DNA from: Burkholderia pseudomultivorans
GTDB lineage: Bacteria > Pseudomonadota > Gammaproteobacteria > Burkholderiales > Burkholderiaceae
Length of the DNA stretch: 64,000 bases
Assembly: GCF_001718415.1 (NCBI RefSeq)
Contig: NZ_CP013377.1
Span: 1,302,001-1,366,000, forward strand
Direction: 5' to 3'
Positions within the stretch are counted from its first letter, which is position 1. Each line of letters begins with the position of its first letter. Of the stretch, positions 1 through 64,000 are shown piece by piece. Both the position numbers and the translations under genes were made by a program. The notes under the pieces were generated by a model. It had not been told where the DNA came from and did not search any database. It worked only from the letters and a program-made list of their open reading frames with translations.

Positions 1-66
1 CCGGGCGCGGAGAACGCCGCATCGGACGCCGTCGACGCGAGCGATCCGGCCGACGTCCTCGGCTGA
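1..66 (+). CDS. C-terminal tail of an upstream gene
   Basis: Reading frame 1 is open from the first base and ends at TGA 64-66, giving 21 residues rich in Ala and Asp (it ends in ADVLG). The rest lies outside the window, so no function can be given. It converges on the acetyltransferase gene that ends at 90. Confidence 0.45.
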   Translation, partial: PGAENAASDAVDASDPADVLG

Positions 67-89
67 ACGCCGGGGCGCCGGCACGCGCG

Positions 90-1331
90 TTACTTGAGAT
101 CCTTCCGGTACTGGATGAACCCCGCGTTGTTCGCGAGCCGGTCGTACAGCGCGCGGGCGGTCGTGTTGGTCTCGTGCGTGAGCCAGTACACGCGGCTTGC
201 GCCGGCCTCGCGCGCCCGTTCGTACACGGCCTCGATCAGCGCGCCGCCGGCGCCCTGGCCGCGCGCGTCGGCGGACGTGAACAGGTCCTGCAGATAGCAG
301 TACGGCCCTTCGGTCCAGCACGAGCGGTGGTAGATCGCGTGCACGATCCCGATCATCGTCCCGGACGCGTCGAATGCGCCGAGCACGAACATCGGCTCGT
401 CCGGATCCATCAGGCGCGCCCACGTCGTCGCGAACACCGCGTCGCTCAGCGCGGTGTTGTAGAACTTCTGGTAACCCTGCCACAGCGGGCGCCATGCGGC
501 TTCGTCGGCGGCCACCAGCGGCCGCACCGTGACGCGCGTCGCGTGGTTCGTGCGGCCGGCCGCGTCGCGCGCGTCGGCCTGCGCGTGACGGATCGCGGCG
601 AGCGACTGCCGCTGCGCGCCTTGCGCGTCGAAGTTGTCCGGCGACAGCCACGCTTCGAACGCGGCCGCGACGGCCGGCCATTCGCCGTCGACGATCGAAT
701 ACCACGCGGTATCGCGATTGCGGCCCTTGTAGACGATCGCCTGCCGGAACGTGCCCTCGTAGCGAAAGCCGAGCCGGACCGCCGCCTGGCGCGACGGCTC
801 GTTGAGGTCGTCGCACTTCCATTCGTAGCGGCGGTAGCCGAGCGTGTCGAACGCATACTTCATCAGCAGGTACTGCGCTTCGGTCGATACCGGCGTGCGC
901 TTGAGCAGCGGCGAGAACGTGACCGAGCCGACCTCGATCACGCCGTTGGCCGGATCGATGCGCATCAGCGCGAGCGTGCCGACCGCGCGGTTCGTCGAGC
1001 GATCGATCACCGTGTAGTGCAGCGGATCGGCGCTTGCCTGCGCGCTGCGCGCGTAGTCGCGGTAGCCGGCTTCGTCGGCATACGGGCCGTGCGCGAGATA
1101 GGTCCAGTCGCTGCCGTTTGGCGCCTGCGCGTACGCGGCGTACAGGTCGGACGCATGGCGCTCGGCGTCGAGCGGTTCGAGACGGCAGTAGCGGCCCTCG
1201 AGCACGATGCGTTCCGGGCGCGGGCGCGCGGACCAGTCGGAAACGGGGTGGCCGATGGGTTGTCGGTAGTCGTTGGTGAGCGTGGACAAGGTCGATCTCG
1301 CGTCGGTTGGCGGCCGGCGACATGCCGGCAT
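90..1331 (-). CDS. Tandem double-GNAT acetyltransferase
   Basis: This encodes about 413 residues with two acetyl-CoA-dependent N-acetyltransferase folds in one chain. The N-terminal half (from about VLEGRYCRLEPLD to YSIVDGEWP) is RimJ/RimL-like and includes VGTLALMRIDP and NEPSRQAAVRLGFRYEG. The C-terminal half (from RVTVRPLVAADE) is a classic GNAT with the acetyl-CoA loop ARGQGAGGALIEAVYERA. The fold is clear but the substrates are not. The ATG at 1329-1331 is the best ATG; a TTG at 1289 would give 399 residues and also fits, because the recognisable domain starts after it. The gene is divergent from the MocR regulator at 1444, and such regulators often control the adjacent divergent gene. 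Either half alone would be a normal single GNAT protein, so this is a fusion. Confidence 0.82.
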   Translation of the reverse strand: MPACRRPPTDARSTLSTLTNDYRQPIGHPVSDWSARPRPERIVLEGRYCRLEPLDAERHASDLYAAYAQAPNGSDWTYLAHGPYADEAGYRDYARSAQASADPLHYTVIDRSTNRAVGTLALMRIDPANGVIEVGSVTFSPLLKRTPVSTEAQYLLMKYAFDTLGYRRYEWKCDDLNEPSRQAAVRLGFRYEGTFRQAIVYKGRNRDTAWYSIVDGEWPAVAAAFEAWLSPDNFDAQGAQRQSLAAIRHAQADARDAAGRTNHATRVTVRPLVAADEAAWRPLWQGYQKFYNTALSDAVFATTWARLMDPDEPMFVLGAFDASGTMIGIVHAIYHRSCWTEGPYCYLQDLFTSADARGQGAGGALIEAVYERAREAGASRVYWLTHETNTTARALYDRLANNAGFIQYRKDLK

Positions 1332-1443
1332 GCAGACGATCGTAGTCCGGCCGAGGTACCATGAGAAGTGCCAGAGATCGGCAAATTTATGGTGCCACGA
1401 GCGGCATGCGACGTACCCGGCACCCTGACATCCCGACGCTTCG

Positions 1444-2919
1444 ATGACGACTCCCGTTCCTTCCGGCGATGCGCGGCCGCTGCCGCTCGATGCGCCGCTC
1501 ACGCGCGCCCCGGGCGCGCCTTCGCTGCAGCGGCAGCTGCTGCGCCGCGTGCGCGACGCGATCCTCGGCGGCGCGATGCCGGCCGGCACGCGGCTGCCGG
1601 GCACGCGCGCGCTGGCCGAGACGCTCGGCGTGTCGCGCAATACGACCGCCGCCGTCTACGAGCAGCTGGTCGCCGAAGGCTTCCTGCAGTCCGATCGCAC
1701 CGGCACGCGCGTCGTCGGGCTGTCGCGGCCGGCGCCGCCGCGTCGGCGTGCCGCGCCGCCGGCCGTTGCGCAGCGGCTCGAGCGGATCCGTCCGAGCCTC
1801 GTCGGGACCGGCGAATCGGAAGGGTTTCGGCCGGGCGTGCCGGCGCTGTCGCATTTTCCGGTGGACGCGTGGCGGCATGCGATCGACCGTGCGCTGCGCC
1901 GCGCGGGCCACGACCTGCTCGCGTATGGCGATCCGCTCGGCGAGCGCGCACTGCGCGAATCGCTCGCGCGGCATCTGGCCGTGACGCGCGGCGTGCGCTG
2001 CGATCCCGAGCAGATCGTGATCACGGAAGGCGCGCAGGGCGCGATCGCGTTGTGCGCGCAACTGCTGACGAACCCCGGCGATACGGTGTGGGTCGAGGAG
2101 CCCGGCTATCGCGGCGCGCGCACCGCGATGCAGGCGGCCGATCTCGACGTCGTGCCGATGCCGGTCGACGCGGAGGGGTTGCGCGCCGACGCGGACGACT
2201 GGCACACGCGCACGCCGCGCCTCGTCTACACGACGCCGTCGAACCAGTTCCCGACCGGCGCGGTGCTGTCGATCTCGCGGCGGCTGGCGCTGATCGACGC
2301 CGCGCGCCGGCATCGCGCCTGGATCATCGAGGACGACTACGACAGCGAGTTCCGTCATACCGGCGAGCCGATCGGTGCGCTGCACGGGCTGGCGCCCGAT
2401 TCGCCGGTCGTCTATCTCGGTTCGTTCAGCAAGACGATGTTTCCGGCGCTGCGCATCGGGTTTCTGGTGCTGCCCGACGCATTGCTGGCCGCCGTACGTC
2501 CGGCGCTGCCGGAGATGCTGCGCGGCGGCACGCGCCATGTGCAGCTCGCGCTTGCCGATTTCATCGAGACCGGCGAGTACGGCCGGCATCTCGGGCGGAT
2601 GCGCCGGCTCTATCGCGACCGGCGGCGTTTGCTGCTGGCCGCGCTCGACGGCAGCCTGAGCGTGCCGCACCAGGTCGAGGGCGGGCCGTGCGGGCTGCAT
2701 CTGACGTTGCGGATGCCCGCGCGCTACCGCGATCGCGCGATCGTCGAGGCGGCGCGTGCGCATGGCATCGGGCCGTTTCCGCTGTCGGGATTTTCGATGG
2801 ATGCGAAGGCGGCCGGCAACGGGCTCGTGCTTGGCTTCGGCAATACGTCGGCCGATGCGTTCGAGCCGATGTTGCGGACAGTGTCGGCGATTGCGGAGCG
2901 GGTGGGGCGGGTTGAATGA
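1444..2919 (+). CDS. MocR/PdxR-type transcriptional regulator (GntR-aminotransferase fusion)
   Basis: This is a 491-residue cytoplasmic regulator. It has an N-terminal winged helix of the GntR family (about residues 25-95, including LPGTRALAETLGVSRNTTAAVYEQLVAEGFL). A fold-type I aminotransferase domain (about 130-485) follows. The PLP-binding lysine is in GSFSKTMFPALRIGF (about K330), and IIEDDYDSEFR carries the cofactor-contacting Asp. MocR proteins sense PLP or amino compounds and usually act on a divergent neighbour, here the double-GNAT gene. Length is normal for the family. PdxR-like control of vitamin B6 genes is possible, but no pdx gene is in view. Confidence 0.9.
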   Translation: MTTPVPSGDARPLPLDAPLTRAPGAPSLQRQLLRRVRDAILGGAMPAGTRLPGTRALAETLGVSRNTTAAVYEQLVAEGFLQSDRTGTRVVGLSRPAPPRRRAAPPAVAQRLERIRPSLVGTGESEGFRPGVPALSHFPVDAWRHAIDRALRRAGHDLLAYGDPLGERALRESLARHLAVTRGVRCDPEQIVITEGAQGAIALCAQLLTNPGDTVWVEEPGYRGARTAMQAADLDVVPMPVDAEGLRADADDWHTRTPRLVYTTPSNQFPTGAVLSISRRLALIDAARRHRAWIIEDDYDSEFRHTGEPIGALHGLAPDSPVVYLGSFSKTMFPALRIGFLVLPDALLAAVRPALPEMLRGGTRHVQLALADFIETGEYGRHLGRMRRLYRDRRRLLLAALDGSLSVPHQVEGGPCGLHLTLRMPARYRDRAIVEAARAHGIGPFPLSGFSMDAKAAGNGLVLGFGNTSADAFEPMLRTVSAIAERVGRVE

Positions 2920-3072
2920 AGGACGGAAGTGGTGCGCGCGACGGTGAAAGCGCGATACGGCGCGAGGGTTCGGTGTGACTGTGAAGTAAACTCCGCTTCA
3001 TTAGACGAAGCGACTCCGGCTGAATGCGATACTGCCGGTCGAGATCAGAATCCCATTCTTGGGTCATAGCGC

Positions 3073-4923
3073 ATGGAAGACCTGCTGCCTTTCTACGAAA
3101 GAGAGCTCGCACTGCTGCGTCAGAGCGCCCGTAAGTTTGCCGCGGATTATCCGAAGGTGGCGAGCCGACTGTTGCTGGCCGGAAATTCGGACAAAGAGAG
3201 CGGTGACCGTTCCGTCGAGCGCATGTTCGAGGCATTCGCTTTCATCGCGGCGCGTGCCGCTCGGCGCGTTGAGGACGACTACCCCGAATTCGCCGAGGGG
3301 CTGATCGAGACGATGTATCCGCACTACCTGCGTCCGTTTCCGTCATGCTCCATTGCCTGCTTCGACGTCGATGCCGGTCGCGCATCGCGGATGTCGTCCG
3401 CTGTCGTCATTCCGCGAGGGACTCAGTTGTACAGCCGGCCGGTGAATGGCACCAAGGTCATGTTTCGGACCGCGTATGATGTTGTGCTGTCGCCGTTGCA
3501 ACTGACCGACGTGCGTTTCGAAGCTGTCGCGCAAATTCCCAGGACGCTCCGTTTGCCGCCGCAGACGACGGCACAGATCTCGCTGTCATTCTCCATGCAG
3601 TCGGCACATGTTTCGCTTGAAACGTTGAATCTCGATTCGATTCGCCTGTACACGCAAGGTGATCCCTTGCTTACCGCATCATTGCGTGATGCATTGTCTA
3701 TGCGCGCGTTGCGGGCGTACGTAGAGCCCGATTACAGTGGCAAATGGCTAGCGCTCGAACAGATACCGCTGGCGCTCGCGGGACTGCGGCGTCAGGAAAG
3801 TTTGATTCCGTTTCCAGAGAGATCGAATCCGACGTATCTGTTTCTCACCGAATATTTTGCCTATCCGGAAAAGTTCGGCTTCTTCGACTGCGATTTACGG
3901 CAAATCAGGCGTGCCGGTAGCCGGCACTTTACGCTGCATATCCTGCTCAAGGACCTGAAGGCAGATTCGCCCACCGCTCGGGTCCTCACGCAACTCGGTG
4001 TGGAAAACATCCTGCTTGGATGCACGCCGGTCGTCAACCTGTTCAACACGACGGGCAAGCTATCCGCTTCATTCGATTCCGTATCTAGCAGGGATGCTTA
4101 TCCCCTTGTGGTGGATGAGCAGAACATTCTCGGCTACCAAGTGTATTCGGTTGACGCTGTCGAGCAGACGCAAGAAACATCCCAGGGGACGACGGTTGCG
4201 CAATTCGAGTCGCTTTACGCGTTGAGCCACAGGGCTAGACCGGAGACGCAGCATGCAGCGTACTGGTGTGCGAGTCGCGATACTCTGGCGGAGAATAGCC
4301 GCCCTGGTCTGGAGTTTGTGCTGGGCTTTGTGAATGGTGCGCTGGAGCCCATGCGACCTCCACCCGGGCTTGATTTCAAACTGACATGCAGTAATCGTAA
4401 CCTGGCGGAACATCTCGAGCACGGCACGGCGACGGGCGACCTGATGATGGAGGGGGGAACGCTCGCCCGACGCATCATGCTGTTGCACTCGCCAACGAAA
4501 CCTCAAAACTTCAGCCGAGATCGCGGCGCATGGTGGCGCCTCATTTCTCAACTGGCGCACAGTCCCATTGCGTTGACCGGGATCGAGCCTGTGCGCGACC
4601 TGCTGTCGCTCCACAGTCCGACGAAGGTCGGCCCTGCGATTCACCAGATCGACGGCTTGGTCGACTTGCAATGGAAGATGGCGACGGCATGGCTGTCTAC
4701 TGCATCATTTGCCGGGGTCGCTCGAGGCATCGAATTGCACCTGACGATCGACGAAACGCATTTTGCCAGTACGGGCATCTATGCATTTGCGCGGATGCTC
4801 GACGATCTCCTGAGCCTGTATTTCAGCACGAGCGGCTTTACGCAACTCGTGCTGTTGTCGAACGAAGACGGGCACGAACTTCTCAGATTCCCGCGGCGCC
4901 GAGGCGCCGATTTCCTGCTCTGA
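3073..4923 (+). CDS. tssF: T6SS baseplate protein TssF
   Basis: This 616-residue protein has the usual TssF (VasA/ImpG) length. The start MEDLLPFYERELALLRQ is diagnostic, and so are DYPEFAEGLIETMYPHYLRPFPS and the VNLFN stretch. TssF joins TssG in the wedges of the T6SS baseplate, which dock the VgrG-PAAR spike and the sheath to the membrane complex. Here it is alone: no tssG, tssE, tssK or sheath gene follows. The next gene is convergent and starts from a PAAR operon. The main T6SS locus is therefore elsewhere, and this may be an extra copy matched to the local spike genes. Codon use is less GC-rich than in the flanking housekeeping genes. Confidence 0.93.
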   Translation: MEDLLPFYERELALLRQSARKFAADYPKVASRLLLAGNSDKESGDRSVERMFEAFAFIAARAARRVEDDYPEFAEGLIETMYPHYLRPFPSCSIACFDVDAGRASRMSSAVVIPRGTQLYSRPVNGTKVMFRTAYDVVLSPLQLTDVRFEAVAQIPRTLRLPPQTTAQISLSFSMQSAHVSLETLNLDSIRLYTQGDPLLTASLRDALSMRALRAYVEPDYSGKWLALEQIPLALAGLRRQESLIPFPERSNPTYLFLTEYFAYPEKFGFFDCDLRQIRRAGSRHFTLHILLKDLKADSPTARVLTQLGVENILLGCTPVVNLFNTTGKLSASFDSVSSRDAYPLVVDEQNILGYQVYSVDAVEQTQETSQGTTVAQFESLYALSHRARPETQHAAYWCASRDTLAENSRPGLEFVLGFVNGALEPMRPPPGLDFKLTCSNRNLAEHLEHGTATGDLMMEGGTLARRIMLLHSPTKPQNFSRDRGAWWRLISQLAHSPIALTGIEPVRDLLSLHSPTKVGPAIHQIDGLVDLQWKMATAWLSTASFAGVARGIELHLTIDETHFASTGIYAFARMLDDLLSLYFSTSGFTQLVLLSNEDGHELLRFPRRRGADFLL

Positions 4924-4955
4924 CCACGAGTGTCGCTGCAGACGCGGACAGCGTG

Positions 4956-6377
4956 TCAGGTGCCGGCGATGTGGTTCCGATCTTCATCTGTCGGAGCTGA
5001 TCCGACGAGAAGGGCGCCGCGGGCAATCGAATCGCTATTGGAAATGACGAGCACCGGCTGATGTTCGCGGAGATGGCGCGCGCCGGCGACGGCGATCGCG
5101 CCGAGCGCCAACGCCGCGCCGCTTTCCCCGTTGGCGAGCCCCAGCATGGGCGGTGCCGCATCCGGCGCTACGGCTGGCGTAGCTGCGCGCCACGTTTCAA
5201 GTGCGCCGATGAGTTCCGTGCGCCAACTGCTGCGCTGGTCGGTGTCGCAGACGATTCCGCTGACCTTCGTTTCCCTGTCTGAGGCGAGGGACTGGCCGAC
5301 GGTTTGTTCGATCAACCGATGAAGCACGTCGTCCTGCTGCGCATCGAATCGATCGACGGGCGCGTCGCGGTTCGCCACCGAGACGCGAAACAGATGAGGC
5401 ACAGGCTGCGCATACGCTTCCGTCGGGTGAGCGAGCAGCAACGCGCACGCGCCTTCACCGGGTATGCAGCCATCGAGATGATTTCGTCCGTAGAGCCTGT
5501 CGGTGCCGTCGAGGGTGCGGACCGTGCCTTGATCCAGAAGCGATTCGCACGCAAGGACAATATGCCGCAGGGCGGAAGGGTGCCGGTTGATGTCCAGATT
5601 CAGCGCATCGACGAGCGAGAGCGCTTGAACCGCGTTCGCTACGGGGACAACGCGGGCTGCTTCGACGCCGGGGCGCCACCGGTTGCGGGCGACATGGGCA
5701 TCGAGCCACGCGCCGAGTTGCTGTGCGATCGCCTGCCATCGAGCAGGAACCAGCAAATGTAGCCTGAAGGCGGGTACTCCGCATTCACGGGTATCGTTCG
5801 ATAACGCGGCGGCTGCATGTCTCTGCAATAGGTCGTCCATCGCCTCCGCGGCGAGTAGCAGTGCGCGGCGTTGTTCATTGCTCCAGTCCGCCGTGACCCC
5901 TGGAGGCAGCAGACTGTCGTCGAAGCTTGGCACCGAGATCGAAGTAACAGCGGCTGCAAATACCCCGGAGCCGTCGGCGCGCTTCAGGTCGGTATGCAGC
6001 CCGGCTGTCGTTCCGTCAAGGGCGGTGTCGAGCACCATATCCGCATTATCGCCCGCGGGCAACCGGACGCTGCTGTCCAGCAATGCGATCGAGGAATCAG
6101 GGTGCACGTCCCGGTTCGGCAGTTCTGGGAGCGCAGTGGAAGCGGCGGCTGCGGAATCCCGCCGGTGCGGTGCGCGTATCCTGTCGCGAAGCCAGGCAGT
6201 CACCGCGATAAGAGCGACGGGCAGCACTATCCCATACACGGCAAGATCGGTTCCCGTCGGGACGTGGAAGGTTGCTCTCCAGTATGCGGCGACAACCAGC
6301 CACACCAGGCCGAATGTTGAAACGACTCCGACGGCAATGCGCACGATCGGCAATGCTTTCCGCTGTTTGCCCAGCAT
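4956..6377 (-). CDS. Membrane-anchored, degenerate thiolase/ketosynthase-like T6SS accessory protein
   Basis: The protein is 473 residues long. Two hydrophobic segments lie near the N terminus (about residues 10-30, IVRIAVGVVSTFGLVWLVVA, and 40-58). The soluble remainder resembles beta-ketoacyl synthases: RNHLDGCIPGEGACALLL matches their GEGA motif, and the NGESGAALALGAI stretch sits where GHTxGAAGA is expected but lacks the histidine. It is probably not a working ketosynthase. The ATG lies 2 bases after the PAAR stop codon, so the two are co-transcribed and probably co-translated. Thiolase-like proteins occur beside PAAR genes in other T6SS effector clusters, where a chaperone or co-chaperone role has been suggested. 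The same role here is an inference. No toxin gene is directly attached. Confidence 0.7.
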   Translation of the reverse strand: MLGKQRKALPIVRIAVGVVSTFGLVWLVVAAYWRATFHVPTGTDLAVYGIVLPVALIAVTAWLRDRIRAPHRRDSAAAASTALPELPNRDVHPDSSIALLDSSVRLPAGDNADMVLDTALDGTTAGLHTDLKRADGSGVFAAAVTSISVPSFDDSLLPPGVTADWSNEQRRALLLAAEAMDDLLQRHAAAALSNDTRECGVPAFRLHLLVPARWQAIAQQLGAWLDAHVARNRWRPGVEAARVVPVANAVQALSLVDALNLDINRHPSALRHIVLACESLLDQGTVRTLDGTDRLYGRNHLDGCIPGEGACALLLAHPTEAYAQPVPHLFRVSVANRDAPVDRFDAQQDDVLHRLIEQTVGQSLASDRETKVSGIVCDTDQRSSWRTELIGALETWRAATPAVAPDAAPPMLGLANGESGAALALGAIAVAGARHLREHQPVLVISNSDSIARGALLVGSAPTDEDRNHIAGT

Positions 6378-6379
6378 GT

Positions 6380-6640
6380 TTATTCGCCGCCCGTGGTCGA
6401 TTGGCCGGCAATCAACGTGGCGCCGCATGCGGTTTTATATCCGTCGCGCGCGGCACCGCTTCCGTCGATGATGGCGGTGTCATCTCCTTCCGCGATGTAG
6501 TTTGGGCCGTGGACCGGGCAGGTGACCTTGTCGTTTCTCCGCGCAATCCCCTTGCCTCCGATATCGGCAAGTGTGGAGGCACTGGTTACGGTGCCGCCAT
6601 GACTGTGTTTGTCGCCGAGAACGATGAACGGACGTGTCAT
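6380..6640 (-). CDS. PAAR-domain spike-tip protein
   Basis: An 86-residue stand-alone PAAR protein: MTRPFIVLGDKHSHGGTV, then GGKGIARRNDKVTCPVHG, then TACGATLIAG. PAAR proteins form the sharp tip on VgrG and recruit effectors. The start is set by GGAG a few bases before the ATG at 6640. It heads an operon with the thiolase-like gene (2-base gap) and is divergent from the first vgrG at 7026. It is the only PAAR gene in the island and could serve any of the three VgrGs. There is no C-terminal toxin extension. Confidence 0.9.
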   Translation of the reverse strand: MTRPFIVLGDKHSHGGTVTSASTLADIGGKGIARRNDKVTCPVHGPNYIAEGDDTAIIDGSGAARDGYKTACGATLIAGQSTTGGE

Positions 6641-6829
6641 GGATCTCTCCTTACCTTGTATGGGCAAGCGTTAAATTGGGAAATTATTACCTGATATTGC
6701 GTCCGGGGAAGCTGAATATCGTATCAGATTTACCGCATGGAACCGGTTCGTTTAACTCGGCGCAAACCGACGGATCACTCGACCGGCTTAATTTGCATAT
6801 GGAAACTGACAAGGACACTTGGCATGCAC

Positions 6830-6856
6830 TTGGCTCATGGTAAGCTACGCGATAAT
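6830..6856 (+). promoter_or_regulatory. Possible promoter in the PAAR/vgrG divergent region
   Basis: The 385-base gap 6641-7025 is clearly AT-richer than its surroundings and holds no gene I can support. TTGGCT (6830-6835) and GATAAT (6851-6856) are separated by only 15 bases. It is a plausible but non-optimal sigma-70 promoter for vgrG. GAGAGAGCGGGG before 7026 could serve as the ribosome site. Confidence 0.3.
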
Positions 6857-7025
6857 ATTCAGTAAATAGGGCCGCATCATTGGGGCGTTGCGACAATGAT
6901 TATCAGATTCCAATGCTGAATATCCAGGGGTCGCTGACCCGAAGCTACGGGGCGCGGCTTTCGCCTCCTCGATTATCACAATCCGAAAATAGATACGGCT
7001 TGGCGCCCGAGAGAGCGGGGATTGC

Positions 7026-9830
7026 ATGGACGTCTCTTCACAATCGTCTTCGTTGGCGGACTTATTTAGTGCCGCCGATCGCCTTTATTCCCTCGAAGGC
7101 CAAGGGTCGCTAGCTGGACTGCAAGTCGAGTCCTGGTCCGGGAAGGAGCATCTCTCGGAAAACTATCGATGGGACATCTACGGGTTGTCCCGTGATCCCG
7201 CTTTGGACCTCGAAGGCATGCTAGGTCAGCGCGTTACGCTCCGCTGCGCGCTGACGAATGGATCTTTCGCCGTGCGCAGCGGACTGGTTGTCGAGGCCCG
7301 CTGTCTCGGCTTCGACGGTATGGTGGCGCGTTACTCGCTGCAACTCGCGCCCTGGCTTGCGGTGCTGGATCACGGGCGGACCCAGCGCACATTCGTGAAG
7401 CAGAGTCTCGCCGATATTATCGGAACGATATTCGGTGAATACGAGCGAATTGCGCGTTGGCGCTTCACGGGCGACGCAGATAAGCGTATCGAGGCGCTCG
7501 GGTTGCTCGACTACAAGATCCAGTACCGAACGCAGACGCACTTCGGCTTCGTTCGGCAACTGCTTGCGGACGCTGGATTGGGATTTTGCTTTGTCGAGGA
7601 CGACGACGCGCCGGCAGGTCACACGCTCGTGATTTTCGACGACAGCGCGCAACTTCCCGACGACGAAACGTCCGCCCGTCTCGGCGGAATTCCGCAGCGT
7701 TTGAGCGACGGCGACACGGTAGCGGCTGACCAGATTCTCGGTATCGGCCAGTCCTTGTCGCTGACGGCCGATCGGCTTACGTTGATCAGTAGCGACTACC
7801 GCAGCAACCAGGCGATTACCGCATCTGCGAGCCTCGGTAATCCGAGCGGTGCGAGAGAACTCTACGACGACGTCGGACCCGAGGCATTCGAAAGCGTGCA
7901 ACACGCTGAAGATACGGCGCGTCGGCAGGCCGACGCAATCGTGTCCCGGGCTCGCTTCTGGATGGGCTGCAGCACGCTGCGATCAGCGCGCTCCGGCAAC
8001 GCGTTCCGAATCGCGAACCCCGCCTGGCAGTTGGCGCGAGACAATGCATCGGTACCCGACGAGTTTCTGCTGGTGAGAATCGAACATGCCGGTGTGAACA
8101 ATCTGCCGAAAAACGTGATCGCGCTCGTCGAGCGCGGCCTTGGCATGCCACCGCCTCCGAGTTCCGATTCCCGGATTTCGGCGCACGCCGTCGCCAGCGG
8201 TTATGCGAATCGTTTTGAAGCCGTGCCGCGTCGACAGGCATGGCGACCAACACTCGAGGACGGTAGCGGACAGCGACTCAACCCGGTGCCGACTGCTTTG
8301 GGAGCCCAGACTGCCCGGGTGGCTGGCCCGCAAGGCGAGCTTGAGCCGGCGGCTTCTGGTCCGGTACATACCGACGCACAGGGGCGGGTTCGGATCCGCT
8401 TCCACTGGCAACTCGATAGCGACCACGGTACCTACCCGACCCGTGGCATGCAGCGGCTCGCGAGCGACGGGCATGGGCTGCAGCAGACACCGCGAATCGG
8501 TCAGGAAGTCCTCGTACAGTTTCAGCATGGACTCGTGCACCGGCCGATCGTGCTGGGTGGCCTGTTCAACGGCCGTGGCGAAGGCGGTGAGGCGCCCACT
8601 CCAGGCGGCGAGCCGGCACAGCCGTCCGATCCTGCCATCTATCGGCAAGCGTCGGATCATGCCCCGAGCGCGCAAGGCAATCTTGCCGGCGGCTATAGCC
8701 CGAGTTGGCACGGGGCCGGTGGCGGACCCGATGGTCACAATCATGTCGGTGTGCTGTCTGGTTTCAAGTCGCAGGGATTTGATGGCCAAGGCTACAACCA
8801 GCTCGTCGCGGACGATAGCGATGCGATGGGGCGCTTGCAGATGGCTACGACGCATGCAGCGACCGAATTGAACCTTGGTCATCTCCGTCATCAGGCCGAC
8901 AACTATCTCGGCAGTTTTCGCGGACAAGGTGTCGAGTTGCGGACGGACGCATATGGCGCGGTGCGCGGTGCACGCGGTGTGCTCGTATCGAGTTACGCGA
9001 CGATGCCCGATCAGCCGGCGGGCGACGTGTCTGCGTTGCAATCGCTACTGGCGCAGCAAGCGACGCTTGCGCGCCTTTTCGATCAAGCGGCGGAAACGCA
9101 TCGTACGGTGCCGCTTGCCGTTCAGCGGGGCGTGCAACGGACCGGGCAGTCGATGCTCGACAATCACTCAGGTCCCATCGACGCCCTCACCAAAACATTT
9201 TCCACGACCGTCAGCGCTGCAAGCTTCGACCAGGCGGCGAGCGACGCTCGACAACGCAATTCAGGCCAATCCTTGCCTCACACGGGCGATGCCGTACTCG
9301 GGCTGGAGGCACAGGGTGGTCAAGGGATCCTTGCCGGTCAGGCGCTGCACTGGGCCGCTGGCGAGACGTTGACCGTCGGCAGCGGAGAGGACATCAACAT
9401 GGCCGTGAACCAGGTCGTGCGAATGCACAGCGGCCAGGGGATCGGCTGGCTCGCGGCGGCGCGCGAAGCGTCGGGCGCGGGGCTGAGCGTGATTTCCGGT
9501 GCGGCGGGCTTCGATCTTCAGGCGCAGCACGATCGGATGACGCTACATGCGCAGAAGGAATTGAAGATGGTATCAGTCAACGCGAACGTCGAACTGGCCG
9601 CCAGGAAGACTTTACATCTCGCGGTGAGTGGCGGTGCGCATCTGACGATCGAGGATGGCAACGTCGTGTTCGGTTGCCCGGGATCGCTTACGGTGCACGC
9701 TGCGAAGCATGGATTCGTTGGTCCCGATCAACTCGATACGCAATTGCCGCAATTTGCCGACAAGGTTTGCGTCGAATGCTTGATGCACGCGATGCAATCG
9801 GGTAGTGCACTTGCCGGCAAGTCGGTTTGA
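7026..9830 (+). CDS. vgrG: VgrG/TssI spike protein (module 1)
   Basis: 934 residues with the gp27-like N-terminal domain (LFSAADRLYSLEGQGSLAGLQVESWSG...LSENYRWDIYGLS, and YKIQYRTQTHFGFVRQLLADAGLGFCF). The gp5/OB region follows (VHTDAQGRVRIRFHWQLD, QEVLVQFQHGLVHRPIVLGGLFNG). A DUF2345 beta-helix occupies the end (about residues 660-900). The C-terminal tail ends in VCVECLMHAMQSGSALAGKSV, a CxxC-bearing segment outside the conserved core that may be the cargo or adaptor docking site. The stop overlaps the TTG start of the DUF4123 adaptor, so translation is coupled. It leads the lipase module through 13752. Confidence 0.95.
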   Translation: MDVSSQSSSLADLFSAADRLYSLEGQGSLAGLQVESWSGKEHLSENYRWDIYGLSRDPALDLEGMLGQRVTLRCALTNGSFAVRSGLVVEARCLGFDGMVARYSLQLAPWLAVLDHGRTQRTFVKQSLADIIGTIFGEYERIARWRFTGDADKRIEALGLLDYKIQYRTQTHFGFVRQLLADAGLGFCFVEDDDAPAGHTLVIFDDSAQLPDDETSARLGGIPQRLSDGDTVAADQILGIGQSLSLTADRLTLISSDYRSNQAITASASLGNPSGARELYDDVGPEAFESVQHAEDTARRQADAIVSRARFWMGCSTLRSARSGNAFRIANPAWQLARDNASVPDEFLLVRIEHAGVNNLPKNVIALVERGLGMPPPPSSDSRISAHAVASGYANRFEAVPRRQAWRPTLEDGSGQRLNPVPTALGAQTARVAGPQGELEPAASGPVHTDAQGRVRIRFHWQLDSDHGTYPTRGMQRLASDGHGLQQTPRIGQEVLVQFQHGLVHRPIVLGGLFNGRGEGGEAPTPGGEPAQPSDPAIYRQASDHAPSAQGNLAGGYSPSWHGAGGGPDGHNHVGVLSGFKSQGFDGQGYNQLVADDSDAMGRLQMATTHAATELNLGHLRHQADNYLGSFRGQGVELRTDAYGAVRGARGVLVSSYATMPDQPAGDVSALQSLLAQQATLARLFDQAAETHRTVPLAVQRGVQRTGQSMLDNHSGPIDALTKTFSTTVSAASFDQAASDARQRNSGQSLPHTGDAVLGLEAQGGQGILAGQALHWAAGETLTVGSGEDINMAVNQVVRMHSGQGIGWLAAAREASGAGLSVISGAAGFDLQAQHDRMTLHAQKELKMVSVNANVELAARKTLHLAVSGGAHLTIEDGNVVFGCPGSLTVHAAKHGFVGPDQLDTQLPQFADKVCVECLMHAMQSGSALAGKSV

Positions 9831-10663
9831 GCAAATCGATGGATAACGCGGACTTGATCGATTCGTATCCGCCGGACGCGCTGTCGCAAATGCGACAGGT
9901 GCTCGACGCGTCTGCGGCGTCCACGCACTGGTACGTATTGCTCGATATGAGTTTTCTGCCATCGTTGCGCGATCGCTTGTCCCCGCCGTCTTCCGGGCGT
10001 TCGGTCATCGCGCTGTACGAAGGCGTTTATGAGGGCGACGGGCTGATGGCGATTTCGCCTTGCCTGATGTCGTTGCCCGAGGAGGCGGAAATGCGGGCGG
10101 CCGTGTGTGCCGATCTGCTGCACCATACGGACGGGCGTCCGATGTTGAGCCTCCTGGGCGCGGCGATCGGCGCCGATGCGTTGGCTGCGCATCTGCGGGG
10201 ACAAATGGAGGCACGTGCCGACGACGGAGAGGCATTCCTTGTGCGCCTCGCCGATACTCGTTGCCTGCCGACTTGGGTGAATGTGCTGACGCCGTCGCAA
10301 CGCAAACGCTTCTTTGCCGGAATCGATGCATGGTGGGTATTCGATCGTACCGGTTCGTTGCTGGCGCTCGACGTCGAATCCGTCGATACGGGCGGCGGCG
10401 GTGCCGCTGATACGAATTCCGCGCCGTACCGGCTTGACCCGGACCAGATCGCTGCGCTCAGGCAGGCGGCCAAGGTCGATACGTTGCTCTTCCATGTCCG
10501 GCAACGCCCGGAAACCTTTGGACAGTTGCACGCGAAACCATCCGAGGCATACGCGTGCGTGCGTGATGCGTGGGAGAGGGAAGATGCATCGGCACGAACG
10601 CCGCGAGTGGCACTCGATGCACTGAGGGCGGCCGGGTGGCTCGTGACGACGATATCGGTATGA
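9827..10663 (+). CDS. DUF4123 T6SS effector adaptor (Tap/TEC family), module 1
   Basis: 278 residues. The early HWYVLLDMSFLPSL segment and the central HADALAAHLRGQME-like region with FFAGIDAWWVFDRTGSLLALD match DUF4123 proteins. These load a cognate effector onto the C terminus of a partner VgrG and are not themselves secreted. The TTG at 9827 overlaps the vgrG stop; the first ATG is at 9839. Position between vgrG and the Tle1-type lipase predicts that it carries the lipase. The C-terminal part is less conserved and is expected to contact the cargo. Confidence 0.85.
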   Translation: MSKSMDNADLIDSYPPDALSQMRQVLDASAASTHWYVLLDMSFLPSLRDRLSPPSSGRSVIALYEGVYEGDGLMAISPCLMSLPEEAEMRAAVCADLLHHTDGRPMLSLLGAAIGADALAAHLRGQMEARADDGEAFLVRLADTRCLPTWVNVLTPSQRKRFFAGIDAWWVFDRTGSLLALDVESVDTGGGGAADTNSAPYRLDPDQIAALRQAAKVDTLLFHVRQRPETFGQLHAKPSEAYACVRDAWEREDASARTPRVALDALRAAGWLVTTISV

Positions 10664-10744
10664 GCGCGATGCGGATCGATTCGGAACGGAGCGCGATGTG
10701 ATGCAATGCATGGATAAACGGGATCCAGACATGGGAATCGAGTC

Positions 10745-11359
10745 ATGAATTTACGAACTGGATCGGTGATGGCCGTTGTTCGCCTGACTGTTTTTCTGGT
10801 CGCCTTCGTCGCAGGAGCAGGTTGCTCTCGTGCGACAGATCACGCGGCTACGCAAACCGGGACGACGGTGGAGGAGATCGCGCGACCTGGTGATGAAGAT
10901 GCCCGGATCGGGCTGAAGCTGAATGCGCTGAACTACACGGACGTGCCGATCGGCACGTTCTATGTCGACGGGACCTGGGGTGGGAATGTGCCCGCCCGTA
11001 TCGGTAGCGCGGGCGGCGGTATCACATGCTGCGTGTCGGTTCCTCAAAAATGGCGTCCCGGACTGACGGTCAAGGTCGAATGGCGCAACGACGAGATGTA
11101 CAAGCGCAATCCGGATGCGGTGGCAAGCCGGGTCGTACCGATCGAGCAGTATGGTTCATTCTCGGATGGCTATCTGTGGATCGTGTTTTTCCCGGGGGAC
11201 AGGATCAAAGCATATGCGTCTCCCTGGCTACCGGGGGCGCCGGCGTTCCCGGAAGGATTACAGGTACCGAACAAGGCTTGTCCGGGGCACTTTACGGTGC
11301 TGAACAGCAGCCGCGACTGCCCGAAGCCGGATAAAAGGATTGTGGAGGCCGCGCCATGA
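10745..11359 (+). CDS. DUF3304-type lipoprotein, candidate immunity to the Tle1 lipase
   Basis: 204 residues. There is a signal peptide with a lipobox (VAGAGC, Cys at about residue 28), so it is probably a periplasm-facing lipoprotein. Core motifs such as LNALNYTDVPIGTFYVDGTWGGN and GGGITCCVSVPQKWRPGLTVKVEW resemble DUF3304, a family common beside T6SS lipases in Burkholderia. The stop overlaps the lipase start as ATGA, so it is made with the lipase. Phospholipase effectors of the Tle class act from the periplasm, and lipoproteins are known immunity partners for them. The immunity role here is inferred from position and localisation. Confidence 0.75.
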   Translation: MNLRTGSVMAVVRLTVFLVAFVAGAGCSRATDHAATQTGTTVEEIARPGDEDARIGLKLNALNYTDVPIGTFYVDGTWGGNVPARIGSAGGGITCCVSVPQKWRPGLTVKVEWRNDEMYKRNPDAVASRVVPIEQYGSFSDGYLWIVFFPGDRIKAYASPWLPGAPAFPEGLQVPNKACPGHFTVLNSSRDCPKPDKRIVEAAP

Positions 11360-13752
11360 GCGTTCGCTTTGCTTCCGCCGAACGACCGGATGTCAGTGTA
11401 GTGACGTCAGAAGAGCAGGATGCGATCCTCCGTCGGCTTCATGAGGACGACGGCATGAGTTGCTGCAAGACGCTACATATCGGTATTTTCTTCGATGGCA
11501 CACGCAACAATGCCGAGCGGGATCGATCCGGACACAAGCACAGCAATGTCGCGCGGCTCCGGGATACATTTCAGCAGGACGAATATCATAAGGCGATTTA
11601 TGTCGCGGGCGTCGGTACGCCTTTTACTGAAGAAGTCGGCGACTACGGCGTAGGACTGCAGGCGGCCGCAGGCGCCGCCGCCGGATGGGCGGGGGAAGGG
11701 CGCATCAACTGGGCGTTGTTGCAAATCCATAACGTCGTGCACGAATGCGCGTTCAAGATCGGTCTAAGTGCGGCGCTCGGTGTGAAGGACAAGAGCCTCG
11801 TGAAATCCATGAGCGTCGACATGAACTTCAAGGGCATTGATTCCGGCGGCGTGATCCCCAAACCGGGAAGTCTCGGCGACATCAAGGCCCGCTCCAGCCC
11901 CGGCGCCGGCGCGCTCAAGCTGATGGCCGCTGAGCAGAACGGCATCGAGCTGACGTGGGAGCACGATTCGATCTGGGCGCAGCTCAAGAGCGAAGTTGAC
12001 TCGTCGAAGTGGGCCGCCGCGATGCAGGCCTGGGACGCGATGCGCCGCAAGGTGTTGAATGAGCGGCTCGCACGCCTCAAGGAGCGCGTCGGCGACAAGC
12101 TCGTAAAAGGCAAACCTGCACTGCGGAATATTCGTTTGTATGTATTCGGCTTCTCCCGGGGATCCGCGGAGGCACGTACTTTTTCCAATTGGCTGCCGGA
12201 TGCACTCGACAATTTCAACCTCTGCGGGGTGCCGGTTTCATACGAATTTCTCGGCATTTTCGATACGGTGGCTTCTGTCGGCATTGCACAGGGCGCCGCG
12301 CCCACGCTGTTCGACGGGCACGGGGGCTGGGGGCGCGGCCAGTTGATGGCGGTGCCCGCGTATGTTCGTCGTTGCGTTCACATGGTCGCGGCGCACGAGC
12401 CACGCGGCTCGTTTCCTCTGGATCTGATCGATCGTTCTGGTGGCGGTCGCGAAGAAATCGTATATCCCGGCGTGCACTCGGATGTCGGCGGTGGCTACGC
12501 GCCTGGCGAGCAGGGGCGCGGTCGCGACGATTCCGACAAGCTGTCCCAGATTCCGTTGCTCGACATGTACCGCGAAGCACGCAAAGCAGGCGTGCCGCTC
12601 GACATCAAGGGAGTGGGCGTTTCCGCAGAAGCGGCGAATGCCTTCAAGATATCTCCCGGTCTGAAGCAGGCGTTCGCAGCCTACGTGAATGCGACCGCGG
12701 GCTGCTACCACGACCCGTCACATGGCACGCCGGGGTTGATGCGTGCCCACTACGGCTACTACTTGCGATGGCGGAGGATGCGGCTCAAGAACATGCGGGC
12801 TCAACCGGGCTTCAAGGCGGCTCAGGCCGGGTATCCGCAGGATGCAACGGATCTCGACAGCGCAAATCAGGAACTGCAGATTGAGTGGGAAGATTTGCTG
12901 CAGCATGAGCGGGACGGGGGGCCGAGTCTTGGTTACTACATCGGCAAGTACGGTGAAAACTGGCTCCGTGAAAATCCCAAGGGCGCGGCTGTTGCGTCCG
13001 TGGCGCTCCTGCCGTTCATCATGATTCTCGGAAGCGTGCCGATGGCGGTTCCCGCGGCGGCCGGTGTCAGCAAGCGGGCGATGCAGGTCGCGCAGGCGCA
13101 ATTGCAAGACAAGTGGGAACAGTGGAAGCAGGTGCGTGACGACTGGAATGCAACCCTGCCTCTCGCAGAGCCCATTAGCACGCTATACGACAACTATATG
13201 CACGATTCGCGCGCCTGGTTCAAGCCGATGGGCGACGACGATGACGTTTGGAACTATAAGCAGATCCAGGCACTGAAAGCCAAGCAGGCCAGCTACACGC
13301 GCGAACACGCCGCATGGAAGACGCAGGTCGATTCTGGCCTGCCGGGCGCGTGGCCACGCCTGCGGACAATGAACCCGAATACGTTGGCGTTGGGGCCGAG
13401 CGTCGGCATGCCGCCGGGCCCGGAGCCGCAGTCACCGCTCACTGCGCAGGAGAGCGATGTATTGAAGCGATACGACGCTGCTATGCAAGCGGCGCAGAAG
13501 GCGCGGGCGGAGAATAGCTACGCTGCACCTTCAGACAGCGCAGTGCTGACCGACCCGAAGGTGACAAGCGGACTCCAGCAGCAGACCGGTGGTCGCGAGC
13601 CCTATTGCATCTGGGGCTACCTGCGCTGGCGGACCGTTTACGTGGACGGCAAGCGCTGGGAACCACCGCACGTCGAAACCCCGCAGGAGCAATGGGAAGG
13701 CGAACTGAAGTTGAACGAGTTCCGCGCGGCCAAGTTCACATGGCCCGGTTGA
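11356..13752 (+). CDS. Tle1-family (DUF2235) T6SS phospholipase effector
   Basis: 798 residues. The N-terminal alpha/beta-hydrolase of the DUF2235 family starts at LHIGIFFDGTRNNAERD. The catalytic serine is in GFSRGSAEAR (S267). An Asp in GIFDTVASVG (D303) and a His in GVHSDVGGGYAPGEQ (H374) complete the Ser-Asp-His triad typical of Tle1 phospholipases. A hydrophobic stretch follows at about residues 540-570 (VASVALLPFIMILGSVPMAVPAAAG), as in lipases that must reach a membrane. The rest is an alpha-rich tail of unknown role. The gene overlaps the DUF3304 lipoprotein by 4 bases and sits downstream of vgrG and DUF4123. The likely targets are phospholipids of competing bacteria. Confidence 0.9.
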   Translation: MSVRFASAERPDVSVVTSEEQDAILRRLHEDDGMSCCKTLHIGIFFDGTRNNAERDRSGHKHSNVARLRDTFQQDEYHKAIYVAGVGTPFTEEVGDYGVGLQAAAGAAAGWAGEGRINWALLQIHNVVHECAFKIGLSAALGVKDKSLVKSMSVDMNFKGIDSGGVIPKPGSLGDIKARSSPGAGALKLMAAEQNGIELTWEHDSIWAQLKSEVDSSKWAAAMQAWDAMRRKVLNERLARLKERVGDKLVKGKPALRNIRLYVFGFSRGSAEARTFSNWLPDALDNFNLCGVPVSYEFLGIFDTVASVGIAQGAAPTLFDGHGGWGRGQLMAVPAYVRRCVHMVAAHEPRGSFPLDLIDRSGGGREEIVYPGVHSDVGGGYAPGEQGRGRDDSDKLSQIPLLDMYREARKAGVPLDIKGVGVSAEAANAFKISPGLKQAFAAYVNATAGCYHDPSHGTPGLMRAHYGYYLRWRRMRLKNMRAQPGFKAAQAGYPQDATDLDSANQELQIEWEDLLQHERDGGPSLGYYIGKYGENWLRENPKGAAVASVALLPFIMILGSVPMAVPAAAGVSKRAMQVAQAQLQDKWEQWKQVRDDWNATLPLAEPISTLYDNYMHDSRAWFKPMGDDDDVWNYKQIQALKAKQASYTREHAAWKTQVDSGLPGAWPRLRTMNPNTLALGPSVGMPPGPEPQSPLTAQESDVLKRYDAAMQAAQKARAENSYAAPSDSAVLTDPKVTSGLQQQTGGREPYCIWGYLRWRTVYVDGKRWEPPHVETPQEQWEGELKLNEFRAAKFTWPG

Positions 13753-13876
13753 TCGCGGGTACGAGGCAACTCGGTAGCAGGATGCCGCTCCCCTGCCATC
13801 TACGGAACGAACCGATATTCGGAGCTGTGGCGCGGAGCAAGATACCCATGGGACTTAAGCAGAACTGGATATTGTC

Positions 13877-16561
13877 ATGAATCTAACCGCCGCATTGATG
13901 GGATACGATCAGACGACTCGTCACATCCAGATCGATACCGCCATGCCGGGCAAGTTTGCGGTCGAACGCTTCCATGGACGAGAGGGAATCAACGAATCGT
14001 TCCGGTTCGAGATCGATCTGCTGTCGACCGAACCGTTTCTGGACCTCGCGCCGCTGATTGGTAGTGCGGCCCGGCTGCGACTGGCGAGCGGGGCCGGCCA
14101 GCGGTGCTGGAACGGCTATGTGACACACGCTGCATACGCAGACAGCGACGGTGGAATCACACGCTACCGGCTGACGCTGGAGTCATGGCTTGCCTTCCTG
14201 CATTTGCGCCGAAACTGTCTGTACTTCGTGGATCTCGACACGGAAGGCATTTGTGAACGTGTATTCGGCGACTATCCCGAAGCGCGTCGTCGCTATGACC
14301 TCACAGACGCGCTGCGAACGTTCAAGCTGCGCGGACAATATCGGGAGACGGATCACGAATTCACGCTGCGGTTATTGTCGGAAGCCGGTCTGTCGTTCCG
14401 TTTCGAGCACGCGCAGGATGCGGAGAAAGCGCCCAGTGGTGATCACACGCTCATCGTGTTCGATTCGCACGCCACGCTGCCCGCGGGCGGGACCGTTCAG
14501 TACAATCTGCAGGATGTTGGCGATCCGGACGGCGTGATGACTTATTTCACCGAGCGTCATCAGATGGTTCCGGATCGTGTCGTGGTATCGAGCTGGAAAG
14601 CGGATCAACTCGTGGCCGTTTCCGGTCGTGCGCACAGTCAGGCCGACCCGGACACTCCCATGCTCCCCGCCCGCGAGATATACGACGGGCTGTGCGCTGG
14701 CCGGTTCAACAGTTCGGATCAGGCGGATCAATATGCGGGGCAGCGTCTCGACGCCCTTCGGCTACCCAGGCGGCTTCATCGTGGCGCTGGCTCGATTCGA
14801 ACGCTCGAAACCGGTAGCGTATACACCTTGGACGGTTACCTGGACGAAGCGATCCGGTTCGTTCCACTCTCCATCGACCATGAGGCCGTCAACAATCTCG
14901 GTGCAGAGATCGCGCAGTTGCTCGGCCAAGGGCAGCTGGACAACGGTCTGTATCGCAACAGCTTCATCGGCATTCCTCCCGATACAGCGATCGTGCCCGA
15001 TACTCGGGCTCGACCGATCGTGCCTGGCGTGCAAACGGCGATCGTGGTCGGAGAGCCAGGCAGTTCGGTGAGCAGCACGCGCGATCACCAGGTTCGCGTG
15101 CAGTTTCCTTGGATGAGAGGGGAGTCGCCGCTTCCCGGCGGACTCACGGATACGGCGAGCCGTTCGAATCCTGCCGGACATGCACCGGGCGATCATCGGT
15201 CCGGTGTGCTGGCGCGCGTCGCCGAGCAGACGGCAGGGCCGAATTTCGGGCACAGCTTCACGCCGCGCGTGGGAGCCGAAGTCGTGATCGGTTTTGATTC
15301 GGGAAATATCGACATGCCGGTCGTCCTGGGTCAAGTCTATGGAGGACGTGTGCAGCCGCCGTTCGCGGCCGGCGAGGGCAGCAATGCGAATCACGCCGGC
15401 GCGCTGTCCGGTGTGCAGACCCGCACGCTGGACGGCCAGCCTGGCACGCGGTGGGTGATGGACGATGCGGCGGGACAATTGCGCCACGAAGTCGGCAACG
15501 CCGTTGCGAATAGTGTGTTGGCGCAGGGGTACCTGATTGCGCAGAACGGAGCGTCGCGCGGTATGTACCGCGGTGAAGGGTTCGAACTTGCCACTGACGG
15601 CTGGAATGTCGTGCGAGCAGGCAAAGGTGTTCTCCTGTCGAGCACGGCTCGCCCCGAAGCGACCTCGACGCAAATGGACGTGGCCGAGAGTGTTGGGCAA
15701 CTGAAACAGGCAGTCCTGACTGCGCGGCAGCTCGATGGAACTGCCGTTGACGCTAAGGCCGAAGGCCTCGGCGCGAACGGTGCGCAGACGGATTTTCTCA
15801 AGGCGATCGACCCGCAGCAGGACGGAAAGTATACCGGCCCGGTCAACGGGCAAGCATCGACCAAGGCGAGCGGAACGGAGCGCAATGGCAGCGACCCTGT
15901 CGAGCGCTTCGCGGTTCCCGCAATCGTTATGGAATCTCCGGAAAACGTAGCGTTGGTGACGCCAAAGACAGCCGTCTCGTATGCTGCCGAGCATGTGCAT
16001 CTGACGGCGCAGGGTGACGCGCATTACTCGGCAGGCGCGACGATCGCCGGCGTATCGGGCGAGTCGCTGAGCCTGTATGGCTCGCAGGGAGGCGTGAAGA
16101 TAATCGCGAATCACGGGCCGGTTAGTGTCGAGGCGCATACCGGCGCAATGGAGGTCCTGGCGGACCAGTCAGTGCAAGTCACATCGACGGAAGGCCGCGT
16201 CGATGTATTGGCGAAAGACGCGATCGTGATCCAGCAAGGGCCGAGCCGTATTACGCTGAAGGGCGGCGATATCACGATCGAGACGCCGGGACAGTTTACC
16301 GTCAAGGCCGGATCGCATCCGTTTCCGGGGCCGCTGGCCGCAGCGCCTTCGCTGCCCGGGCTGCCGGATTCCCGCGCGCCGATGTTCGACGAGGCGTTCG
16401 TGCTCAAGGACGACCAGACCGGTGAGCCGATCGCCGGGCGCGCATACCGCATCATCCGCGCAAACGGGGCGGTTGAACATGGTGTAACCGACTCAACCGG
16501 ACACACCCACCTGGTGACCTCGGCTGACGCCGAGCCGCTGTCCATCGAGATCGATCGCTGA
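13877..16561 (+). CDS. vgrG: VgrG/TssI spike protein with C-terminal beta-domain extension (module 2)
   Basis: 894 residues. The gp27-like part (INESFRFEIDLLSTEPFLDLAPLIG, FKLRGQYRETDHEFTLRLLSEAGLSFRFEH), the OB part (HQVRVQFPWMRGESPLPGG, FGHSFTPRVGAEVVIGFDSGNIDMPVVLGQVYGG) and a DUF2345 region are all present. After the helix comes an extra segment (about residues 835-894) containing FDEAFVLKDDQTGEPIAGRAYRI and ending SADAEPLSIEID. This resembles the small transthyretin-like beta-domains found on VgrGs that carry a cargo directly. That fits the absence of a DUF4123 gene in this module. The effector gene begins 8 bases after the stop. Confidence 0.95.
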   Translation: MNLTAALMGYDQTTRHIQIDTAMPGKFAVERFHGREGINESFRFEIDLLSTEPFLDLAPLIGSAARLRLASGAGQRCWNGYVTHAAYADSDGGITRYRLTLESWLAFLHLRRNCLYFVDLDTEGICERVFGDYPEARRRYDLTDALRTFKLRGQYRETDHEFTLRLLSEAGLSFRFEHAQDAEKAPSGDHTLIVFDSHATLPAGGTVQYNLQDVGDPDGVMTYFTERHQMVPDRVVVSSWKADQLVAVSGRAHSQADPDTPMLPAREIYDGLCAGRFNSSDQADQYAGQRLDALRLPRRLHRGAGSIRTLETGSVYTLDGYLDEAIRFVPLSIDHEAVNNLGAEIAQLLGQGQLDNGLYRNSFIGIPPDTAIVPDTRARPIVPGVQTAIVVGEPGSSVSSTRDHQVRVQFPWMRGESPLPGGLTDTASRSNPAGHAPGDHRSGVLARVAEQTAGPNFGHSFTPRVGAEVVIGFDSGNIDMPVVLGQVYGGRVQPPFAAGEGSNANHAGALSGVQTRTLDGQPGTRWVMDDAAGQLRHEVGNAVANSVLAQGYLIAQNGASRGMYRGEGFELATDGWNVVRAGKGVLLSSTARPEATSTQMDVAESVGQLKQAVLTARQLDGTAVDAKAEGLGANGAQTDFLKAIDPQQDGKYTGPVNGQASTKASGTERNGSDPVERFAVPAIVMESPENVALVTPKTAVSYAAEHVHLTAQGDAHYSAGATIAGVSGESLSLYGSQGGVKIIANHGPVSVEAHTGAMEVLADQSVQVTSTEGRVDVLAKDAIVIQQGPSRITLKGGDITIETPGQFTVKAGSHPFPGPLAAAPSLPGLPDSRAPMFDEAFVLKDDQTGEPIAGRAYRIIRANGAVEHGVTDSTGHTHLVTSADAEPLSIEIDR

Positions 16562-16569
16562 GAGAACGC

Positions 16570-17838
16570 ATGTCGGATATTCCCGTTAAATCGTCGTCCA
16601 CAACGAGTCCGATCTCGCGCACGAAGCGCAAGACGGTATTGATTCCTGGGCGCGTGATAGAGGCACAGTTGCTGGAGATCAGTTGGCGAGGCGGAGTGAC
16701 CGTTACGCGCAAGCAATCCGCAGTCGCCTCGCCTCACTGGAAGAACGATGCAAATCTCGTCGAGATCGAGCAGCCGGATGAGTTTTGCTATGCAGCGGGC
16801 TCGCAGCGTCCTGCCGCGTATCTCGTCAAGTCCAAGGCTGGGGCGAACAACAAGGTCGACATCAAATTGCGCGTCACGAAGACAAAGCCGGAGGCGCCCT
16901 CCACGATGAAACTGAAGGGGACATTGGGCGGACTGACGATCGAGGGCGATTGTCCCACTGCAGTTGGCGAGCATCAGATCACGGCGACAGTCGTGAATTT
17001 GCCGGACACGCTTGCCTGCTATAGCGGCGATGCATCGTGGAAACTGAATGATGCCGCGACGGGTATCAGTGCCGCCGTGACGCCCGCGACGCGGCTCGAA
17101 GTGTACGTGTTACTCGATCGGCCGGGTACGCCATTCGGTTCCGGTGTGTGGGCGGAAGTGCTGCGCTTTCTCTTCAAGCGAGCGTCGGTTGCAGGCGTGT
17201 CGACAAGCAAGGCTGCCATCGCGAAAGTCACAGACTACTGTCACCACGGCCACGGGTTGCATTACGACACGATTTCCGGCGCGCCCCATTTCGGCGGGGC
17301 CGTAGCGATGTCTGGCGGCCTGTTCGAGTTGACGAAATACATGCAGAAGCGTGCGGTCAAGCCGGCCGGCGCTGCCGCGTCGGGCGGCGCCGCTGACGAT
17401 GGACGAACCGTGAACTGCTACGATCAGGCGTCGGCCGTGTTCTGTCTCGCGGCAGCGCTGGGCGTGAAGCCGGGAATCTATTTTCAAAACCCGTTTGGAT
17501 ATATCAACTCGACCGATCTCGTCGGAATCGGCTCCTGCAACAACCCGTTTTTTTCGTCGAACGGGTCGACGCCGGTCATCGCCGGCGATTCTCCGTCGCG
17601 GACCAGCTTCGGCAATCACGCTTTTGCGCATCTGGCGCACAAGGTCGAAGACGCATGTGCCGGGCCCCATCACGACGAAGCGTTGCGCGCGTACCTTACC
17701 GCCTCGATCGATACGGTTCAATCGAGTCGCGAAATCAGCCGGGCATACAAAATCCAGCCGCCCCTGGCGCCTGATGAATACATCGGGCAACTCCTGATGA
17801 CGACAAAAGAATTTCCCGGTGTAGGAGCGGTGAAGTGA
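16570..17838 (+). CDS. Candidate T6SS effector with transglutaminase/papain-like Cys-His-Asp core
   Basis: 422 residues, no signal peptide, no family I can name with certainty. The N-terminal 150 residues look like beta-sandwich (VIEAQLLEISWRGGVTVTRK, LEVYVLLDRPGTPFG). The C-terminal part has VNCYDQASAVFCLAAALGVKPG (C283), SRTSFGNHAFAHL (H350) and a nearby Asp in KVEDAC (D361). The order and spacing resemble transglutaminase-like or papain-fold cysteine hydrolases. It follows vgrG2 by 8 bases and overlaps an exported small protein by 4 bases, a standard effector-immunity layout. An exported partner implies a periplasmic target, so peptidoglycan peptides or envelope proteins are plausible substrates. 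The enzyme class is inferred from motif order only. Confidence 0.65.
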   Translation: MSDIPVKSSSTTSPISRTKRKTVLIPGRVIEAQLLEISWRGGVTVTRKQSAVASPHWKNDANLVEIEQPDEFCYAAGSQRPAAYLVKSKAGANNKVDIKLRVTKTKPEAPSTMKLKGTLGGLTIEGDCPTAVGEHQITATVVNLPDTLACYSGDASWKLNDAATGISAAVTPATRLEVYVLLDRPGTPFGSGVWAEVLRFLFKRASVAGVSTSKAAIAKVTDYCHHGHGLHYDTISGAPHFGGAVAMSGGLFELTKYMQKRAVKPAGAAASGGAADDGRTVNCYDQASAVFCLAAALGVKPGIYFQNPFGYINSTDLVGIGSCNNPFFSSNGSTPVIAGDSPSRTSFGNHAFAHLAHKVEDACAGPHHDEALRAYLTASIDTVQSSREISRAYKIQPPLAPDEYIGQLLMTTKEFPGVGAVK

Positions 17839-18473
17839 AAGAGTGTGTCATCGGGCTGTTGTTATGTTCCATTTTTGCCGTCGCGTGCAATGCGCAGGCG
17901 CCGGTATCGAGAAACGCCATGAATCCGGATGAAAGAGCCGCAGCCATTCAGAGAGCCTTCAACCCGACCGCTCGTGTCGACGAATACAAGTCGCGCATCG
18001 ATTTTGACCGTAAGTTTGCAACCGACGATGGCCGGAAGGTCGTCGCATTCGACTGGGGCAGACTCGCGACGCAGCACATTGCCGGTTTCACCTCGCTGAA
18101 AATCGAGAGCCACGAGCAGCACCTCAACGAAACCGGACCGCTCAAGGATATCCGCGAGTACGTTTTTAACGGTCACTACAACGGAGCGCGCGTGTCGATC
18201 ACGGTTGCACAGGCCACGGATCGCTTCAGGGCGGCGGACTATTTTTTCAACGAGACGACATCGCCGTCGACCGCGCGCGTGCCGTTCGAGACGAACTCTG
18301 ATCCTCTCGGAACCGTGTCGGTCCAGAGCACCGTCGCCGGGCCAGGAAGAGGTTTCGTATGGATCTACAAGAACCTGTGCTTCGTCGTCTCGGGCGCACC
18401 GGCCGATGCGGTCCGCGACCTGAGTCGACGCCTGCAGGCGCTGGCGGAGACCCATACGGTCAATTCGATGTGA
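17835..18473 (+). CDS. Exported candidate immunity protein for the module 2 effector
   Basis: 212 residues from a GTG start that overlaps the effector stop (GTGA). The first 20 residues are a signal peptide; CSIFAVAC ends in a possible lipobox Cys at about residue 18, so it may be a lipoprotein. The mature part has no family I recognise; it contains DIREYVFNGHYNGARVSITVAQATDRFRAADYFF and ends in a helical segment. Tight coupling, small size and export all fit a periplasmic immunity protein that blocks the upstream cysteine-hydrolase-like protein. A general periplasmic role cannot be excluded. Confidence 0.65.
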   Translation: MKECVIGLLLCSIFAVACNAQAPVSRNAMNPDERAAAIQRAFNPTARVDEYKSRIDFDRKFATDDGRKVVAFDWGRLATQHIAGFTSLKIESHEQHLNETGPLKDIREYVFNGHYNGARVSITVAQATDRFRAADYFFNETTSPSTARVPFETNSDPLGTVSVQSTVAGPGRGFVWIYKNLCFVVSGAPADAVRDLSRRLQALAETHTVNSM

Positions 18474-18495
18474 TGGTGGGCGATCGCTCGCGATA

Positions 18496-21348
18496 ATGAA
18501 CGGTAAAACCATGTCTATCGATACAGACGCACTGAATTTGCTGCTTCGGGGCTGGTCGCAGCACAGCCGCTTTCTGTGGATGCATACCACGTTCGGCGCG
18601 GATTCCTTGATCGCGGAGAGCCTGCGTGGCTGGGAAGCGGTCGGCAGTGGCGGATTTCGTTTCGAACTGACGGCATTGTCCGAGAATGCCCGCCTTGCAA
18701 TCGGCAAGCTGATCGGCAGCCCGATTCTGATTGAGTGGCAGGCCGCAGAAGGGAGTGATACGCGGCGTCCGATCCATGGGCACGTCATTGCTGCGGAACT
18801 GGTCGGCAGTAACGGCGGCCTTGCTCGTTTTCGTTTCACGATCGAGCCATGGTTTGCGTTGCTTCGTCAGCGAGTCGACAGCTACAACTATCAGCACGCC
18901 AGTGTGATCGATATCAGCGAGCAGATCTTCGGCTACTACGCGCGGGGCTCGATTGCACCCTCATGGCGATGGGCGTTGATCGATCAGTCGAAGTATCGAA
19001 AACGAAGCCTGACTGCCCAGGCCGGCGAATCGGATTTCGATTTCCTGCAACGCTTGTGGGCGGAAGAAGGCATCTTTTACTGGTTCGAACACGAGGGCGA
19101 GGCAAACTCCTCTAGCTTCGGCCAGCATACTCTGGTGTTGGCAGACTCGAATCAGCAATTCAAGCCGGACGACCCTGTCGTAATCGGCTTCCATCAGAAG
19201 AGCGACGGGGAGCCGACAGGGAATATCCAGGAGTTCATGGCCGCACGCCGGTGGCGCATCGGGCAGGTGGCGCGCGCGAGCTGGGATTATCGAACCCTGT
19301 CCACGAGGCCGTCCGAGGCGACGGTGAAAGGCGCGGTCATGCCAGGCGTCGATCGCGATGTCGCGGGCCCCTATGCATATCAGACTGCTGCAATCGGCGA
19401 CTATCGGGCCCAGCAGCAACTGGATGCGCAACGCGTGGCCGCGGCGCGCAGCGAAGGGCGCGGTACGCGCCGCGACATGAGGCCGGGCATGCGGTTCGCA
19501 ATGCGCGACCATCCGGCGGTGAAAGTCTCGCAAGCCTTCGTTTGTCTGGGTGTTGAGCATGAAGTGCGGGCGAACGTGGACGCCGATGTTCACGGCGCAA
19601 TCGAACGCAGGCTCGGCAAGATTCCGCCGGCGGACGAAGTCGATGCGTTCGCTGTCGTCGAAGGCTTGTCGCAGGACAGCTTGCCCGCTACCGGTGCATA
19701 TCCCGGCGATGCATTGTTGCGGGATGACGCCGGCCGCGTGTACGGAAATGCGTTTGTGGCGTTGCCGGTCGAACAGTCCTACCGGCCGCAATCGGATGGT
19801 CTACACGGTGTGCGTTCGCATCCTGAAGCCGTCGTGCAAGGGGCGCAGACGGCGATTGTCGTCGGCTCCGACGCGCCAATTCATACCGACCGCGACCACC
19901 GAGTTCGTATTCAGCATCATGCACAGCGCGGTGGAAATGCAGCCAGTCGCGAAGAACATCCTCGCGAATCCAATGCGCCCGGTGATCATGGTGCGGGTAC
20001 CTGGACGCGGATGATGACTCCGATCGGCGGCGACAACTGGGGAGGCGTTGCCGTTCCGCGAGTGGGGCAGGAGGTGTGGGTCGACTGGCTGGAGGGCCAA
20101 CCTGACCGTCCGGTGGCGGTGGCGTCCCTGTATAACGGGATTGGCAATGACAATGCGCAGCACAATGCGCGGGCCGGGGGACCTAGCGGCAGCACCGGCA
20201 ATGCGGCCGCGTGGTTTGCGGGCAACGGACATGCAGCCACGCTGACCGGATTCAAGACCCAGGACCTGGGGCTGAGCCAGCAGGGAACGGGTGGCTATCG
20301 TCACTTCATGATGGACGACACGGCGGGACAGCCTAGCGTTCATCTCTACACGACTGATAGCTGCAGTGGATTGATGCTTGGTCACCTGAAGTCGATGAAG
20401 GACAACGTTCGGCAGGCCGACCGCGGTTATGGTGTGGACCTGAATACCGAAGCATCGGGCGCGGTGCGCGGCGGCTCGGGTGTACTGCTCAGCGCAGCGG
20501 CCGGTGTAACCCAGATGGACGCATCCGGAGCGGCCCAGGTCCTCGGGGACAGCCATGATCTGCTCGACAGGTTGGCGCAGACGGCGAGTGCGCAAGGTGC
20601 AGAGCCTGGCACATCGCAGTCGTCCGCTGTGCAGCCGAATGCCTCGTTGCCGGAACGAGCGGATCCGGGAGCGTCGTCGTCCACGCTGGCGGCCGTTGCC
20701 GGGCTGTGTGACTGCAAGCAGGCAATCAGTGCCACAAAAGCCGGATCGACATCCAATCAAGCGACCGGCGGCGGCGGCAGTGCCACCGCGTGGAGCCGCC
20801 CGCATCTCGTGGCCTATGGCCAGGATGGTGTGGTCGCTGCATCGGCGAAGAGCCATGTCTGGGTGTCGGGTACCGAGACGGTACTGGCCGCGGGGCAGGA
20901 TTTGCAATGGACGTCGAAGAACAAAACGAGCATTGTCGCGAGCCAGGGAATCCGGTTGTACACGGACGGCAAGAAAGCCGATTATCGGCCGGTTGCCGTG
21001 TCGGGTATCGCGTTGCATGCGGCGTGCGGATCGATCGGGCTGCAAGCCCAACGTGGCGGCAATCTCGAAGCCGTTGCCCAGCAAGGCGTCAGCGTGGCAA
21101 GTTCGACGGCCAGTGTGACTGCGCAGGCGTCGGTAAAGGTATTGCTTACGGCAGCCAAAGCCTATCTGAAGATGGAAGGCGGTGGAATCGAGATCGGAGC
21201 GCCTGGCACCGTGAAGTTTCATGCGGCGAACCACGTGCTGACCGGTCCACGCAGCGCAGATATGAATCCGCAGGTCTCGCAAAGTCAGGTGAAGGCCTGT
21301 CCGACCAAGGACGGCGATGCGGTAGGCCGTGGTGCCGCCACGTTGTGA
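18496..21348 (+). CDS. vgrG: VgrG/TssI spike protein (module 3)
   Basis: 950 residues with all VgrG parts: LLLRGWSQHSRFLWMHTTFGADSLIAESLRGWE, the gp27-like core (SDFDFLQRLWAEEGIFYWFEHEG), the OB/gp5 part (DHRVRIQHHAQRGG, GVAVPRVGQEVWVDWLEGQPDRPVAVASLYNG) and a DUF2345 beta-helix. A linker of about 60 residues (730-790) rich in Ser, Gly and Ala interrupts the DUF2345 region. The tail ends KACPTKDGDAVGRGAATL. The second in-frame ATG at 18511 is an equally reasonable start. The stop overlaps a possible GTG start of the second DUF4123 gene. It heads the module ending at 26370. Confidence 0.94.
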   Translation: MNGKTMSIDTDALNLLLRGWSQHSRFLWMHTTFGADSLIAESLRGWEAVGSGGFRFELTALSENARLAIGKLIGSPILIEWQAAEGSDTRRPIHGHVIAAELVGSNGGLARFRFTIEPWFALLRQRVDSYNYQHASVIDISEQIFGYYARGSIAPSWRWALIDQSKYRKRSLTAQAGESDFDFLQRLWAEEGIFYWFEHEGEANSSSFGQHTLVLADSNQQFKPDDPVVIGFHQKSDGEPTGNIQEFMAARRWRIGQVARASWDYRTLSTRPSEATVKGAVMPGVDRDVAGPYAYQTAAIGDYRAQQQLDAQRVAAARSEGRGTRRDMRPGMRFAMRDHPAVKVSQAFVCLGVEHEVRANVDADVHGAIERRLGKIPPADEVDAFAVVEGLSQDSLPATGAYPGDALLRDDAGRVYGNAFVALPVEQSYRPQSDGLHGVRSHPEAVVQGAQTAIVVGSDAPIHTDRDHRVRIQHHAQRGGNAASREEHPRESNAPGDHGAGTWTRMMTPIGGDNWGGVAVPRVGQEVWVDWLEGQPDRPVAVASLYNGIGNDNAQHNARAGGPSGSTGNAAAWFAGNGHAATLTGFKTQDLGLSQQGTGGYRHFMMDDTAGQPSVHLYTTDSCSGLMLGHLKSMKDNVRQADRGYGVDLNTEASGAVRGGSGVLLSAAAGVTQMDASGAAQVLGDSHDLLDRLAQTASAQGAEPGTSQSSAVQPNASLPERADPGASSSTLAAVAGLCDCKQAISATKAGSTSNQATGGGGSATAWSRPHLVAYGQDGVVAASAKSHVWVSGTETVLAAGQDLQWTSKNKTSIVASQGIRLYTDGKKADYRPVAVSGIALHAACGSIGLQAQRGGNLEAVAQQGVSVASSTASVTAQASVKVLLTAAKAYLKMEGGGIEIGAPGTVKFHAANHVLTGPRSADMNPQVSQSQVKACPTKDGDAVGRGAATL

Positions 21349-21362
21349 CAGCGAGAGCAGAC

Positions 21363-22313
21363 GTGAGTATACCGATCGAAGCGATGACGCTGCAGATACA
21401 GGCGTCGTTGCGCAAAGAGGACTCCCTGAGCGGATATCTGCTTGTCGATCCGTATTTGCGGGAGCCGCTTGATGAGCATTTGCCGATGCTTGCGGAGCGC
21501 GAGATCGTGCCGATTCCAGTGGCCAGTGCGTCGCTTCTCGAGCATCAGCGCCCACGGCTGATCTGTTTCGATCATGACGATATCGAGTTGATCGGCGCAT
21601 CGGTCCGGGCGGCGTGCGACGAACAACGTGATCCACATGACGAAGTGGTACGCGGTTTCACGGTGGGCGGCTGGCTGATTTCGAGGCTGCCACCGGAAAT
21701 CGTCGCTGTGCATCTGGCCCGCGTGATGATTTCGCCGCGCCCGCAGGTTGGCCCGAAGTACGTCCGGTGGGCCGATCGTCGCGTATTCGAATGGATCTGG
21801 CCGGCGTTGAACGATCGTCAGCGCAGTGACTTGCTCGGCCCGATCGCAGCATGGCATGTGCTTGACCGAAGGACCGCACTCGTCGAGCGGACGCCGCCGA
21901 CTGGTTTTGACGCACATGGGTCACGCTCCACGTTTTTCGCTCTCGATGCCGCTCAATGGGAGCGTGTGGATCGATGCGCGACAGTGCAAGACCTGCTCCG
22001 AGGCTGGTGTGTATTCGAGCGCGAATTGCCCGACGATTACCTGAATCGGGCGGATGCTGCGGTTGCTGATGCGCAATCGCTTGGGTTGACACGGGGAGCC
22101 GACATCGTGCTGCTGGGTGCATATGTGCTGCAGATTCATCCGGCGCTATGCAAGCACGCGCATGTGATCGAACTGGTGAAGTCGGCATTGAGCGATCGGG
22201 CAAGCTTGAGCGAGCGACTCGGCGCGGTCGGAGATGACATGTGGGACGCGATGCGTCTCGAACTGGAGCACAAAGCGTCGCGCGAGCCGTCCGTCGCGAT
22301 TGTGTGCCGGTAG
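21363..22313 (+). CDS. DUF4123 T6SS effector adaptor, module 3
   Basis: 316 residues. SLSGYLLVDPYLREPLDEHLPMLAEREIVPIPV, VVRGFTVGGWLISRLPPEIVAVHLARVM and KYVRWADRRVFEWIWPALNDRQRSDLLGPIAAWHVLDR match DUF4123 adaptors. The GTG at 21363 is preceded by GCGAGAG; a GTG at 21345 would overlap the vgrG stop and add 6 residues, and I cannot decide between them. It lies between vgrG3 and the large effector, so it probably loads that effector onto VgrG3. It is only distantly like the first DUF4123 protein of the island, as expected if each matches its own cargo. Confidence 0.82.
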   Translation: MSIPIEAMTLQIQASLRKEDSLSGYLLVDPYLREPLDEHLPMLAEREIVPIPVASASLLEHQRPRLICFDHDDIELIGASVRAACDEQRDPHDEVVRGFTVGGWLISRLPPEIVAVHLARVMISPRPQVGPKYVRWADRRVFEWIWPALNDRQRSDLLGPIAAWHVLDRRTALVERTPPTGFDAHGSRSTFFALDAAQWERVDRCATVQDLLRGWCVFERELPDDYLNRADAAVADAQSLGLTRGADIVLLGAYVLQIHPALCKHAHVIELVKSALSDRASLSERLGAVGDDMWDAMRLELEHKASREPSVAIVCR

Positions 22314-22329
22314 CAAAGGAAATCGAATC

Positions 22330-25300
22330 ATGGCAGATGGCAAATATGCGCAGAATGCGAATGCGGCGGCCGCTGGCGCGCCGCACTGTTCCGCGGGCGG
22401 TTGCCCGTCATGCGTGAAGGCCGGATTGCCGGTTTTGCTGGTCAGGCCAGCGCTGGCCGAGAAAAAGTACGCCGACGCAAAAAAAGCCGTGATCGCGAAG
22501 CTGAAGCCCGGGGTCGCCGACGTCGGGTTGAGCTACTTCGGCTACACGATGCGAACCTTGCGCGGGGGGTATGTCTATGCGTATTACGAGCGGCCGCACA
22601 CCCCCGAGCTAAAGGAGCAGAAGGGATGGCAAGCATTTCAGGTTGATAGCGGCGGATATATGACGCCCTATTCGCTTGGCGAACTGCCATTGCCCGGCAA
22701 GGCACCCGCGTTCGCATGTCAACGCACGGCCGGCTATGCGGCTGCGATGCTGTTCGTCATCCCGAACGCGGCGGAGACGCAACGCGTATGGATCGGATTC
22801 AGCGATACGCCATGGAGCGAGAAGGTTCGGAACGCATACGCGAATCCCAAGAACGAAGCGTTGCGGCGGCAGCGCATGGTGTGCATTGATGCGCCGCATG
22901 CACAATGCGAGCGTTCTGCTCCACTGACGGAGGGCGAAATCGGAAAAATCGTCGAGGAGTACAACGCGAACTATGCGGTGGCATCGGCTGCGCTGTATGG
23001 CGACGACAATGCGTTTCCATTGAGGAAACCGGCACGGATGGATCCGAAAGGCGGACGTCGCGAAACGGCGAAGGACATTTACGACCAGGCGGTCGAGATC
23101 GTCAAGAAGAGCCAGACATTCGATATCGGCAAGGCGATGATCGTCAGCGTACCGGACGCAGTCGGCGTGACGCACGAGGCTGCGAACTTCCGTATCACCG
23201 TGCCGAAGAAGGCGAAGACGATGCTCAAGGGCGACGGCTACTGGAAGCTGCAGTCGGCAATGTGCATCAAGGGATTGGTCGACACGCTGCAGCAGCAATA
23301 CAGCCATATCGGGAATCTGTCCGGGATGTCGGGTGATCCGAATACATATATGGCCAGGGATCAGTTCGACGCGATGAAGGCGAGTGGGAATCTTCCGCCA
23401 GGCGCAACCTTCATGCCGCAGACGATCTCCGGGACGGGAATGTTCGCTGGAACCTATACGAACCCGTCGATGGGGATTGTTGCGATACCGGAGGACGAAC
23501 TGCCGGCGGAGCAGATCAAGAAGAAGCTGGGCAACAATTATCAGAATTTCCTGGACCAGTACCAATCCGCATGCAATGACGATAGCCGATTGCTTGCGGC
23601 TATCGAGCCGGATTATGGTGCGTGGTTGAAAAGTCCGGCACGCAAGCTGGTGACCGAACACGATTGCGACGATACGACGCGACAGGACGGCGTCTACTAC
23701 GCAGTACTGGTGTGCATGGTGTGCCATGGCGGCCACATTACCGATGCTGGCCTGCAGTGGTTCGCAGATTTCATGCAGGACAACCCAGGCGACAAGAACA
23801 ATCTGCTCATTCGCGCGATGCTCGGCAACCAGCAGGATTTCTTCACCTGGTTCAAGGATAAGGATCAGCGATCCAAGACGATTGACGAATCCAAGGCGCT
23901 GTTCGATGTGATCGAGGAACTCGAGAGCAAGCACAAGGGCGGTGAACTGATCGGGGCACTTGCGCGCAATCTGCCGCAATTGCGGGCGCTGGCTTCGCTG
24001 TGGAGTTTCAGCCTGGTGTCGTTGTTGAGCGCTTCCTGTCTCGCCTTGCGCCGCCTAAAAAATCCGCCGTCTCCGGTGCTAATCCAGAAAGTCGAATTGG
24101 CGATTGCAAGAATCGGCGTCACCAGTGTCGGCAAGAATGGCATCCGCGTCACGCGGGTCAAGGCATCGTACAGGCAGGCGAAGTTCTACTGGCGCGAAGT
24201 TGCGAGCGCGAAGGGCAGCAACGAAGGTGGCAGATCAACGTCGAAGGTCGGCGACACGCGTACCGTCAGCGTTTCCCGGAGCGGCGGCGGTGCGTTTGAC
24301 GTGTCGGGTAAAAGCGGGACGATGGAGGTATTCGTTTTCGAACGGGTCGGTGTCACAGCAACCACCACCGTTGTTGCTCAGTTGCCCGCCGACATGGGGG
24401 AACTGAAAAAGTTTGCACGCAAGGTCGGTGAATTGCTGCGCGAGGGGGGCACGGTACTGTCGGCGGCAGGCGGGTGGCTGCAGATTTTGAGCCTGCAGGA
24501 TGCGATCGACAAATACAAGTATGGCAATGACGACGAGCGACTGGACGGTGTTCTCGGCATCGGGTCTGCGTCGCTGGGCTGCGCTGCCGCATTGCTGGAA
24601 ATCGGTCAGGCCGCTGCGAAGAAATGGGAGGCGGCAGGCGCTGCGCTCGGTACGAAGGTCATGCTGGGTGTGGTCGCCACGATCGCCGCCGGTTTTGATA
24701 GTGCCACCGCGATCATGAAAGCCGCCTCGAGATATACGCGGGACAATATGGGTGCCTTTACGGCCTATACAATTCAGGCGATATTCTTTGTCGCCGCGAC
24801 CGTGGCCAGCGGGGCGGGTTTTCTCGAAGCCATCGGCGCCCTCTCGATGACGGGCGGCTTCGGACTTTCCTGGACCGGATGGGGACTGGTGCTGGTTGCT
24901 ATTGGTATGGCCGCGGGCTATTTGGCCCAGCTTCTGCAGAGTCGGCCTGCGGAGGAATGGGCGGCACGCACGATCTGGGGGCGCGCCAAGGACAAGTGGG
25001 GAAGCCTAGCTCGCGAGCAGGAGGAATCGAACAAGTTGCTGTTGGGAATTAGCATCGATTTCAGCTACAAGGACGGTTTTTGGGATCTGGCCGGCCGCAG
25101 CATGGGGGCCGGCATCATGGGCGGACTACCCATGCCCGGAGGCAACAACAGCAATCCAATGGATTATCGAGAAGTATATTTGCGCTTGCGTATTCCCGTG
25201 GGATTGCGGGCGCAACTGGACTGGGTTGCGCGCATCTACGGCAAGAGCAAGAAAGGTGGGTCGACACTCTTGCTGGAACGAGTAGGTGGCTCTGCACGGC

Positions 25301-25485
25301 CTTCAGGGCTGGCTGCAGGTGGCGCTTCGGCGCTCGCGAAACTGAACGCCGAGGTGAAGGATCAGGATCAGGACATTCGCCTCTCGCTCGATCTGAGCGT
25401 CATCGAATTCAGCGGGGCGTATGCAGAAGTGGCCGTGGAGACGAAGGACGGTGAAGAAGTCCTGAACGAACGGCTGCCGAATTAG
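22330..25485 (+). CDS. Large T6SS effector of the BTH_I2691/VasX-like family
   Basis: 1051 residues, start fixed by AAAGGAA upstream of the ATG. The N-terminal motif CPSCVKAGLPVLLVRPALAEKKY, followed by GLSYFGYTMRTLRGGYVYAYYE, is typical of the toxin-VasX N-terminal region and of the Burkholderia BTH_I2691 effector family. Hydrophobic segments occur at about residues 555-578 (LASLWSFSLVSLLSASCLAL) and about 815-880 (AIFFVAATVASGAGFLEAIGAL, WTGWGLVLVAIGMAAGYLAQLL). The second set, preceded by helices, suggests membrane insertion in the target cell. Pore formation is inferred by analogy with VasX and is not visible in the sequence. Its partner is the membrane protein 3 bases downstream. Confidence 0.82.
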   Translation: MADGKYAQNANAAAAGAPHCSAGGCPSCVKAGLPVLLVRPALAEKKYADAKKAVIAKLKPGVADVGLSYFGYTMRTLRGGYVYAYYERPHTPELKEQKGWQAFQVDSGGYMTPYSLGELPLPGKAPAFACQRTAGYAAAMLFVIPNAAETQRVWIGFSDTPWSEKVRNAYANPKNEALRRQRMVCIDAPHAQCERSAPLTEGEIGKIVEEYNANYAVASAALYGDDNAFPLRKPARMDPKGGRRETAKDIYDQAVEIVKKSQTFDIGKAMIVSVPDAVGVTHEAANFRITVPKKAKTMLKGDGYWKLQSAMCIKGLVDTLQQQYSHIGNLSGMSGDPNTYMARDQFDAMKASGNLPPGATFMPQTISGTGMFAGTYTNPSMGIVAIPEDELPAEQIKKKLGNNYQNFLDQYQSACNDDSRLLAAIEPDYGAWLKSPARKLVTEHDCDDTTRQDGVYYAVLVCMVCHGGHITDAGLQWFADFMQDNPGDKNNLLIRAMLGNQQDFFTWFKDKDQRSKTIDESKALFDVIEELESKHKGGELIGALARNLPQLRALASLWSFSLVSLLSASCLALRRLKNPPSPVLIQKVELAIARIGVTSVGKNGIRVTRVKASYRQAKFYWREVASAKGSNEGGRSTSKVGDTRTVSVSRSGGGAFDVSGKSGTMEVFVFERVGVTATTTVVAQLPADMGELKKFARKVGELLREGGTVLSAAGGWLQILSLQDAIDKYKYGNDDERLDGVLGIGSASLGCAAALLEIGQAAAKKWEAAGAALGTKVMLGVVATIAAGFDSATAIMKAASRYTRDNMGAFTAYTIQAIFFVAATVASGAGFLEAIGALSMTGGFGLSWTGWGLVLVAIGMAAGYLAQLLQSRPAEEWAARTIWGRAKDKWGSLAREQEESNKLLLGISIDFSYKDGFWDLAGRSMGAGIMGGLPMPGGNNSNPMDYREVYLRLRIPVGLRAQLDWVARIYGKSKKGGSTLLLERVGGSARPSGLAAGGASALAKLNAEVKDQDQDIRLSLDLSVIEFSGAYAEVAVETKDGEEVLNERLPN

Positions 25486-25488
25486 AAG

Positions 25489-26370
25489 ATGAGTATAGAT
25501 ATGAAAAGCAACAAGAGCGACTACCGGGTCCTTTTGCCGGAATGGAATCAGGCAGATCCGTATTTCAACAAGTTCCCCGGGAAACTGGCGAGAACCAGGC
25601 AGGGCGTCACGCCACCGTGGCGCGTGGCAAGCGATGACAAGCATCGGCCTGTCCATGAGATGGCCAGCACCTGCGATTCCCTGCTGAGTATCTATCCGAA
25701 TGCGATCGAGGTTGGGACGCCGATGGGCGCCGGTGGGAAAACGGTGTATCTGATACTCGGCACACTGATAGGTCTGCTCGGCGCGGGCGGCATCGGTTAT
25801 CTGGCGGTGCTCGCTTTACTCGAAATCCCTGTCTTTGGCGTTTTCGTGTCTGCTGCCTCTGTGCTGTTCTTTTTATTTGCAGTGTTCTGCCTTCGGGCCG
25901 CGCTCTTTTCCCCTCGGGATCTTCCCGTTCTCTTCAACAGGAGAGATCGCACCGTTAGCTTCATTCCTTATGTGACGCCGTCGTTCTGGCGATTCTGGGA
26001 AAAAGGTGGGGCTGGAGCCGTGCGCACGCGCAAATGGGATGACGTGAAGGTGCGATCGTACAAATGGACGCAATTTACGGGTGCGGCGGCCCGCGAGTCC
26101 TATTTCCTGTCACTGTTATGGGGCGAGGCCGATAATCCGCGCTCGTGTGCGGAGATCGTTAATATCGGCTACACCGGCTGGTGGGAGGACGCGATGTTGT
26201 GGCGGCTATACGAGCACATCCGGCGTTACATGGAGGAGAACGGTCCGCCGATACCGCATGGTGAAGGATTGCGTCAGACGGGTACCGGCAAAATGCCCAC
26301 GTTTCCGGCGGAGATCATTCTTGCAGCAGGCGGCGCAGCAACTACGGCTGAGGAGGCGGCGAGCCCCTGA
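25489..26370 (+). CDS. DUF6708-like inner-membrane protein, candidate immunity to the BTH_I2691-type effector
   Basis: 293 residues. Two adjacent hydrophobic helices at about residues 82-135 (TVYLILGTLIGLLGAGGIGYL and VFGVFVSAASVLFFLFAVFCL) are followed by a soluble domain with VLFNRRDRTVSFI, WDDVKVRSYKW and a C-terminal helix (MLWRLYEHIRRYMEENG). This pattern matches DUF6708 proteins encoded beside BTH_I2691-type effectors. Inner-membrane immunity fits a membrane-acting toxin. The gene starts 3 bases after the effector stop; a second in-frame ATG at 25501 is equally likely. It closes the T6SS island; nothing downstream to 26522 looks like a terminator. Confidence 0.72.
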   Translation: MSIDMKSNKSDYRVLLPEWNQADPYFNKFPGKLARTRQGVTPPWRVASDDKHRPVHEMASTCDSLLSIYPNAIEVGTPMGAGGKTVYLILGTLIGLLGAGGIGYLAVLALLEIPVFGVFVSAASVLFFLFAVFCLRAALFSPRDLPVLFNRRDRTVSFIPYVTPSFWRFWEKGGAGAVRTRKWDDVKVRSYKWTQFTGAAARESYFLSLLWGEADNPRSCAEIVNIGYTGWWEDAMLWRLYEHIRRYMEENGPPIPHGEGLRQTGTGKMPTFPAEIILAAGGAATTAEEAASP

Positions 26371-26522
26371 TGCGATAATTGCATTTTTCCCGATTTCGCC
26401 GCCATGTGAATTCACCGTGGATGGCACGCGGACTCATGCTATCTCGAGGCTGGATCGCCGCAGGTGCCGCGTTTCCTACCGAAGCTCGGCTAAGCATGCG
26501 GAATGCGGACCGATGCCGTCCC

Positions 26523-27080
26523 TCACCCGACAACCGCCCGAATCACCCGCGCCGGATTCCCGCCCACCAGCACATTCGGCGGCACATCCCGCGTGACGAC
26601 CGAGCCCGCGCCGATCACCGCGTTTTCACCCACCGTCACGCCGCCGATGATCGTCGCGCCCGCACCGATCCACACGTTGCGCCCGATCGCGATCGGCTTC
26701 GCGACCACGAACGCGCGCCGCTTCGACGGTTCGAGCGGGTGGCCCGACGTGATCAGGCTCACGTTCGGCCCGATCATCACGTCGTCCGCGATATCGAGTC
26801 CGCCGAGGTCGTAGAACGTGCAGTTCTGGTTGACGAATACGTTGCGGCCGACCGTGATGTCCGGGCCGCCGGTCGTGTAGAACGGCGGAATCAGCACGAA
26901 GCTGTCGTCGACCGGCTTGCCGATCAGCTCGGCGAACAGCGTCCGGACTTCGTCCGCGTCGTCGAACGTCAGCTGGTTGATGCGGGCGGTCATCGCCATC
27001 GCGCGTTTGATGCTGGCCAGCATCGCCGCCGACTCGGGCGTGCGTCGTGGAATGATTCGAGTGCGATCGTCATGCGACAT
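26523..27080 (-). CDS. Maltose/galactoside O-acetyltransferase-like (left-handed beta-helix) acetyltransferase
   Basis: 185 residues. An N-terminal Mac-type helix (NQLTFDDADEVRTLFAELIGKPVDDSFVLIPPFYTTGGPDITVG) leads into hexapeptide repeats (IAIGRNVWIGAGATIIGGVTVGENAVIGAGSVVTRDVPPNVLVGGNPARVI). The conserved catalytic His is in SLITSGHPLEPSKR. This is a trimeric acetyl-CoA-dependent O-acetyltransferase of the LacA/Maa type, acting on a sugar or similar hydroxyl. It is a stand-alone gene on the minus strand, convergent with the T6SS island. Confidence 0.88.
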   Translation of the reverse strand: MSHDDRTRIIPRRTPESAAMLASIKRAMAMTARINQLTFDDADEVRTLFAELIGKPVDDSFVLIPPFYTTGGPDITVGRNVFVNQNCTFYDLGGLDIADDVMIGPNVSLITSGHPLEPSKRRAFVVAKPIAIGRNVWIGAGATIIGGVTVGENAVIGAGSVVTRDVPPNVLVGGNPARVIRAVVG

Positions 27081-27175
27081 TCACGGGTTTCCTGTTTGCG
27101 TTCACTTCACTCGAGGCTGCCGCCGCGCAACGCAGCGTCGGGCGTCGGGCGTCGGCAATGGCGGATCGACGGTCA

Positions 27176-27682
27176 TCAGCCGACCGGTTTTTCATACAGC
27201 GACCACACCTGACCATCGGGCGCCGGTTCGGGGTACAGCCCCGCACGGACAAAGCCCAGCGACTCGTAGTACGCGCACAGCTTCGCGTTCGTGGCCGCAC
27301 AGTCGAGCCGCACGAAATGCCGGTTCAGGCCGCGCACCGTGTCGGCGCACCAGTTCAGCATGAAGCCGCCGAGTCCGCAGCCGTTGTAGCCTTCCCGCAC
27401 GCAAAGCCCGTGCACGTAGCCGGCGACCGGCGCCTGCGGTCCCCAGTGATCGTCGAGGTCGAGACGCAGTGAAAACGTGCCGACCGCCGTACCCTTCCGT
27501 TCGACGACGTACACGTCCTTTTCGGCGACATTGTTTCGCACCCACCGCTCGGAAAAGCCGTCGCGTGCGTGGCCCCATGCGTAGTCGCGATGCGCAACCT
27601 TCCTTGCGTGCGCATCGTTGCGGATCTGCAGCAGGGCCGGCACATCGGGCTCGCCGGCCCGGCGGACGAGCAGCTTCGTCAT
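27176..27682 (-). CDS. GNAT family N-acetyltransferase
   Basis: 168 residues from the ATG at 27682. The GNAT core is visible: VGTFSLRLDLDDHWGPQAPVAGYVHGLCVREGYNGCGLGGFMLNWC carries the acetyl-CoA loop (here G-C-G-L-G-G in place of Q/RxxGxG/A), followed by LDCAATNAKLCAYYESLGFVRAG, the usual C-terminal motif. The substrate is unknown. It is followed on the minus strand by the O-acetyltransferase after a 95-base gap. Confidence 0.85.
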   Translation of the reverse strand: MTKLLVRRAGEPDVPALLQIRNDAHARKVAHRDYAWGHARDGFSERWVRNNVAEKDVYVVERKGTAVGTFSLRLDLDDHWGPQAPVAGYVHGLCVREGYNGCGLGGFMLNWCADTVRGLNRHFVRLDCAATNAKLCAYYESLGFVRAGLYPEPAPDGQVWSLYEKPVG

Positions 27683-28002
27683 TGTCTGTCCCCCCACAGG
27701 TTGCGTGAGCGTGCAGCTTAGCAACGTGCCCTTACATCGTGCCGACCGACACGCCGATTGTCGAACCGGATCGCGTGCAGCGCCGCGGCACGATCGGACT
27801 TATGCGGATTGACGAACCGCGCACTTTGTCCGGAACGAGCGCTGTCACGGCTTCGCAGCACGCCGTCGGGGCCGCCGTCCGGGTTTCGATTCGTGGTTCC
27901 GTCCGGCCGCGTGGACTATAAATGGATGCGTGTACCGGTGCTTGTCGGGCGTCTGCGCGTCTCGCGCAGGTCGGCGTCGCGACTGCCCGGGGGAGGTGCA
28001 CC

Positions 28003-29583
28003 GTGGTTCGCCAGACGCTTGCTCGCGCCGTGTTTCGTACCGCGCTGATCGGGGGCGCGCTTGCCGGTTTCGCGGCGTTGCAGCCGGCCGCCATCGCGGC
28101 GAGTGTTGCGCCGCCGCCCGTCGCGTCGCAGCCCGTCGCGAAGGAACGGCCGGCCGTCGCGCGTGTCGCGATGCCGGTCGATTTCCCGGCGATCGTCGAA
28201 CGCTACGGTGCGGCAGTGGTGACCATTCGCACCGCCAACGCGGATCAGCAGGCCGGCGGCGAGCCGTCGCTCGCCATCCTCGATCCCGATGATCCGCTCT
28301 CCGCGTTCTTCCGGCACGGCACGCCGCAGCTGCCTGCGCAGGGGCCGCAGGCGCCGGCGCCCGATACGGCGCCGCGCGCGGTGTCGGGCAGCGGCTCGGG
28401 CTTCATCGTCAGCGCGGACGGCATGATCCTGACCTCCGCGCATGTCGTCGACGAGGCGACCGACGTGACGGTCCGGCTCACGGACCGTCGCGAATTCAAG
28501 GCGACGGTGCTGTCGGTGGACCCGCAAAGCGACGTCGCGGTGCTGCAGGTCGACGGGAGGAAACTGCCGTTCGTGCGGATCGGCGATTCGGCGAAGGTGC
28601 GCGCAGGCGAACCGGTGATGACGATCGGCGCATCGGACGGCTCGGGCAACACGGTCACGGCCGGCATCGTCAGCGCGACGCCGCGCACGTTGCCCGACGG
28701 CAGCGCGTTTCCGTTCTTCCAGACCGACATCGCGGTGAATCCGGACAACTCGGGCGGCCCCGTCTTCAATCGCGCGGGCGACGTGATCGGCATCGCGGTG
28801 CAGCTGTATACAGGCGCCGAACGTTACGCGAGCACGACGTTCGCGATTCCGATTGCACTCGCGGCGAAGGCGCGGGCCCAGGCGCGGGCGCAACTGCAAG
28901 CCCCGGCCAGGGCCCAGGCGGCGGAGTCGCGTGCACCGTCGGGCAACGCGATCGGCGTCGACGTGCAGGACGTCGGCATGGGGCTGGCCGCCGCGTTCGG
29001 CTTGCCGCGGCCGGCGGGCGCGCTCGTCAACGGCGTCGATCCCGGCTCGCCGGCCGCGGCGGCCGGCGTGAAGCCCGGCGACGTGATCGTGCAGTTCGGC
29101 GACAAGCGGATCGGCCGGTCGGCCGAGCTGAACGACCTTGCGGCTGCGCTGCCGCCCGGCGAGAAGGCGCCGCTCCGGCTGATCCGCAACCGTGCGCCGA
29201 TGACGATGACGATCACCGGCGCGGGCGAGGCGGCCGGCAGGCCGCGCGACGCGGCGGGCGCGGCCGGCGCGGTCGAGGCCGCCGCGACGAGGGGCGCCGC
29301 GCGCCCGCAGGATGGCGGCGACCGCCTTGGACTGACGATGCATCCGCTGAGCGACGACGAACGGCGTTCGACGGGGCTCGCGGTCGGCATGATGGTGGAC
29401 GCGGTGCACGGCCCGGCGGCGAAGGCTGGCATTCAGCCGGGCGACGTCGTGCTGGAGCTCAACGATACGCTGCTCGAGTCGCCGGACGAAGTGCCGGCGC
29501 TCGAAGCGAACGGCGGCAGCGTGATCGCGGTGCTGATCCAGCGCGCCAACGCGCGCAAGTTCGTGTCGGTGCGTGCGCGCTAG
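28003..29583 (+). CDS. HtrA/DegP-like periplasmic serine protease with two PDZ domains and an altered active-site loop
   Basis: 526 residues from the GTG at 28003, which has GGGGGAGG a few bases upstream and starts a plausible signal peptide (TALIGGALAGFAALQPAAIAA). An ATG at 27922 would prepend a non-signal stretch and is less likely. The trypsin-like domain has H147 (TSAHVVDE), D177 (SDVAVL) and S250 (NPDNSGGPV). PDZ domains occupy about residues 305-390 and 435-520. In most HtrA proteins the serine loop is GNSGG; here the oxyanion-hole Gly is Asp. The catalytic triad is intact, so activity may be reduced rather than lost. Its role is probably folding control or degradation in the periplasm. 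Confidence 0.87.
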   Translation: MVRQTLARAVFRTALIGGALAGFAALQPAAIAASVAPPPVASQPVAKERPAVARVAMPVDFPAIVERYGAAVVTIRTANADQQAGGEPSLAILDPDDPLSAFFRHGTPQLPAQGPQAPAPDTAPRAVSGSGSGFIVSADGMILTSAHVVDEATDVTVRLTDRREFKATVLSVDPQSDVAVLQVDGRKLPFVRIGDSAKVRAGEPVMTIGASDGSGNTVTAGIVSATPRTLPDGSAFPFFQTDIAVNPDNSGGPVFNRAGDVIGIAVQLYTGAERYASTTFAIPIALAAKARAQARAQLQAPARAQAAESRAPSGNAIGVDVQDVGMGLAAAFGLPRPAGALVNGVDPGSPAAAAGVKPGDVIVQFGDKRIGRSAELNDLAAALPPGEKAPLRLIRNRAPMTMTITGAGEAAGRPRDAAGAAGAVEAAATRGAARPQDGGDRLGLTMHPLSDDERRSTGLAVGMMVDAVHGPAAKAGIQPGDVVLELNDTLLESPDEVPALEANGGSVIAVLIQRANARKFVSVRAR

Positions 29584-29628
29584 CGCTCGTTCGCCAGTCC
29601 GTGGCGCGTGTGAACCGGCCCGTGGGTG

Positions 29629-29658
29629 TTGACGGCGTCGGCGGGGGTCTCCTAGTAT
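29629..29658 (+). promoter_or_regulatory. Strong sigma-70-type promoter for leader ORF and exporter
   Basis: TTGACG (29629-29634) and TAGTAT (29653-29658) are separated by 18 bases, placing the transcription start at about 29665. It drives a short leader ORF and then meets a terminator before the exporter gene. Confidence 0.65.
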
Positions 29659-29693
29659 CGTCGGACATCGTCGTCGTCCAGGAGTCGTCCGGC

Positions 29694-29753
29694 ATGAAAA
29701 CGAATCCGAATCGCATTGCTCGTCCAGTAGCACGCAGGCGCAAGGTCCGGTAG
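29694..29753 (+). CDS. 19-residue leader peptide ahead of the Bcr/CflA-type exporter
   Basis: ATG at 29694 with AGGAG 8 bases upstream, 19 codons (MKTNPNRIARPVARRRKVR) and TAG. It is very basic, with a run of Arg/Lys just before the stop. A small hairpin (TCCGG pairing with CCGGA, 29746-29768) spans the stop codon, and the intrinsic terminator begins 24 bases later. The layout of promoter, ribosome site, tiny ORF and terminator is that of a translation-sensitive attenuator: ribosome slowing on the Arg/Lys or Pro codons could change folding. It could equally be a free-standing small gene or small RNA. Function is inferred. Confidence 0.55.
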   Translation: MKTNPNRIARPVARRRKVR

Positions 29754-29776
29754 CGGAACCGCGCCGGAATCCATGC

Positions 29777-29805
29777 GCCCCCGACCGGCTCGGGGGCTTT
29801 TTTTT
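29777..29805 (+). terminator. Intrinsic terminator between leader ORF and exporter gene
   Basis: A perfect 8-bp stem GCCCCCGA/TCGGGGGC (29777-29784 and 29790-29797) with a 5-base loop is followed by eight Ts (29798-29805). It lies upstream of the exporter ribosome site, so read-through is required for expression from the promoter at 29629. Confidence 0.9.
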
Positions 29806-29847
29806 GCATGGCGCACCGCCGCCCGGCGCGTGCGCGGAGGAACCCGT

Positions 29848-31077
29848 TTGCAACCGACCCGGCCAACCGCTTTCCGATCGTCCGCACCGGCACCGGCGAC
29901 GCTGATTCTGCTGTGCGCGCTCTCGGTGCTGCCGCTGAGCCTGTTCCTGCCGTCGCTGCCAGCAATTGCGCGCGACCTGCGGGCCGACTACGCGCTCGTC
30001 GGGCTGTCGCTCGGCGGCTACGCGGCGGTTGCGGCGTCGCTGGAGCTGGTGATGGGGCCGCTGTCGGACCGGTTCGGACGCCGGCCGATCGTGCTGACGA
30101 GTGTCGGCGTATTTGCGCTCGGTTCGCTCGGCTGCGCGCTGGCGACCGATATCCGCGTGTTTCTCGCATGCCGGCTGATGCAGGCCGCGATCACGTCGGT
30201 CTATCCGGTATCGATGGCGACGATCCGCGATGCGGGCGGCGGCAGCCGCGCGGCAAGCCGGATCGGCTATGCGGCGATGGCGGCCGCGTTCGCGCCGATG
30301 ATCGGGCCGACGCTCGGCGGCATGCTCGATCAGGCAGCCGGCTGGCGCACGAGCTTCTGGCTGCTCGCGGCGATCGGCATCGCATTGTTCGGCTGGTGCG
30401 CGTTCGATCTTGCCGAAACCCATACGCGTCGCGCGTCGACGCTCGCGCGCCAGTTTCGTGCGTATCCGGCGCTGTTCCGCGCGCGCCGCTTCTGGGCCTA
30501 TGCGCTCTGCATGGCGTTCTCGACCGGTTCCTTCTACGCGTTCCTCACCGGCGCGCCGCTCGCCGCGCAGACGCGCTTCGCGATCCCGCCGGCGGAGATC
30601 GGCTTCTACATGGGAACGATCACGGCCGGCTTCGTATGCGGCAGTTTCCTGACCGCGCGTCTGGCGCAGCGCTGTTCGCTGACCGCGACGATCCTGGGCG
30701 GGCGGCTGGTCGCATGCGCGGGGCCGCTCATCGCGCTGGGGCTGATGTTAGGTGGCGCGACGCACGCGGCCGCGTGGTTCGGGCCGTGCGTGCTGGTCGG
30801 CATCGGCAACGGACTGACCAATCCGGGCGCGCATGCCGGCGCGTTGTCGGTGCGGCCCGAACTGGCGGGCAGTGCGTCGGGGCTGGCCGGCGCGATGACG
30901 ATCGCGGGCGGCGCCGCGCTGTCGTCGTTGACGGGCGCGCTGCTGACGACGCGCAACGCGGGCTGGGCGCCGCTCGCGATGATGCTGCTGTCGGCGGCGC
31001 TTGCGCTGCTCGCGGCGCTGTATGTGCGCGCGCTCGATGCGCGCGACGGGGAACGAGCCGCCGCCGCGCTCGACTGA
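29848..31077 (+). CDS. Bcr/CflA-type MFS drug exporter
   Basis: 409 residues from the TTG at 29848, which has GGAGG 7 bases upstream. An in-frame ATG at 29773 lies inside the terminator region and is rejected. Twelve hydrophobic segments are visible, beginning ATLILLCALSVLPLSLFLPSLPAIARDL. The MFS motif A is ELVMGPLSDRFGRRPIVL, and RLMQAAITSVYPVSMATIRD follows, which is characteristic of the DHA1 Bcr/CflA group. These transporters export drugs such as bicyclomycin or chloramphenicol, or natural compounds, with proton exchange. The substrate here is unknown. Regulation by attenuation is suggested by the leader and terminator upstream. Confidence 0.88.
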   Translation: MQPTRPTAFRSSAPAPATLILLCALSVLPLSLFLPSLPAIARDLRADYALVGLSLGGYAAVAASLELVMGPLSDRFGRRPIVLTSVGVFALGSLGCALATDIRVFLACRLMQAAITSVYPVSMATIRDAGGGSRAASRIGYAAMAAAFAPMIGPTLGGMLDQAAGWRTSFWLLAAIGIALFGWCAFDLAETHTRRASTLARQFRAYPALFRARRFWAYALCMAFSTGSFYAFLTGAPLAAQTRFAIPPAEIGFYMGTITAGFVCGSFLTARLAQRCSLTATILGGRLVACAGPLIALGLMLGGATHAAAWFGPCVLVGIGNGLTNPGAHAGALSVRPELAGSASGLAGAMTIAGGAALSSLTGALLTTRNAGWAPLAMMLLSAALALLAALYVRALDARDGERAAAALD

Positions 31078-31111
31078 CGACGTCGCCGTCGAGGCGCGGC
31101 GGCCACCGTGC

Positions 31112-31810
<699 letters not shown>

Positions 31811-31935
31811 CGGAGGGCCTCGTTCGGTAGGAAGACGGCGCACGGCCGCGCGCGGGGCGCTGGCCGGCACGCATGCAACGATACCCGACGCGCGCGCGGC
31901 CGGATGCGACGCAATTGCGCTTTACCGGGACAAAA

Positions 31936-32877
31936 CTACGCGTCGTGCGCCGCCGGTGCGTCGTCCGCCTCCGGCAGCGCCGCGTTCGCGTCGCGATAGG
32001 CCTTCGGCGACACGCCGACGCGCGCGCGGAAGCGCCGCGCGAAATACCCTTCGTCGCGGAAGCCGACCGAGCGGGCGATATCGGCGATGCGCCGGCTCGT
32101 ATGCGCGAGCAGCGATTGCGCGAGCGCGATCCGGCGCTCGGTCACGAGATCGGTGAAGGTGCTGCCGGTCTCCTTGCGGATCAGGTGGGCGAGGTAGTTC
32201 GGCGACAGGAACGCGGCCTCGGCGGTCGCGGCGAGCGTCAGGTCCTCGCGGGTCAGGTTCGCGCGCACGTGGCGCAGCACGCGCGCGAGCGCGTCGCGCC
32301 GGCCCGCGCGCTGGGCGCCGCGCTGCGCGAGTTTGTCGAGCGCGCCTGCGTACTGTGTGCAGACGAGGCCGATCAGCTGCAGCAGATAGCCGCGCAGCAG
32401 CGTCGTCGAGCCGAAGGTGCGCGCGCGGTCGGCGTCGATCATGCACAGCGCGAGGCGGCGCGCCTCGTCGAACGCGTCGCCGGTCAGGATGAAGTCGAGA
32501 TGCTCCTGGAAGCGAAACGGCGTCAGCTCGGGAAAGCGGTGCGCGGGCACGTCCTCGAGATCGAGCGGATCGACGTCGAGATCGGCGCGCAGGAACGCCT
32601 GGCTGAAGTTGATCACGATGAAGTGCGCGCCTTCCGGATGCGGAATCAGATGCTCGCGGTACGGCAGCACGAACGCGAGCGCGCCGCGCGGAAACGGCCG
32701 CGTGACGCCGCCGATGCGCTGTTCGGTGTCGCCGCCGAGATTGAACTGGATCTGGAAATACGCGTGCCGGTGCGGCTCGGTAATCGCCTGGCGCGACGCC
32801 TGGTCGCGGATATAGAAGTCGAGCCGGTCGCTGCGTTCGGGCATCCCGTACAGGCGCGGCGGGGCGATGGAGGACAT
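31936..32877 (-). CDS. AraC/XylS family transcriptional regulator
   Basis: 313 residues. The N-terminal cupin-like sensor starts near TEPHRHAYFQIQFNLGGDTEQRIGG and includes FPRGALAFVLPYREHLIPHPEGAHF. The C-terminal double helix-turn-helix covers about residues 205-300 (LSPNYLAHLIRKETGSTFTDLVTERRIALAQSLLAHTSRRIADIARSVGFRDEGYFARRFRARVGVSPKAYR). The start MSSIAPPRL at 32877 precedes the sensor domain. The ligand is unknown. It could control the FAH gene downstream on the same strand. Confidence 0.9.
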   Translation of the reverse strand: MSSIAPPRLYGMPERSDRLDFYIRDQASRQAITEPHRHAYFQIQFNLGGDTEQRIGGVTRPFPRGALAFVLPYREHLIPHPEGAHFIVINFSQAFLRADLDVDPLDLEDVPAHRFPELTPFRFQEHLDFILTGDAFDEARRLALCMIDADRARTFGSTTLLRGYLLQLIGLVCTQYAGALDKLAQRGAQRAGRRDALARVLRHVRANLTREDLTLAATAEAAFLSPNYLAHLIRKETGSTFTDLVTERRIALAQSLLAHTSRRIADIARSVGFRDEGYFARRFRARVGVSPKAYRDANAALPEADDAPAAHDA

Positions 32878-32971
32878 GACGGATTCTGCGGTTCGTGACG
32901 CGGTTGAGCCGCGATGGTACCGCAACCGGGGCCGCCCGGCGGGCGCGCGGCCGTGCGTGCGGCACCGACGG

Positions 32972-33571
32972 TCAGCCGGCGAGCAGCGGCGCGACGCGGC
33001 GGCGCAGTTCGGGCACGACTTCGGCGTCGAACCACGGATGGTGCTTGAACCACGCCTGGTTGCGCGGCGACGGATGCGGCAGCGGCAGCACGTCGGGGCC
33101 GTAGTCGCGCCACGCGTGGACGGTGTCGGTCAGCGTCGCCTTGCGCGTGTCGCGCAGGAAATGCCGCTGCGCGTACTGGCCGATCAGCAGCGTCAGGCGG
33201 ATCGCCGTCAGTTCGGCGAGCAGCCGGTCGAGCCACAACGGCGCGCATTCGGGGCGCGGCGGGTTGTCGCCGCCCGCGCCGCGGCCCGGATAGCAGAAAC
33301 CCATCGGCACGATCGCGAAACGCGTCTCGTCGTAGAACGTGTCGGCGTCGACGTCGAGCCAGCCGCGCAGCCGCTTGCCGCTCGCGTCGTCCCACGGAAT
33401 GCCGCTCGCGTGCACGCGCGTGCCGGGCGCCTGCCCGACGATCAGGATGCGCGCGTCGCGGTGCGCGCGCACCACGGGGCGCGGGCCGAGCGGCAGGTCG
33501 GCCGCGCAGACGCGGCACGCGCGGATGTCGGTGAGCAGCAGGTCGAGCGGCGGGCGGGTTCGTTTCGACAT
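32972..33571 (-). CDS. Uracil-DNA-glycosylase-fold family protein
   Basis: 199 residues. Cysteines in RACRVCAADLPLG near the N terminus, ILIVGQAPGTRVHASGIPWDDASGKRLRGWL (the water-activating loop region), a central FCYPGRGAGGDNPPRPECAP and the PLPHPSPRN motif near the C terminus place it in the uracil-DNA glycosylase superfamily. It is close to the family 4/5-like or uncharacterised group rather than Ung. A role in removing damaged bases is likely but not proven. The start is the ATG at 33571, just before the Cys-containing segment. Confidence 0.82.
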   Translation of the reverse strand: MSKRTRPPLDLLLTDIRACRVCAADLPLGPRPVVRAHRDARILIVGQAPGTRVHASGIPWDDASGKRLRGWLDVDADTFYDETRFAIVPMGFCYPGRGAGGDNPPRPECAPLWLDRLLAELTAIRLTLLIGQYAQRHFLRDTRKATLTDTVHAWRDYGPDVLPLPHPSPRNQAWFKHHPWFDAEVVPELRRRVAPLLAG

Positions 33572-33722
33572 CGATCGGGGGCGGGGACGGCGTGACAACG
33601 CGAAGGCGTGCGGGTGGTTCGGCGGCACCGGCGTTTGCCGACGGCCAGCGGAAGCCGGCAGCCGCGCAGCGGGCGGCGTCCGGCGGGCGGCCGCATCGAA
33701 CGCGTGCCTTCCGCGTTGCGCA

Positions 33723-34775
33723 TCATGCGTCCGCCGCGCCGCCTTCGGCGACTGCCGCATCATACAACGCGGTCTGCGCGATTGCCGCGGCGATCGCCGC
33801 GTCGTCGTGCGAGCCGTCGAGCATGCCCCAGCGCCGGTACTGCGACAGGAACCACAGTCCGTCGCGCGGCTCCGGCCGGTTGGCCGCCCCGCCGTCGTGG
33901 AAGCGGATCGGCAGCGGCGGTTCCGCGAACGGCCCCGCGCCGTAGTCGCCGAGCAGGCGCGGCGCGATCAGCCGGGCCGGCACGCCGAGCGCGTCGGGCG
34001 ACGCGAGCCAGCCGGCCGCTTCGGTGCGGTGCGCGGCGCTGTCGAGCCATGCGCACGCGTCGACGAGCGTGCGGATCAGCGCGCGCGCCGTCGCCGGATA
34101 CAGCGCGACGAAATCGCGCCGGCTCGCGAGCACCTTTTCCGGATGATCGGGCCAGATCTCGCTCGTGACGGCCACGGTGCGGCCCGCGCCGCACGCTTCG
34201 GCGACCGCGTGCCACGGCTCGCCCGCGCAGAAGCCGTCGAGCTCGCCGCTTGCCAGCGCCGCGACCATCTCGGGCGGCGGGATCACGACGCTGCGCACGT
34301 CGCGCAGCGGATCGATTGCGTGCGACGCGAGCCACGCATTCAGCCACATCGCGTGCGTGCCGGTCGGGAAAGTCTGCGCGAGCAGCGGCTTGCGGCCGAG
34401 CGTCGCGAAGGTGTCGCGCACGCTGCCGCTCGCGCGATACGCATCGGCCAGCGTGCGCGAGAACGTGATCGCCTGGCCGTTGCGGTTCAGCACCATCAGC
34501 GCCGCCATGTCGGCCTGCGGCCCGCCGATGCCGAGCTGCAGCCCGCAGACGAGCCCGTACAGCGCGTGCGCGGCGTCGAGCTGGCCGCTCAGCAGCTTGT
34601 CGCGCACGGCGGCCCACGACGGTTCGCGGCTCAGTTCGAGCGTCAGGCCGTGCGGCGCGCCGAGGTTCAGCCGCTGCGCGACGATCAGCGGCGCCGCGTC
34701 GCTGAGCGCGACGAAGCCGAGGCGGAGATGCGCGCGTTCCGGCGCGGCGGGAAGGGAAGGGTTCATGGCGTTCAT
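33723..34775 (-). CDS. nasS: NasS-type nitrate/nitrite sensor (NrtA/CmpA-like binding protein without signal peptide)
   Basis: 350 residues of the periplasmic-binding-protein fold (LRLGFVALSDAAPLIVAQRLNLGAPHGLTLELSREPSWAAVRDKLLSGQLDAAH, then PTGTHAMWLNAWLASHAIDP and ELDGFCAGEPWH). It lacks a signal peptide, as expected for cytoplasmic NasS rather than a transport protein. NasS binds nitrate or nitrite and in their absence holds NasT inactive. The ATG overlaps the nasT stop (ATGA), so the pair is made together. This gives the nitrate signal for the attenuators upstream of cobA and narK. Confidence 0.9.
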   Translation of the reverse strand: MNAMNPSLPAAPERAHLRLGFVALSDAAPLIVAQRLNLGAPHGLTLELSREPSWAAVRDKLLSGQLDAAHALYGLVCGLQLGIGGPQADMAALMVLNRNGQAITFSRTLADAYRASGSVRDTFATLGRKPLLAQTFPTGTHAMWLNAWLASHAIDPLRDVRSVVIPPPEMVAALASGELDGFCAGEPWHAVAEACGAGRTVAVTSEIWPDHPEKVLASRRDFVALYPATARALIRTLVDACAWLDSAAHRTEAAGWLASPDALGVPARLIAPRLLGDYGAGPFAEPPLPIRFHDGGAANRPEPRDGLWFLSQYRRWGMLDGSHDDAAIAAAIAQTALYDAAVAEGGAADA

Positions 34776-35368
34776 GGCTGGGGTGACGCGTCGAGCAGTT
34801 GGCGCGCCACGTCGACGATGCGCAGGCCCTGGTCCATCGCGCGCTTGCGCAGCGTCGCATACGCGTCGTGCTCGGACAGCCTGCGCTGATCCATCAGCAG
34901 GCGCTTTGCGCGGTCGATCAGCTTGCGGTCGGCGAGTTCGCGCTCGACGTCGGCGAGGCGGCGGCGCAGCGCGTCGTCGTGCGAGAAGCGCGCGAGCGCG
35001 ACTTCGAGAATCGGTGCGAGGCGCTCGGCCGACAGGCCTTCGACGAGATACGCGCTGACGCCCGCGCCGACCGCCGCGCGGATCAGTTGCTGGTCGGCGT
35101 CGTGGCTGAACATCAGCACCGGGCGCGGCGCGGTCGCATGCATCACCGCGAGCTGTTCGAGCGTGTCGCGCGACGGCGAATCGGTGTCGATGATCACGAC
35201 GTCGGGGCGTTGCTCCTCGACGGCGGCGGGCAGCCGCGCGGGCGTCGCGACGTCGTTCAGCATCTCGTAGCCGAGCCGCGCGAGCGCGTCGCCGAGTTCG
35301 CCGATCGGCTTGTCGGTATCGGTAACGAGCAGCACGCGCAGGCGCAGGGGCGAGGCGGACGTATTCAT
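34772..35368 (-). CDS. nasT: NasT-type ANTAR RNA-binding antiterminator
   Basis: 198 residues. An N-terminal receiver-like domain (VLLVTDTDKPIGELGDAL, RPDVVIIDTDSPSRDTLEQL) is followed by a coiled segment and a C-terminal ANTAR domain (about 135-195: KLIDRAKRLLMDQRRLSEHDAYATLRKRAMDQGLRIVDVARQLL). ANTAR proteins bind two-hairpin leaders with hexanucleotide loops and block an overlapping terminator. Matching leaders lie 1 to 1.5 kb away upstream of cobA and narK. The gene overlaps nasS by 4 bases and is 129 bases after cobA on the same strand. Confidence 0.92.
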   Translation of the reverse strand: MNTSASPLRLRVLLVTDTDKPIGELGDALARLGYEMLNDVATPARLPAAVEEQRPDVVIIDTDSPSRDTLEQLAVMHATAPRPVLMFSHDADQQLIRAAVGAGVSAYLVEGLSAERLAPILEVALARFSHDDALRRRLADVERELADRKLIDRAKRLLMDQRRLSEHDAYATLRKRAMDQGLRIVDVARQLLDASPQP

Positions 35369-35497
35369 GACGCGAACGGCGGCGGCAAAAGCGTGGCGGG
35401 CGGCGCGGATCGCAGGTCGATGCCGCACGCGGTGGCAGCGCGATCGCCGCTGTCTGCACGAAGGGTAGGCGGCCGGTGCCGCGTGACATCGCGCATG

Positions 35498-36280
35498 CTA
35501 CGCGGCCTGCGACAGCGGCGTTGCGCGCGTGGCGGCCGCGTCCGGCAGGCCTTGCGCGGCCGCCTCGCCGATCGCCGCGCCGACGAGGATCACGGCCGGG
35601 CTGCCGAGCCCCGCTTCCGCGACGCCGGGCGCGAGCCGGCCGAGCGTGCCGGTCCAGCGGCGTTCGGCAGGCGTGCCGGCCCACTGGACGGCCGCGGCCG
35701 GCGTCGAGGCAGGCAGCACGTCGAGCAGGCCGGCGGCGATTCGTTCGATGCGGCTCATGCCCATATAGATCGCGAGCGTCGTGCCGGCTGCCGCGACGCG
35801 CGACCAGTCGGGTTCGCCGTGGTCCTGCCGGTGCGCGGTGACGAACGTGACGCCGTGGCAGTGCTCGCGATGCGTGAGCGACACGCCGAGGCTCGCGGCG
35901 GCCGCGAAGCCCGACGAGATGCCGTTGACGATCTCGACCGGAATCGCGGCGGCGCGCAGCATCGCGAGCTCCTCGCCGGCGCGGCCGAACAGCAGCGCGT
36001 CGCCGCCCTTGACGCGCACCACGTGCGCGCCGCGCAGCGCGCAGCGGCGCATCAGCCGCTCGATGAACGCCTGCGGCGTCGAGCGGCAGCCGCCGCGCTT
36101 GCCGACCCGTACCACGCGCGCGCGCGGCGCGAGGTCGACGATACCGGGATCGACGAGATCGTCGAGCAGCAGCACGTCGGCGGCGGCGAGCGCTTTCACG
36201 GCCTTCAGCGTGAGGAGATCGAGGTCGCCGGGCCCGGCGCCCAGCAGGGTGACTTTGCCAGTCGTCATGTCGTGTTCCAT
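35498..36280 (-). CDS. cobA: Uroporphyrinogen-III C-methyltransferase (siroheme synthesis)
   Basis: 260 residues from the ATG at 36280; MTTGKVTLL at 36268 is an alternative. Two S-adenosylmethionine-dependent methylations turn uroporphyrinogen III into precorrin-2, the step before siroheme. Signatures: TLLGAGPGDLDLLTLKAVKAL at the start, VVRVGKRGG, and VVRVKGGDALLFGRAGEELAML. No CysG-type dehydrogenase/chelatase domain is present; the length is that of a stand-alone methyltransferase. Siroheme is the cofactor of the nitrite reductase NirB encoded divergently and of CysI. Expression would start at the minus-strand sigma-54 promoter (36470-36485) and pass the ANTAR-type leader. Confidence 0.93.
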   Translation of the reverse strand: MEHDMTTGKVTLLGAGPGDLDLLTLKAVKALAAADVLLLDDLVDPGIVDLAPRARVVRVGKRGGCRSTPQAFIERLMRRCALRGAHVVRVKGGDALLFGRAGEELAMLRAAAIPVEIVNGISSGFAAAASLGVSLTHREHCHGVTFVTAHRQDHGEPDWSRVAAAGTTLAIYMGMSRIERIAAGLLDVLPASTPAAAVQWAGTPAERRWTGTLGRLAPGVAEAGLGSPAVILVGAAIGEAAAQGLPDAAATRATPLSQAA

Positions 36281-36342
36281 TGCCACTTGCACGCGGCGGT
36301 CGATAACGCATTGAGTGCGCGGCAGCGGCAGGCAGCCGAAGC

Positions 36343-36455
36343 GACGACGGCATCCGGCCGTGCCACGCACGAACGGACGCCGTTGTCCTGACGAGCCCGT
36401 CCGCGACGACGGGCCTGATCTTGCTGGGACTGCCCACCGGCGCCTTTGCCGGTGG
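36343..36455 (-). promoter_or_regulatory. ANTAR (NasT)-type two-hairpin leader upstream of cobA
   Basis: Read on the minus strand. First hairpin (36455 to 36434): an 8-bp stem CCACCGGC/GCCGGTGG closes the hexaloop AAAGGC. Second hairpin (36388 to 36375): a 4-bp stem GGAC/GTCC closes the hexaloop AACGGC. Both loops have A at position 1 and G at position 4, the key contacts of ANTAR proteins. The second hairpin overlaps a longer alternative stem (36375-36383 pairing with 36347-36355, 9 bp with one G-U, extendable to 36387/36343). It resembles a terminator but no T-run follows. The linker holds another stem (36394-36413, loop GTCGCG). Confidence 0.72.
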
Positions 36456-36469
36456 CATGACGCGGATTC

Positions 36470-36485
36470 AGCAATATCCGGGCCA
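36470..36485 (-). promoter_or_regulatory. Sigma-54 promoter for cobA
   Basis: On the minus strand TGGCCCG, 4 bases, then TTGCT: the GG and GC are exactly 10 bases apart, matching the RpoN consensus TGGCACG-N4-TTGCW except for one base. Expected start is about 36460, only about 5 bases before the first leader hairpin. Confidence 0.75.
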
Positions 36486-36631
36486 GCGTGGGCCGCACCC
36501 GGCAAGACGCGGCGTGCGACGACGCTGCATGCGCGTCCAGCCGCATCGCGCCGGGGGACGCAATGCCGCATCGGGGTGCGTCGCGGCCGGCCAATGCGCA
36601 CCGCGATGTCGCACGGCGACAGTGCTGCAGC

Positions 36632-36646
36632 GCACCACAACTGTGC
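36632..36646. promoter_or_regulatory. Candidate NtrC site in the divergent nitrate region
   Basis: GCACC-ACAAC-TGTGC, one mismatch from the NtrC half-sites GCACC-N5-GGTGC. It lies between the two sigma-54 promoters, about 130-170 bases from each start, a usual enhancer distance. Weaker partial copies are at 36565-36579 and 36598-36612. The stretch 36486-36747 holds no gene I can support. Confidence 0.4.
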
Positions 36647-36747
36647 TTCGCTGCGTCACGACGCATCGCGGGCGGTGCGCGGCGGAGTCACGCGTATCGT
36701 CCGCCGAGCCTTGCGCGGCGGGCACGCGCGCGTCAATCGCGCCAGCC

Positions 36748-36763
36748 TGGCATGGCGTTTGCG
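36748..36763 (+). promoter_or_regulatory. Sigma-54 promoter for narK-nirB-nirD-nasA
   Basis: TGGCATG, GCGT, TTGCG: GG (36749-36750) and GC (36761-36762) are 10 bases apart, a near-consensus RpoN promoter. Predicted start about 36774, just before the first hairpin of the leader at 36778. Confidence 0.75.
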
Positions 36764-36777
36764 TTAGCAGGTCCGGG

Positions 36778-36851
36778 CGGATCAATGGCGATCCGTTCGC
36801 AGCACCGAATACCGACGCGCCCGGCAACGGGCTTCATGGGCAACGGCGTCC
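36778..36851 (+). promoter_or_regulatory. ANTAR (NasT)-type two-hairpin leader upstream of narK
   Basis: First hairpin 36778-36795: a perfect 6-bp stem CGGATC/GATCCG with hexaloop AATGGC. Second hairpin 36838-36851: GGGC/GTCC (one G-U pair) with hexaloop AACGGC. Both loops have A1 and G4 and share the pattern AANGGC with the cobA-side leader. The loop and 3' arm of the second hairpin (36842-36851) are exactly the 5' arm of the terminator below, so the two folds exclude each other. NasT bound to both hairpins would stop the terminator forming when nitrate releases NasT from NasS. Confidence 0.78.
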
Positions 36852-36897
36852 TTCGCATCGGGTCTCGACGAGACCGGGTGCGCAGGACGCCGTTTTT
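36842..36897 (+). terminator. Attenuator terminator upstream of narK
   Basis: A 10-bp perfect outer stem (AACGGCGTCC at 36842-36851 with GGACGCCGTT at 36885-36894) encloses further pairing including GGTCTC/GAGACC. Five Ts (36893-36897) lie at its end, 15 bases before the narK ATG. Confidence 0.82.
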
Positions 36898-36912
36898 CGT
36901 TTGGCGGATGAC

Positions 36913-38238
36913 ATGACCGACAAAGCTACCCGTATCGATCTCTTCAGCCTCCGCACCGCGCCGATGCGCGTGTTTCACCTGACGTGGATGGCGTTCTTCG
37001 TCTGTTTCTTCGCGTGGTTCGCGTGCGCGCCGCTGATGCCGCTCATCGCGCGCGAATTCCACCTGAGCGCCGCGCAGGTCGCGAACATCAACATCGCGGC
37101 GGTCGCCGCGACCATCGCCGTGCGGCTGCTGGTCGGCCCGCTGTGCGACCGCTTCGGGCCGCGCCACGTGTATGCGGGGCTGCTGGTGCTCGGCGCGATT
37201 CCCGTGTTCGCGGTGTCGTTCACGCACGACTACCTGTCGTTCCTGATCTGCCGGCTCGGCATCGGCGCGATCGGCGCTGGCTTCGTGATCACGCAGTACC
37301 ACACGTCGGTGATGTTCGCGCCGAACGTGGTCGGCACCGCGAACGCGACGACGGCCGGCTGGGGCAACGCCGGCGCGGGCGCGACGCAGGCGCTGATGCC
37401 GCTGCTCGTTGCGGCCGGCATGATGCTCGGCTTCGGCGACGACGCGTCGTGGCGCGTCGCGCTCGTCGTGCCGGGCATCGCGATGCTGGCGATGGCCTGG
37501 GCGTACTGGCGCTACACGCAGGATTGCCCGCAAGGCGACTTCGTCGCGCTGCGCCGGCAGGGCGAGACCGTCGACAGCGGCAAGAAGGGCGGCTGGGCGA
37601 GCTTCTTCACCGCATGCGGCAACTATCGCGTGTGGATGCTGTTCGTCACGTACGGCGCGTGTTTTGGCGTCGAGGTGTTCATCCACAACATCGCCGCGCT
37701 GTACTACGTCGATCACTTCGGCCTGTCGCTGAAGGACGCCGGCCTCGCGGCCGGCCTGTTCGGGCTGCTCGCGCTGTTCGCACGCGCGCTCGGCGGCTGG
37801 CTGTCCGACCGGATCGCCGCGCGCCGCAGCCTCGACGTGCGCGCGGCGCTGCTCTGCGCGCTGATCGTCGGCGAAGGGCTCGGCCTCGTGTGGTTCTCGC
37901 ATGCGCAAAGCGTCGGCCTCGCGCTCGTCGCGATGCTCACCTTCGGCCTGTTCACGCACATGGCATGCGGCGCGACTTACGCGCTGGTGCCGTTCATCGA
38001 CCGCAAGGCGCTCGGCGGCGTCGCGGGGATCGTCGGCGCGGGCGGCAACGTCGGCGCGGTCGCCGCGAGTTTCCTGCTCAAGGGCGTCGGCGACGTGCAG
38101 CACACGCTGAGCCTGCTCGGGCTCGCCGTCACCGCGACCGCGCTGTGCGCGATGGCCGTGCGCTTCAGCGAGGAACACAAGGCACGCGAAGCCGAGCTGC
38201 GCGACCGCGCGCTCTCTGCCGCCAACGCCGCGAACTGA
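36913..38238 (+). CDS. narK: Nitrate/nitrite MFS transporter
   Basis: 441 residues with about 12 membrane segments. The nitrate-porter signatures are clear: MAFFVCFFAWFACAPLMPLIAREFHLS, VGPLCDRFGPRHVYAGLL, and the Gly-rich stretches NATTAGWGNAGAGATQALMP and GGVAGIVGAGGNVGAVAASFLL. It is the assimilatory NasA/NrtP-like type that brings nitrate into the cytoplasm. It is the first gene of the nitrate operon; nirB follows after 20 bases. Expression should need RpoN/NtrC and NasT antitermination at the leader immediately upstream. The symbol narK is used for the family; some authors call it nasA. Confidence 0.93.
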   Translation: MTDKATRIDLFSLRTAPMRVFHLTWMAFFVCFFAWFACAPLMPLIAREFHLSAAQVANINIAAVAATIAVRLLVGPLCDRFGPRHVYAGLLVLGAIPVFAVSFTHDYLSFLICRLGIGAIGAGFVITQYHTSVMFAPNVVGTANATTAGWGNAGAGATQALMPLLVAAGMMLGFGDDASWRVALVVPGIAMLAMAWAYWRYTQDCPQGDFVALRRQGETVDSGKKGGWASFFTACGNYRVWMLFVTYGACFGVEVFIHNIAALYYVDHFGLSLKDAGLAAGLFGLLALFARALGGWLSDRIAARRSLDVRAALLCALIVGEGLGLVWFSHAQSVGLALVAMLTFGLFTHMACGATYALVPFIDRKALGGVAGIVGAGGNVGAVAASFLLKGVGDVQHTLSLLGLAVTATALCAMAVRFSEEHKAREAELRDRALSAANAAN

Positions 38239-38258
38239 TCGATCGAAGGAACGTCATC

Positions 38259-40859
38259 ATGAAACTCATCGTCATCGGCCACGGGATGGTCGGCCACAAG
38301 CTCCTCGAATGCATCGCGGCGGAAGCGGGCGCGGCCGGCCGGCTGCAGGTCACCGTGCTCGGCGAGGAGCCGCGCCCGGCCTACGACCGCGTGCATCTGT
38401 CCGAATTCTTCGCGGGCAAGTCGGCGGACGACCTGTCGCTCGTCGAAGCCGGTTTCTTCGAGCGTCATCCGGCCTTCGACCTGCGCTTGAATGCGCGCGT
38501 CGCGTCGATCGATCGCGTCGCGCACACGGTCACGCTCGCGTCCGGTGAAACGCTCGCCTACGACAAGCTCGTGCTCGCGACGGGTTCGCGCCCGTTCGTG
38601 CCGCCGATGCCCGGACACGATCGCGCCGGTTGCTTCGTGTACCGGACCATCGAGGACCTCGAAGCGATGCAGGCGTGCGGCACGCATGCGCAACGCGGCG
38701 TCGTGGTCGGCGGCGGGCTGCTCGGCCTCGAATGCGCGAAGGCGCTGCGCGACATGGGGCTCGACACGCACGTCGTCGAATTCGCGCCGCGGCTGATGGC
38801 CGTGCAGGTCGACGACGGCGGCGGCCGGATGCTGCGCGCGAAGATCGAGGCGCTCGGCGTGACCGTGCATACGGGCAGGAACACGCTGGAGATCGTCGAC
38901 GGCGAAACCGGCGCGCACCGGATGGTGTTCGCCGACGGCACGCATCTCGATACCGACATGATCGTGTTCTCGGCCGGCATCCGCGCGCGCGACGAGCTGG
39001 CGCGCGCGTGCGGGCTGGAAATCGGCCCGCGCGGCGGCGTCGCGATCGACGACGCATGCCGCAGCAGCGACGCCGACATCTACGCGATCGGCGAATGCGC
39101 GGCGTGGAACGGCACCGTATACGGCCTCGTCGCGCCCGGCTACGACATGGCGCGCGTGGTCGCGAAGCAGCTCGGCGGCGAGGCGAACGGTTCGACTGCG
39201 TTGCCCACCTTTGCGGGCGCCGACATGAGCACCAAGCTGAAGCTGATGGGCGTCGACGTCGCGAGCATCGGCGACGCGCACGGCACGACGGCCGGCAGCC
39301 GCGTCTACCAGTACGCGGACGAGCGCCGCCAGGTCTACAAGAAGCTCGTCGTGTCGGACTGCGGCAAGTTCCTGCACGGCGCGGTGATGGTCGGCGATGC
39401 GGCCGAATACGGCACGCTGCTGCAGATGATGCTGAACCGCATCGAGCTGCCGGAGTCGCCGGAATTCCTGATCCTGCCGTCGTCGGACGGCGCGGCGAAG
39501 CCCGCGGTCGGCGTCGATGCGCTGCCGGACGGCGCGCAGATCTGCTCGTGCAACAACGTGTCGAAATCGCAGATCTGCGCGGCGGTCGCCGACGGCGCGA
39601 CGAGCCTCGGCGCGCTGAAGTCGTGCACGGGCGCGGGCACGTCGTGCGGCGGCTGCGTGCCGCTCGTCACGCAGATCATGAAGGCCGAGATGAAGAAGCA
39701 GGGCCTCGCGGTCGACAACCGCCTGTGCGAGCACTTCGCGCATTCGCGCCAGGAGCTGTTCCATCTGATCCGCGTCGAGCGCATCACGACCTTCGACGAA
39801 CTGCTCGCGAAGCACGGCCACGGGCTCGGCTGCGACATCTGCAAGCCGGCCGTCGCGGGCATTCTCGCGTCGTGCTTCAACGAGTTCGTGCTGAAGAAGG
39901 AGCATGCCGGGCTGCAGGATTCGAACGACTACTACCTCGCGAACATCCAGCGCGACGGCACCTATTCGGTCGTGCCGCGCATGCCGGGCGGCGAGGTCAC
40001 GCCCGAAGGGCTGATCGCGGTCGGGCAGGTCGCGAAGAAATACGGGCTCTACACGAAGATCACCGGCGGCCAGCGCGTCGACCTGTTCGGTGCGCGCGTC
40101 GAGCAGCTGCCGTCGATCTGGGAGGAGCTGATCGCGGCCGGCTTCGAATCGGGCCATGCATACGGCAAGGCCGTGCGCACCGTGAAGTCCTGCGTCGGTT
40201 CGACGTGGTGCCGCTATGGCGTCGACGATTCGGTCGGCCTCGCGATCGACATCGAGAACCGCTACAAGGGCTTGCGCGCGCCGCACAAGATCAAGTTCGG
40301 CGTGTCGGGCTGCACGCGCGAGTGCGCGGAAGCGCAGGGCAAGGACGTCGGGATCATCGCGACCGAGAAGGGCTGGAACCTGTACGTGTGCGGCAATGGC
40401 GGCATGAAGCCGCGCCACGCGGAACTGCTGGCCGCCGATCTCGATCGCGACACGCTGGTTCGCTATATCGACCGCTTCCTGATGTTCTACGTGCGCACCG
40501 CCGATCGCCTGCAGCGCACGAGCGTGTGGCGCGACAACCTCGAAGGCGGCCTCGACTACCTGATCGACGTCGTCGTGAACGACCGGCTCGGCATCGCGGC
40601 CGAGCTCGAGGCCGACATGCAGCACGTGGTCGATACCTACGAGTGCGAATGGAAGAAGGCCGTCGCCGATCCCGACACGCGCAAGCGCTTCCGGCATTTC
40701 GTGAACAGCGATACGCCGGACGCGAACATCGCGTTCGTCGAGACGCGCGGCCAGATCCGTCCCGCGACGCCGGAAGAGCGCCTGCGCGGCAAGCGCATCG
40801 CGATTCCCGTCGTCGCCGCGGATGTGCCGCAAGCCGTCGCCGAATCCGAAACCGCCTGA
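38259..40859 (+). CDS. nirB: Assimilatory NAD(P)H nitrite reductase, large subunit
   Basis: 866 residues. An FAD/NAD(P)H oxidoreductase domain starts at IVIGHGMVGHKLLE and includes RGVVVGGGLLGLECAKAL. A 2Fe-2S ferredoxin-like BFD segment has CSCNNVSK and CTGAGTSCGGC. The siroheme-4Fe-4S domain has CVGSTWCRYG and GVSGCTRECAEAQGKD with the cluster cysteines. It reduces nitrite to ammonium with NirD and siroheme from cobA. The ATG at 38259 has GAAGGA upstream; a longer in-frame extension is not supported by similarity. nirD starts 32 bases after the stop. Confidence 0.96.
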   Translation: MKLIVIGHGMVGHKLLECIAAEAGAAGRLQVTVLGEEPRPAYDRVHLSEFFAGKSADDLSLVEAGFFERHPAFDLRLNARVASIDRVAHTVTLASGETLAYDKLVLATGSRPFVPPMPGHDRAGCFVYRTIEDLEAMQACGTHAQRGVVVGGGLLGLECAKALRDMGLDTHVVEFAPRLMAVQVDDGGGRMLRAKIEALGVTVHTGRNTLEIVDGETGAHRMVFADGTHLDTDMIVFSAGIRARDELARACGLEIGPRGGVAIDDACRSSDADIYAIGECAAWNGTVYGLVAPGYDMARVVAKQLGGEANGSTALPTFAGADMSTKLKLMGVDVASIGDAHGTTAGSRVYQYADERRQVYKKLVVSDCGKFLHGAVMVGDAAEYGTLLQMMLNRIELPESPEFLILPSSDGAAKPAVGVDALPDGAQICSCNNVSKSQICAAVADGATSLGALKSCTGAGTSCGGCVPLVTQIMKAEMKKQGLAVDNRLCEHFAHSRQELFHLIRVERITTFDELLAKHGHGLGCDICKPAVAGILASCFNEFVLKKEHAGLQDSNDYYLANIQRDGTYSVVPRMPGGEVTPEGLIAVGQVAKKYGLYTKITGGQRVDLFGARVEQLPSIWEELIAAGFESGHAYGKAVRTVKSCVGSTWCRYGVDDSVGLAIDIENRYKGLRAPHKIKFGVSGCTRECAEAQGKDVGIIATEKGWNLYVCGNGGMKPRHAELLAADLDRDTLVRYIDRFLMFYVRTADRLQRTSVWRDNLEGGLDYLIDVVVNDRLGIAAELEADMQHVVDTYECEWKKAVADPDTRKRFRHFVNSDTPDANIAFVETRGQIRPATPEERLRGKRIAIPVVAADVPQAVAESETA

Positions 40860-40891
40860 CCGACGCCAACCTCATCTTCAAGGAGAGCATC

Positions 40892-41239
40892 ATGAACGAT
40901 CGTCTTCCGCTGTCGTGGACCCGCGTGTGCGCCCTCGACGATATCGTGCCGAACACCGGCGTGTGCGCGCTCGTCAACGGCGAGCAGGTCGCGGTGTTCC
41001 ATGTCACGCATGCCGAAGCCGGCGGCGTGTTCGCGATCGACAACGTCGATCCGGTGTCGCGCGCGGCCGTGATGTCGCGCGGGCTGATCGGCAGCCTCGG
41101 CGAACGGGTGGTCGTCGCGTCGCCGCTCTACAAGCAGCACTTCGACCTGCGCACCGGCGAATGCGTCGAGGCGCCGGAGCAGTCGGTGAACGCGTATCCG
41201 TCGCGGGTCGAGGACGGCTTCGTGTGGATCGCGGCCTGA
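40892..41239 (+). CDS. nirD: Nitrite reductase small subunit
   Basis: 115 residues with the Rieske-like fold of NirD (WTRVCALDDIVPNTGVCALVNGEQVAVFHV, FAIDNVDPVSRAAVMSRGLIG, ASPLYKQHFDLRTGECVE). As is usual for NirD, the Cys/His iron ligands of true Rieske proteins are missing. It supports NirB in electron transfer or complex stability. AAGGAGAG lies just before the ATG. The next gene, nasA, begins 16 bases after its stop. Confidence 0.95.
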   Translation: MNDRLPLSWTRVCALDDIVPNTGVCALVNGEQVAVFHVTHAEAGGVFAIDNVDPVSRAAVMSRGLIGSLGERVVVASPLYKQHFDLRTGECVEAPEQSVNAYPSRVEDGFVWIAA

Positions 41240-41255
41240 CGGCACCGGAGCGCGC

Positions 41256-44200
41256 ATGACCGCCACCCCCGTCAAGAGCGTATGCCCGTACTGCGGCGTC
41301 GGCTGCGGGATGGTGCTGCACGTCGAGGACGGCGAGGTCGTCAAGGTGTCCGGCGACCCCGACCATCCGGCCAACTTCGGGCGGCTGTGCACGAAGGGTT
41401 CGTCGGCGCACGTCGCGCTGCGCCGCTCCGGGCGGCTCGATCGCGCGTTCGTGCGCCGCGCGCGCGAGGACGACCTCGTGCCGCTGCCCGCCCGCGATGC
41501 GATCGCCGAGACCGCGCGCCGGCTGCGTGCGGTGCTCGACGCGCATGGCCCCGACGCGCTGTCGTTCTACGTCTCCGGGCAGATGTCGATCGAGGCGCAG
41601 TATCTGGTCAACAAGCTCGCGAAGGGCTTCGTCGGCACCTGTAACATCGAGTCGAACTCGCGCCTCTGCATGGCGAGCGCGAGCACCGGCTACAAGCAGT
41701 CGCTCGGCGCGGACGGCCCGCCCGGCTCGTACCAGGACTTCGATCGCGCGAACCTGTTCTTCGTGATCGGCGCGAACATGGCCGACTGCCATCCGATCCT
41801 GTTCCTGCGCATGATGGATCGCGTGAAGGCCGGCGCGAAGCTGATCGTCGTCGATCCGCGCCGCACCGGCACCGCCGACAAGGCCGACCTGTTCCTGCAG
41901 ATCCGTCCCGGCACCGACCTCGCGCTGATGAACGGGCTGCTGCACCTGCTGCATGCGAACGGCCGCACCGATGCCGCCTTCATCGCCGAATTCACCGAAG
42001 GCTGGGACGCGATGCCCGCGTTCCTCGCCGACTACACGCCCGAGCGCGTCGCGGCGATCACGGGGCTGGCCGAGGCCGACATCCGCACCGCCGCGCAATG
42101 GATCGGCGACGCGCCCGAATGGACGAGCTGCTGGACGATGGGGCTCAACCAGAGCACGCACGGCGTGTGGAACACCAATGCGATCTGCAACCTGCATCTC
42201 GCGACGGGCCGCATCTGCCGCCCGGGCAGCGGACCGTTCTCGCTGACCGGCCAGCCCAACGCGATGGGCGGGCGCGAGATGGGCTACATGGGGCCGGGGC
42301 TGCCGGGGCAGCGCTCGACGCTGTCGGACGACGACCGCCGCTTCGTCGAGAACCTGTGGCGCGTCCCGCCCGGCACGCTGCGCGCGGAGGCCGGCGGCGG
42401 CACCGTCGACCTGTTCGCGCGGATGCAGGCCGGCGACGTGAAGGCGTGCTGGATCATCTGCACGAACCCGGTGGCGACCGTGCCGAACCGGCAGAACGTG
42501 ATCGCCGGGCTGCAGGCCGCGGAACTCGTGATCGCGCAGGACGCGTTCCTCGACACCGAGACCAACCGCTACGCGGACATCCTGCTGCCGGGCGCGCTGT
42601 GGGCCGAAGGCGACGGCGTGATGGTGAATTCCGAACGCAACATGACGCTGATGCGGCCCGCGATCGCGCCGCCCGGCGATGCGCTGCCCGACTGGCGCAT
42701 CGTCGCGGAGGTCGCGCGCGCGATGGGGTTCGCCGACGCGTTCGACTATGCGTCGGCGGCCGACGTGTTCGACGAGATCGTGCGCTTCTCGAATCCGGCG
42801 ACCGGCTACGACCTGCGCGGCGCGAGCCACGCGGCGCTGCGCGACGGACCCGTGCAGTGGCCGGTCGCGCCCGGCACGGCGCGCGACCGGCATCCGGTGC
42901 GTTATCTGAACGACGGCGCGAGCCAGACGCTGCGCACCGCGCCCGACGGCGATGCGGCGCGCCCGCCGCGCATCGCGTTTCCGACGCCGTCGGGCAAGGC
43001 GCGCTTTTATGCGCGCCCGCACGTCGCGCCGGCCGAGCTGCCGGACGACACGTTCCCGATCGTGCTGAACACCGGCCGGCTGCAGCACCAGTGGCACACG
43101 ATGACGAAGACGGGCAAGGTCGCGATGCTGAACAAGCTCAATCCGCGCCCGTTCGTCGAACTGCATCCGGACGATGCGCATACGCTCGGCATCGCGGCCC
43201 GGGACAGCGTCGAGATTCGCTCGGCGCGCGGCCGCGCGGTGCTGCCGGCCGTCGTGAGCGACCGCGTGCAGCGCGGCAACTGCTTCGCGCCGATGCACTG
43301 GAACGACGTGTACGGCGACGACCTGTGCGTCAACGCCGTCACGAACGACGCGATCGATGCCGAGTCGCAGCAGCCCGAACTGAAATACTGCGCGGTCGCG
43401 CTGACGCGCGTCGAAACGGACGCGTTCGCGTCCGCCGACGACGACACGGCGCAGCCCGACGTGTCCGCCGACGCCGCGCGTCCCGCGCCGGCCGTCACCT
43501 CACAGGAACCCGACATGGCAGACATCGATGCATTCGCGGTCGCGCTCGGCGTGGCCGATTTTGCGCCGCCGCCGCTGACCGATACGGAGCGGCTGTACGT
43601 GGCCGGCCTCGTCGGCGGCCTGAAGGCGAGCGCCGGACGGCGCGACGGCGGCGTGCCGGTGCTGCCCGCGCTCGCGCCGCTGACGCCGCCGGTGCGGCTC
43701 TGGCTCGACGGGATGCTGGCGGGGCTGTTCAGCCGTTCGACGCCTGCGCGCGTGACCGACGCCGCGTCGCCCGCATTGCCGGCCGATGCGTCGGCGGCGG
43801 CCGCGCCGGGCGGCGTGCGGATCGTGCGGACGCGCCCGAAGGTCGTGCTGCTGTGGGCGTCGCAGACGGGCAACATCGAATCGCTGACCGAGGATTACGC
43901 GACGCAGCTGATGAACGCCGGTTTCGAGATCCGCACCGCGTGCATGTCCGACTATCCGGTCGCGTCGCTTGCAGGCGCCCAGTACGTGCTGTTGATGACG
44001 AGCACGTTCGGCGACGGCGATCCGCCCGACAACGGCCGCGAATTTTCGGATGCGCTGCACGATGCATCGGCCGCGCGTCTCGACGGCGCACGGTTCGCGG
44101 TGCTCGCATTCGGCGATCGCAACTACGACCAGTTCTGCGGGCACGGCCGCCGGCTCGACGCGCGGCTCGCCGAACTCGGTGCGACGCGCCTGTGTGCGCG

Positions 44201-45446
44201 CGTCGATTGCGACGTCGAGTTCCAGCGCGACGCCGACCAGTGGCTCGAGCGCGTGATCGCACGGATCAAGGAAGCGGATGCCGCGCTGCACGCGGTGCCG
44301 AGCGGTGCGCCGGGCGCGACGGGGCTGCTGCCGACCAAGGCGCATCCCGCACCGTCGAGGCTCGTCGCGAACCTGCGGCTGAACCGCCCGGGCGCGGCGA
44401 AGGATACGCGCTACGTGTCGCTGTCGACCGAAGGCGCGAACCTCGAATACGAAACCGGCGACGCGCTCGGCGTGTGGCCGACCAATTGCCCGGAACTGGT
44501 CGACGAACTGCTCGCCGTCACCGCGCTGAAGGCCGATACGCCCGTGTCGCTGCCGGGCATCGGCGAGCTGCGCCTCGGCGACGCGCTCGCGCGTCACTGC
44601 GACATCACGCGCCCGCATCCCGACACGCTCGCGTTCATCGCATCGCGCAGCGCGAACGGCGCACTGAAGGCGCTGCTCGGCGAGGACCGCAAGGCCGACC
44701 TGAAGCAGTGGCTGTGGGGCCAGCAGCTTGCGGACGTGCTGCACGAGTTCCCGGTCGAGCTGTCCGGCGGCGAACTGGTCGGCATGCTCAAGCGCCTGCA
44801 GCCGCGTCTCTATTCGATCGCGTCGAGCCCGAGCGCACATCGCGGCGAGATTCACCTGACCGTGTCGGCAGTGCGCTATCACAACGGCCGGCGCGCGCGC
44901 AAAGGCGTCGCGTCGACCTTCCTCGCCGATCGCGCGGAAGACGGCCGCGTACCGGTGTTCGTGCAGAAGTCCGCGCATTTCCGTCCGCCCGTGAGCGGCG
45001 ACGTGCCGATCGTGATGGTCGGTCCCGGCACCGGCGTCGCGCCGTTTCGCGGCTTCCTGCACGAGCGGCAGGCGAGTGGCGCGCGCGGCCGCAACTGGCT
45101 GTTCTTCGGCGAGCAGCATGCGCAGACCGACTTCTACTACGGCGACGAGTTGACCGCGATGCGCGACAGCGGCTTCCTGACGCGGCTCGACCTCGCGTTC
45201 TCGCGCGACCAGGCCGACAAGATCTACGTGCAGGACCGGATGCGCGAGCACGGCGCCGAGCTGTTCGCGTGGCTGGAGGAGGGCGCGCACGTCTACGTGT
45301 GCGGCGACGCCGCGCGCATGGCGAAGGACGTCGACGCGGCGCTGAAGTCGGTGGTTGCCGAGCACGGCGGGATGTCCGCGGACGGCGCGAACGAGTATGT
45401 CGCGCGGCTCGCGAAGGCGCGGCGCTATGTGCGCGATGTGTACTGA
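41256..45446 (+). CDS. nasA: Assimilatory nitrate reductase fused to a CysJ-like FMN/FAD reductase
   Basis: 1396 residues. About residues 1-740 form a molybdopterin (MGD) reductase with an N-terminal 4Fe-4S cluster (C10, C13, C17, C45). Further motifs are SNSRLCMASASTGYKQSLG, ADRIDPRR-like VVDPRRTGTADKADLFLQIRPGTDLAL and NTGRLQHQWHTMTKTGK. A linker follows. Then comes a flavodoxin domain (from about 860, KVVLLWASQTGNIESLTEDYA with TFGDGDPPDNGREF), an FAD domain (RLYSIASSPSAHRGEIHLTV) and an NADPH domain (VGPGTGVAPFRGFLHER to the C terminus). The fusion brings electrons from NADPH straight to the nitrate site, so no separate reductase subunit is needed. It ends the operon. Confidence 0.95.
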   Translation: MTATPVKSVCPYCGVGCGMVLHVEDGEVVKVSGDPDHPANFGRLCTKGSSAHVALRRSGRLDRAFVRRAREDDLVPLPARDAIAETARRLRAVLDAHGPDALSFYVSGQMSIEAQYLVNKLAKGFVGTCNIESNSRLCMASASTGYKQSLGADGPPGSYQDFDRANLFFVIGANMADCHPILFLRMMDRVKAGAKLIVVDPRRTGTADKADLFLQIRPGTDLALMNGLLHLLHANGRTDAAFIAEFTEGWDAMPAFLADYTPERVAAITGLAEADIRTAAQWIGDAPEWTSCWTMGLNQSTHGVWNTNAICNLHLATGRICRPGSGPFSLTGQPNAMGGREMGYMGPGLPGQRSTLSDDDRRFVENLWRVPPGTLRAEAGGGTVDLFARMQAGDVKACWIICTNPVATVPNRQNVIAGLQAAELVIAQDAFLDTETNRYADILLPGALWAEGDGVMVNSERNMTLMRPAIAPPGDALPDWRIVAEVARAMGFADAFDYASAADVFDEIVRFSNPATGYDLRGASHAALRDGPVQWPVAPGTARDRHPVRYLNDGASQTLRTAPDGDAARPPRIAFPTPSGKARFYARPHVAPAELPDDTFPIVLNTGRLQHQWHTMTKTGKVAMLNKLNPRPFVELHPDDAHTLGIAARDSVEIRSARGRAVLPAVVSDRVQRGNCFAPMHWNDVYGDDLCVNAVTNDAIDAESQQPELKYCAVALTRVETDAFASADDDTAQPDVSADAARPAPAVTSQEPDMADIDAFAVALGVADFAPPPLTDTERLYVAGLVGGLKASAGRRDGGVPVLPALAPLTPPVRLWLDGMLAGLFSRSTPARVTDAASPALPADASAAAAPGGVRIVRTRPKVVLLWASQTGNIESLTEDYATQLMNAGFEIRTACMSDYPVASLAGAQYVLLMTSTFGDGDPPDNGREFSDALHDASAARLDGARFAVLAFGDRNYDQFCGHGRRLDARLAELGATRLCARVDCDVEFQRDADQWLERVIARIKEADAALHAVPSGAPGATGLLPTKAHPAPSRLVANLRLNRPGAAKDTRYVSLSTEGANLEYETGDALGVWPTNCPELVDELLAVTALKADTPVSLPGIGELRLGDALARHCDITRPHPDTLAFIASRSANGALKALLGEDRKADLKQWLWGQQLADVLHEFPVELSGGELVGMLKRLQPRLYSIASSPSAHRGEIHLTVSAVRYHNGRRARKGVASTFLADRAEDGRVPVFVQKSAHFRPPVSGDVPIVMVGPGTGVAPFRGFLHERQASGARGRNWLFFGEQHAQTDFYYGDELTAMRDSGFLTRLDLAFSRDQADKIYVQDRMREHGAELFAWLEEGAHVYVCGDAARMAKDVDAALKSVVAEHGGMSADGANEYVARLAKARRYVRDVY

Positions 45447-45508
45447 GCTTTGACCGGCTGCGGGCGGGATTCGCGGCGAGGCGGCTGCCTGCCGCGACAC
45501 GCCATGTG

Positions 45509-45536
45509 CATCGCGGCGCGGTCCTGCGCCGCGATG
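45509..45536. terminator. GC-rich hairpin between nasA and the dehydrogenase gene
   Basis: A perfect 11-bp stem (CATCGCGGCGC at 45509-45519 with its complement at 45526-45536) and a 6-base loop sit between two convergent stops. There is no T-run on either strand, so termination is likely but not certain. Confidence 0.45.
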
Positions 45537-45543
45537 CCGGCCG

Positions 45544-46320
45544 TCACTGCCGGCGATCCCACGCATGCGCCTGTTCCGCGCGGACGAACGCTTCGGCCGA
45601 CTTCGGCAGCAGGTTGCGGAATGCGCCGTCGTCGCTTTCGATCACGTCGACCATCTTCGCGATCATTTCTTCGGGATCGTGCTGTTCGAGCGGGAATGTC
45701 AGCCGCTCGGGCGTCACGTGATGGACGGCCGGATCGCGCCAGCGACTCGGCGTGTCCATCATCCGGTCGTTGAAGCCGGTGCTGTACGGGCCGGGATTCA
45801 CGACCGCGACCTTGATGCCGTGCGGCGCCAGTTCCGCATGCATCGCCTCGGCAACCGATTCGACCGCGTGCTTCGACGCGCAGTAGGCGCCGGTGAAGGC
45901 CCCGGTGATCAGGCCTGCAATCGACGACACGAACACGATCTTGCCGCGCTTGCGCGCGAGCATCCCGCGCGCGACCTGCTGCGTGAGTTCGAGCGGGCCG
46001 AACACGTTCACGTCGAACAGTTCGCGCACGATCTCGACGGGCAGGTCGACGAGCGCGCCGGCTTCGCCGGTGCCTGCGTTGTTGACGAGCACGTCGAAGT
46101 CCTGGTCCGCCGCGCGGGCGCGGTCGTACGCCGACGTGACGTCGAGCTTGACGACCTGCAGCGCCGCGTCGCGCTGCGCGGCTTCGTCCGCGAGCCCTTC
46201 GATATCGGCGACGGCGCGCACGCCTGCCGTCACGTGATGCCCGCGCTCGGCGAGCCGCAATGCGACTTCGCGGCCGAAGCCCGACGTCGCGCCGGTGATG
46301 AGGATGTGTTTCCGGGTCAT
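45544..46320 (-). CDS. Short-chain dehydrogenase/reductase
   Basis: 258 residues with the classical SDR marks: cofactor loop TGATSGFG near the N terminus, NNAG (VLVNNAGTGEAG), catalytic Ser in FVSSIAG and YCASK (GAYCASKHAVE). The Gly-rich loop with acidic or basic neighbours does not settle NAD against NADP. The substrate is unknown. It follows the GlcG/HbpS-like gene after 4 bases, so they form an operon opposite a LysR gene, which probably controls both. Confidence 0.9.
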   Translation of the reverse strand: MTRKHILITGATSGFGREVALRLAERGHHVTAGVRAVADIEGLADEAAQRDAALQVVKLDVTSAYDRARAADQDFDVLVNNAGTGEAGALVDLPVEIVRELFDVNVFGPLELTQQVARGMLARKRGKIVFVSSIAGLITGAFTGAYCASKHAVESVAEAMHAELAPHGIKVAVVNPGPYSTGFNDRMMDTPSRWRDPAVHHVTPERLTFPLEQHDPEEMIAKMVDVIESDDGAFRNLLPKSAEAFVRAEQAHAWDRRQ

Positions 46321-46324
46321 GTAT

Positions 46325-46768
46325 TTACCTTTCGTGATGGAGAGTGGCCAGGAAGCGGACGCGGCAGTGTTCCGCGATCGCGCGGTCTTCGTCGACGCTG
46401 CCGCCCGATATGCCGACGGCGCCGACACAGCGCCCGTCGCGATCGAACAGCGGTTCGCCGCCGTCGAACGTGACGAGTCCGCCGTGGCTGTGCTCGATGC
46501 CGCGCAGCGGGCCGCCGTCGCCCGACAGCGCGCCGAGCGACGCGGTCGAGGCGCGGAAGCGGACCGCCGTCAGCGCCTTGCGCTGCGCGAGATCGATCGC
46601 GCCGAGAAAGCAGTCGTCGCTGCGCGCGAACGCGAGCAGGTTCGCGCCGGCATCGACGATCGCGACGGCGATGCCGGCGACCTGCAGCGACGCGGCGTGC
46701 GCGAGTCCGGTTTCGATCGTGCGCCGGGCAGTGGCGAGCGACAGTGCGGTGCTGGACAGGGCGTTCAT
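46325..46768 (-). CDS. GlcG/HbpS-like (DUF336) protein
   Basis: 147 residues: LSLATARRTIETGLAHAASLQVAGIAVAIVDAGANLLAFARSDDCFLGAIDLAQRKALTAVRFRAST and GGEPLFDRDGRCVGAVGISGGSVDEDRAIAEH match the GlcG/HbpS family. Members bind haem or cobalamin-like cofactors or assist an oxidoreductase; no enzymatic residue is obvious here. The stop lies 4 bases before the dehydrogenase start. Divergent from a LysR regulator at 46862. Confidence 0.85.
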   Translation of the reverse strand: MNALSSTALSLATARRTIETGLAHAASLQVAGIAVAIVDAGANLLAFARSDDCFLGAIDLAQRKALTAVRFRASTASLGALSGDGGPLRGIEHSHGGLVTFDGGEPLFDRDGRCVGAVGISGGSVDEDRAIAEHCRVRFLATLHHER

Positions 46769-46861
46769 TCGAGGCTCCGGTGGGGACGGCATGGCCAGTG
46801 TAGGCAGTCCGGGTATATGCGAGAATCGGCATTCCGCTCGAATGAGTTTCAAGTTTTTTTA

Positions 46862-47773
46862 ATGATGAGCCGACGCGATCCGATGACGGGGCTGCACGTG
46901 TTCATGAGCGTCGCGACCTCCGGCAACTTCACGCGGGCCGCCGCCGCGCTGGGACTGACGCCTGCCGCCGTCAGCCTCGCGATCGGGCAGCTCGAGAGCG
47001 AGCTGAACGTGAAACTGTTCAACCGCAGCACGCGCGGCGTGAGCCTGACGGAAGCGGGGCAGCGCTATCTGCGGCAGACGGAAGCCGCATACCGGCAGAT
47101 CGTCCAGGCGCGCGACGAGCTGAAGGACGTGCGCGGCGAGCCCGGCGGGCTGCTGCGCGTGACCGCGCTGCCGCTTGCGCGCACGCTCGTGATCGCGCCG
47201 ATTCTGGCGAGCTTTCATCAGCGCTACCCGAAAGTCCGGCTCGAGATTCGCTACGAGAACGAGCTGGTCGATATCGCGAAGGACGGCTTCGACGCGGGGA
47301 TCCGGCTTGCCGACCGGCTCCAGCCCGGCATGATCGGCGTGCGGATCGCGCCCGAGCTGACGTGTGCGCTGGTTGCTTCGCCGGATTATGTGGCGCGACA
47401 CGGGGCGCCGACGTCGATCGCCGAGCTGGAGCGGCACGCGTGCGTCCGTTTCCGGTTCTCGGAGAGCGGGCGTCTGCATAAATGGCTGCTGCGCGACGGG
47501 CGACGCGAGATCGATCTCGATCCGGAGGGCGTCTTCGTGACGAACGACGCCGATGCGGTGGTCGATGCCGCGCGCGCGGGCGTCGGCATTGCATTTGCGT
47601 TCATGCGGGAACGCATCGAGCGCGATCTGCGCGACGGGACGCTGGTGGAGGTGCTGCCCGGTGCGTGCCGCGCGCTGCCGCCGATGTGGCTGTACTACGT
47701 GAACCGCAAGCACGTGCCGGCCAAGTTGCGGGCGTTTATCGAGGTGTTGCGGGAGCGGGCCGGTTCGACATAG
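46862..47773 (+). CDS. LysR family transcriptional regulator
   Basis: 303 residues, starting at adjacent ATGs 46862/46865. The helix-turn-helix is MTGLHVFMSVATSGNFTRAAAALGLTPAAVSLAIGQLESELNVKLFNRSTRGVSLTEAGQRYL. A periplasmic-binding-like effector domain occupies residues about 95-295. It faces the GlcG-dehydrogenase operon across a 93-base gap, the classic LysR arrangement. Self-repression and activation of that operon by an unknown ligand are likely. Confidence 0.92.
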   Translation: MMSRRDPMTGLHVFMSVATSGNFTRAAAALGLTPAAVSLAIGQLESELNVKLFNRSTRGVSLTEAGQRYLRQTEAAYRQIVQARDELKDVRGEPGGLLRVTALPLARTLVIAPILASFHQRYPKVRLEIRYENELVDIAKDGFDAGIRLADRLQPGMIGVRIAPELTCALVASPDYVARHGAPTSIAELERHACVRFRFSESGRLHKWLLRDGRREIDLDPEGVFVTNDADAVVDAARAGVGIAFAFMRERIERDLRDGTLVEVLPGACRALPPMWLYYVNRKHVPAKLRAFIEVLRERAGST

Positions 47774-47845
47774 CGCGGCTGCGGGCAGCGATGCGCGGGA
47801 CGGCGCATGATGGCGGCTCCATCCCTGTGTCGACGGAGTCATGTC

Positions 47846-48280
47846 ATGCCGATTCTTCCGCTGTCGTTACGAACGCTGGGTATCGCCGTCTCGCTTGCCG
47901 CCGCCGCTGCGCTCGGCAGCGTACCGGCCGTCGCCCAGACCTCGACCGTGCCGGCCCGCACGGACGCGGCCACACCCGACAATGCGGTGCTGCTCACGGT
48001 GTTCCTGAAACACGATCAGTCGCGTCCGCTTGCCGAGCTGAACGCGCAGCTTGCGAAGCAGGGCTTCTACAAGGCGTTTCCGCCGCCGGGCGTCGAAGTG
48101 GTGAGCTGGACCGTCGCCATGGGGATCGGGCAGATCGTCGTGCTGCGGCTGCCGGCGTCGCGGCTGCGCGAGGTGAATCGCGTGCTCGAGGATACGGCGT
48201 GGGGCGCCTACCGGACGGAGTTCTATCCGACTTACGACTACAAGGCGATCGGGTTGGCGGCGCACGAGCGCGGGAAGTGA
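47846..48280 (+). CDS. Small exported protein of unknown function
   Basis: 144 residues. A signal peptide (LRTLGIAVSLAAAAALGSVPAVA, cut before QTS) is followed by a domain with LLTVFLKHDQSRPLAELNAQLAKQGFYKAFPPPGVEVVSWTVAMGIGQIVVLRLPASRLREVNRVLEDTAW and a short polar tail. GGAG is 8 bases before the ATG. Beta-alpha-beta structure is plausible, as in small ferredoxin-like periplasmic proteins. I do not recognise a named family. It runs with the LysR gene but may have its own promoter. Confidence 0.72.
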   Translation: MPILPLSLRTLGIAVSLAAAAALGSVPAVAQTSTVPARTDAATPDNAVLLTVFLKHDQSRPLAELNAQLAKQGFYKAFPPPGVEVVSWTVAMGIGQIVVLRLPASRLREVNRVLEDTAWGAYRTEFYPTYDYKAIGLAAHERGK

Positions 48281-48534
48281 GTTTGCGCGTGTGCTGTGTC
48301 ATCCCCGCGAGGATGGAGGCCGAGGCGCGAATCGCCTGATGCGACGAATCGTCGGCAATGCATTTCGATTGTTTCGCCGATTATCGCGGTGCGATGCGAT
48401 ATCGGACGGATTCTTCGAGAAATGCAATGCCTTGCAGCTTTACAACGTTTGGCAATAGTTGACAATCGTCCTATGGCCTGCTGACGATTGCTTTGCTAAC
48501 GTTCATCGATCTGAAAGAAATCCAATAAAGAACG

Positions 48535-48843
48535 ATGAGCAAGCAGACCTGCCGTCTGGTGTATTCGCGATTTCGGGGGAACGGGCGCTTGAATTTCGGG
48601 CCTGGTGGATCCGCGCGGATCATCGTCAACCGGCCGGTCATGGCCGATGGCGGGCCTTCATTACGCATTGTCCTGCCGGACAGGCTTCGCTCGGCGGTTG
48701 AAGCAATCGGCCCGGGCGAGATTGCGAAATTCAAGTTTCACCGAAATGAAATGGCCATGACTGCATTTCCGGTCGGTGGAGGACCGGGCTTTGTTTTTAA
48801 CGTCGGAATTCGAAATTATCGAGGTTGGGTGACTTCTCGTTAA
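48535..48843 (+). CDS. Small hypothetical protein
   Basis: 102 codons, no signal peptide or membrane segment (MSKQTCRLVYSRFRGNGRLNFG at the start, GPGFVFNVGIRNYRGWVTSR at the end). A TTGACA lies at 48459-48464 but no good -10 follows. The 254-base stretch upstream (48281-48534) shows no other gene. Codon use is not strongly Burkholderia-like, so it may not be translated. A lipoprotein gene starts 69 bases later. Confidence 0.35.
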   Translation: MSKQTCRLVYSRFRGNGRLNFGPGGSARIIVNRPVMADGGPSLRIVLPDRLRSAVEAIGPGEIAKFKFHRNEMAMTAFPVGGGPGFVFNVGIRNYRGWVTSR

Positions 48844-48912
48844 TAACGGCTCCGGCGGCAATTTATGTAAAGAAAAGGGGGCGGGGTGAAGATAACGTTC
48901 AAGGAGAATAAA

Positions 48913-49521
48913 TTGAAAATGAACCGACTGTACCTGGCAGCCGCAATCGGCGCGGCGGTACTGCTGGCCGGATGCGGCGGCGGCGATGGCGACGGCAGCG
49001 TCGCCGCCGCGACCGGCAACAGCGGCAACAACAACGGCTCGGCCGGCGCGACGACGGATACCGCGTCGACCGATCAAACCGTCGCATTCAAGTGTCCGAG
49101 CGGCTACAAGTCGATACAGCTGACGAAGAGCACGATCCCGAATGCAACCATGACGCTCGTGACCGACGACGGTGTGGCGACGTATACATTCAAGACGCCG
49201 CAGGACGGCGTGGTCCGCGACGGGACGGTGTGTCTCGGCAAGCCCGATCCGGTTCCGGCCGGCGTACAGGCCGATGTGGTCTACGAGATCAAGACGTATG
49301 GCGGTTTCTACGAAATGCCGGAGCGGAAACTGACGCTGAACTTCACGTCGAACGTCATCCCCGATCCATCTCCGCCGGTTATCGAACTGGCAGACGTATC
49401 GAGTGGAACGGTCACGTACAAGCCGGCGGTCCAGGGGAGTCTCATTTCGACGCCGCCGAATTTCAGCCTGACCGCCTATCCGAACGCGCCCGGCTTGTAC
49501 GTGGTGCGTCTGAAACGGTAA
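48913..49521 (+). CDS. Small lipoprotein of unknown function
   Basis: 202 residues from the TTG at 48913, 6 bases after AAGGAG; an ATG at 48919 (200 residues) is the alternative. Signal sequence with lipobox LLAGC, then a Gly/Asn/Ser/Thr-rich linker (GGGDGDG, GNSGNNNGSAGATT). A compact domain follows with paired cysteines (KCPSGYKSIQLTK and VCLGKPDPVPAG). The end is NFSLTAYPNAPGLYVVRLKR. It is probably anchored in the outer membrane. No family was recognised. Confidence 0.75.
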   Translation: MKMNRLYLAAAIGAAVLLAGCGGGDGDGSVAAATGNSGNNNGSAGATTDTASTDQTVAFKCPSGYKSIQLTKSTIPNATMTLVTDDGVATYTFKTPQDGVVRDGTVCLGKPDPVPAGVQADVVYEIKTYGGFYEMPERKLTLNFTSNVIPDPSPPVIELADVSSGTVTYKPAVQGSLISTPPNFSLTAYPNAPGLYVVRLKR

Positions 49522-50014
49522 GCGCGGCGCCGGCCGCAGCGGGCGTCCCGCTTCGTCAGCCAGACGAAGTGGTGCGTCGAGCCGCGGCCGGCATCACGTA
49601 CGCGGCGGGGCGCCGTCAGACGATCGAACGCCGGATCGAGGGCATCCGGCCCCGTTTGGAGAACCCGCCCGGCCCGGCGGACTCCTGCTCGTCGCAGCGC
49701 GCGGTACGGGCAAATTTCTCCCAAATCCATCACAAGTCATTCATCTGATGAAAAATCCGCGCCGGTTCCCGGTATGATGCGCACCTCGCGCGCGATTGTG
49801 CCGCCGAAACCGATACGACGTTTATGCACGCGGCACCACAAATGCGCACAAAGCGAGACCGAAAGATTTTGTAATATTAGTTCCGTATACTCGTAAGTTC
49901 TGATCCAGGCGCTGCTGCCTCCTTTCTTCGGCTGACCGCCCACGCAGAACAACCAGATTCGTCGCCGCCTGGCCCCCCGCGCCGCGACATGCTATGCACC
50001 ACCACGAATAACCT
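49522..50014 (+). other. Intergenic region between lipoprotein gene and mprF
   Basis: About 490 bases without a gene I can support. The last 150 bases are AT-richer. They contain AT-rich elements near 49870-49895 (TAATAT, and TATACT after a poor -35), which may be the mprF promoter, but no good -35/-10 pair is clear. Confidence 0.4.
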
Positions 50015-52609
50015 ATGTCTTCCCGCCACCCTGGTCCGCCCGGCCGTGCCGCGGCGGCGATCGCCCGTATCCCGGCGCTGATCCGCAACGAGCGCGTGCT
50101 GTCGCCGCTGCTCGCGCTCGGCATCGGCCTGCTGCTGATCGTGGTCTTCCAGCACCTGTCGCAATCCGTCGACTATCGGTCGGTGATCCGCGAGCTGCGC
50201 CACATGTCCGTCGGCGAGTGGGGCGCGTCGCTTGCCGCGACGGCCATCAGCTATCTCGCGCTGGTCGCCCGCGACGCGGTCGGCCTGCGCTATGTCGCGG
50301 CCAGGGTGCCGCGCGCCGCGCTGTGGATCGGCGCTATCGCGGGCTCCGCGCTCGGCAATGCGACCGGCTTCGGCGCGCTGACGGGCGGCGCGGTGCGCGC
50401 GCGCGTCTACGGCGTGTCGGGCGTGACGCCCGCGCAGATCGGCCGCATGACGGTATTTACCAGCGTCACGCTCGCACTCGCGCTGGTGCTGATGACCGCG
50501 ATCGGGATGGTCTGCGTGCCGCAGACGCTCGCCGCGATGCTGCACGTCGCGCCCGGCGTGCTGACGTGGAGCGGCGCCGCGCTGCTGGCGGCGCTGGCCG
50601 CGATGGCCGCGATGTGCGGCAAGGCCGCGCGTCCGGTCGTCACGCGCTTCAAGTGGCTCGCGTTCGACGTGCCGGCCCGGCGCGACTTCGTTGCGCAAAT
50701 CGTGTCGGCGGTGTTCGACGTCGTCGCGGCCGGCCTCACGCTCTGGGTGCTGCTGCCGAGCACGCCGGTCGGTTTCCCGACCTTCATCACAGTCTATGCG
50801 GCCGCGCTGTTGCTCGGCATGATCGGCCATACGCCGGGCGGGATCGGCGTGTTCGAGGCCGCGATGGTGTTCACGCTCGGCCGCGCGGTGCCCGCGCATG
50901 AAATGGTCGCCGCGCTGATCGCATATCGCGCGATCTACTTCGGCGTGCCGCTCGTGCTGTCGGCCGGCCTGCTCGCTGCATTCGAGGGCCGCGCGCTGCG
51001 CCGCCGGCTCGTGTCGCGGCAGGCTGCGCGCGTGTCGCAGCTCGCGCCGCTGTTCCTGAGCCTCGTCACGTTCGCGGTCGGCGGAATGCTGGTGATCTCG
51101 AGCGCGACGCCCGCGTTCTGGCATCGGATCGCGATCCTGCGCAACGTCGTGCCGCTGTGGGTGCTCGAAGGCTCGCAGGTGATCTGCAGCGTGCTCGGCG
51201 TCGCGCTGCTGTTCGTCGCGCGCGGCCTGCTGCGCCGTCTCGACGGCGCGTGGTGGATGACCTTCGCGCTGACGATCGCAAGCCTCGCGCTGTCGCTGGC
51301 GAAGGGTCTCGCGTTCGTCGAGGCCGGCGTGCTCGGCACGCTGCTGGTGCTGCTGCTCGTCAGCCGTCGCCGCTTCAACCGTCATTCGTCGCTGTTCGCG
51401 GAGCGCTTCACGATCAGCTGGTTCGTGTCGGTGACGATGGTGCTGATCCTCGCGGTGTGGGTGCTGTGCTTCGCGTTCCGCGACGTGCCGTACACGCGCG
51501 ATCTGTGGTCGCACTTCTCGTTCGACGCTCGCGCGCCGCGCGCGCTGCGCGCGACGCTCGCGGCCGGCGTGTTCGTCGCGATGTTCGCGTTGTGGCAACT
51601 GCTGCGTCCGGCGCCGGGCCGCTTCATGAAGCCGGCGCCGCAGGACCTGCTCGACGCCGAGCAGATCATTCGCGCGCAGGAATGCAGCGACGCGGGCCTC
51701 GCGCTGATGGGCGACAAGACCTTCCTGTTTTCCGAATCGCGCCAGGCGTTCCTGATGTATGCGAAGTACGGCCGCACCTGGGCCGCGCTGTACGATCCGG
51801 TCGGTCCGCGCGAGGAATGGCCGGCGCTGATCGCGAAGTTCATCGCGCTGGCGCACAAGCACGGCGGACGCGCGGCGTTCTACCAGGTGCGCGCGAACGC
51901 GCTGCCGCTGTATCTCGACGCAGGTCTCACGCTGATGAAGCTCGGCGAGGAGGCCCATATCGCGCTCGACGAGTTCGACCTGAAGGGCTCGCATCGCTCG
52001 CACCTGCGCTATGCGCTGCGCCGCGGCGACAAGGATGCGCTGACGGTCGAGGTGATCGCGCCGAGCGAGGTGCCGGCGGCGCTGCCCGCGCTGCGCGACA
52101 TCTCCGACGGCTGGCTCGACAGCCGCGACGCGCGCGAGAAGAGCTTCTCGGTCGCCGCGTTCCACGACGGCTATCTGGCGACGCAGTCGGTGATGCTGGT
52201 GCGGCAGGCCGACAAGCCGATCGCCTTCGTCACGTTCATGACGACCGACCTCAATACCGAGGCGACGGTCGGCGTGATGCGTCATCTGCCGGAAGCGTCG
52301 TCGTACGCGATGGAGTATCTGTTTACGCAGCTCGCGCTGCATCTGAAGGAAGCGGGTTTCCGCAAGCTGAGCCTCGGCATCGCGCCGTTCTCGGGCATGG
52401 GGGCGGCGAAGATGCCGTCGCCGTGGCACCGGTTCGGGCTGATGGTCTGGCGCTTCGGCGGACGCTTCTACAACTTCCGCGGCTTGCGTGCATTCAAGAG
52501 CAAGTTCGAGCCGCACTGGGAGCCGCGCTATCTCGCGGCCTCGGGCTCGGTCGGCGTGTTCGTCACGCTCGCGGATCTGTCCCTGCTGGCTGGAGGTCGG
52601 CGTTCATGA
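50015..52609 (+). CDS. mprF: Lysylphosphatidylglycerol synthetase/flippase MprF
   Basis: 864 residues. The N-terminal part has about a dozen membrane segments with the flippase hallmark region GIGNATGFGALTGGAVRARVYG and GMIGHTPGGIGVFEAAMVF. The C-terminal cytoplasmic domain (from about residue 540) is the GNAT-like transferase: GDKTFLFSESRQAFLMYAKYGRTWAALYDPVGP, KGSHRSHLRYALRRG, EYLFTQLALHLKEAGFRKLSLGIAPFSG. It adds lysine from lysyl-tRNA to phosphatidylglycerol and flips the product, lowering surface charge against cationic peptides. It overlaps the next gene by 4 bases (ATGA). Confidence 0.94.
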   Translation: MSSRHPGPPGRAAAAIARIPALIRNERVLSPLLALGIGLLLIVVFQHLSQSVDYRSVIRELRHMSVGEWGASLAATAISYLALVARDAVGLRYVAARVPRAALWIGAIAGSALGNATGFGALTGGAVRARVYGVSGVTPAQIGRMTVFTSVTLALALVLMTAIGMVCVPQTLAAMLHVAPGVLTWSGAALLAALAAMAAMCGKAARPVVTRFKWLAFDVPARRDFVAQIVSAVFDVVAAGLTLWVLLPSTPVGFPTFITVYAAALLLGMIGHTPGGIGVFEAAMVFTLGRAVPAHEMVAALIAYRAIYFGVPLVLSAGLLAAFEGRALRRRLVSRQAARVSQLAPLFLSLVTFAVGGMLVISSATPAFWHRIAILRNVVPLWVLEGSQVICSVLGVALLFVARGLLRRLDGAWWMTFALTIASLALSLAKGLAFVEAGVLGTLLVLLLVSRRRFNRHSSLFAERFTISWFVSVTMVLILAVWVLCFAFRDVPYTRDLWSHFSFDARAPRALRATLAAGVFVAMFALWQLLRPAPGRFMKPAPQDLLDAEQIIRAQECSDAGLALMGDKTFLFSESRQAFLMYAKYGRTWAALYDPVGPREEWPALIAKFIALAHKHGGRAAFYQVRANALPLYLDAGLTLMKLGEEAHIALDEFDLKGSHRSHLRYALRRGDKDALTVEVIAPSEVPAALPALRDISDGWLDSRDAREKSFSVAAFHDGYLATQSVMLVRQADKPIAFVTFMTTDLNTEATVGVMRHLPEASSYAMEYLFTQLALHLKEAGFRKLSLGIAPFSGMGAAKMPSPWHRFGLMVWRFGGRFYNFRGLRAFKSKFEPHWEPRYLAASGSVGVFVTLADLSLLAGGRRS

Positions 52610-53886
52610 TGTCAAGGAAGGGAATCGCGCGGGCGGCAGCCGCCTGCGCGGGATTGATGCTGGCCGGCGCCGCGCATGCGGCGCAGCCGGCGGCGGTCAA
52701 GGCGGAAACGGTGTCGGGCGGCCGCTACGGGCCGGTCACGGTGACGAAGCCGAGCGGCCCGCTGCGCGGCTTCGTCGTGCTGTTCTCGCGCGAGGCCGGC
52801 TGGAGCGCGGCCGACCAGCAGGCAGCCGATGCGCTCGCGAAAGCGGGCGCGATGACGGTCGGCGTGGATTCCGAACGCTACGCGCGCAATCTCGCCGCGA
52901 AGCAGGAAACCTGTCACCACCTCGACGGCGATGCCGAAGCGGTCAGCCATCAACTGGAACGACTCGCACAGTCGTCGCACTATTACACGCCGATCGTCGC
53001 GGGCGTGGGCCAGGGCGGCGCGATCGCGAAGCAGATCCTCGCGATGGCGCCGGAGAACACGATCGCCGGCGTGGTGTCGGTCGATCCGGCGCCGAAGCTC
53101 GATCCGCGCTTCAGGCCGTGCCCGCCCGATCCGACGATCGTGCGCCGCGCGATGCCGGGCTTCGTCGATACGGCCGCCGCGGGCGATAGCGCGAAGCTCG
53201 TGTCGCTGGTCACCGCGCACCTGCACGATGTCGGCAGCAGCGACGAGCTCGACGTGTCGGACCTGCCGCTGGTCGAACTGCCGGCCAAGGGCGGCAGCGA
53301 CCGGCTCGCGATCGTGATCTCGGGCGACGGCGGCTGGCGCGATCTCGACAAGACGATCGGCGAAGCGCTGCAGCGCGACGGCGTGTCGGTGGTCGGGATC
53401 GACAGCCTGCGCTACTTCTGGAGCGAGAAACCGCCGGCACAGGTGAGCCGCGATCTCGCGCGCGTGATGCGCACGTACATGGCGCGCTGGCACGCGAATC
53501 GCGTGGCGCTGGTCGGCTATTCGTTCGGCGCGGACGTGATGCCGTTCGCGTACAACCGGCTGCCGGCCGACCTGCGCGACAGGGTCTCGGTGATGTCGCT
53601 GCTCGGTTTCGCACCGGCGGCCGATTTCCAGATCCGCGTGACGGGCTGGCTCGGGATGCCGGCGAGCGACAAGGCGCTGAAGGTCGCGCCCGAGCTTGCG
53701 AAGGTGCCGCCGGGCATCGTGCAGTGCTTCTACGGCGCGGAGGAAAAGGACACGATGTGTCCGGCGCTCGCGAACAGCGGCATCGACGTGATCAGGACGG
53801 AGGGCGATCACCACTTCGGCCACGACTACATCGCGCTCGAGAAGAAGATTCTCGGTGCATTCGGCAAGCCGGTCGCGGCGCGCTGA
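52606..53886 (+). CDS. acvB: AcvB/VirJ family lysylphosphatidylglycerol hydrolase
   Basis: 426 residues with a signal peptide (IARAAAACAGLMLAGAAHAA). Two alpha/beta-hydrolase-like halves follow. The first has a degenerate elbow (VAGVGQGGAIA). The second has the nucleophile motif GYSFGADVMPF and a C-terminal GDHHFGHDY that can supply the His. AcvB/VirJ proteins are periplasmic and are known to hydrolyse lysyl-PG in rhizobia and Agrobacterium, where they sit in an operon with the lysyl-PG synthetase. The same arrangement here (4-base overlap with mprF) supports the role. Confidence 0.88.
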   Translation: MMSRKGIARAAAACAGLMLAGAAHAAQPAAVKAETVSGGRYGPVTVTKPSGPLRGFVVLFSREAGWSAADQQAADALAKAGAMTVGVDSERYARNLAAKQETCHHLDGDAEAVSHQLERLAQSSHYYTPIVAGVGQGGAIAKQILAMAPENTIAGVVSVDPAPKLDPRFRPCPPDPTIVRRAMPGFVDTAAAGDSAKLVSLVTAHLHDVGSSDELDVSDLPLVELPAKGGSDRLAIVISGDGGWRDLDKTIGEALQRDGVSVVGIDSLRYFWSEKPPAQVSRDLARVMRTYMARWHANRVALVGYSFGADVMPFAYNRLPADLRDRVSVMSLLGFAPAADFQIRVTGWLGMPASDKALKVAPELAKVPPGIVQCFYGAEEKDTMCPALANSGIDVIRTEGDHHFGHDYIALEKKILGAFGKPVAAR

Positions 53887-53945
53887 ACGCGCAGGCCGGC
53901 GGCCGCTTCGCGGCGACGCCGGCCGTCTGTTTCCGGCGCATCGTT

Positions 53946-53971
53946 CGGGCGGCCATCGTGCCGCCCGTTTT
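53946..53971 (+). terminator. Intrinsic terminator after acvB
   Basis: 8-bp stem CGGGCGGC/GCCGCCCG (53946-53953 and 53960-53967), loop of 6, then four Ts (53968-53971). It lies between two convergent genes and should end the mprF-acvB transcript. Confidence 0.7.
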
Positions 53972-54435
53972 CATTGCGGCGCGCGGGGCGTTCGGTCGGT
54001 CTGGTCCGCATTCGACGTTGCGTCCTGCTGCGGCCTCTCCGTTCTCGCGTCGCGCTGATAGAAGCCCGGAAAACGATCGAGCTGCCGGCGCGCATCCTCG
54101 ATATCGGTGCCGTCGCCGAGCACCGCGCTCGAAAACCCGGTGCGCTCCATCAGCAGCAACTGGTCGACCCGCACGTCGCCGGTGGCGCGCAGGTCGCCGG
54201 CGAAGCCGAAGCGCTTGCGCAGCAGATAAGCCTGACTGTACGCGCGCCCGTCGGTGAACGACGGAAACTGCAGGTCGATGCGCGATGCCTGCGCGATTCG
54301 CGCGGCGAGCGGCGGCAGTTCGTCGTCGTTGGCGATCGTCAGCGTCGCGGCGTCGGGCTGCCGCGTTTGGTCGGCATGCTGGGCCGGCGTCAGCAGCCGG
54401 ATCCGGTCGTGCGGTGCTTCGGTGTTCCGGGTCAT
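53971..54435 (-). CDS. DUF934 protein of the sulfite-reduction operon
   Basis: 154 residues. IDLQFPSFTDGRAYSQAYLLRKRFGFAGDLRATGDVRVDQLLLMERTGFSSAVLGDG is the DUF934 signature, a family encoded beside CysI/CysH in proteobacteria and thought to help sulfate assimilation. Its ATG overlaps the cysI stop (ATGA), so translation is coupled. The N and C termini are variable and polar. No cysH, cysD or cysN follows in this window; the terminator of the convergent operon is directly downstream. Confidence 0.85.
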   Translation of the reverse strand: MTRNTEAPHDRIRLLTPAQHADQTRQPDAATLTIANDDELPPLAARIAQASRIDLQFPSFTDGRAYSQAYLLRKRFGFAGDLRATGDVRVDQLLLMERTGFSSAVLGDGTDIEDARRQLDRFPGFYQRDARTERPQQDATSNADQTDRTPRAPQ

Positions 54436-56198
54436 GCGTGCTCCGCCTGATGACGTGCGCCGTTCGCGGCGGCCTTGAAGGGTTCCGCGCCGATGCGGCG
54501 CACCGTGTCGATGAAGGGTTCGCGGCGGCCGTTCGCGTCGATCCGCGCGTCGAGGTACGTGTTCACGAGCGCATCGACGACGTCGACGATCTCGTCGGCC
54601 GAGAACGACGGGCCGATTACCTTGCCCGGCCGGGCGGGGCCGCTCGCGGCCGAGCCGTCCGACCCGCCGAGCGTCACCTGGTACCACTCGGCGCCGTCCT
54701 TGTCGACGCCGAGGATCCCGATGTGGCCGCTGTGATGATGGCCGCACGAGTTGATGCAGCCGCTGATGTGCAGGTCGATGTCGCCGACGTCGTGCAGCAT
54801 GTCGAGATCCTGGAAGCGCTCGGCGATCGCATCGGTGATCGGGATCGAGCGCGCATTCGCGAGCGCGCAGAAGTCGCCGCCCGGGCACGCGATCATGTCG
54901 GTCAGCAGCCCGACGTTGGCGCTCGCCAGGCCGCTCGCGCGCACCTGTTCCCACAGCGGGAACAGGTCGTCGACGTGCACCCACGGCAGCACGACGTTCT
55001 GCGTATGCGTGACGCGCGCCTCGCCGGCCGAGAAGCGATCGGCGAGATCGGCGAGCGCGTCGAGCTGGTCCGGCGACGCATCGCCGGGCGCCTGCAGACG
55101 GCGCTTGAACGACAGCGTGACGATGCGCAGCGCCGGGTCGCGATGCGCGGCGACGTTGCGCGCGAGCCAGCGCGCGTACGCGGGATCGCGGCTCGCGTGC
55201 GCGTCGGCCGGGGCGAGCGCGCGCGGCGCGAGCGCCGGCGGCACGAACGAGGCCGCGATGCGGTCGAACTCGGCTTGCGGGATCGTGTGCGGGCCGCCGT
55301 CGAGTTCGACGATCTGCCGGAATTCCTCTTCCACCTCGTCGATGTAGCGCTGCCCCTCGGTCTTCACGAGGATCTTGATGCGGGCCTTGTACTTGTTGTC
55401 GCGACGGCCGTAGCGGTTGTACACGCGCACGATCGCCTCGATGTAGTTCATCACGTGCTGCCACGGCAGGAACGCGCGCAGCAGCGTCGCGATCGTCGGC
55501 GTGCGGCCCATCCCGCCGCCGACGCTCACGCGAAAGCCGAGCGCGCCCGCGTCGTCGCGCACCAGCCTGAGCCCGACGTCGTGCCAGTCGGTCGCCGCGC
55601 GGTCCTCGGCGGCGCCCGTGATCGCGATCTTGAACTTGCGCGGCAGGAACGCGAATTCGGGGTGCAGCGTGGTCCACTGGCGCATCACTTCGGCGAACGG
55701 GCGTGGATCGGCGATCTCGTCGGGCGCGACGCCCGCGCGTTCGTCGCACGAGATGTTGCGGATGCAGTTGCCGCTCGTCTGGATCCCGTGCATGTCGACG
55801 GTTGCGAGCAGGTCCATCACGTCGGCCGCCTTCGCGAGCGGTATCCAGTTGAACTGCACGTTGGTGCGCGTCGTGAAGTGCGCGTTGCGAGTCGGCAGGC
55901 GCAGCGTGCCGAGCCGCGCCTGCGCATCGCAGGCGGTGCGATAGGTGGCGTCGTCGGGCACGTCGTAGTCGCGCGCGATGCGGGCCAGCACGCGCAGCTG
56001 CGCGCTCGACAGCGCGCCATACGGCACGGCGACGCGCAGCATCGGCGCGTGGCGCTGCACGTACCAGCCGTTCTGCAGGCGCAGCGGCCGGAACGCGTCT
56101 TCACTGAGGGCGCCGCGCTGCCAGCGTTCGAGCTGGTCGCGAAACTGGGCGGCGCGGCTATGGACGAGCGCCCGGTCGAAATCGGTATATCGATACAT
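54432..56198 (-). CDS. cysI: Sulfite/nitrite reductase, siroheme-4Fe-4S subunit (CysI type)
   Basis: 588 residues. MYRYTDFDRALVHSRAAQFRDQLERW is typical of the beta-proteobacterial CysI proteins. RNAHFTTRTNVQFNWIPL binds siroheme. VSVGGGMGRTPTIA and the cluster motifs IACPGGDFCALANA and ISGCINSCGHHHSGHIGILG supply the four cysteines. It reduces sulfite to sulfide with six electrons. Electrons are probably delivered by a separate reductase, since no CysJ is beside it. Coupled to DUF934 (4-base overlap). The 196 bases upstream hold no clear promoter match. Confidence 0.93.
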   Translation of the reverse strand: MYRYTDFDRALVHSRAAQFRDQLERWQRGALSEDAFRPLRLQNGWYVQRHAPMLRVAVPYGALSSAQLRVLARIARDYDVPDDATYRTACDAQARLGTLRLPTRNAHFTTRTNVQFNWIPLAKAADVMDLLATVDMHGIQTSGNCIRNISCDERAGVAPDEIADPRPFAEVMRQWTTLHPEFAFLPRKFKIAITGAAEDRAATDWHDVGLRLVRDDAGALGFRVSVGGGMGRTPTIATLLRAFLPWQHVMNYIEAIVRVYNRYGRRDNKYKARIKILVKTEGQRYIDEVEEEFRQIVELDGGPHTIPQAEFDRIAASFVPPALAPRALAPADAHASRDPAYARWLARNVAAHRDPALRIVTLSFKRRLQAPGDASPDQLDALADLADRFSAGEARVTHTQNVVLPWVHVDDLFPLWEQVRASGLASANVGLLTDMIACPGGDFCALANARSIPITDAIAERFQDLDMLHDVGDIDLHISGCINSCGHHHSGHIGILGVDKDGAEWYQVTLGGSDGSAASGPARPGKVIGPSFSADEIVDVVDALVNTYLDARIDANGRREPFIDTVRRIGAEPFKAAANGARHQAEHA

Positions 56199-56357
56199 GA
56201 CGTGATACGCGGGAAGCGCGGCGGCGCACGGGGCGCGCGCCACTCGGAACGGAGGGTGCGGCTGGCGTCAGGCAACGGGAGACAGCGTAGGGAACGCGGG
56301 GCGGCGGGACAAGCAGCAGATGGGTGCAAAAAGGGCGCAGCAGTTCGACACGTGTGC

Positions 56358-56391
56358 GGCGGCGAGCATGCATCTGTGCATGCCCGCCGCC
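56358..56391 (-). terminator. Long hairpin downstream of the Cys-rich gene
   Basis: Two nested stems, GGCGGCG/CGCCGCC and GCATGCA/TGCATGC, separated by a single mismatch, with a 4-base loop. It begins 3 bases after the stop of the gene at 56395. No T-run follows on the minus strand; it may be a weak terminator or an mRNA 3' stabiliser. Confidence 0.5.
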
Positions 56392-56394
56392 CGA

Positions 56395-56790
56395 TCACGC
56401 CTGCACGTCGACGATCAGCGACGGATCGAGCGCGCGGATGCGCTGGTCGACGAAGTAGCCGCCGCCTTCCTGATAACGCAGGAACAGTCGGCCGCATTCG
56501 CTGCAGCGGTTGACGGTGCAGCGGTTGTACGGGAAGTGGCGCAGTGCGATCGGCGCATCGTCCGACGCGTAGCGCGTGCCGGCCGGGTGATGCTCGGCGT
56601 AGGTCGGTTCCGCGTCGCCGGGCGGCGCGAGCGTGCCCACTTCGACCAGTTGCGTAGCGGGCAGCGACAGCGGCAGCGTCGTCCATCCGGCAAGCGGCGT
56701 CTTCGTGCACGTGCACGGTTGCGTGACGTGCGCCGCTGCGGAGGCCAGTTGCAGCAGCGCGTCGTGATCGAGATAGGGCAGTGGGCTCAT
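56395..56790 (-). CDS. Cys-rich small protein of unknown function
   Basis: 131 residues from the ATG at 56790. It has PCTCTKTPLAGW near the middle of the N-terminal half and CTVNRCSECGRLFLRYQEGGGYFVDQRIRALD near the C terminus. The grouping CxC and CxxxxCxxC suggests one zinc or iron-sulfur site. No signal peptide. It lies upstream of cysI on the same strand, but the hairpin at 56358-56391 separates them. I do not recognise the family. Confidence 0.7.
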   Translation of the reverse strand: MSPLPYLDHDALLQLASAAAHVTQPCTCTKTPLAGWTTLPLSLPATQLVEVGTLAPPGDAEPTYAEHHPAGTRYASDDAPIALRHFPYNRCTVNRCSECGRLFLRYQEGGGYFVDQRIRALDPSLIVDVQA

Positions 56791-56878
56791 GAGGCGGGGA
56801 TAGAGTGACGAGACCCGCAATGTACCGCGCGCCACGATTGCCTGCATCGCTCCAGCACCGGCGCGGCCCTGCCGACGT

Positions 56879-58306
56879 CTATGCGGACTTGCGCACGCCC
56901 GGCTCCGCCACCAGTTCGCCGAGCACGCGGATCGCGCGTTCGATCTCGGCGCTCCACGGATGGCCGAAGTTCACGCGCACGCAGCGCTCGAAATCGTGCG
57001 TGGCGGAGAACAGCGGCCCGGGCGCGAAGCTGATGCCGCGCGCGATGGCCCGCCGGTGCAGTTCCATTGCATCGATGGCGTCCGGGAAGGTCAGCCACAG
57101 AAAGTAGCCGCCTTCCGGCTGCGCCCAGTCGACGCCGGCCGGCAGCCACCGCCGCAGCGCGTCGTCCATCCGCTCGCGCTGCGCGTGCAGCGCGCCGCGC
57201 AGCTTGCGCAGATGGCGGTCGTAGCCGCCGTGCTCCAGGTAGTTCGCGATGCCGGCCTGGGCGGGGATGCTGGCCGACAGCGTCGTCATCAGCTTGAGCC
57301 GCTGCACCTTCTCCGCGAAACGGCCGGCGGCGGCCCAGCCGATCCGGTAGCCGGGCGCGAGCGTCTTCGAGAACGAACTGCAGTGCATCACGAGGCCATG
57401 CCGGTCGTACGCGCGCGCGGGCAGCGGATAGTCGGGACCGAAATGCAGTTCGCCGTACACGTCGTCCTCGATCAGCGGTACGTCGCGCGCCGCGAGCAGT
57501 TCGACCAGCGCGCGCTTTTTGTCGGCGGACAGCGTGACGCCGGTCGGATTCTGGAAATTGGTCATGAACCAGCACGCGCGGATGTCGTGCTGTTCGAGCG
57601 CGTTCGCGAGCGCATCGAGATCGAGGCCCTTGCGCGGATCGACGGGAATCTCGACCGCGCGCAGATCGAGCCGCTCGATCGCCTGCAACGCCGCGTAGAA
57701 GCCGGGCGCTTCGACGGCCACGACATCGCCGGGCCGCGTGACGGCCATCAGGCACAGGTTCAGCGCTTCGAGCGCGCCGTTCGTGACGACGATCTCGTCG
57801 ACCGGCTGCGACACGCCGGTCGCGAGATAGCGCCGCGCGATCTGCTGGCGCAGCGCTTCGTTGCCGGGCGGCAGGTCGACGACCGTGCTCCACGGGCTGA
57901 CCTGCCGCGTCGCCTGGGCGAGCGACTTCGCGACACGTTGCAGCGGAAACAGCTGCGGTGACGGGAATGCGGAGCCGAGCGGAACGATGCCCGGCTGCGT
58001 CGCGGCGTCGAGCACCGAGAACACGAGATCGCTGATGTCGACCTTGCGCGTCGCGGCGGCGCGGTCCGCACGCTGCGCCGCGGGCGGTTGGGCGCCCGGC
58101 GCGACGTAATAGCCCGAACGCTCGCGCGCGCGGATCAGCCCCCACTGTTCGAGCAGGTAGTACGCGCGGAACACGGTGGACTGGCTGACGCCGTGCTGCG
58201 CGATGATCTGTCGCAGCGACGGCAGGCGCGTGCCGACCGCGAGGTTGCCGTGGCGGATCTCGTCGGCGATCGTGTGGGCGAGGGTTTCGTAGCGTTTCAT
58301 CGGCAT
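56879..58306 (-). CDS. MocR-type regulator (GntR-aminotransferase fusion)
   Basis: 475 residues from the ATG at 58306; MKRYE at 58300 is the alternative. The winged helix is YETLAHTIADEIRHGNLAVGTRLPSLRQIIAQHGVSQSTVFRAYYLLEQWGLI. The aminotransferase-like domain has the PLP lysine in CSSFSKTLAPGYRIGW and EAPGFYAALQAIERL, ACWFMTNFQNPTG, LIEDDVYGELHFG. Such proteins use PLP as ligand or cofactor rather than as a working enzyme. It shares strand and a 29-base gap with the FadR-type regulator, so the two may be co-expressed. Targets are unknown. Confidence 0.9.
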   Translation of the reverse strand: MPMKRYETLAHTIADEIRHGNLAVGTRLPSLRQIIAQHGVSQSTVFRAYYLLEQWGLIRARERSGYYVAPGAQPPAAQRADRAAATRKVDISDLVFSVLDAATQPGIVPLGSAFPSPQLFPLQRVAKSLAQATRQVSPWSTVVDLPPGNEALRQQIARRYLATGVSQPVDEIVVTNGALEALNLCLMAVTRPGDVVAVEAPGFYAALQAIERLDLRAVEIPVDPRKGLDLDALANALEQHDIRACWFMTNFQNPTGVTLSADKKRALVELLAARDVPLIEDDVYGELHFGPDYPLPARAYDRHGLVMHCSSFSKTLAPGYRIGWAAAGRFAEKVQRLKLMTTLSASIPAQAGIANYLEHGGYDRHLRKLRGALHAQRERMDDALRRWLPAGVDWAQPEGGYFLWLTFPDAIDAMELHRRAIARGISFAPGPLFSATHDFERCVRVNFGHPWSAEIERAIRVLGELVAEPGVRKSA

Positions 58307-58335
58307 CGGCGGGCGCGCTGCGTCGTCGTGAGGCT

Positions 58336-59067
58336 TCAGCGGCCTTCGAACAGCGCGACGTTGGCGTCGTACGCGCGCTGCTGCCGCGCATACGCATCGT
58401 CGAGGTGCTCGTGCAGCGCGCGTTCGGCCGCATCGGCATCGTGCCGTTCGAGCGCTTCGAGCAGCTTCTGGTGCTGCGCGAGCGTGACTTCGCCGACGAC
58501 CGGATCGCGCACGGTCACGTGCCGTACCCGATCGATCGGCGCGCGCACGAGTTCGACGAGCTGCTGCACGCGCGGCAGTCGCGCGGCCGCGCTGACGGTC
58601 GCATGAAACGCGTTGTCGCAGGCGATCGCGGCGACCGCGTTGTCGCGCGCGATCGCGCGCCGGTGCGCTTCCTGGATGTCGTGCAGCTGTTCGAGTTCGC
58701 GCGTGCTGACGATTTCGGCGGCGCGGCGGATCGCGGCCGTTTCGAGCACCTTGCGGATCAGCGCGCTTTCGACGAACTGCTCGCGCCGCACCGGCGCGAC
58801 GAAGGTGCCCGACTGCGCGGCGATCAGCACGAGTTCCTCGCGCGCGAGCTGCAGCAGCGCCTCGCGCACCGGCGTGCGCGACACGCCGAGCGCTTCGGCG
58901 ATCGCGCGTTCGTAGATCACGTCGTTCGGATGCAGCGTCATCGTCACGATCGCGTCGCGCAGCAGCGCGTGAATCTGCACGGACAGCGGCTGCGAGCGCT
59001 CCAGCGCATAGCCGGCAGGGATGAGGCGGGCGATGAACGCGTCCTGGACGGTGGTTTCTGACTTCAT
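58336..59067 (-). CDS. GntR/FadR family regulator of the sugar-acid cluster
   Basis: 243 residues. The winged helix is LSVQIHALLRDAIVTMTLHPNDVIYERAIAEALGVSRTPVREALLQLAREELVLIAAQSGTFVAPVR. The C-terminal all-helical FCD domain carries metal-binding histidines (CDNAFHATVSAAARL, LAQHQKLLEALERHDADAAERALHEHLDDAY). The gene is divergent from the transporter gene. A perfect palindrome at 59257-59278 and a half-copy at 59147-59155 are likely its operators, so it probably represses both its own gene and the catabolic operon until a sugar acid binds. Confidence 0.9.
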   Translation of the reverse strand: MKSETTVQDAFIARLIPAGYALERSQPLSVQIHALLRDAIVTMTLHPNDVIYERAIAEALGVSRTPVREALLQLAREELVLIAAQSGTFVAPVRREQFVESALIRKVLETAAIRRAAEIVSTRELEQLHDIQEAHRRAIARDNAVAAIACDNAFHATVSAAARLPRVQQLVELVRAPIDRVRHVTVRDPVVGEVTLAQHQKLLEALERHDADAAERALHEHLDDAYARQQRAYDANVALFEGR

Positions 59068-59146
59068 AAATCGGCAAAAGAAGGACAGGCAGCCGGCTTC
59101 CGCCGGCGCCGCGTCCGGCGCGTCCGGGCGGACGCGGGTCGATAAG

Positions 59147-59155
59147 TATATTAGT
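59147..59155. promoter_or_regulatory. Half-operator in the regulator promoter
   Basis: TATATTAGT repeats the right half of the main palindrome exactly. It overlaps TATACT read on the minus strand (59145-59150), a plausible -10 for the GntR gene, which fits self-repression. Confidence 0.45.
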
Positions 59156-59226
59156 GTGCGGACCACTTCCGGCACGGGGCACCTCAATTCGGCGGCCCCG
59201 ACGGACCGGTCAGCGGGTTTACCCGG

Positions 59227-59255
59227 GTGACGGCGACGCGGCACATCTCTATAAT
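59227..59255 (+). promoter_or_regulatory. Promoter of the sugar-acid operon
   Basis: GTGACG (59227-59232), 17 bases, then TATAAT (59250-59255), a consensus -10. The operator palindrome begins 2 bases downstream and covers the expected start. Confidence 0.7.
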
Positions 59256-59256
59256 C

Positions 59257-59278
59257 GCCAACTAATATATTAGTTGGC
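59257..59278. promoter_or_regulatory. Operator for the GntR/FadR regulator
   Basis: A perfect inverted repeat with core CCAACTAATATATTAGTTGG, extended by one further base pair on each side. It directly follows the -10 box, so bound repressor would block initiation of the transporter operon. Confidence 0.75.
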
Positions 59279-59325
59279 CAACGCGTCGAAGAACGCGCGG
59301 CCGGCGACCACCCCAGGAGACATGC

Positions 59326-60639
59326 ATGCATCTCGAAGACTCAGCCGGACCCCGCCAGACGGCCCATGCCACGACCGCCGCGCCGACCGCCGTGCGCTGG
59401 CGGATTTTCTGGCTGCTGCTGTTGCTGTCGTCGATCAACTACATCGACCGGGCGTCGCTGTCGGTCGCGCTGCCGATCATCTCGACCGAATTCAGCCTGT
59501 CGCCGGCGATGGAAGGCGTGCTGCTCAGCGCGTTCTTCTGGACCTATGCGCTGATGCAGATCCCGAGCGGGCTGCTGGTCGACCGTTTCAAGGCGCGCAC
59601 GATCGTCGGCCTCGCGACGATCGGCTGGGGCGCCTGCCAGGCCGTCGCGGCGGCCTGCTTCAGCTGGGTGCCGCTGCTGCTGACGCGGCTCGGGCTCGGC
59701 ATCGCGGAGTCGCCGATCATGCCGGCGGGCGCGAAGCTCGCGGGCGCCTGGCTCACGCCGTCCGAGCGCGGCCGCGGCGCGGCGCTGCTCGACGGCGGCG
59801 CGCCGCTCGGCTCGGCGTGCGGCGCGATCATCATCACCGCGCTGATCGCGGGCCTCGGCTCGTGGCGGCTCGCGTTCGTCGTCGCGGGCGTCGGCACGAT
59901 CGTGGTCGGCATCGCGGCGTGGTGGTACATCCGCAATCATCCGTCCGAGCATGCGGGCGTGAACGCCGCCGAACTCGAACACGTGACCGCGCATGCGGCG
60001 GCGGCCCGCACCGGCGAGCCGAAGGCGAGCGTGCCGTTCCGCGAGCTGCTGCGCGACCGCTCGGTGCTGTGCATGTTCGCGAGCTGGGCCTGCTACAACA
60101 GCGTGTTCTACGGGCTGATGACGTGGATGCCGAGCTACCTGCACAAGGCGCACGGCTTCGACCTGAAGCAGATGGGCGGCGCGACCTTCATCATCTTCAT
60201 GTGCGGCTTCGTCGGCGAGCTGTTCGGCGGCTGGGTCGCCGACAAGTGGCGCGCGGCGGGCGGCGCGCCGAACCGCGTGATGCGTTCGATGTTCTCGGTC
60301 GCGGGCTTCGTGGCGGCCGCGGCGATCCTGTCGGTGAGCTTCGCGAAGGGGCTCGTCAGCGTCGTCGTGCTGCTGTCGATCGCGCTGTTCTTCATCCGCT
60401 GGTGCGGGATGTTCTGGGGCGTGCCGGCCACGCTCGGCGGCCAGTCCCGCGCCGGCCTGCTGGCGGGCGCGATGAACTTCAGCGGCAACATCGTCGGCGT
60501 GATCGTGCCGATCCTGATCGGCCTCATCGTGCAGTTCACCGGCACCTATTTCCTCGCGCTGATGTTCTTCGTCGTCGCCGCGTTCGGCCTGGCCGTCTGC
60601 GCGAGCCTCATCGACTATCGCGACCGCGGCCTCGACTGA
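59326..60639 (+). CDS. ACS-family MFS transporter for sugar acids
   Basis: 437 residues, about 12 membrane segments. WRIFWLLLLLSSINYIDRASLSVALPIIS and FWTYALMQIPSGLLVDRFKARTIV are typical of anion:cation symporters such as GudP/GarP and hexuronate carriers. ESPIMPAGAKLAGAWLTPSERGRGAALLDGGAPLG is the family motif. AGGAG is 6 bases before the chosen ATG. It heads an operon with the dehydratases and an aldehyde dehydrogenase; the substrate is therefore likely an aldarate or aldonate. Confidence 0.88.
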   Translation: MHLEDSAGPRQTAHATTAAPTAVRWRIFWLLLLLSSINYIDRASLSVALPIISTEFSLSPAMEGVLLSAFFWTYALMQIPSGLLVDRFKARTIVGLATIGWGACQAVAAACFSWVPLLLTRLGLGIAESPIMPAGAKLAGAWLTPSERGRGAALLDGGAPLGSACGAIIITALIAGLGSWRLAFVVAGVGTIVVGIAAWWYIRNHPSEHAGVNAAELEHVTAHAAAARTGEPKASVPFRELLRDRSVLCMFASWACYNSVFYGLMTWMPSYLHKAHGFDLKQMGGATFIIFMCGFVGELFGGWVADKWRAAGGAPNRVMRSMFSVAGFVAAAAILSVSFAKGLVSVVVLLSIALFFIRWCGMFWGVPATLGGQSRAGLLAGAMNFSGNIVGVIVPILIGLIVQFTGTYFLALMFFVVAAFGLAVCASLIDYRDRGLD

Positions 60640-60671
60640 GCGCGCGTCGCACGAATCAACCAGGAACCACC

Positions 60672-62246
60672 ATGTCGTCCCTTTCCATCGAAACGCCCGC
60701 GGCGCCGGCCGTGCCGCGGGCGCGCACGATCCGGCTCAATCCTGCTGACGACGTCGTCGTCGCCGTCGAGCAGTTGGTTGGCGGCACGCGTCTCGACGAC
60801 GAAGGCGTGACCGTCGCCGGGCTGATCCCGGCCGGCCACAAGGTCGCGACGCGTGCGATCGACGCCGGCGCGCCGGTGCGGCGCTACGGCCAGATCATCG
60901 GCTTCGCGAACCAGCCGATCCGGCCCGGCCAGCATGTTCATACGCACAACCTCGACATGGGCGAGTTCGCGCGCGACTACGCGTTCGGCGAGGGCACGCG
61001 CGAGACCGATTTCGTGCCGGACGCGCAGCGCGCGAGTTTCGACGGGATCGTGCGCGACGACGGCCGCGTCGCGACGCGCAACTATATCGGCATCCTGACG
61101 TCCGTGAACTGCTCGGCCACGGTGGCCCGTGCGATCGCCGATCATTTCCGTCGCGACATTCATCCCGACGCGCTCGCCGCGTTTCCGAACGTGGACGGCG
61201 TGGTCGCGCTGACGCACGGCGTCGGCTGCGCGGTCGATCCCGACGGCGAGGCGCTCGCGATCCTGCAGCGCACGCTCGGCGGCTATGCCTGCCATCCGAA
61301 TTTCGCGGCGGTGCTGGTGATCGGGCTCGGCTGCGAGACCAACCAGATTCCGCGCCTGCTCGAAACGCAGGGGCTGACCGAGCATGCGCGGCTGCGCACG
61401 TTCACGATCCAGGACAGCGGCGGCACGCGCCAGACGATCGAAAAGGGCATCGCGATCGTCGAGTCGATGCTGGCCGCCGCGAACGACGTGCGGCGCGAGC
61501 CGGTCAGCGCGAGCCATCTGACGGTCGGCCTGCAGTGCGGCGGCTCCGACGGCTATTCGGGCATCACCGCGAATCCGGTGCTCGGGGCGGCGGTCGACCT
61601 GCTGGTGCGGCACGGCGGCACCGCGATCCTGTCGGAAACGCCGGAGATCTACGGCGCGGAGCACCTGCTGACGCGCCGCGCGGTGTCGCGCGACGTCGGC
61701 GAGAAGCTGGTCGCGCGGATTCGCTGGTGGGAGGACTATTGCGCGCGCCACCATGCCGCGATGAACAACAACCCGTCGGCGGGCAACAAGGCGGGCGGTC
61801 TCACGACCGTGCTGGAAAAGTCGCTCGGCGGCATCGCGAAGGCCGGCAGCACGAACCTCGTCGACGTCTACGAATACGCGATGCCGGTGCGCGCGAAAGG
61901 GCTCGTGTTCATGGACACGCCCGGCTACGACCCGATCTCCGCGACCGGGCAGGTCGCGGGCGGCGCCAACCTGATCTGCTTCACGACGGGCCGAGGGTCC
62001 GCGTACGGCTGCGCACCGACGCCGTCGCTGAAGCTCGCGACCAACAGCGCGCTGTGGCGCCGGCAGGCCGACGACATCGACCTGAACTGCGGCGACGTGC
62101 TCGACGGCGGCGCGCGCATCGACGCGCTCGGCGCGACGCTGTTCCGGATGATGCTCGACGCGGCGTCCGGTCGTGCGACGCGCAGCGAACTGCACGGCTA
62201 CGGGCAGAACGAGTTCGTGCCCTGGCAGATCGGCGCGATCACCTGA
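60672..62246 (+). CDS. GarD/UxaA-family sugar-acid dehydratase
   Basis: 524 residues. The N-terminal SAF-type domain has HVHTHNLDMGEF with the metal-binding histidines. The C-terminal catalytic domain has VRDDGRVATRNYIGILTSVNCSATVARAI, LQCGGSDGYSGITANPVLG and MNNNPSAGNKAGGLTTVLEKSLGGIAKAG. The family covers galactarate dehydratase (GarD) and altronate dehydratase (UxaA). Length fits GarD, and a keto-deoxy-sugar-acid dehydratase plus aldehyde dehydrogenase follow, which favours galactarate or a C5 aldonate over altronate. The exact substrate cannot be read from sequence. Confidence 0.82.
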   Translation: MSSLSIETPAAPAVPRARTIRLNPADDVVVAVEQLVGGTRLDDEGVTVAGLIPAGHKVATRAIDAGAPVRRYGQIIGFANQPIRPGQHVHTHNLDMGEFARDYAFGEGTRETDFVPDAQRASFDGIVRDDGRVATRNYIGILTSVNCSATVARAIADHFRRDIHPDALAAFPNVDGVVALTHGVGCAVDPDGEALAILQRTLGGYACHPNFAAVLVIGLGCETNQIPRLLETQGLTEHARLRTFTIQDSGGTRQTIEKGIAIVESMLAAANDVRREPVSASHLTVGLQCGGSDGYSGITANPVLGAAVDLLVRHGGTAILSETPEIYGAEHLLTRRAVSRDVGEKLVARIRWWEDYCARHHAAMNNNPSAGNKAGGLTTVLEKSLGGIAKAGSTNLVDVYEYAMPVRAKGLVFMDTPGYDPISATGQVAGGANLICFTTGRGSAYGCAPTPSLKLATNSALWRRQADDIDLNCGDVLDGGARIDALGATLFRMMLDAASGRATRSELHGYGQNEFVPWQIGAIT

Positions 62247-62274
62247 ATTCAAATTTCGACAAGGATTCCTTCCG

Positions 62275-63207
62275 ATGCAAGCGAACGTTCCAAGCCCGCG
62301 CTACCGCGGCGTGTTCCCGGTCGTGCCGACGATCTTCACCGACGACGGCCGCGTCGATCTCGACGGGCAGCGCCGCTGCGTCGATTTCATGATCGATGCC
62401 GGCTCGAACGGCCTGTGCGTGCTCGCGAATTTCTCCGAGCAGTTTTCGCTGGCCGACGACGAGCGCGACGCGGTCATGCACTGCGTGCTCGAACACGTGG
62501 CCGGCCGCGTGCCGGTGATCGTCACGACGTCGCATTTCGGCACGGCGGTCTGCGCGCAGCGCAGCCGCCGCGCGCAGGATGCGGGCGCCGCGATGGTGAT
62601 GGTGATGCCGCCGTATCACGGCGCGACGTTTCGCGCGAGCGAGACGGCGATCGTCGAATTCTTCCGCACCGTATCGGACGCAATCGACATCCCGATCATG
62701 ATCCAGGATGCGCCGGCGAGCGGCACGCATCTGTCGGCCGGGCTGCTCGCGCGGATGGCGATCGAGATTCCGAACGTGTCGTACTTCAAGATCGAGGTGC
62801 CGCAGGCGGCCGCGAAGCTGCGCGAGCTGATCGCGCTCGGCGGCGACGCGATCGTCGGGCCGTGGGACGGCGAGGAGGCGATCACGCTGATGGCCGACCT
62901 GGAGGCGGGCGCAACCGGCGCGATGACGGGCGGCGCGTATCCGGACGGCATCCGCACGATCGTCGATGCGTGGGCGGCCGGCGATGCGGCCGAGGCGGAG
63001 CGCCAGTACCAGCGCTGGCTGCCGCTGATCAACCACGAGAACCGGCAGGGCGGCATCGCGACCGCGAAGGCGCTGATGAAGGCCGGCGGCGTGATCGCGT
63101 CGGATGCGGTGCGCCATCCGCTGCCGCCGATGCATCCGGCCACGCGCGAGAGCCTGCTGCGCATCGCACGGCCGCTCGACCCGCTCGTGCTGCGCTGGGG
63201 CCGCTGA
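62275..63207 (+). CDS. DHDPS-superfamily dehydratase (2-keto-3-deoxy-arabonate or 5-keto-4-deoxy-glucarate dehydratase)
   Basis: 310 residues of the dihydrodipicolinate-synthase fold. [57 protein letters not shown] resembles 2-keto-3-deoxy-L-arabonate dehydratases. The Schiff-base lysine is in [15 protein letters not shown]. It should make 2-oxoglutarate semialdehyde, which the next gene oxidises. A 5-keto-4-deoxyglucarate dehydratase would give the same product and cannot be excluded. It starts 28 bases after the dehydratase gene. Confidence 0.83.
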
Positions 63208-63281
63208 GCGGCGTGCCCGATGCGGCGTCTCGACGCTGCGATGCTTCAACCAACGACGCCACGATTCCACAAGGACGATTC

Positions 63282-64000
63282 ATGCAGATTTCCGGTGCTT
63301 CCCTGATCGGCCAGCGCAATGTTGCCGGCGCCGAAGGGTTCCGTGCGATCGACCCGGCGACCGGCGCGACGCTCGAACCCGTGTTCGGCCGTGCGTCGCC
63401 GCAGGATGTCGACGACGCGTGCAGGCTCGCCGCACACGCATTCGATGCGTACCGCAACCGGCCGCTCGATGCGCGCGCCAGCTTCCTCGACACGATCGCC
63501 GAGCAGCTGCTGACGCTCGGCGATGCACTGATCGAGCGTTGCGTCGCGGAAAGCGGCCTGCCGCGCGCGCGCATCGAAGGCGAGCGCGACCGCACGGTCG
63601 CGCAGTTGCGGATGTTTGCGCAGGTCGTGCGGGACGGCGCGTTTCTCGGCGTGCGCGTCGATCCCGCGCAACCGGCGCGCCAGCCGCTGCCGCGTGCGGA
63701 CCTGCGGCTGCAGCATGTCGCGCTCGGGCCTGTCGCGGTGTTCGGCGCGAGCAACTTCCCGCTGGCGTTCTCGGTCGCGGGCGGCGACACCGCGGCGGCG
63801 CTCGCTGCCGGCTGTCCGGTGGTCGTGAAGGCGCATCCCGCGCATCCGGGCACGTCGGCGCTCGTCGGGCAGGCGATCCGGCAGGCGGTGCACGCGTGCG
63901 GGATGCCGGACGGCACGTTCTCGCTGCTGTTCGACGACGGCCATCAGGTCGGCGCGGCGCTGGTCGGCCATCCGCAGATCCAGGCGGTCGGCTTCACCGG
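63282..64000 (+). CDS. 2-oxoglutarate-semialdehyde dehydrogenase (N-terminal part)
   Basis: 239 codons are present before the window ends; the usual length is about 525. The aldehyde-dehydrogenase fold is clear: [83 protein letters not shown]. The NADP-type KGSA dehydrogenases of this pathway share the ASNFPLAFS motif. The catalytic Cys lies beyond the end. It would turn the product of the upstream dehydratase into 2-oxoglutarate. AAGGACG precedes the ATG. Confidence 0.85.

Follow-up and report, generated by a model that had tools for sequence, protein, structure and literature searches.

A leader with widely spaced hexaloop hairpins upstream of narK in Burkholderia pseudomultivorans is very probably a NasT-dependent attenuator

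Switches in which ANTAR-domain proteins act on hexaloop hairpins in front of a terminator are already known, and the closest described systems are summarised here from the accessible text of the reports cited. EutV target RNAs carry two hairpins with A1/G4 hexaloops, the second of which overlaps the terminator (PMC3369931, PMC8934654); natural linkers between the hairpins are 5-12 nt long, induction falls drastically when the linker is 3 or 14 nt (PMC3369931), and extension of the linker by 20 nt abolished antitermination in vitro (PMC8934654). From the structure of EutV with RNA, its authors argue that one dimer cannot hold both hairpins at once and take a single hexaloop as the minimal target (PMC8934654). 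How ANTAR proteins use two hairpins is still argued, and the structure suggests a hand-over with strict spacing. In Klebsiella oxytoca, NasR, a one-component NIT-ANTAR regulator, controls the nasF terminator in response to nitrate via two hairpins with C-G-closed A1/G4 hexaloops, and C:G was selected in NasR SELEX (PMC7496416). Nitrate assimilation in Paracoccus denitrificans is under NasS-NasT control via leader hairpins, NasT binding the nasA leader in vitro after its nitrate-driven release from NasS (PMC3795266). Of its two hairpins, HI lies 137 bp and HII 91 bp ahead of nasA; HI is essential, and mutation of HII has little effect on induction (PMC5424462). By these stated positions the hairpins are 46 bp apart, so a system already under study may likewise have a wide spacing. 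Finally, a curation of actinobacterial ANTAR RNAs accepted linkers of 2-25 nt (PMC8164766).

The window analysed here is a stretch of 64,000 nucleotides from Burkholderia pseudomultivorans. The original prediction, made from its sequence, proposed a NasT-type attenuator in front of narK, with two A1/G4 hexaloop hairpins (AATGGC and AACGGC), the second sharing bases with a terminator. Both hairpins are present, and the elements of the narK leader are as follows (window positions).

36611-36625, strand not given: NtrC-like site GCAC-N7-GTGC, from a pattern search
36632-36646, strand not given: second NtrC-like site GCAC-N7-GTGC, from a pattern search
36748-36762, forward strand: sigma54-type promoter TGGCATG-N4-TTGC, with a predicted start near 36774, the first base of H1
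36774-36799, forward strand: hairpin H1, CGGGCGGATC(AATGGC)GATCCGTTCG, 10 bp including two G-T pairs, loop at 36784-36789, supported by covariation and the promoter-anchored test
36819-36832, forward strand: middle hairpin GCCCG(GCAA)CGGGC, its loop not an A1/G4 hexaloop, occupying the position of H2 in Oxalobacteraceae
36838-36851, forward strand: H3, the proposed antiterminator, GGGC(AACGGC)GTCC, 4 bp including one G-T pair, loop at 36842-36847
36842-36897, forward strand: intrinsic terminator with an 11-bp outer stem, an inner stem and five Ts, mutually exclusive with H3

The bases common to H3 and the 5' arm of the terminator are 36842-36851, exactly as the original prediction gave them. 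The terminator itself was described slightly differently: the 5' arm AACGGCGTCCT (36842-36852) pairs with AGGACGCCGTT (36884-36894) and runs into TTTTT (36893-36897), so that the five Ts are as predicted, but the stem is 11 bp rather than 10 bp in length and encloses an additional inner stem. The pair that closes the loop is C-G in both H1 and H3. Folding of the leader yielded a z-score of -6.06, with 0 of 200 shuffles as low, and the minimum-energy fold contained H1 and the terminator without H3, which was absent from the lowest-energy fold even when the 3' arm of the terminator was omitted; H3 on its own is a weak hairpin. Since the computed energy of the terminator hairpin is far lower than that of H3 (-42.1 versus -3.4 kcal/mol), the default state of the leader should be OFF. 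A simple promoter/terminator scan of the window failed to find a terminator at the narK leader, because the loop limit of the scan (3-8) excludes such a stem. Rfam models gave no match in the window at gathering scores, and sub-gathering matches to microRNA families were discarded as irrelevant.

Next, conservation of H1 was examined across 80 relatives with a narK locus, 79 of which were placed on the narK tree; narK in the window shares 99% identity with its Burkholderia pseudomultivorans counterpart. An alignment revealing compensatory changes had been suggested as a check on the original prediction, and it bore the prediction out: the H1 stem is conserved across the relatives with compensatory changes, and covariation exceeded that in shuffles in four of five measures. 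For 60 of the 65 distinct H1 sequences (L151, L152, L156, L047 minus and L060 minus being omitted), pairing in the stem held in 93.9% of cells and covariation scored 0.653 compared with 0.194 when shuffled, none of 500 shuffles scoring as high; the remaining measure, the number of pairs changed on both sides, was not above the shuffles (5 versus 4.7). Since the hairpins in the covariation sets were chosen for having a stem, fairer evidence is provided by a promoter-anchored test, in which the first loop was placed by its distance from the sigma54 promoter alone and AA.G, though no stem, was required. Ten of the 81 sequences gave no loop at that distance; after removal of duplicates, a stem of at least 4 bp was found in 54 of 60 distinct leaders as opposed to 1.35 expected from shuffled flanks. 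RNAalifold analysis of 18 leaders recovered H1 and the terminator, with part of H3 paired with sequence 3' of H1. Alternatively, the hexaloops could be fortuitous and the element a plain terminator without regulation, or an insulator separating the two divergent operons, given that the terminator alone is very stable and that its outer stem is mostly invariant in alignment A3. However, this explanation is barely credible, since the covariation and the promoter-anchored stem counts rule out chance hairpins, and the leader pattern co-occurs with NasT, as described below. In addition, with a sigma54 promoter upstream of it, an unregulated terminator would shut the operon permanently; a purely constitutive terminator was rejected on this ground and on that of the NasT co-occurrence.

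The genes flanking the leader were identified as follows.

36913-38238, forward strand: narK, MFS nitrate/nitrite transporter (Pfam MFS_1; narK tree)
38256-40859, forward strand: nirB, nitrite reductase large subunit (Pfam NIR_SIR, Pyr_redox_2, Fer2_BFD)
40892-41239, forward strand: nirD, nitrite reductase small subunit (Pfam Rieske_2)
41256-45446, forward strand: nasA-type assimilatory nitrate reductase fused to flavodoxin/FAD/NAD domains (Pfam)
35498-36268, reverse strand: cobA, uroporphyrinogen-III methyltransferase (siroheme), with its start at MTTGK (Pfam TP_methylase)
34772-35428, reverse strand: nasT, receiver-like and ANTAR domains, RNA-contact residues kept (Pfam)
33723-34802, reverse strand: putative nasS, nitrate-binding-type sensor (Pfam NMT1_2)

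The expected nasT gene is indeed encoded close to the leader and, according to Pfam, nasT and nasS are both next door. The arrangement is that of NasS-NasT systems, with a receiver-like/ANTAR protein encoded beside a nitrate-binding-type sensor, the latter being provisionally named nasS by its position and by analogy with the Paracoccus system. The two frames, as bounded here, overlap by approximately 30 bases (34772-34802), which suggests translational coupling. EutV residues R142, K143, K147, K149, E160, Y164 and M172 are named as RNA contacts or as critical in the accessible text of the structural study (PMC8934654), and alignment of NasT to PDB 6wsh identified R168, K169, R173, K175, E186, Y190 and M198 as their counterparts, six of the seven being identical and the seventh changed from K to R; matching residues point to a numbering offset of 2 in the 6wsh chain. 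Three ANTAR matches are present in the genome from which the window derives, and the leader might conceivably answer to one of the other two proteins or bind a small molecule itself. Both possibilities appear very improbable, in that nasT is the only one of the three genes adjacent to the leader, nasT or nasS lies beside the leaders of most relatives, and no riboswitch family reached its gathering score in the window. The two ANTAR-domain matches beyond NasT are located at G000:C2:1099477-1099629 (L082) and G000:C1:1770220-1770381 (L083).

The sequence at 36748-36762 is presumably a sigma54 promoter, given its match to the consensus, and would place H1 at the 5' end of the predicted transcript. 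Comparable promoters lie 32-43 nt (mostly 33-37 nt) upstream of the first loop in 102 of the 121 leaders having H1. The GCAC-N7-GTGC sequences resemble the NtrC consensus. In 49 of the 80 relatives such a site was found no further than 400 bp ahead of narK, compared with 0.9 expected, in a count where the relatives are related sequences and mononucleotide shuffling is a weak control. The presence of these elements at narK agrees with data for an ntrC mutant of B. cenocepacia H111, in which every gene of the following set is lowered: in the accessible part, the table values are -6.6 for a nitrate/nitrite transporter, -6.5 for nirB, -6.8 for nirD, -6.7 for nitrate reductase, -8.1 for nasT and -4.2 for a nitrate-binding protein, and most such NtrC-dependent genes need sigma54 as well (PMC5491218). 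Judged by gene names and order, these genes are the likely counterparts of those in the window. Nitrate assimilation in Burkholderia may be subject to a two-input logic, with nitrogen shortage acting at the sigma54/NtrC promoter and nitrate acting at the terminator.

The association between leader and regulator was examined in 399 genomes of the order, of which 51 contained the strict H3-terminator pattern. A NasT-like protein (E 1e-10) was found in 43 of these compared with 116 of the 348 pattern-negative genomes; with seven candidates scored per genome, the other eight pattern-positive genomes gave no NasT match. Since the genomes are related, only seven candidates were scored in each, and the window's own genome is counted as pattern-negative because its H3 begins GGGC, the co-occurrence is regarded as supporting evidence only. 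A more specific case is provided by Burkholderia guangdongensis (L010), the genome of which gave no ANTAR match with 79 of 79 candidates scored, the NasT search being negative also. The locus still holds narK and cobA but neither nasT nor nasS, and its best match to nirB reaches only 38% identity. Both sigma54 promoters are kept. In the narK leader an H1-like hairpin and the middle hairpin persist as well, whereas H3 and the terminator have disappeared; between the cobA promoter and the start codon, the leader has been deleted. NasT and an intact narK leader both occur in L078, the sister of B. guangdongensis on the narK tree, so the loss in B. guangdongensis is secondary. Other loci fit less neatly: the cobA leader is missing from L078 and L016 despite their NasT, and H3 is retained (without the U-tract in L070) in L022, L060 and L070, for which the NasT search at E 1e-8 was negative, although each has some ANTAR protein. 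The search at E 1e-8 covered 38 genomes, from the 80 loci, with L073 and L021 left out. A search of the window's own genome for the loop with a U-tract terminator returned four places (two in a backward control), and of the four the narK leader alone shows the complete anatomy; since searches that depend on a U-tract miss leaders such as that of cobA, narK is not claimed as the sole target. A two-loop search of the same genome was rejected, having returned 22 matches compared with 23 in the backward control, with a gap range that excluded the narK leader.

The feature that sets the narK leader apart is the linker between H1 and H3, which is 38 nt with the full 10-bp H1, or 42 nt if H1 is counted as 6 bp. 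The leader shares A1/G4 hexaloops, C-G closure, exclusion of the terminator, and conservation with compensatory changes with ANTAR dual-hairpin targets, but its linker lies outside both the EutV range, in which lengthening (to 14 nt or by 20 nt) is inhibitory, and the range accepted in the actinobacterial curation. The original prediction, that the full logic of an ANTAR-controlled attenuator is present, stands with regard to anatomy, conservation, covariation, the adjacent NasT and the association across genomes; with a non-canonical linker, however, the leader would represent a variant working like the ANTAR-target family rather than a canonical member. It resembles the K. oxytoca nasF leader in its closed hexaloops, paired hairpins, terminator and predicted nitrate signal, differing in having NasS-NasT in place of the one-component NasR. 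The P. denitrificans nasA leader has the same type of regulator and, likewise, two hairpins, although its nasTS genes lie upstream in line whereas nasT-nasS is divergent in the window, and the accessible text on that system describes no sigma54 promoter, middle hairpin or third hexaloop, unlike the leaders of the window and its relatives (PMC3795266, PMC5424462). A linker so far above the EutV range, together with the single-hexaloop minimal target of EutV and the location of H1 at the predicted transcription start, could indicate that H3 alone is the target of NasT, with H1 serving to protect the 5' end of the mRNA or to concentrate NasT near the polymerase. This seems unlikely. The loop of H1 retains AA.G, closed by an invariant C-G pair, above a covarying stem; such constraint would be superfluous in a hairpin that only shields the 5' end, albeit that the loop was among the criteria by which these hairpins were chosen. 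Moreover, it is the upstream hairpin that is essential in Paracoccus, and NasR, in the accessible text of that study, binds one hairpin approximately tenfold worse than two (PMC7496416).

In order to place the long linker in context, a set of 140 distinct leaders was compared, each having an H3 that fits GG[AG]CAA[ACT]GGCGTCC, a terminator arm and Ts, the loci having been chosen by narK, RF03032 or the H3 pattern. Sixty were classed as spaced (a far H1 with no A1/G4 hairpin between), 40 as triple (H1, H2 and H3), 21 as compact (one hairpin near H3) and 19 as having neither upstream hairpin. A middle AA.G hexaloop hairpin is thus present in 40 of the 100 leaders with a far H1, as opposed to 0.53 in gap shuffles, and the H2 stems covary (0.843 versus 0.264 when shuffled) in 24 of the 27 distinct H2 sequences, L151, L152 and L156 being omitted. 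Linkers in compact leaders are 4-23 nt (median 12). H1-H3 linkers are 32-54 nt (median 42) in spaced leaders and 34-48 nt (median 40) in triple leaders, in which the H1-H2 and H2-H3 medians are 17 and 7 nt. On the narK tree the leader forms follow families, the outgroups having no comparable leader: 22 of 26 named Oxalobacteraceae narK loci are triple, whereas none of the 45 named Burkholderiaceae narK loci is, 36 being spaced with H1 and H3 both found, five having H3 without a qualifying H1 and four lacking the H3-terminator form. These counts omit L046, a triple leader from a metagenome locus that is titled Burkholderiaceae but whose narK falls among the Oxalobacteraceae, and class as compact L074, which is triple by eye, its first hairpin lying just beyond the distance limit. 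Of 10 matches from outside the order, three (L172, L173, L174) are triple by the same rule. The window leader is of the spaced form. Three loci of one genus differ in the middle hairpin at similar spacing, which has an A1/G4 hexaloop in L103 and L160 and a non-hexaloop in L101; a third station may have been gained or lost recently here.

The middle hairpin at 36819-36832 could conceivably act as a structural spacer that folds the linker away, so that H1 and H3 behave as a normal close pair. The hairpin GCCCG..CGGGC is present in Burkholderia and Caballeronia, Ralstonia spacers hold two hairpins, the spacer z in the window is -1.95, and the spacer hairpins of L101 (-4.97) and L106 (-4.82) are strong. 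Against this, the mean z over the 60 spaced leaders, which are not independent, is -1.13, and several Paraburkholderia spacers are unfolded (z above 0), indicating that a spacer strut is not general. Within Burkholderia the middle stem is invariant, and covariation consequently gives no evidence for it. RNAalifold also omitted the hairpin in alignment A3, where the aligner misplaced it; since the middle hairpins of Burkholderia and Caballeronia were not brought into register by MAFFT, the RNAalifold result was not used for this hairpin. The spacer function is accordingly regarded as possible but doubtful.

Considered as a whole, the narK leader is very probably a NasT attenuator, and the scheme that follows, from the promoter through to a NasT-held H3 and a bridged linker, is judged to be the best explanation with a probability of roughly 0.87. 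Transcription of narK-nirB-nirD-nasA would start from the sigma54/NtrC promoter at 36748-36762, at or near H1. By default, the terminator at 36842-36897 would form, being far more stable than H3, and transcription would stop before narK. In the presence of nitrate or nitrite, NasS would release NasT, which would bind H1 on its emergence and then capture and hold H3, keeping 36842-36851 out of the terminator and permitting read-through by the polymerase. The 38-nt gap would be bridged without a third recognition hairpin, either by folding of the spacer (36819-36832) or by tolerance on the part of NasT, perhaps as an oligomer. A second leader, which lacks a U-tract here, would lie divergently before cobA-nasT-nasS.

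The elements of this divergent leader are as follows.

36471-36485, reverse strand: sigma54-type promoter TGGCCCG-N4-TTGC, upstream of cobA-nasT-nasS
36434-36455, reverse strand: hairpin H1', CCACCGGC(AAAGGC)GCCGGTGG, 8 bp with hexaloop AAAGGC
36375-36388, reverse strand: hairpin H3', GGAC(AACGGC)GTCC
36347-36383, reverse strand: hairpin alternative to H3', pairing ACGGCGTCCG with CGGATGCCGT, which resembles a terminator but has no U-tract

A middle hairpin is also present between H1' and H3', and the loop and 3' arm of H3' can alternatively pair with CGGATGCCGT at 36356-36347. The leader folds with a z-score of -4.43. In the promoter-anchored test, the H1' stem was found in all 16 distinct relatives having the loop compared with 0.57 expected, and both loops are present in 25 of 28 sequences (relatives plus window). 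A U-tract after the competing hairpin was detected by pattern in seven of the 28 (Caballeronia and Candidatus B. verschuerenii), and by eye in L025 too; the pattern did not find one in the window. These features suggest that the leader before cobA-nasT-nasS is a second one of the same kind as the narK leader, in which case NasT may control its own operon in this group.

The Rfam narK RNA (RF03032) aligned with the window over the full length of the model but scored 16.5 bits, below its gathering score of 43.2. The RF03032 consensus comprises a sigma54-like start, then GGcagCC(AACGGC)GGcugCC, and then CGAC(AAAGAC)GUCG, which is a second A1/G4 hexaloop hairpin that is unpaired in the structure line of the family. 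It resembles the window in having the same sigma54-like sequence with an A1/G4 hexaloop hairpin at the same distance after it, and differs in that its second hairpin follows approximately 8 nt after the first, where the window has a single-stranded spacer. Matches at E 0.001 or better were found in 23 of 200 genomes of the order, three being above the gathering score. Among 20 retrieved matches, at least two A1/G4 hexaloop hairpins were present in 19, including all three above the gathering score; a terminator was found in 16 by a strict pattern and in the other four by eye; and 19 had a nasT, nasS/nitrate-binding, nirB or nasA homologue within the fetched stretch. Given the hexaloop hairpins, terminators and gene context, RF03032 is read as a sigma54 promoter with a close-pair NasT leader, and so looks like the same element. 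Neither "narK RNA" nor "narK motif" was found in the literature searched, outside of which the original description lies; as far as that literature shows, RF03032 has been known as a motif only, and this reading would offer it a function.

While the switch type is familiar, the natural spacing series, the place of the window's long linker within it, the interpretation of RF03032 and the divergent leader that accompanies the narK one are less ordinary. The original prediction mentioned neither the sigma54 promoter nor the middle hairpin, the divergent leader or the relation to RF03032. Within one bacterial order, hairpins occur as close pairs, as arrays of three and as pairs with a long linker, for the most part in front of nitrate genes, and this natural spacing experiment allows hand-over to be tested directly on natural RNAs. 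Tentatively, and with the balance of judgement somewhat against it, the observations may be joined in a single relay model, in which ANTAR leaders of nitrate operons often work as relays and not as pairs, three hexaloop hairpins pass NasT down the nascent RNA as far as the hairpin that blocks the terminator, the Burkholderiaceae keep the first and last stations approximately 40 nt apart, RF03032 is the short two-station form, and NasT may control its own synthesis. If this were true, NasT of the Burkholderiaceae would act beyond the EutV distance rule, for example as a higher oligomer.

Two further variations were observed among the relatives. At five Paraburkholderia-group loci, a second similar leader is present on the forward strand in the narK-nirB gap (L012 at ~5614, L013 at ~5605, L018 at ~5601, L021 at ~5641 and L027 at ~2011). 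Upstream of narK in L056, L070 and L073, which form one long-branched clade on the narK tree, H3 and a matching terminator arm are kept and the U-tract is replaced, GGGACGCCG being followed by CAGTCG or TAGTCG.
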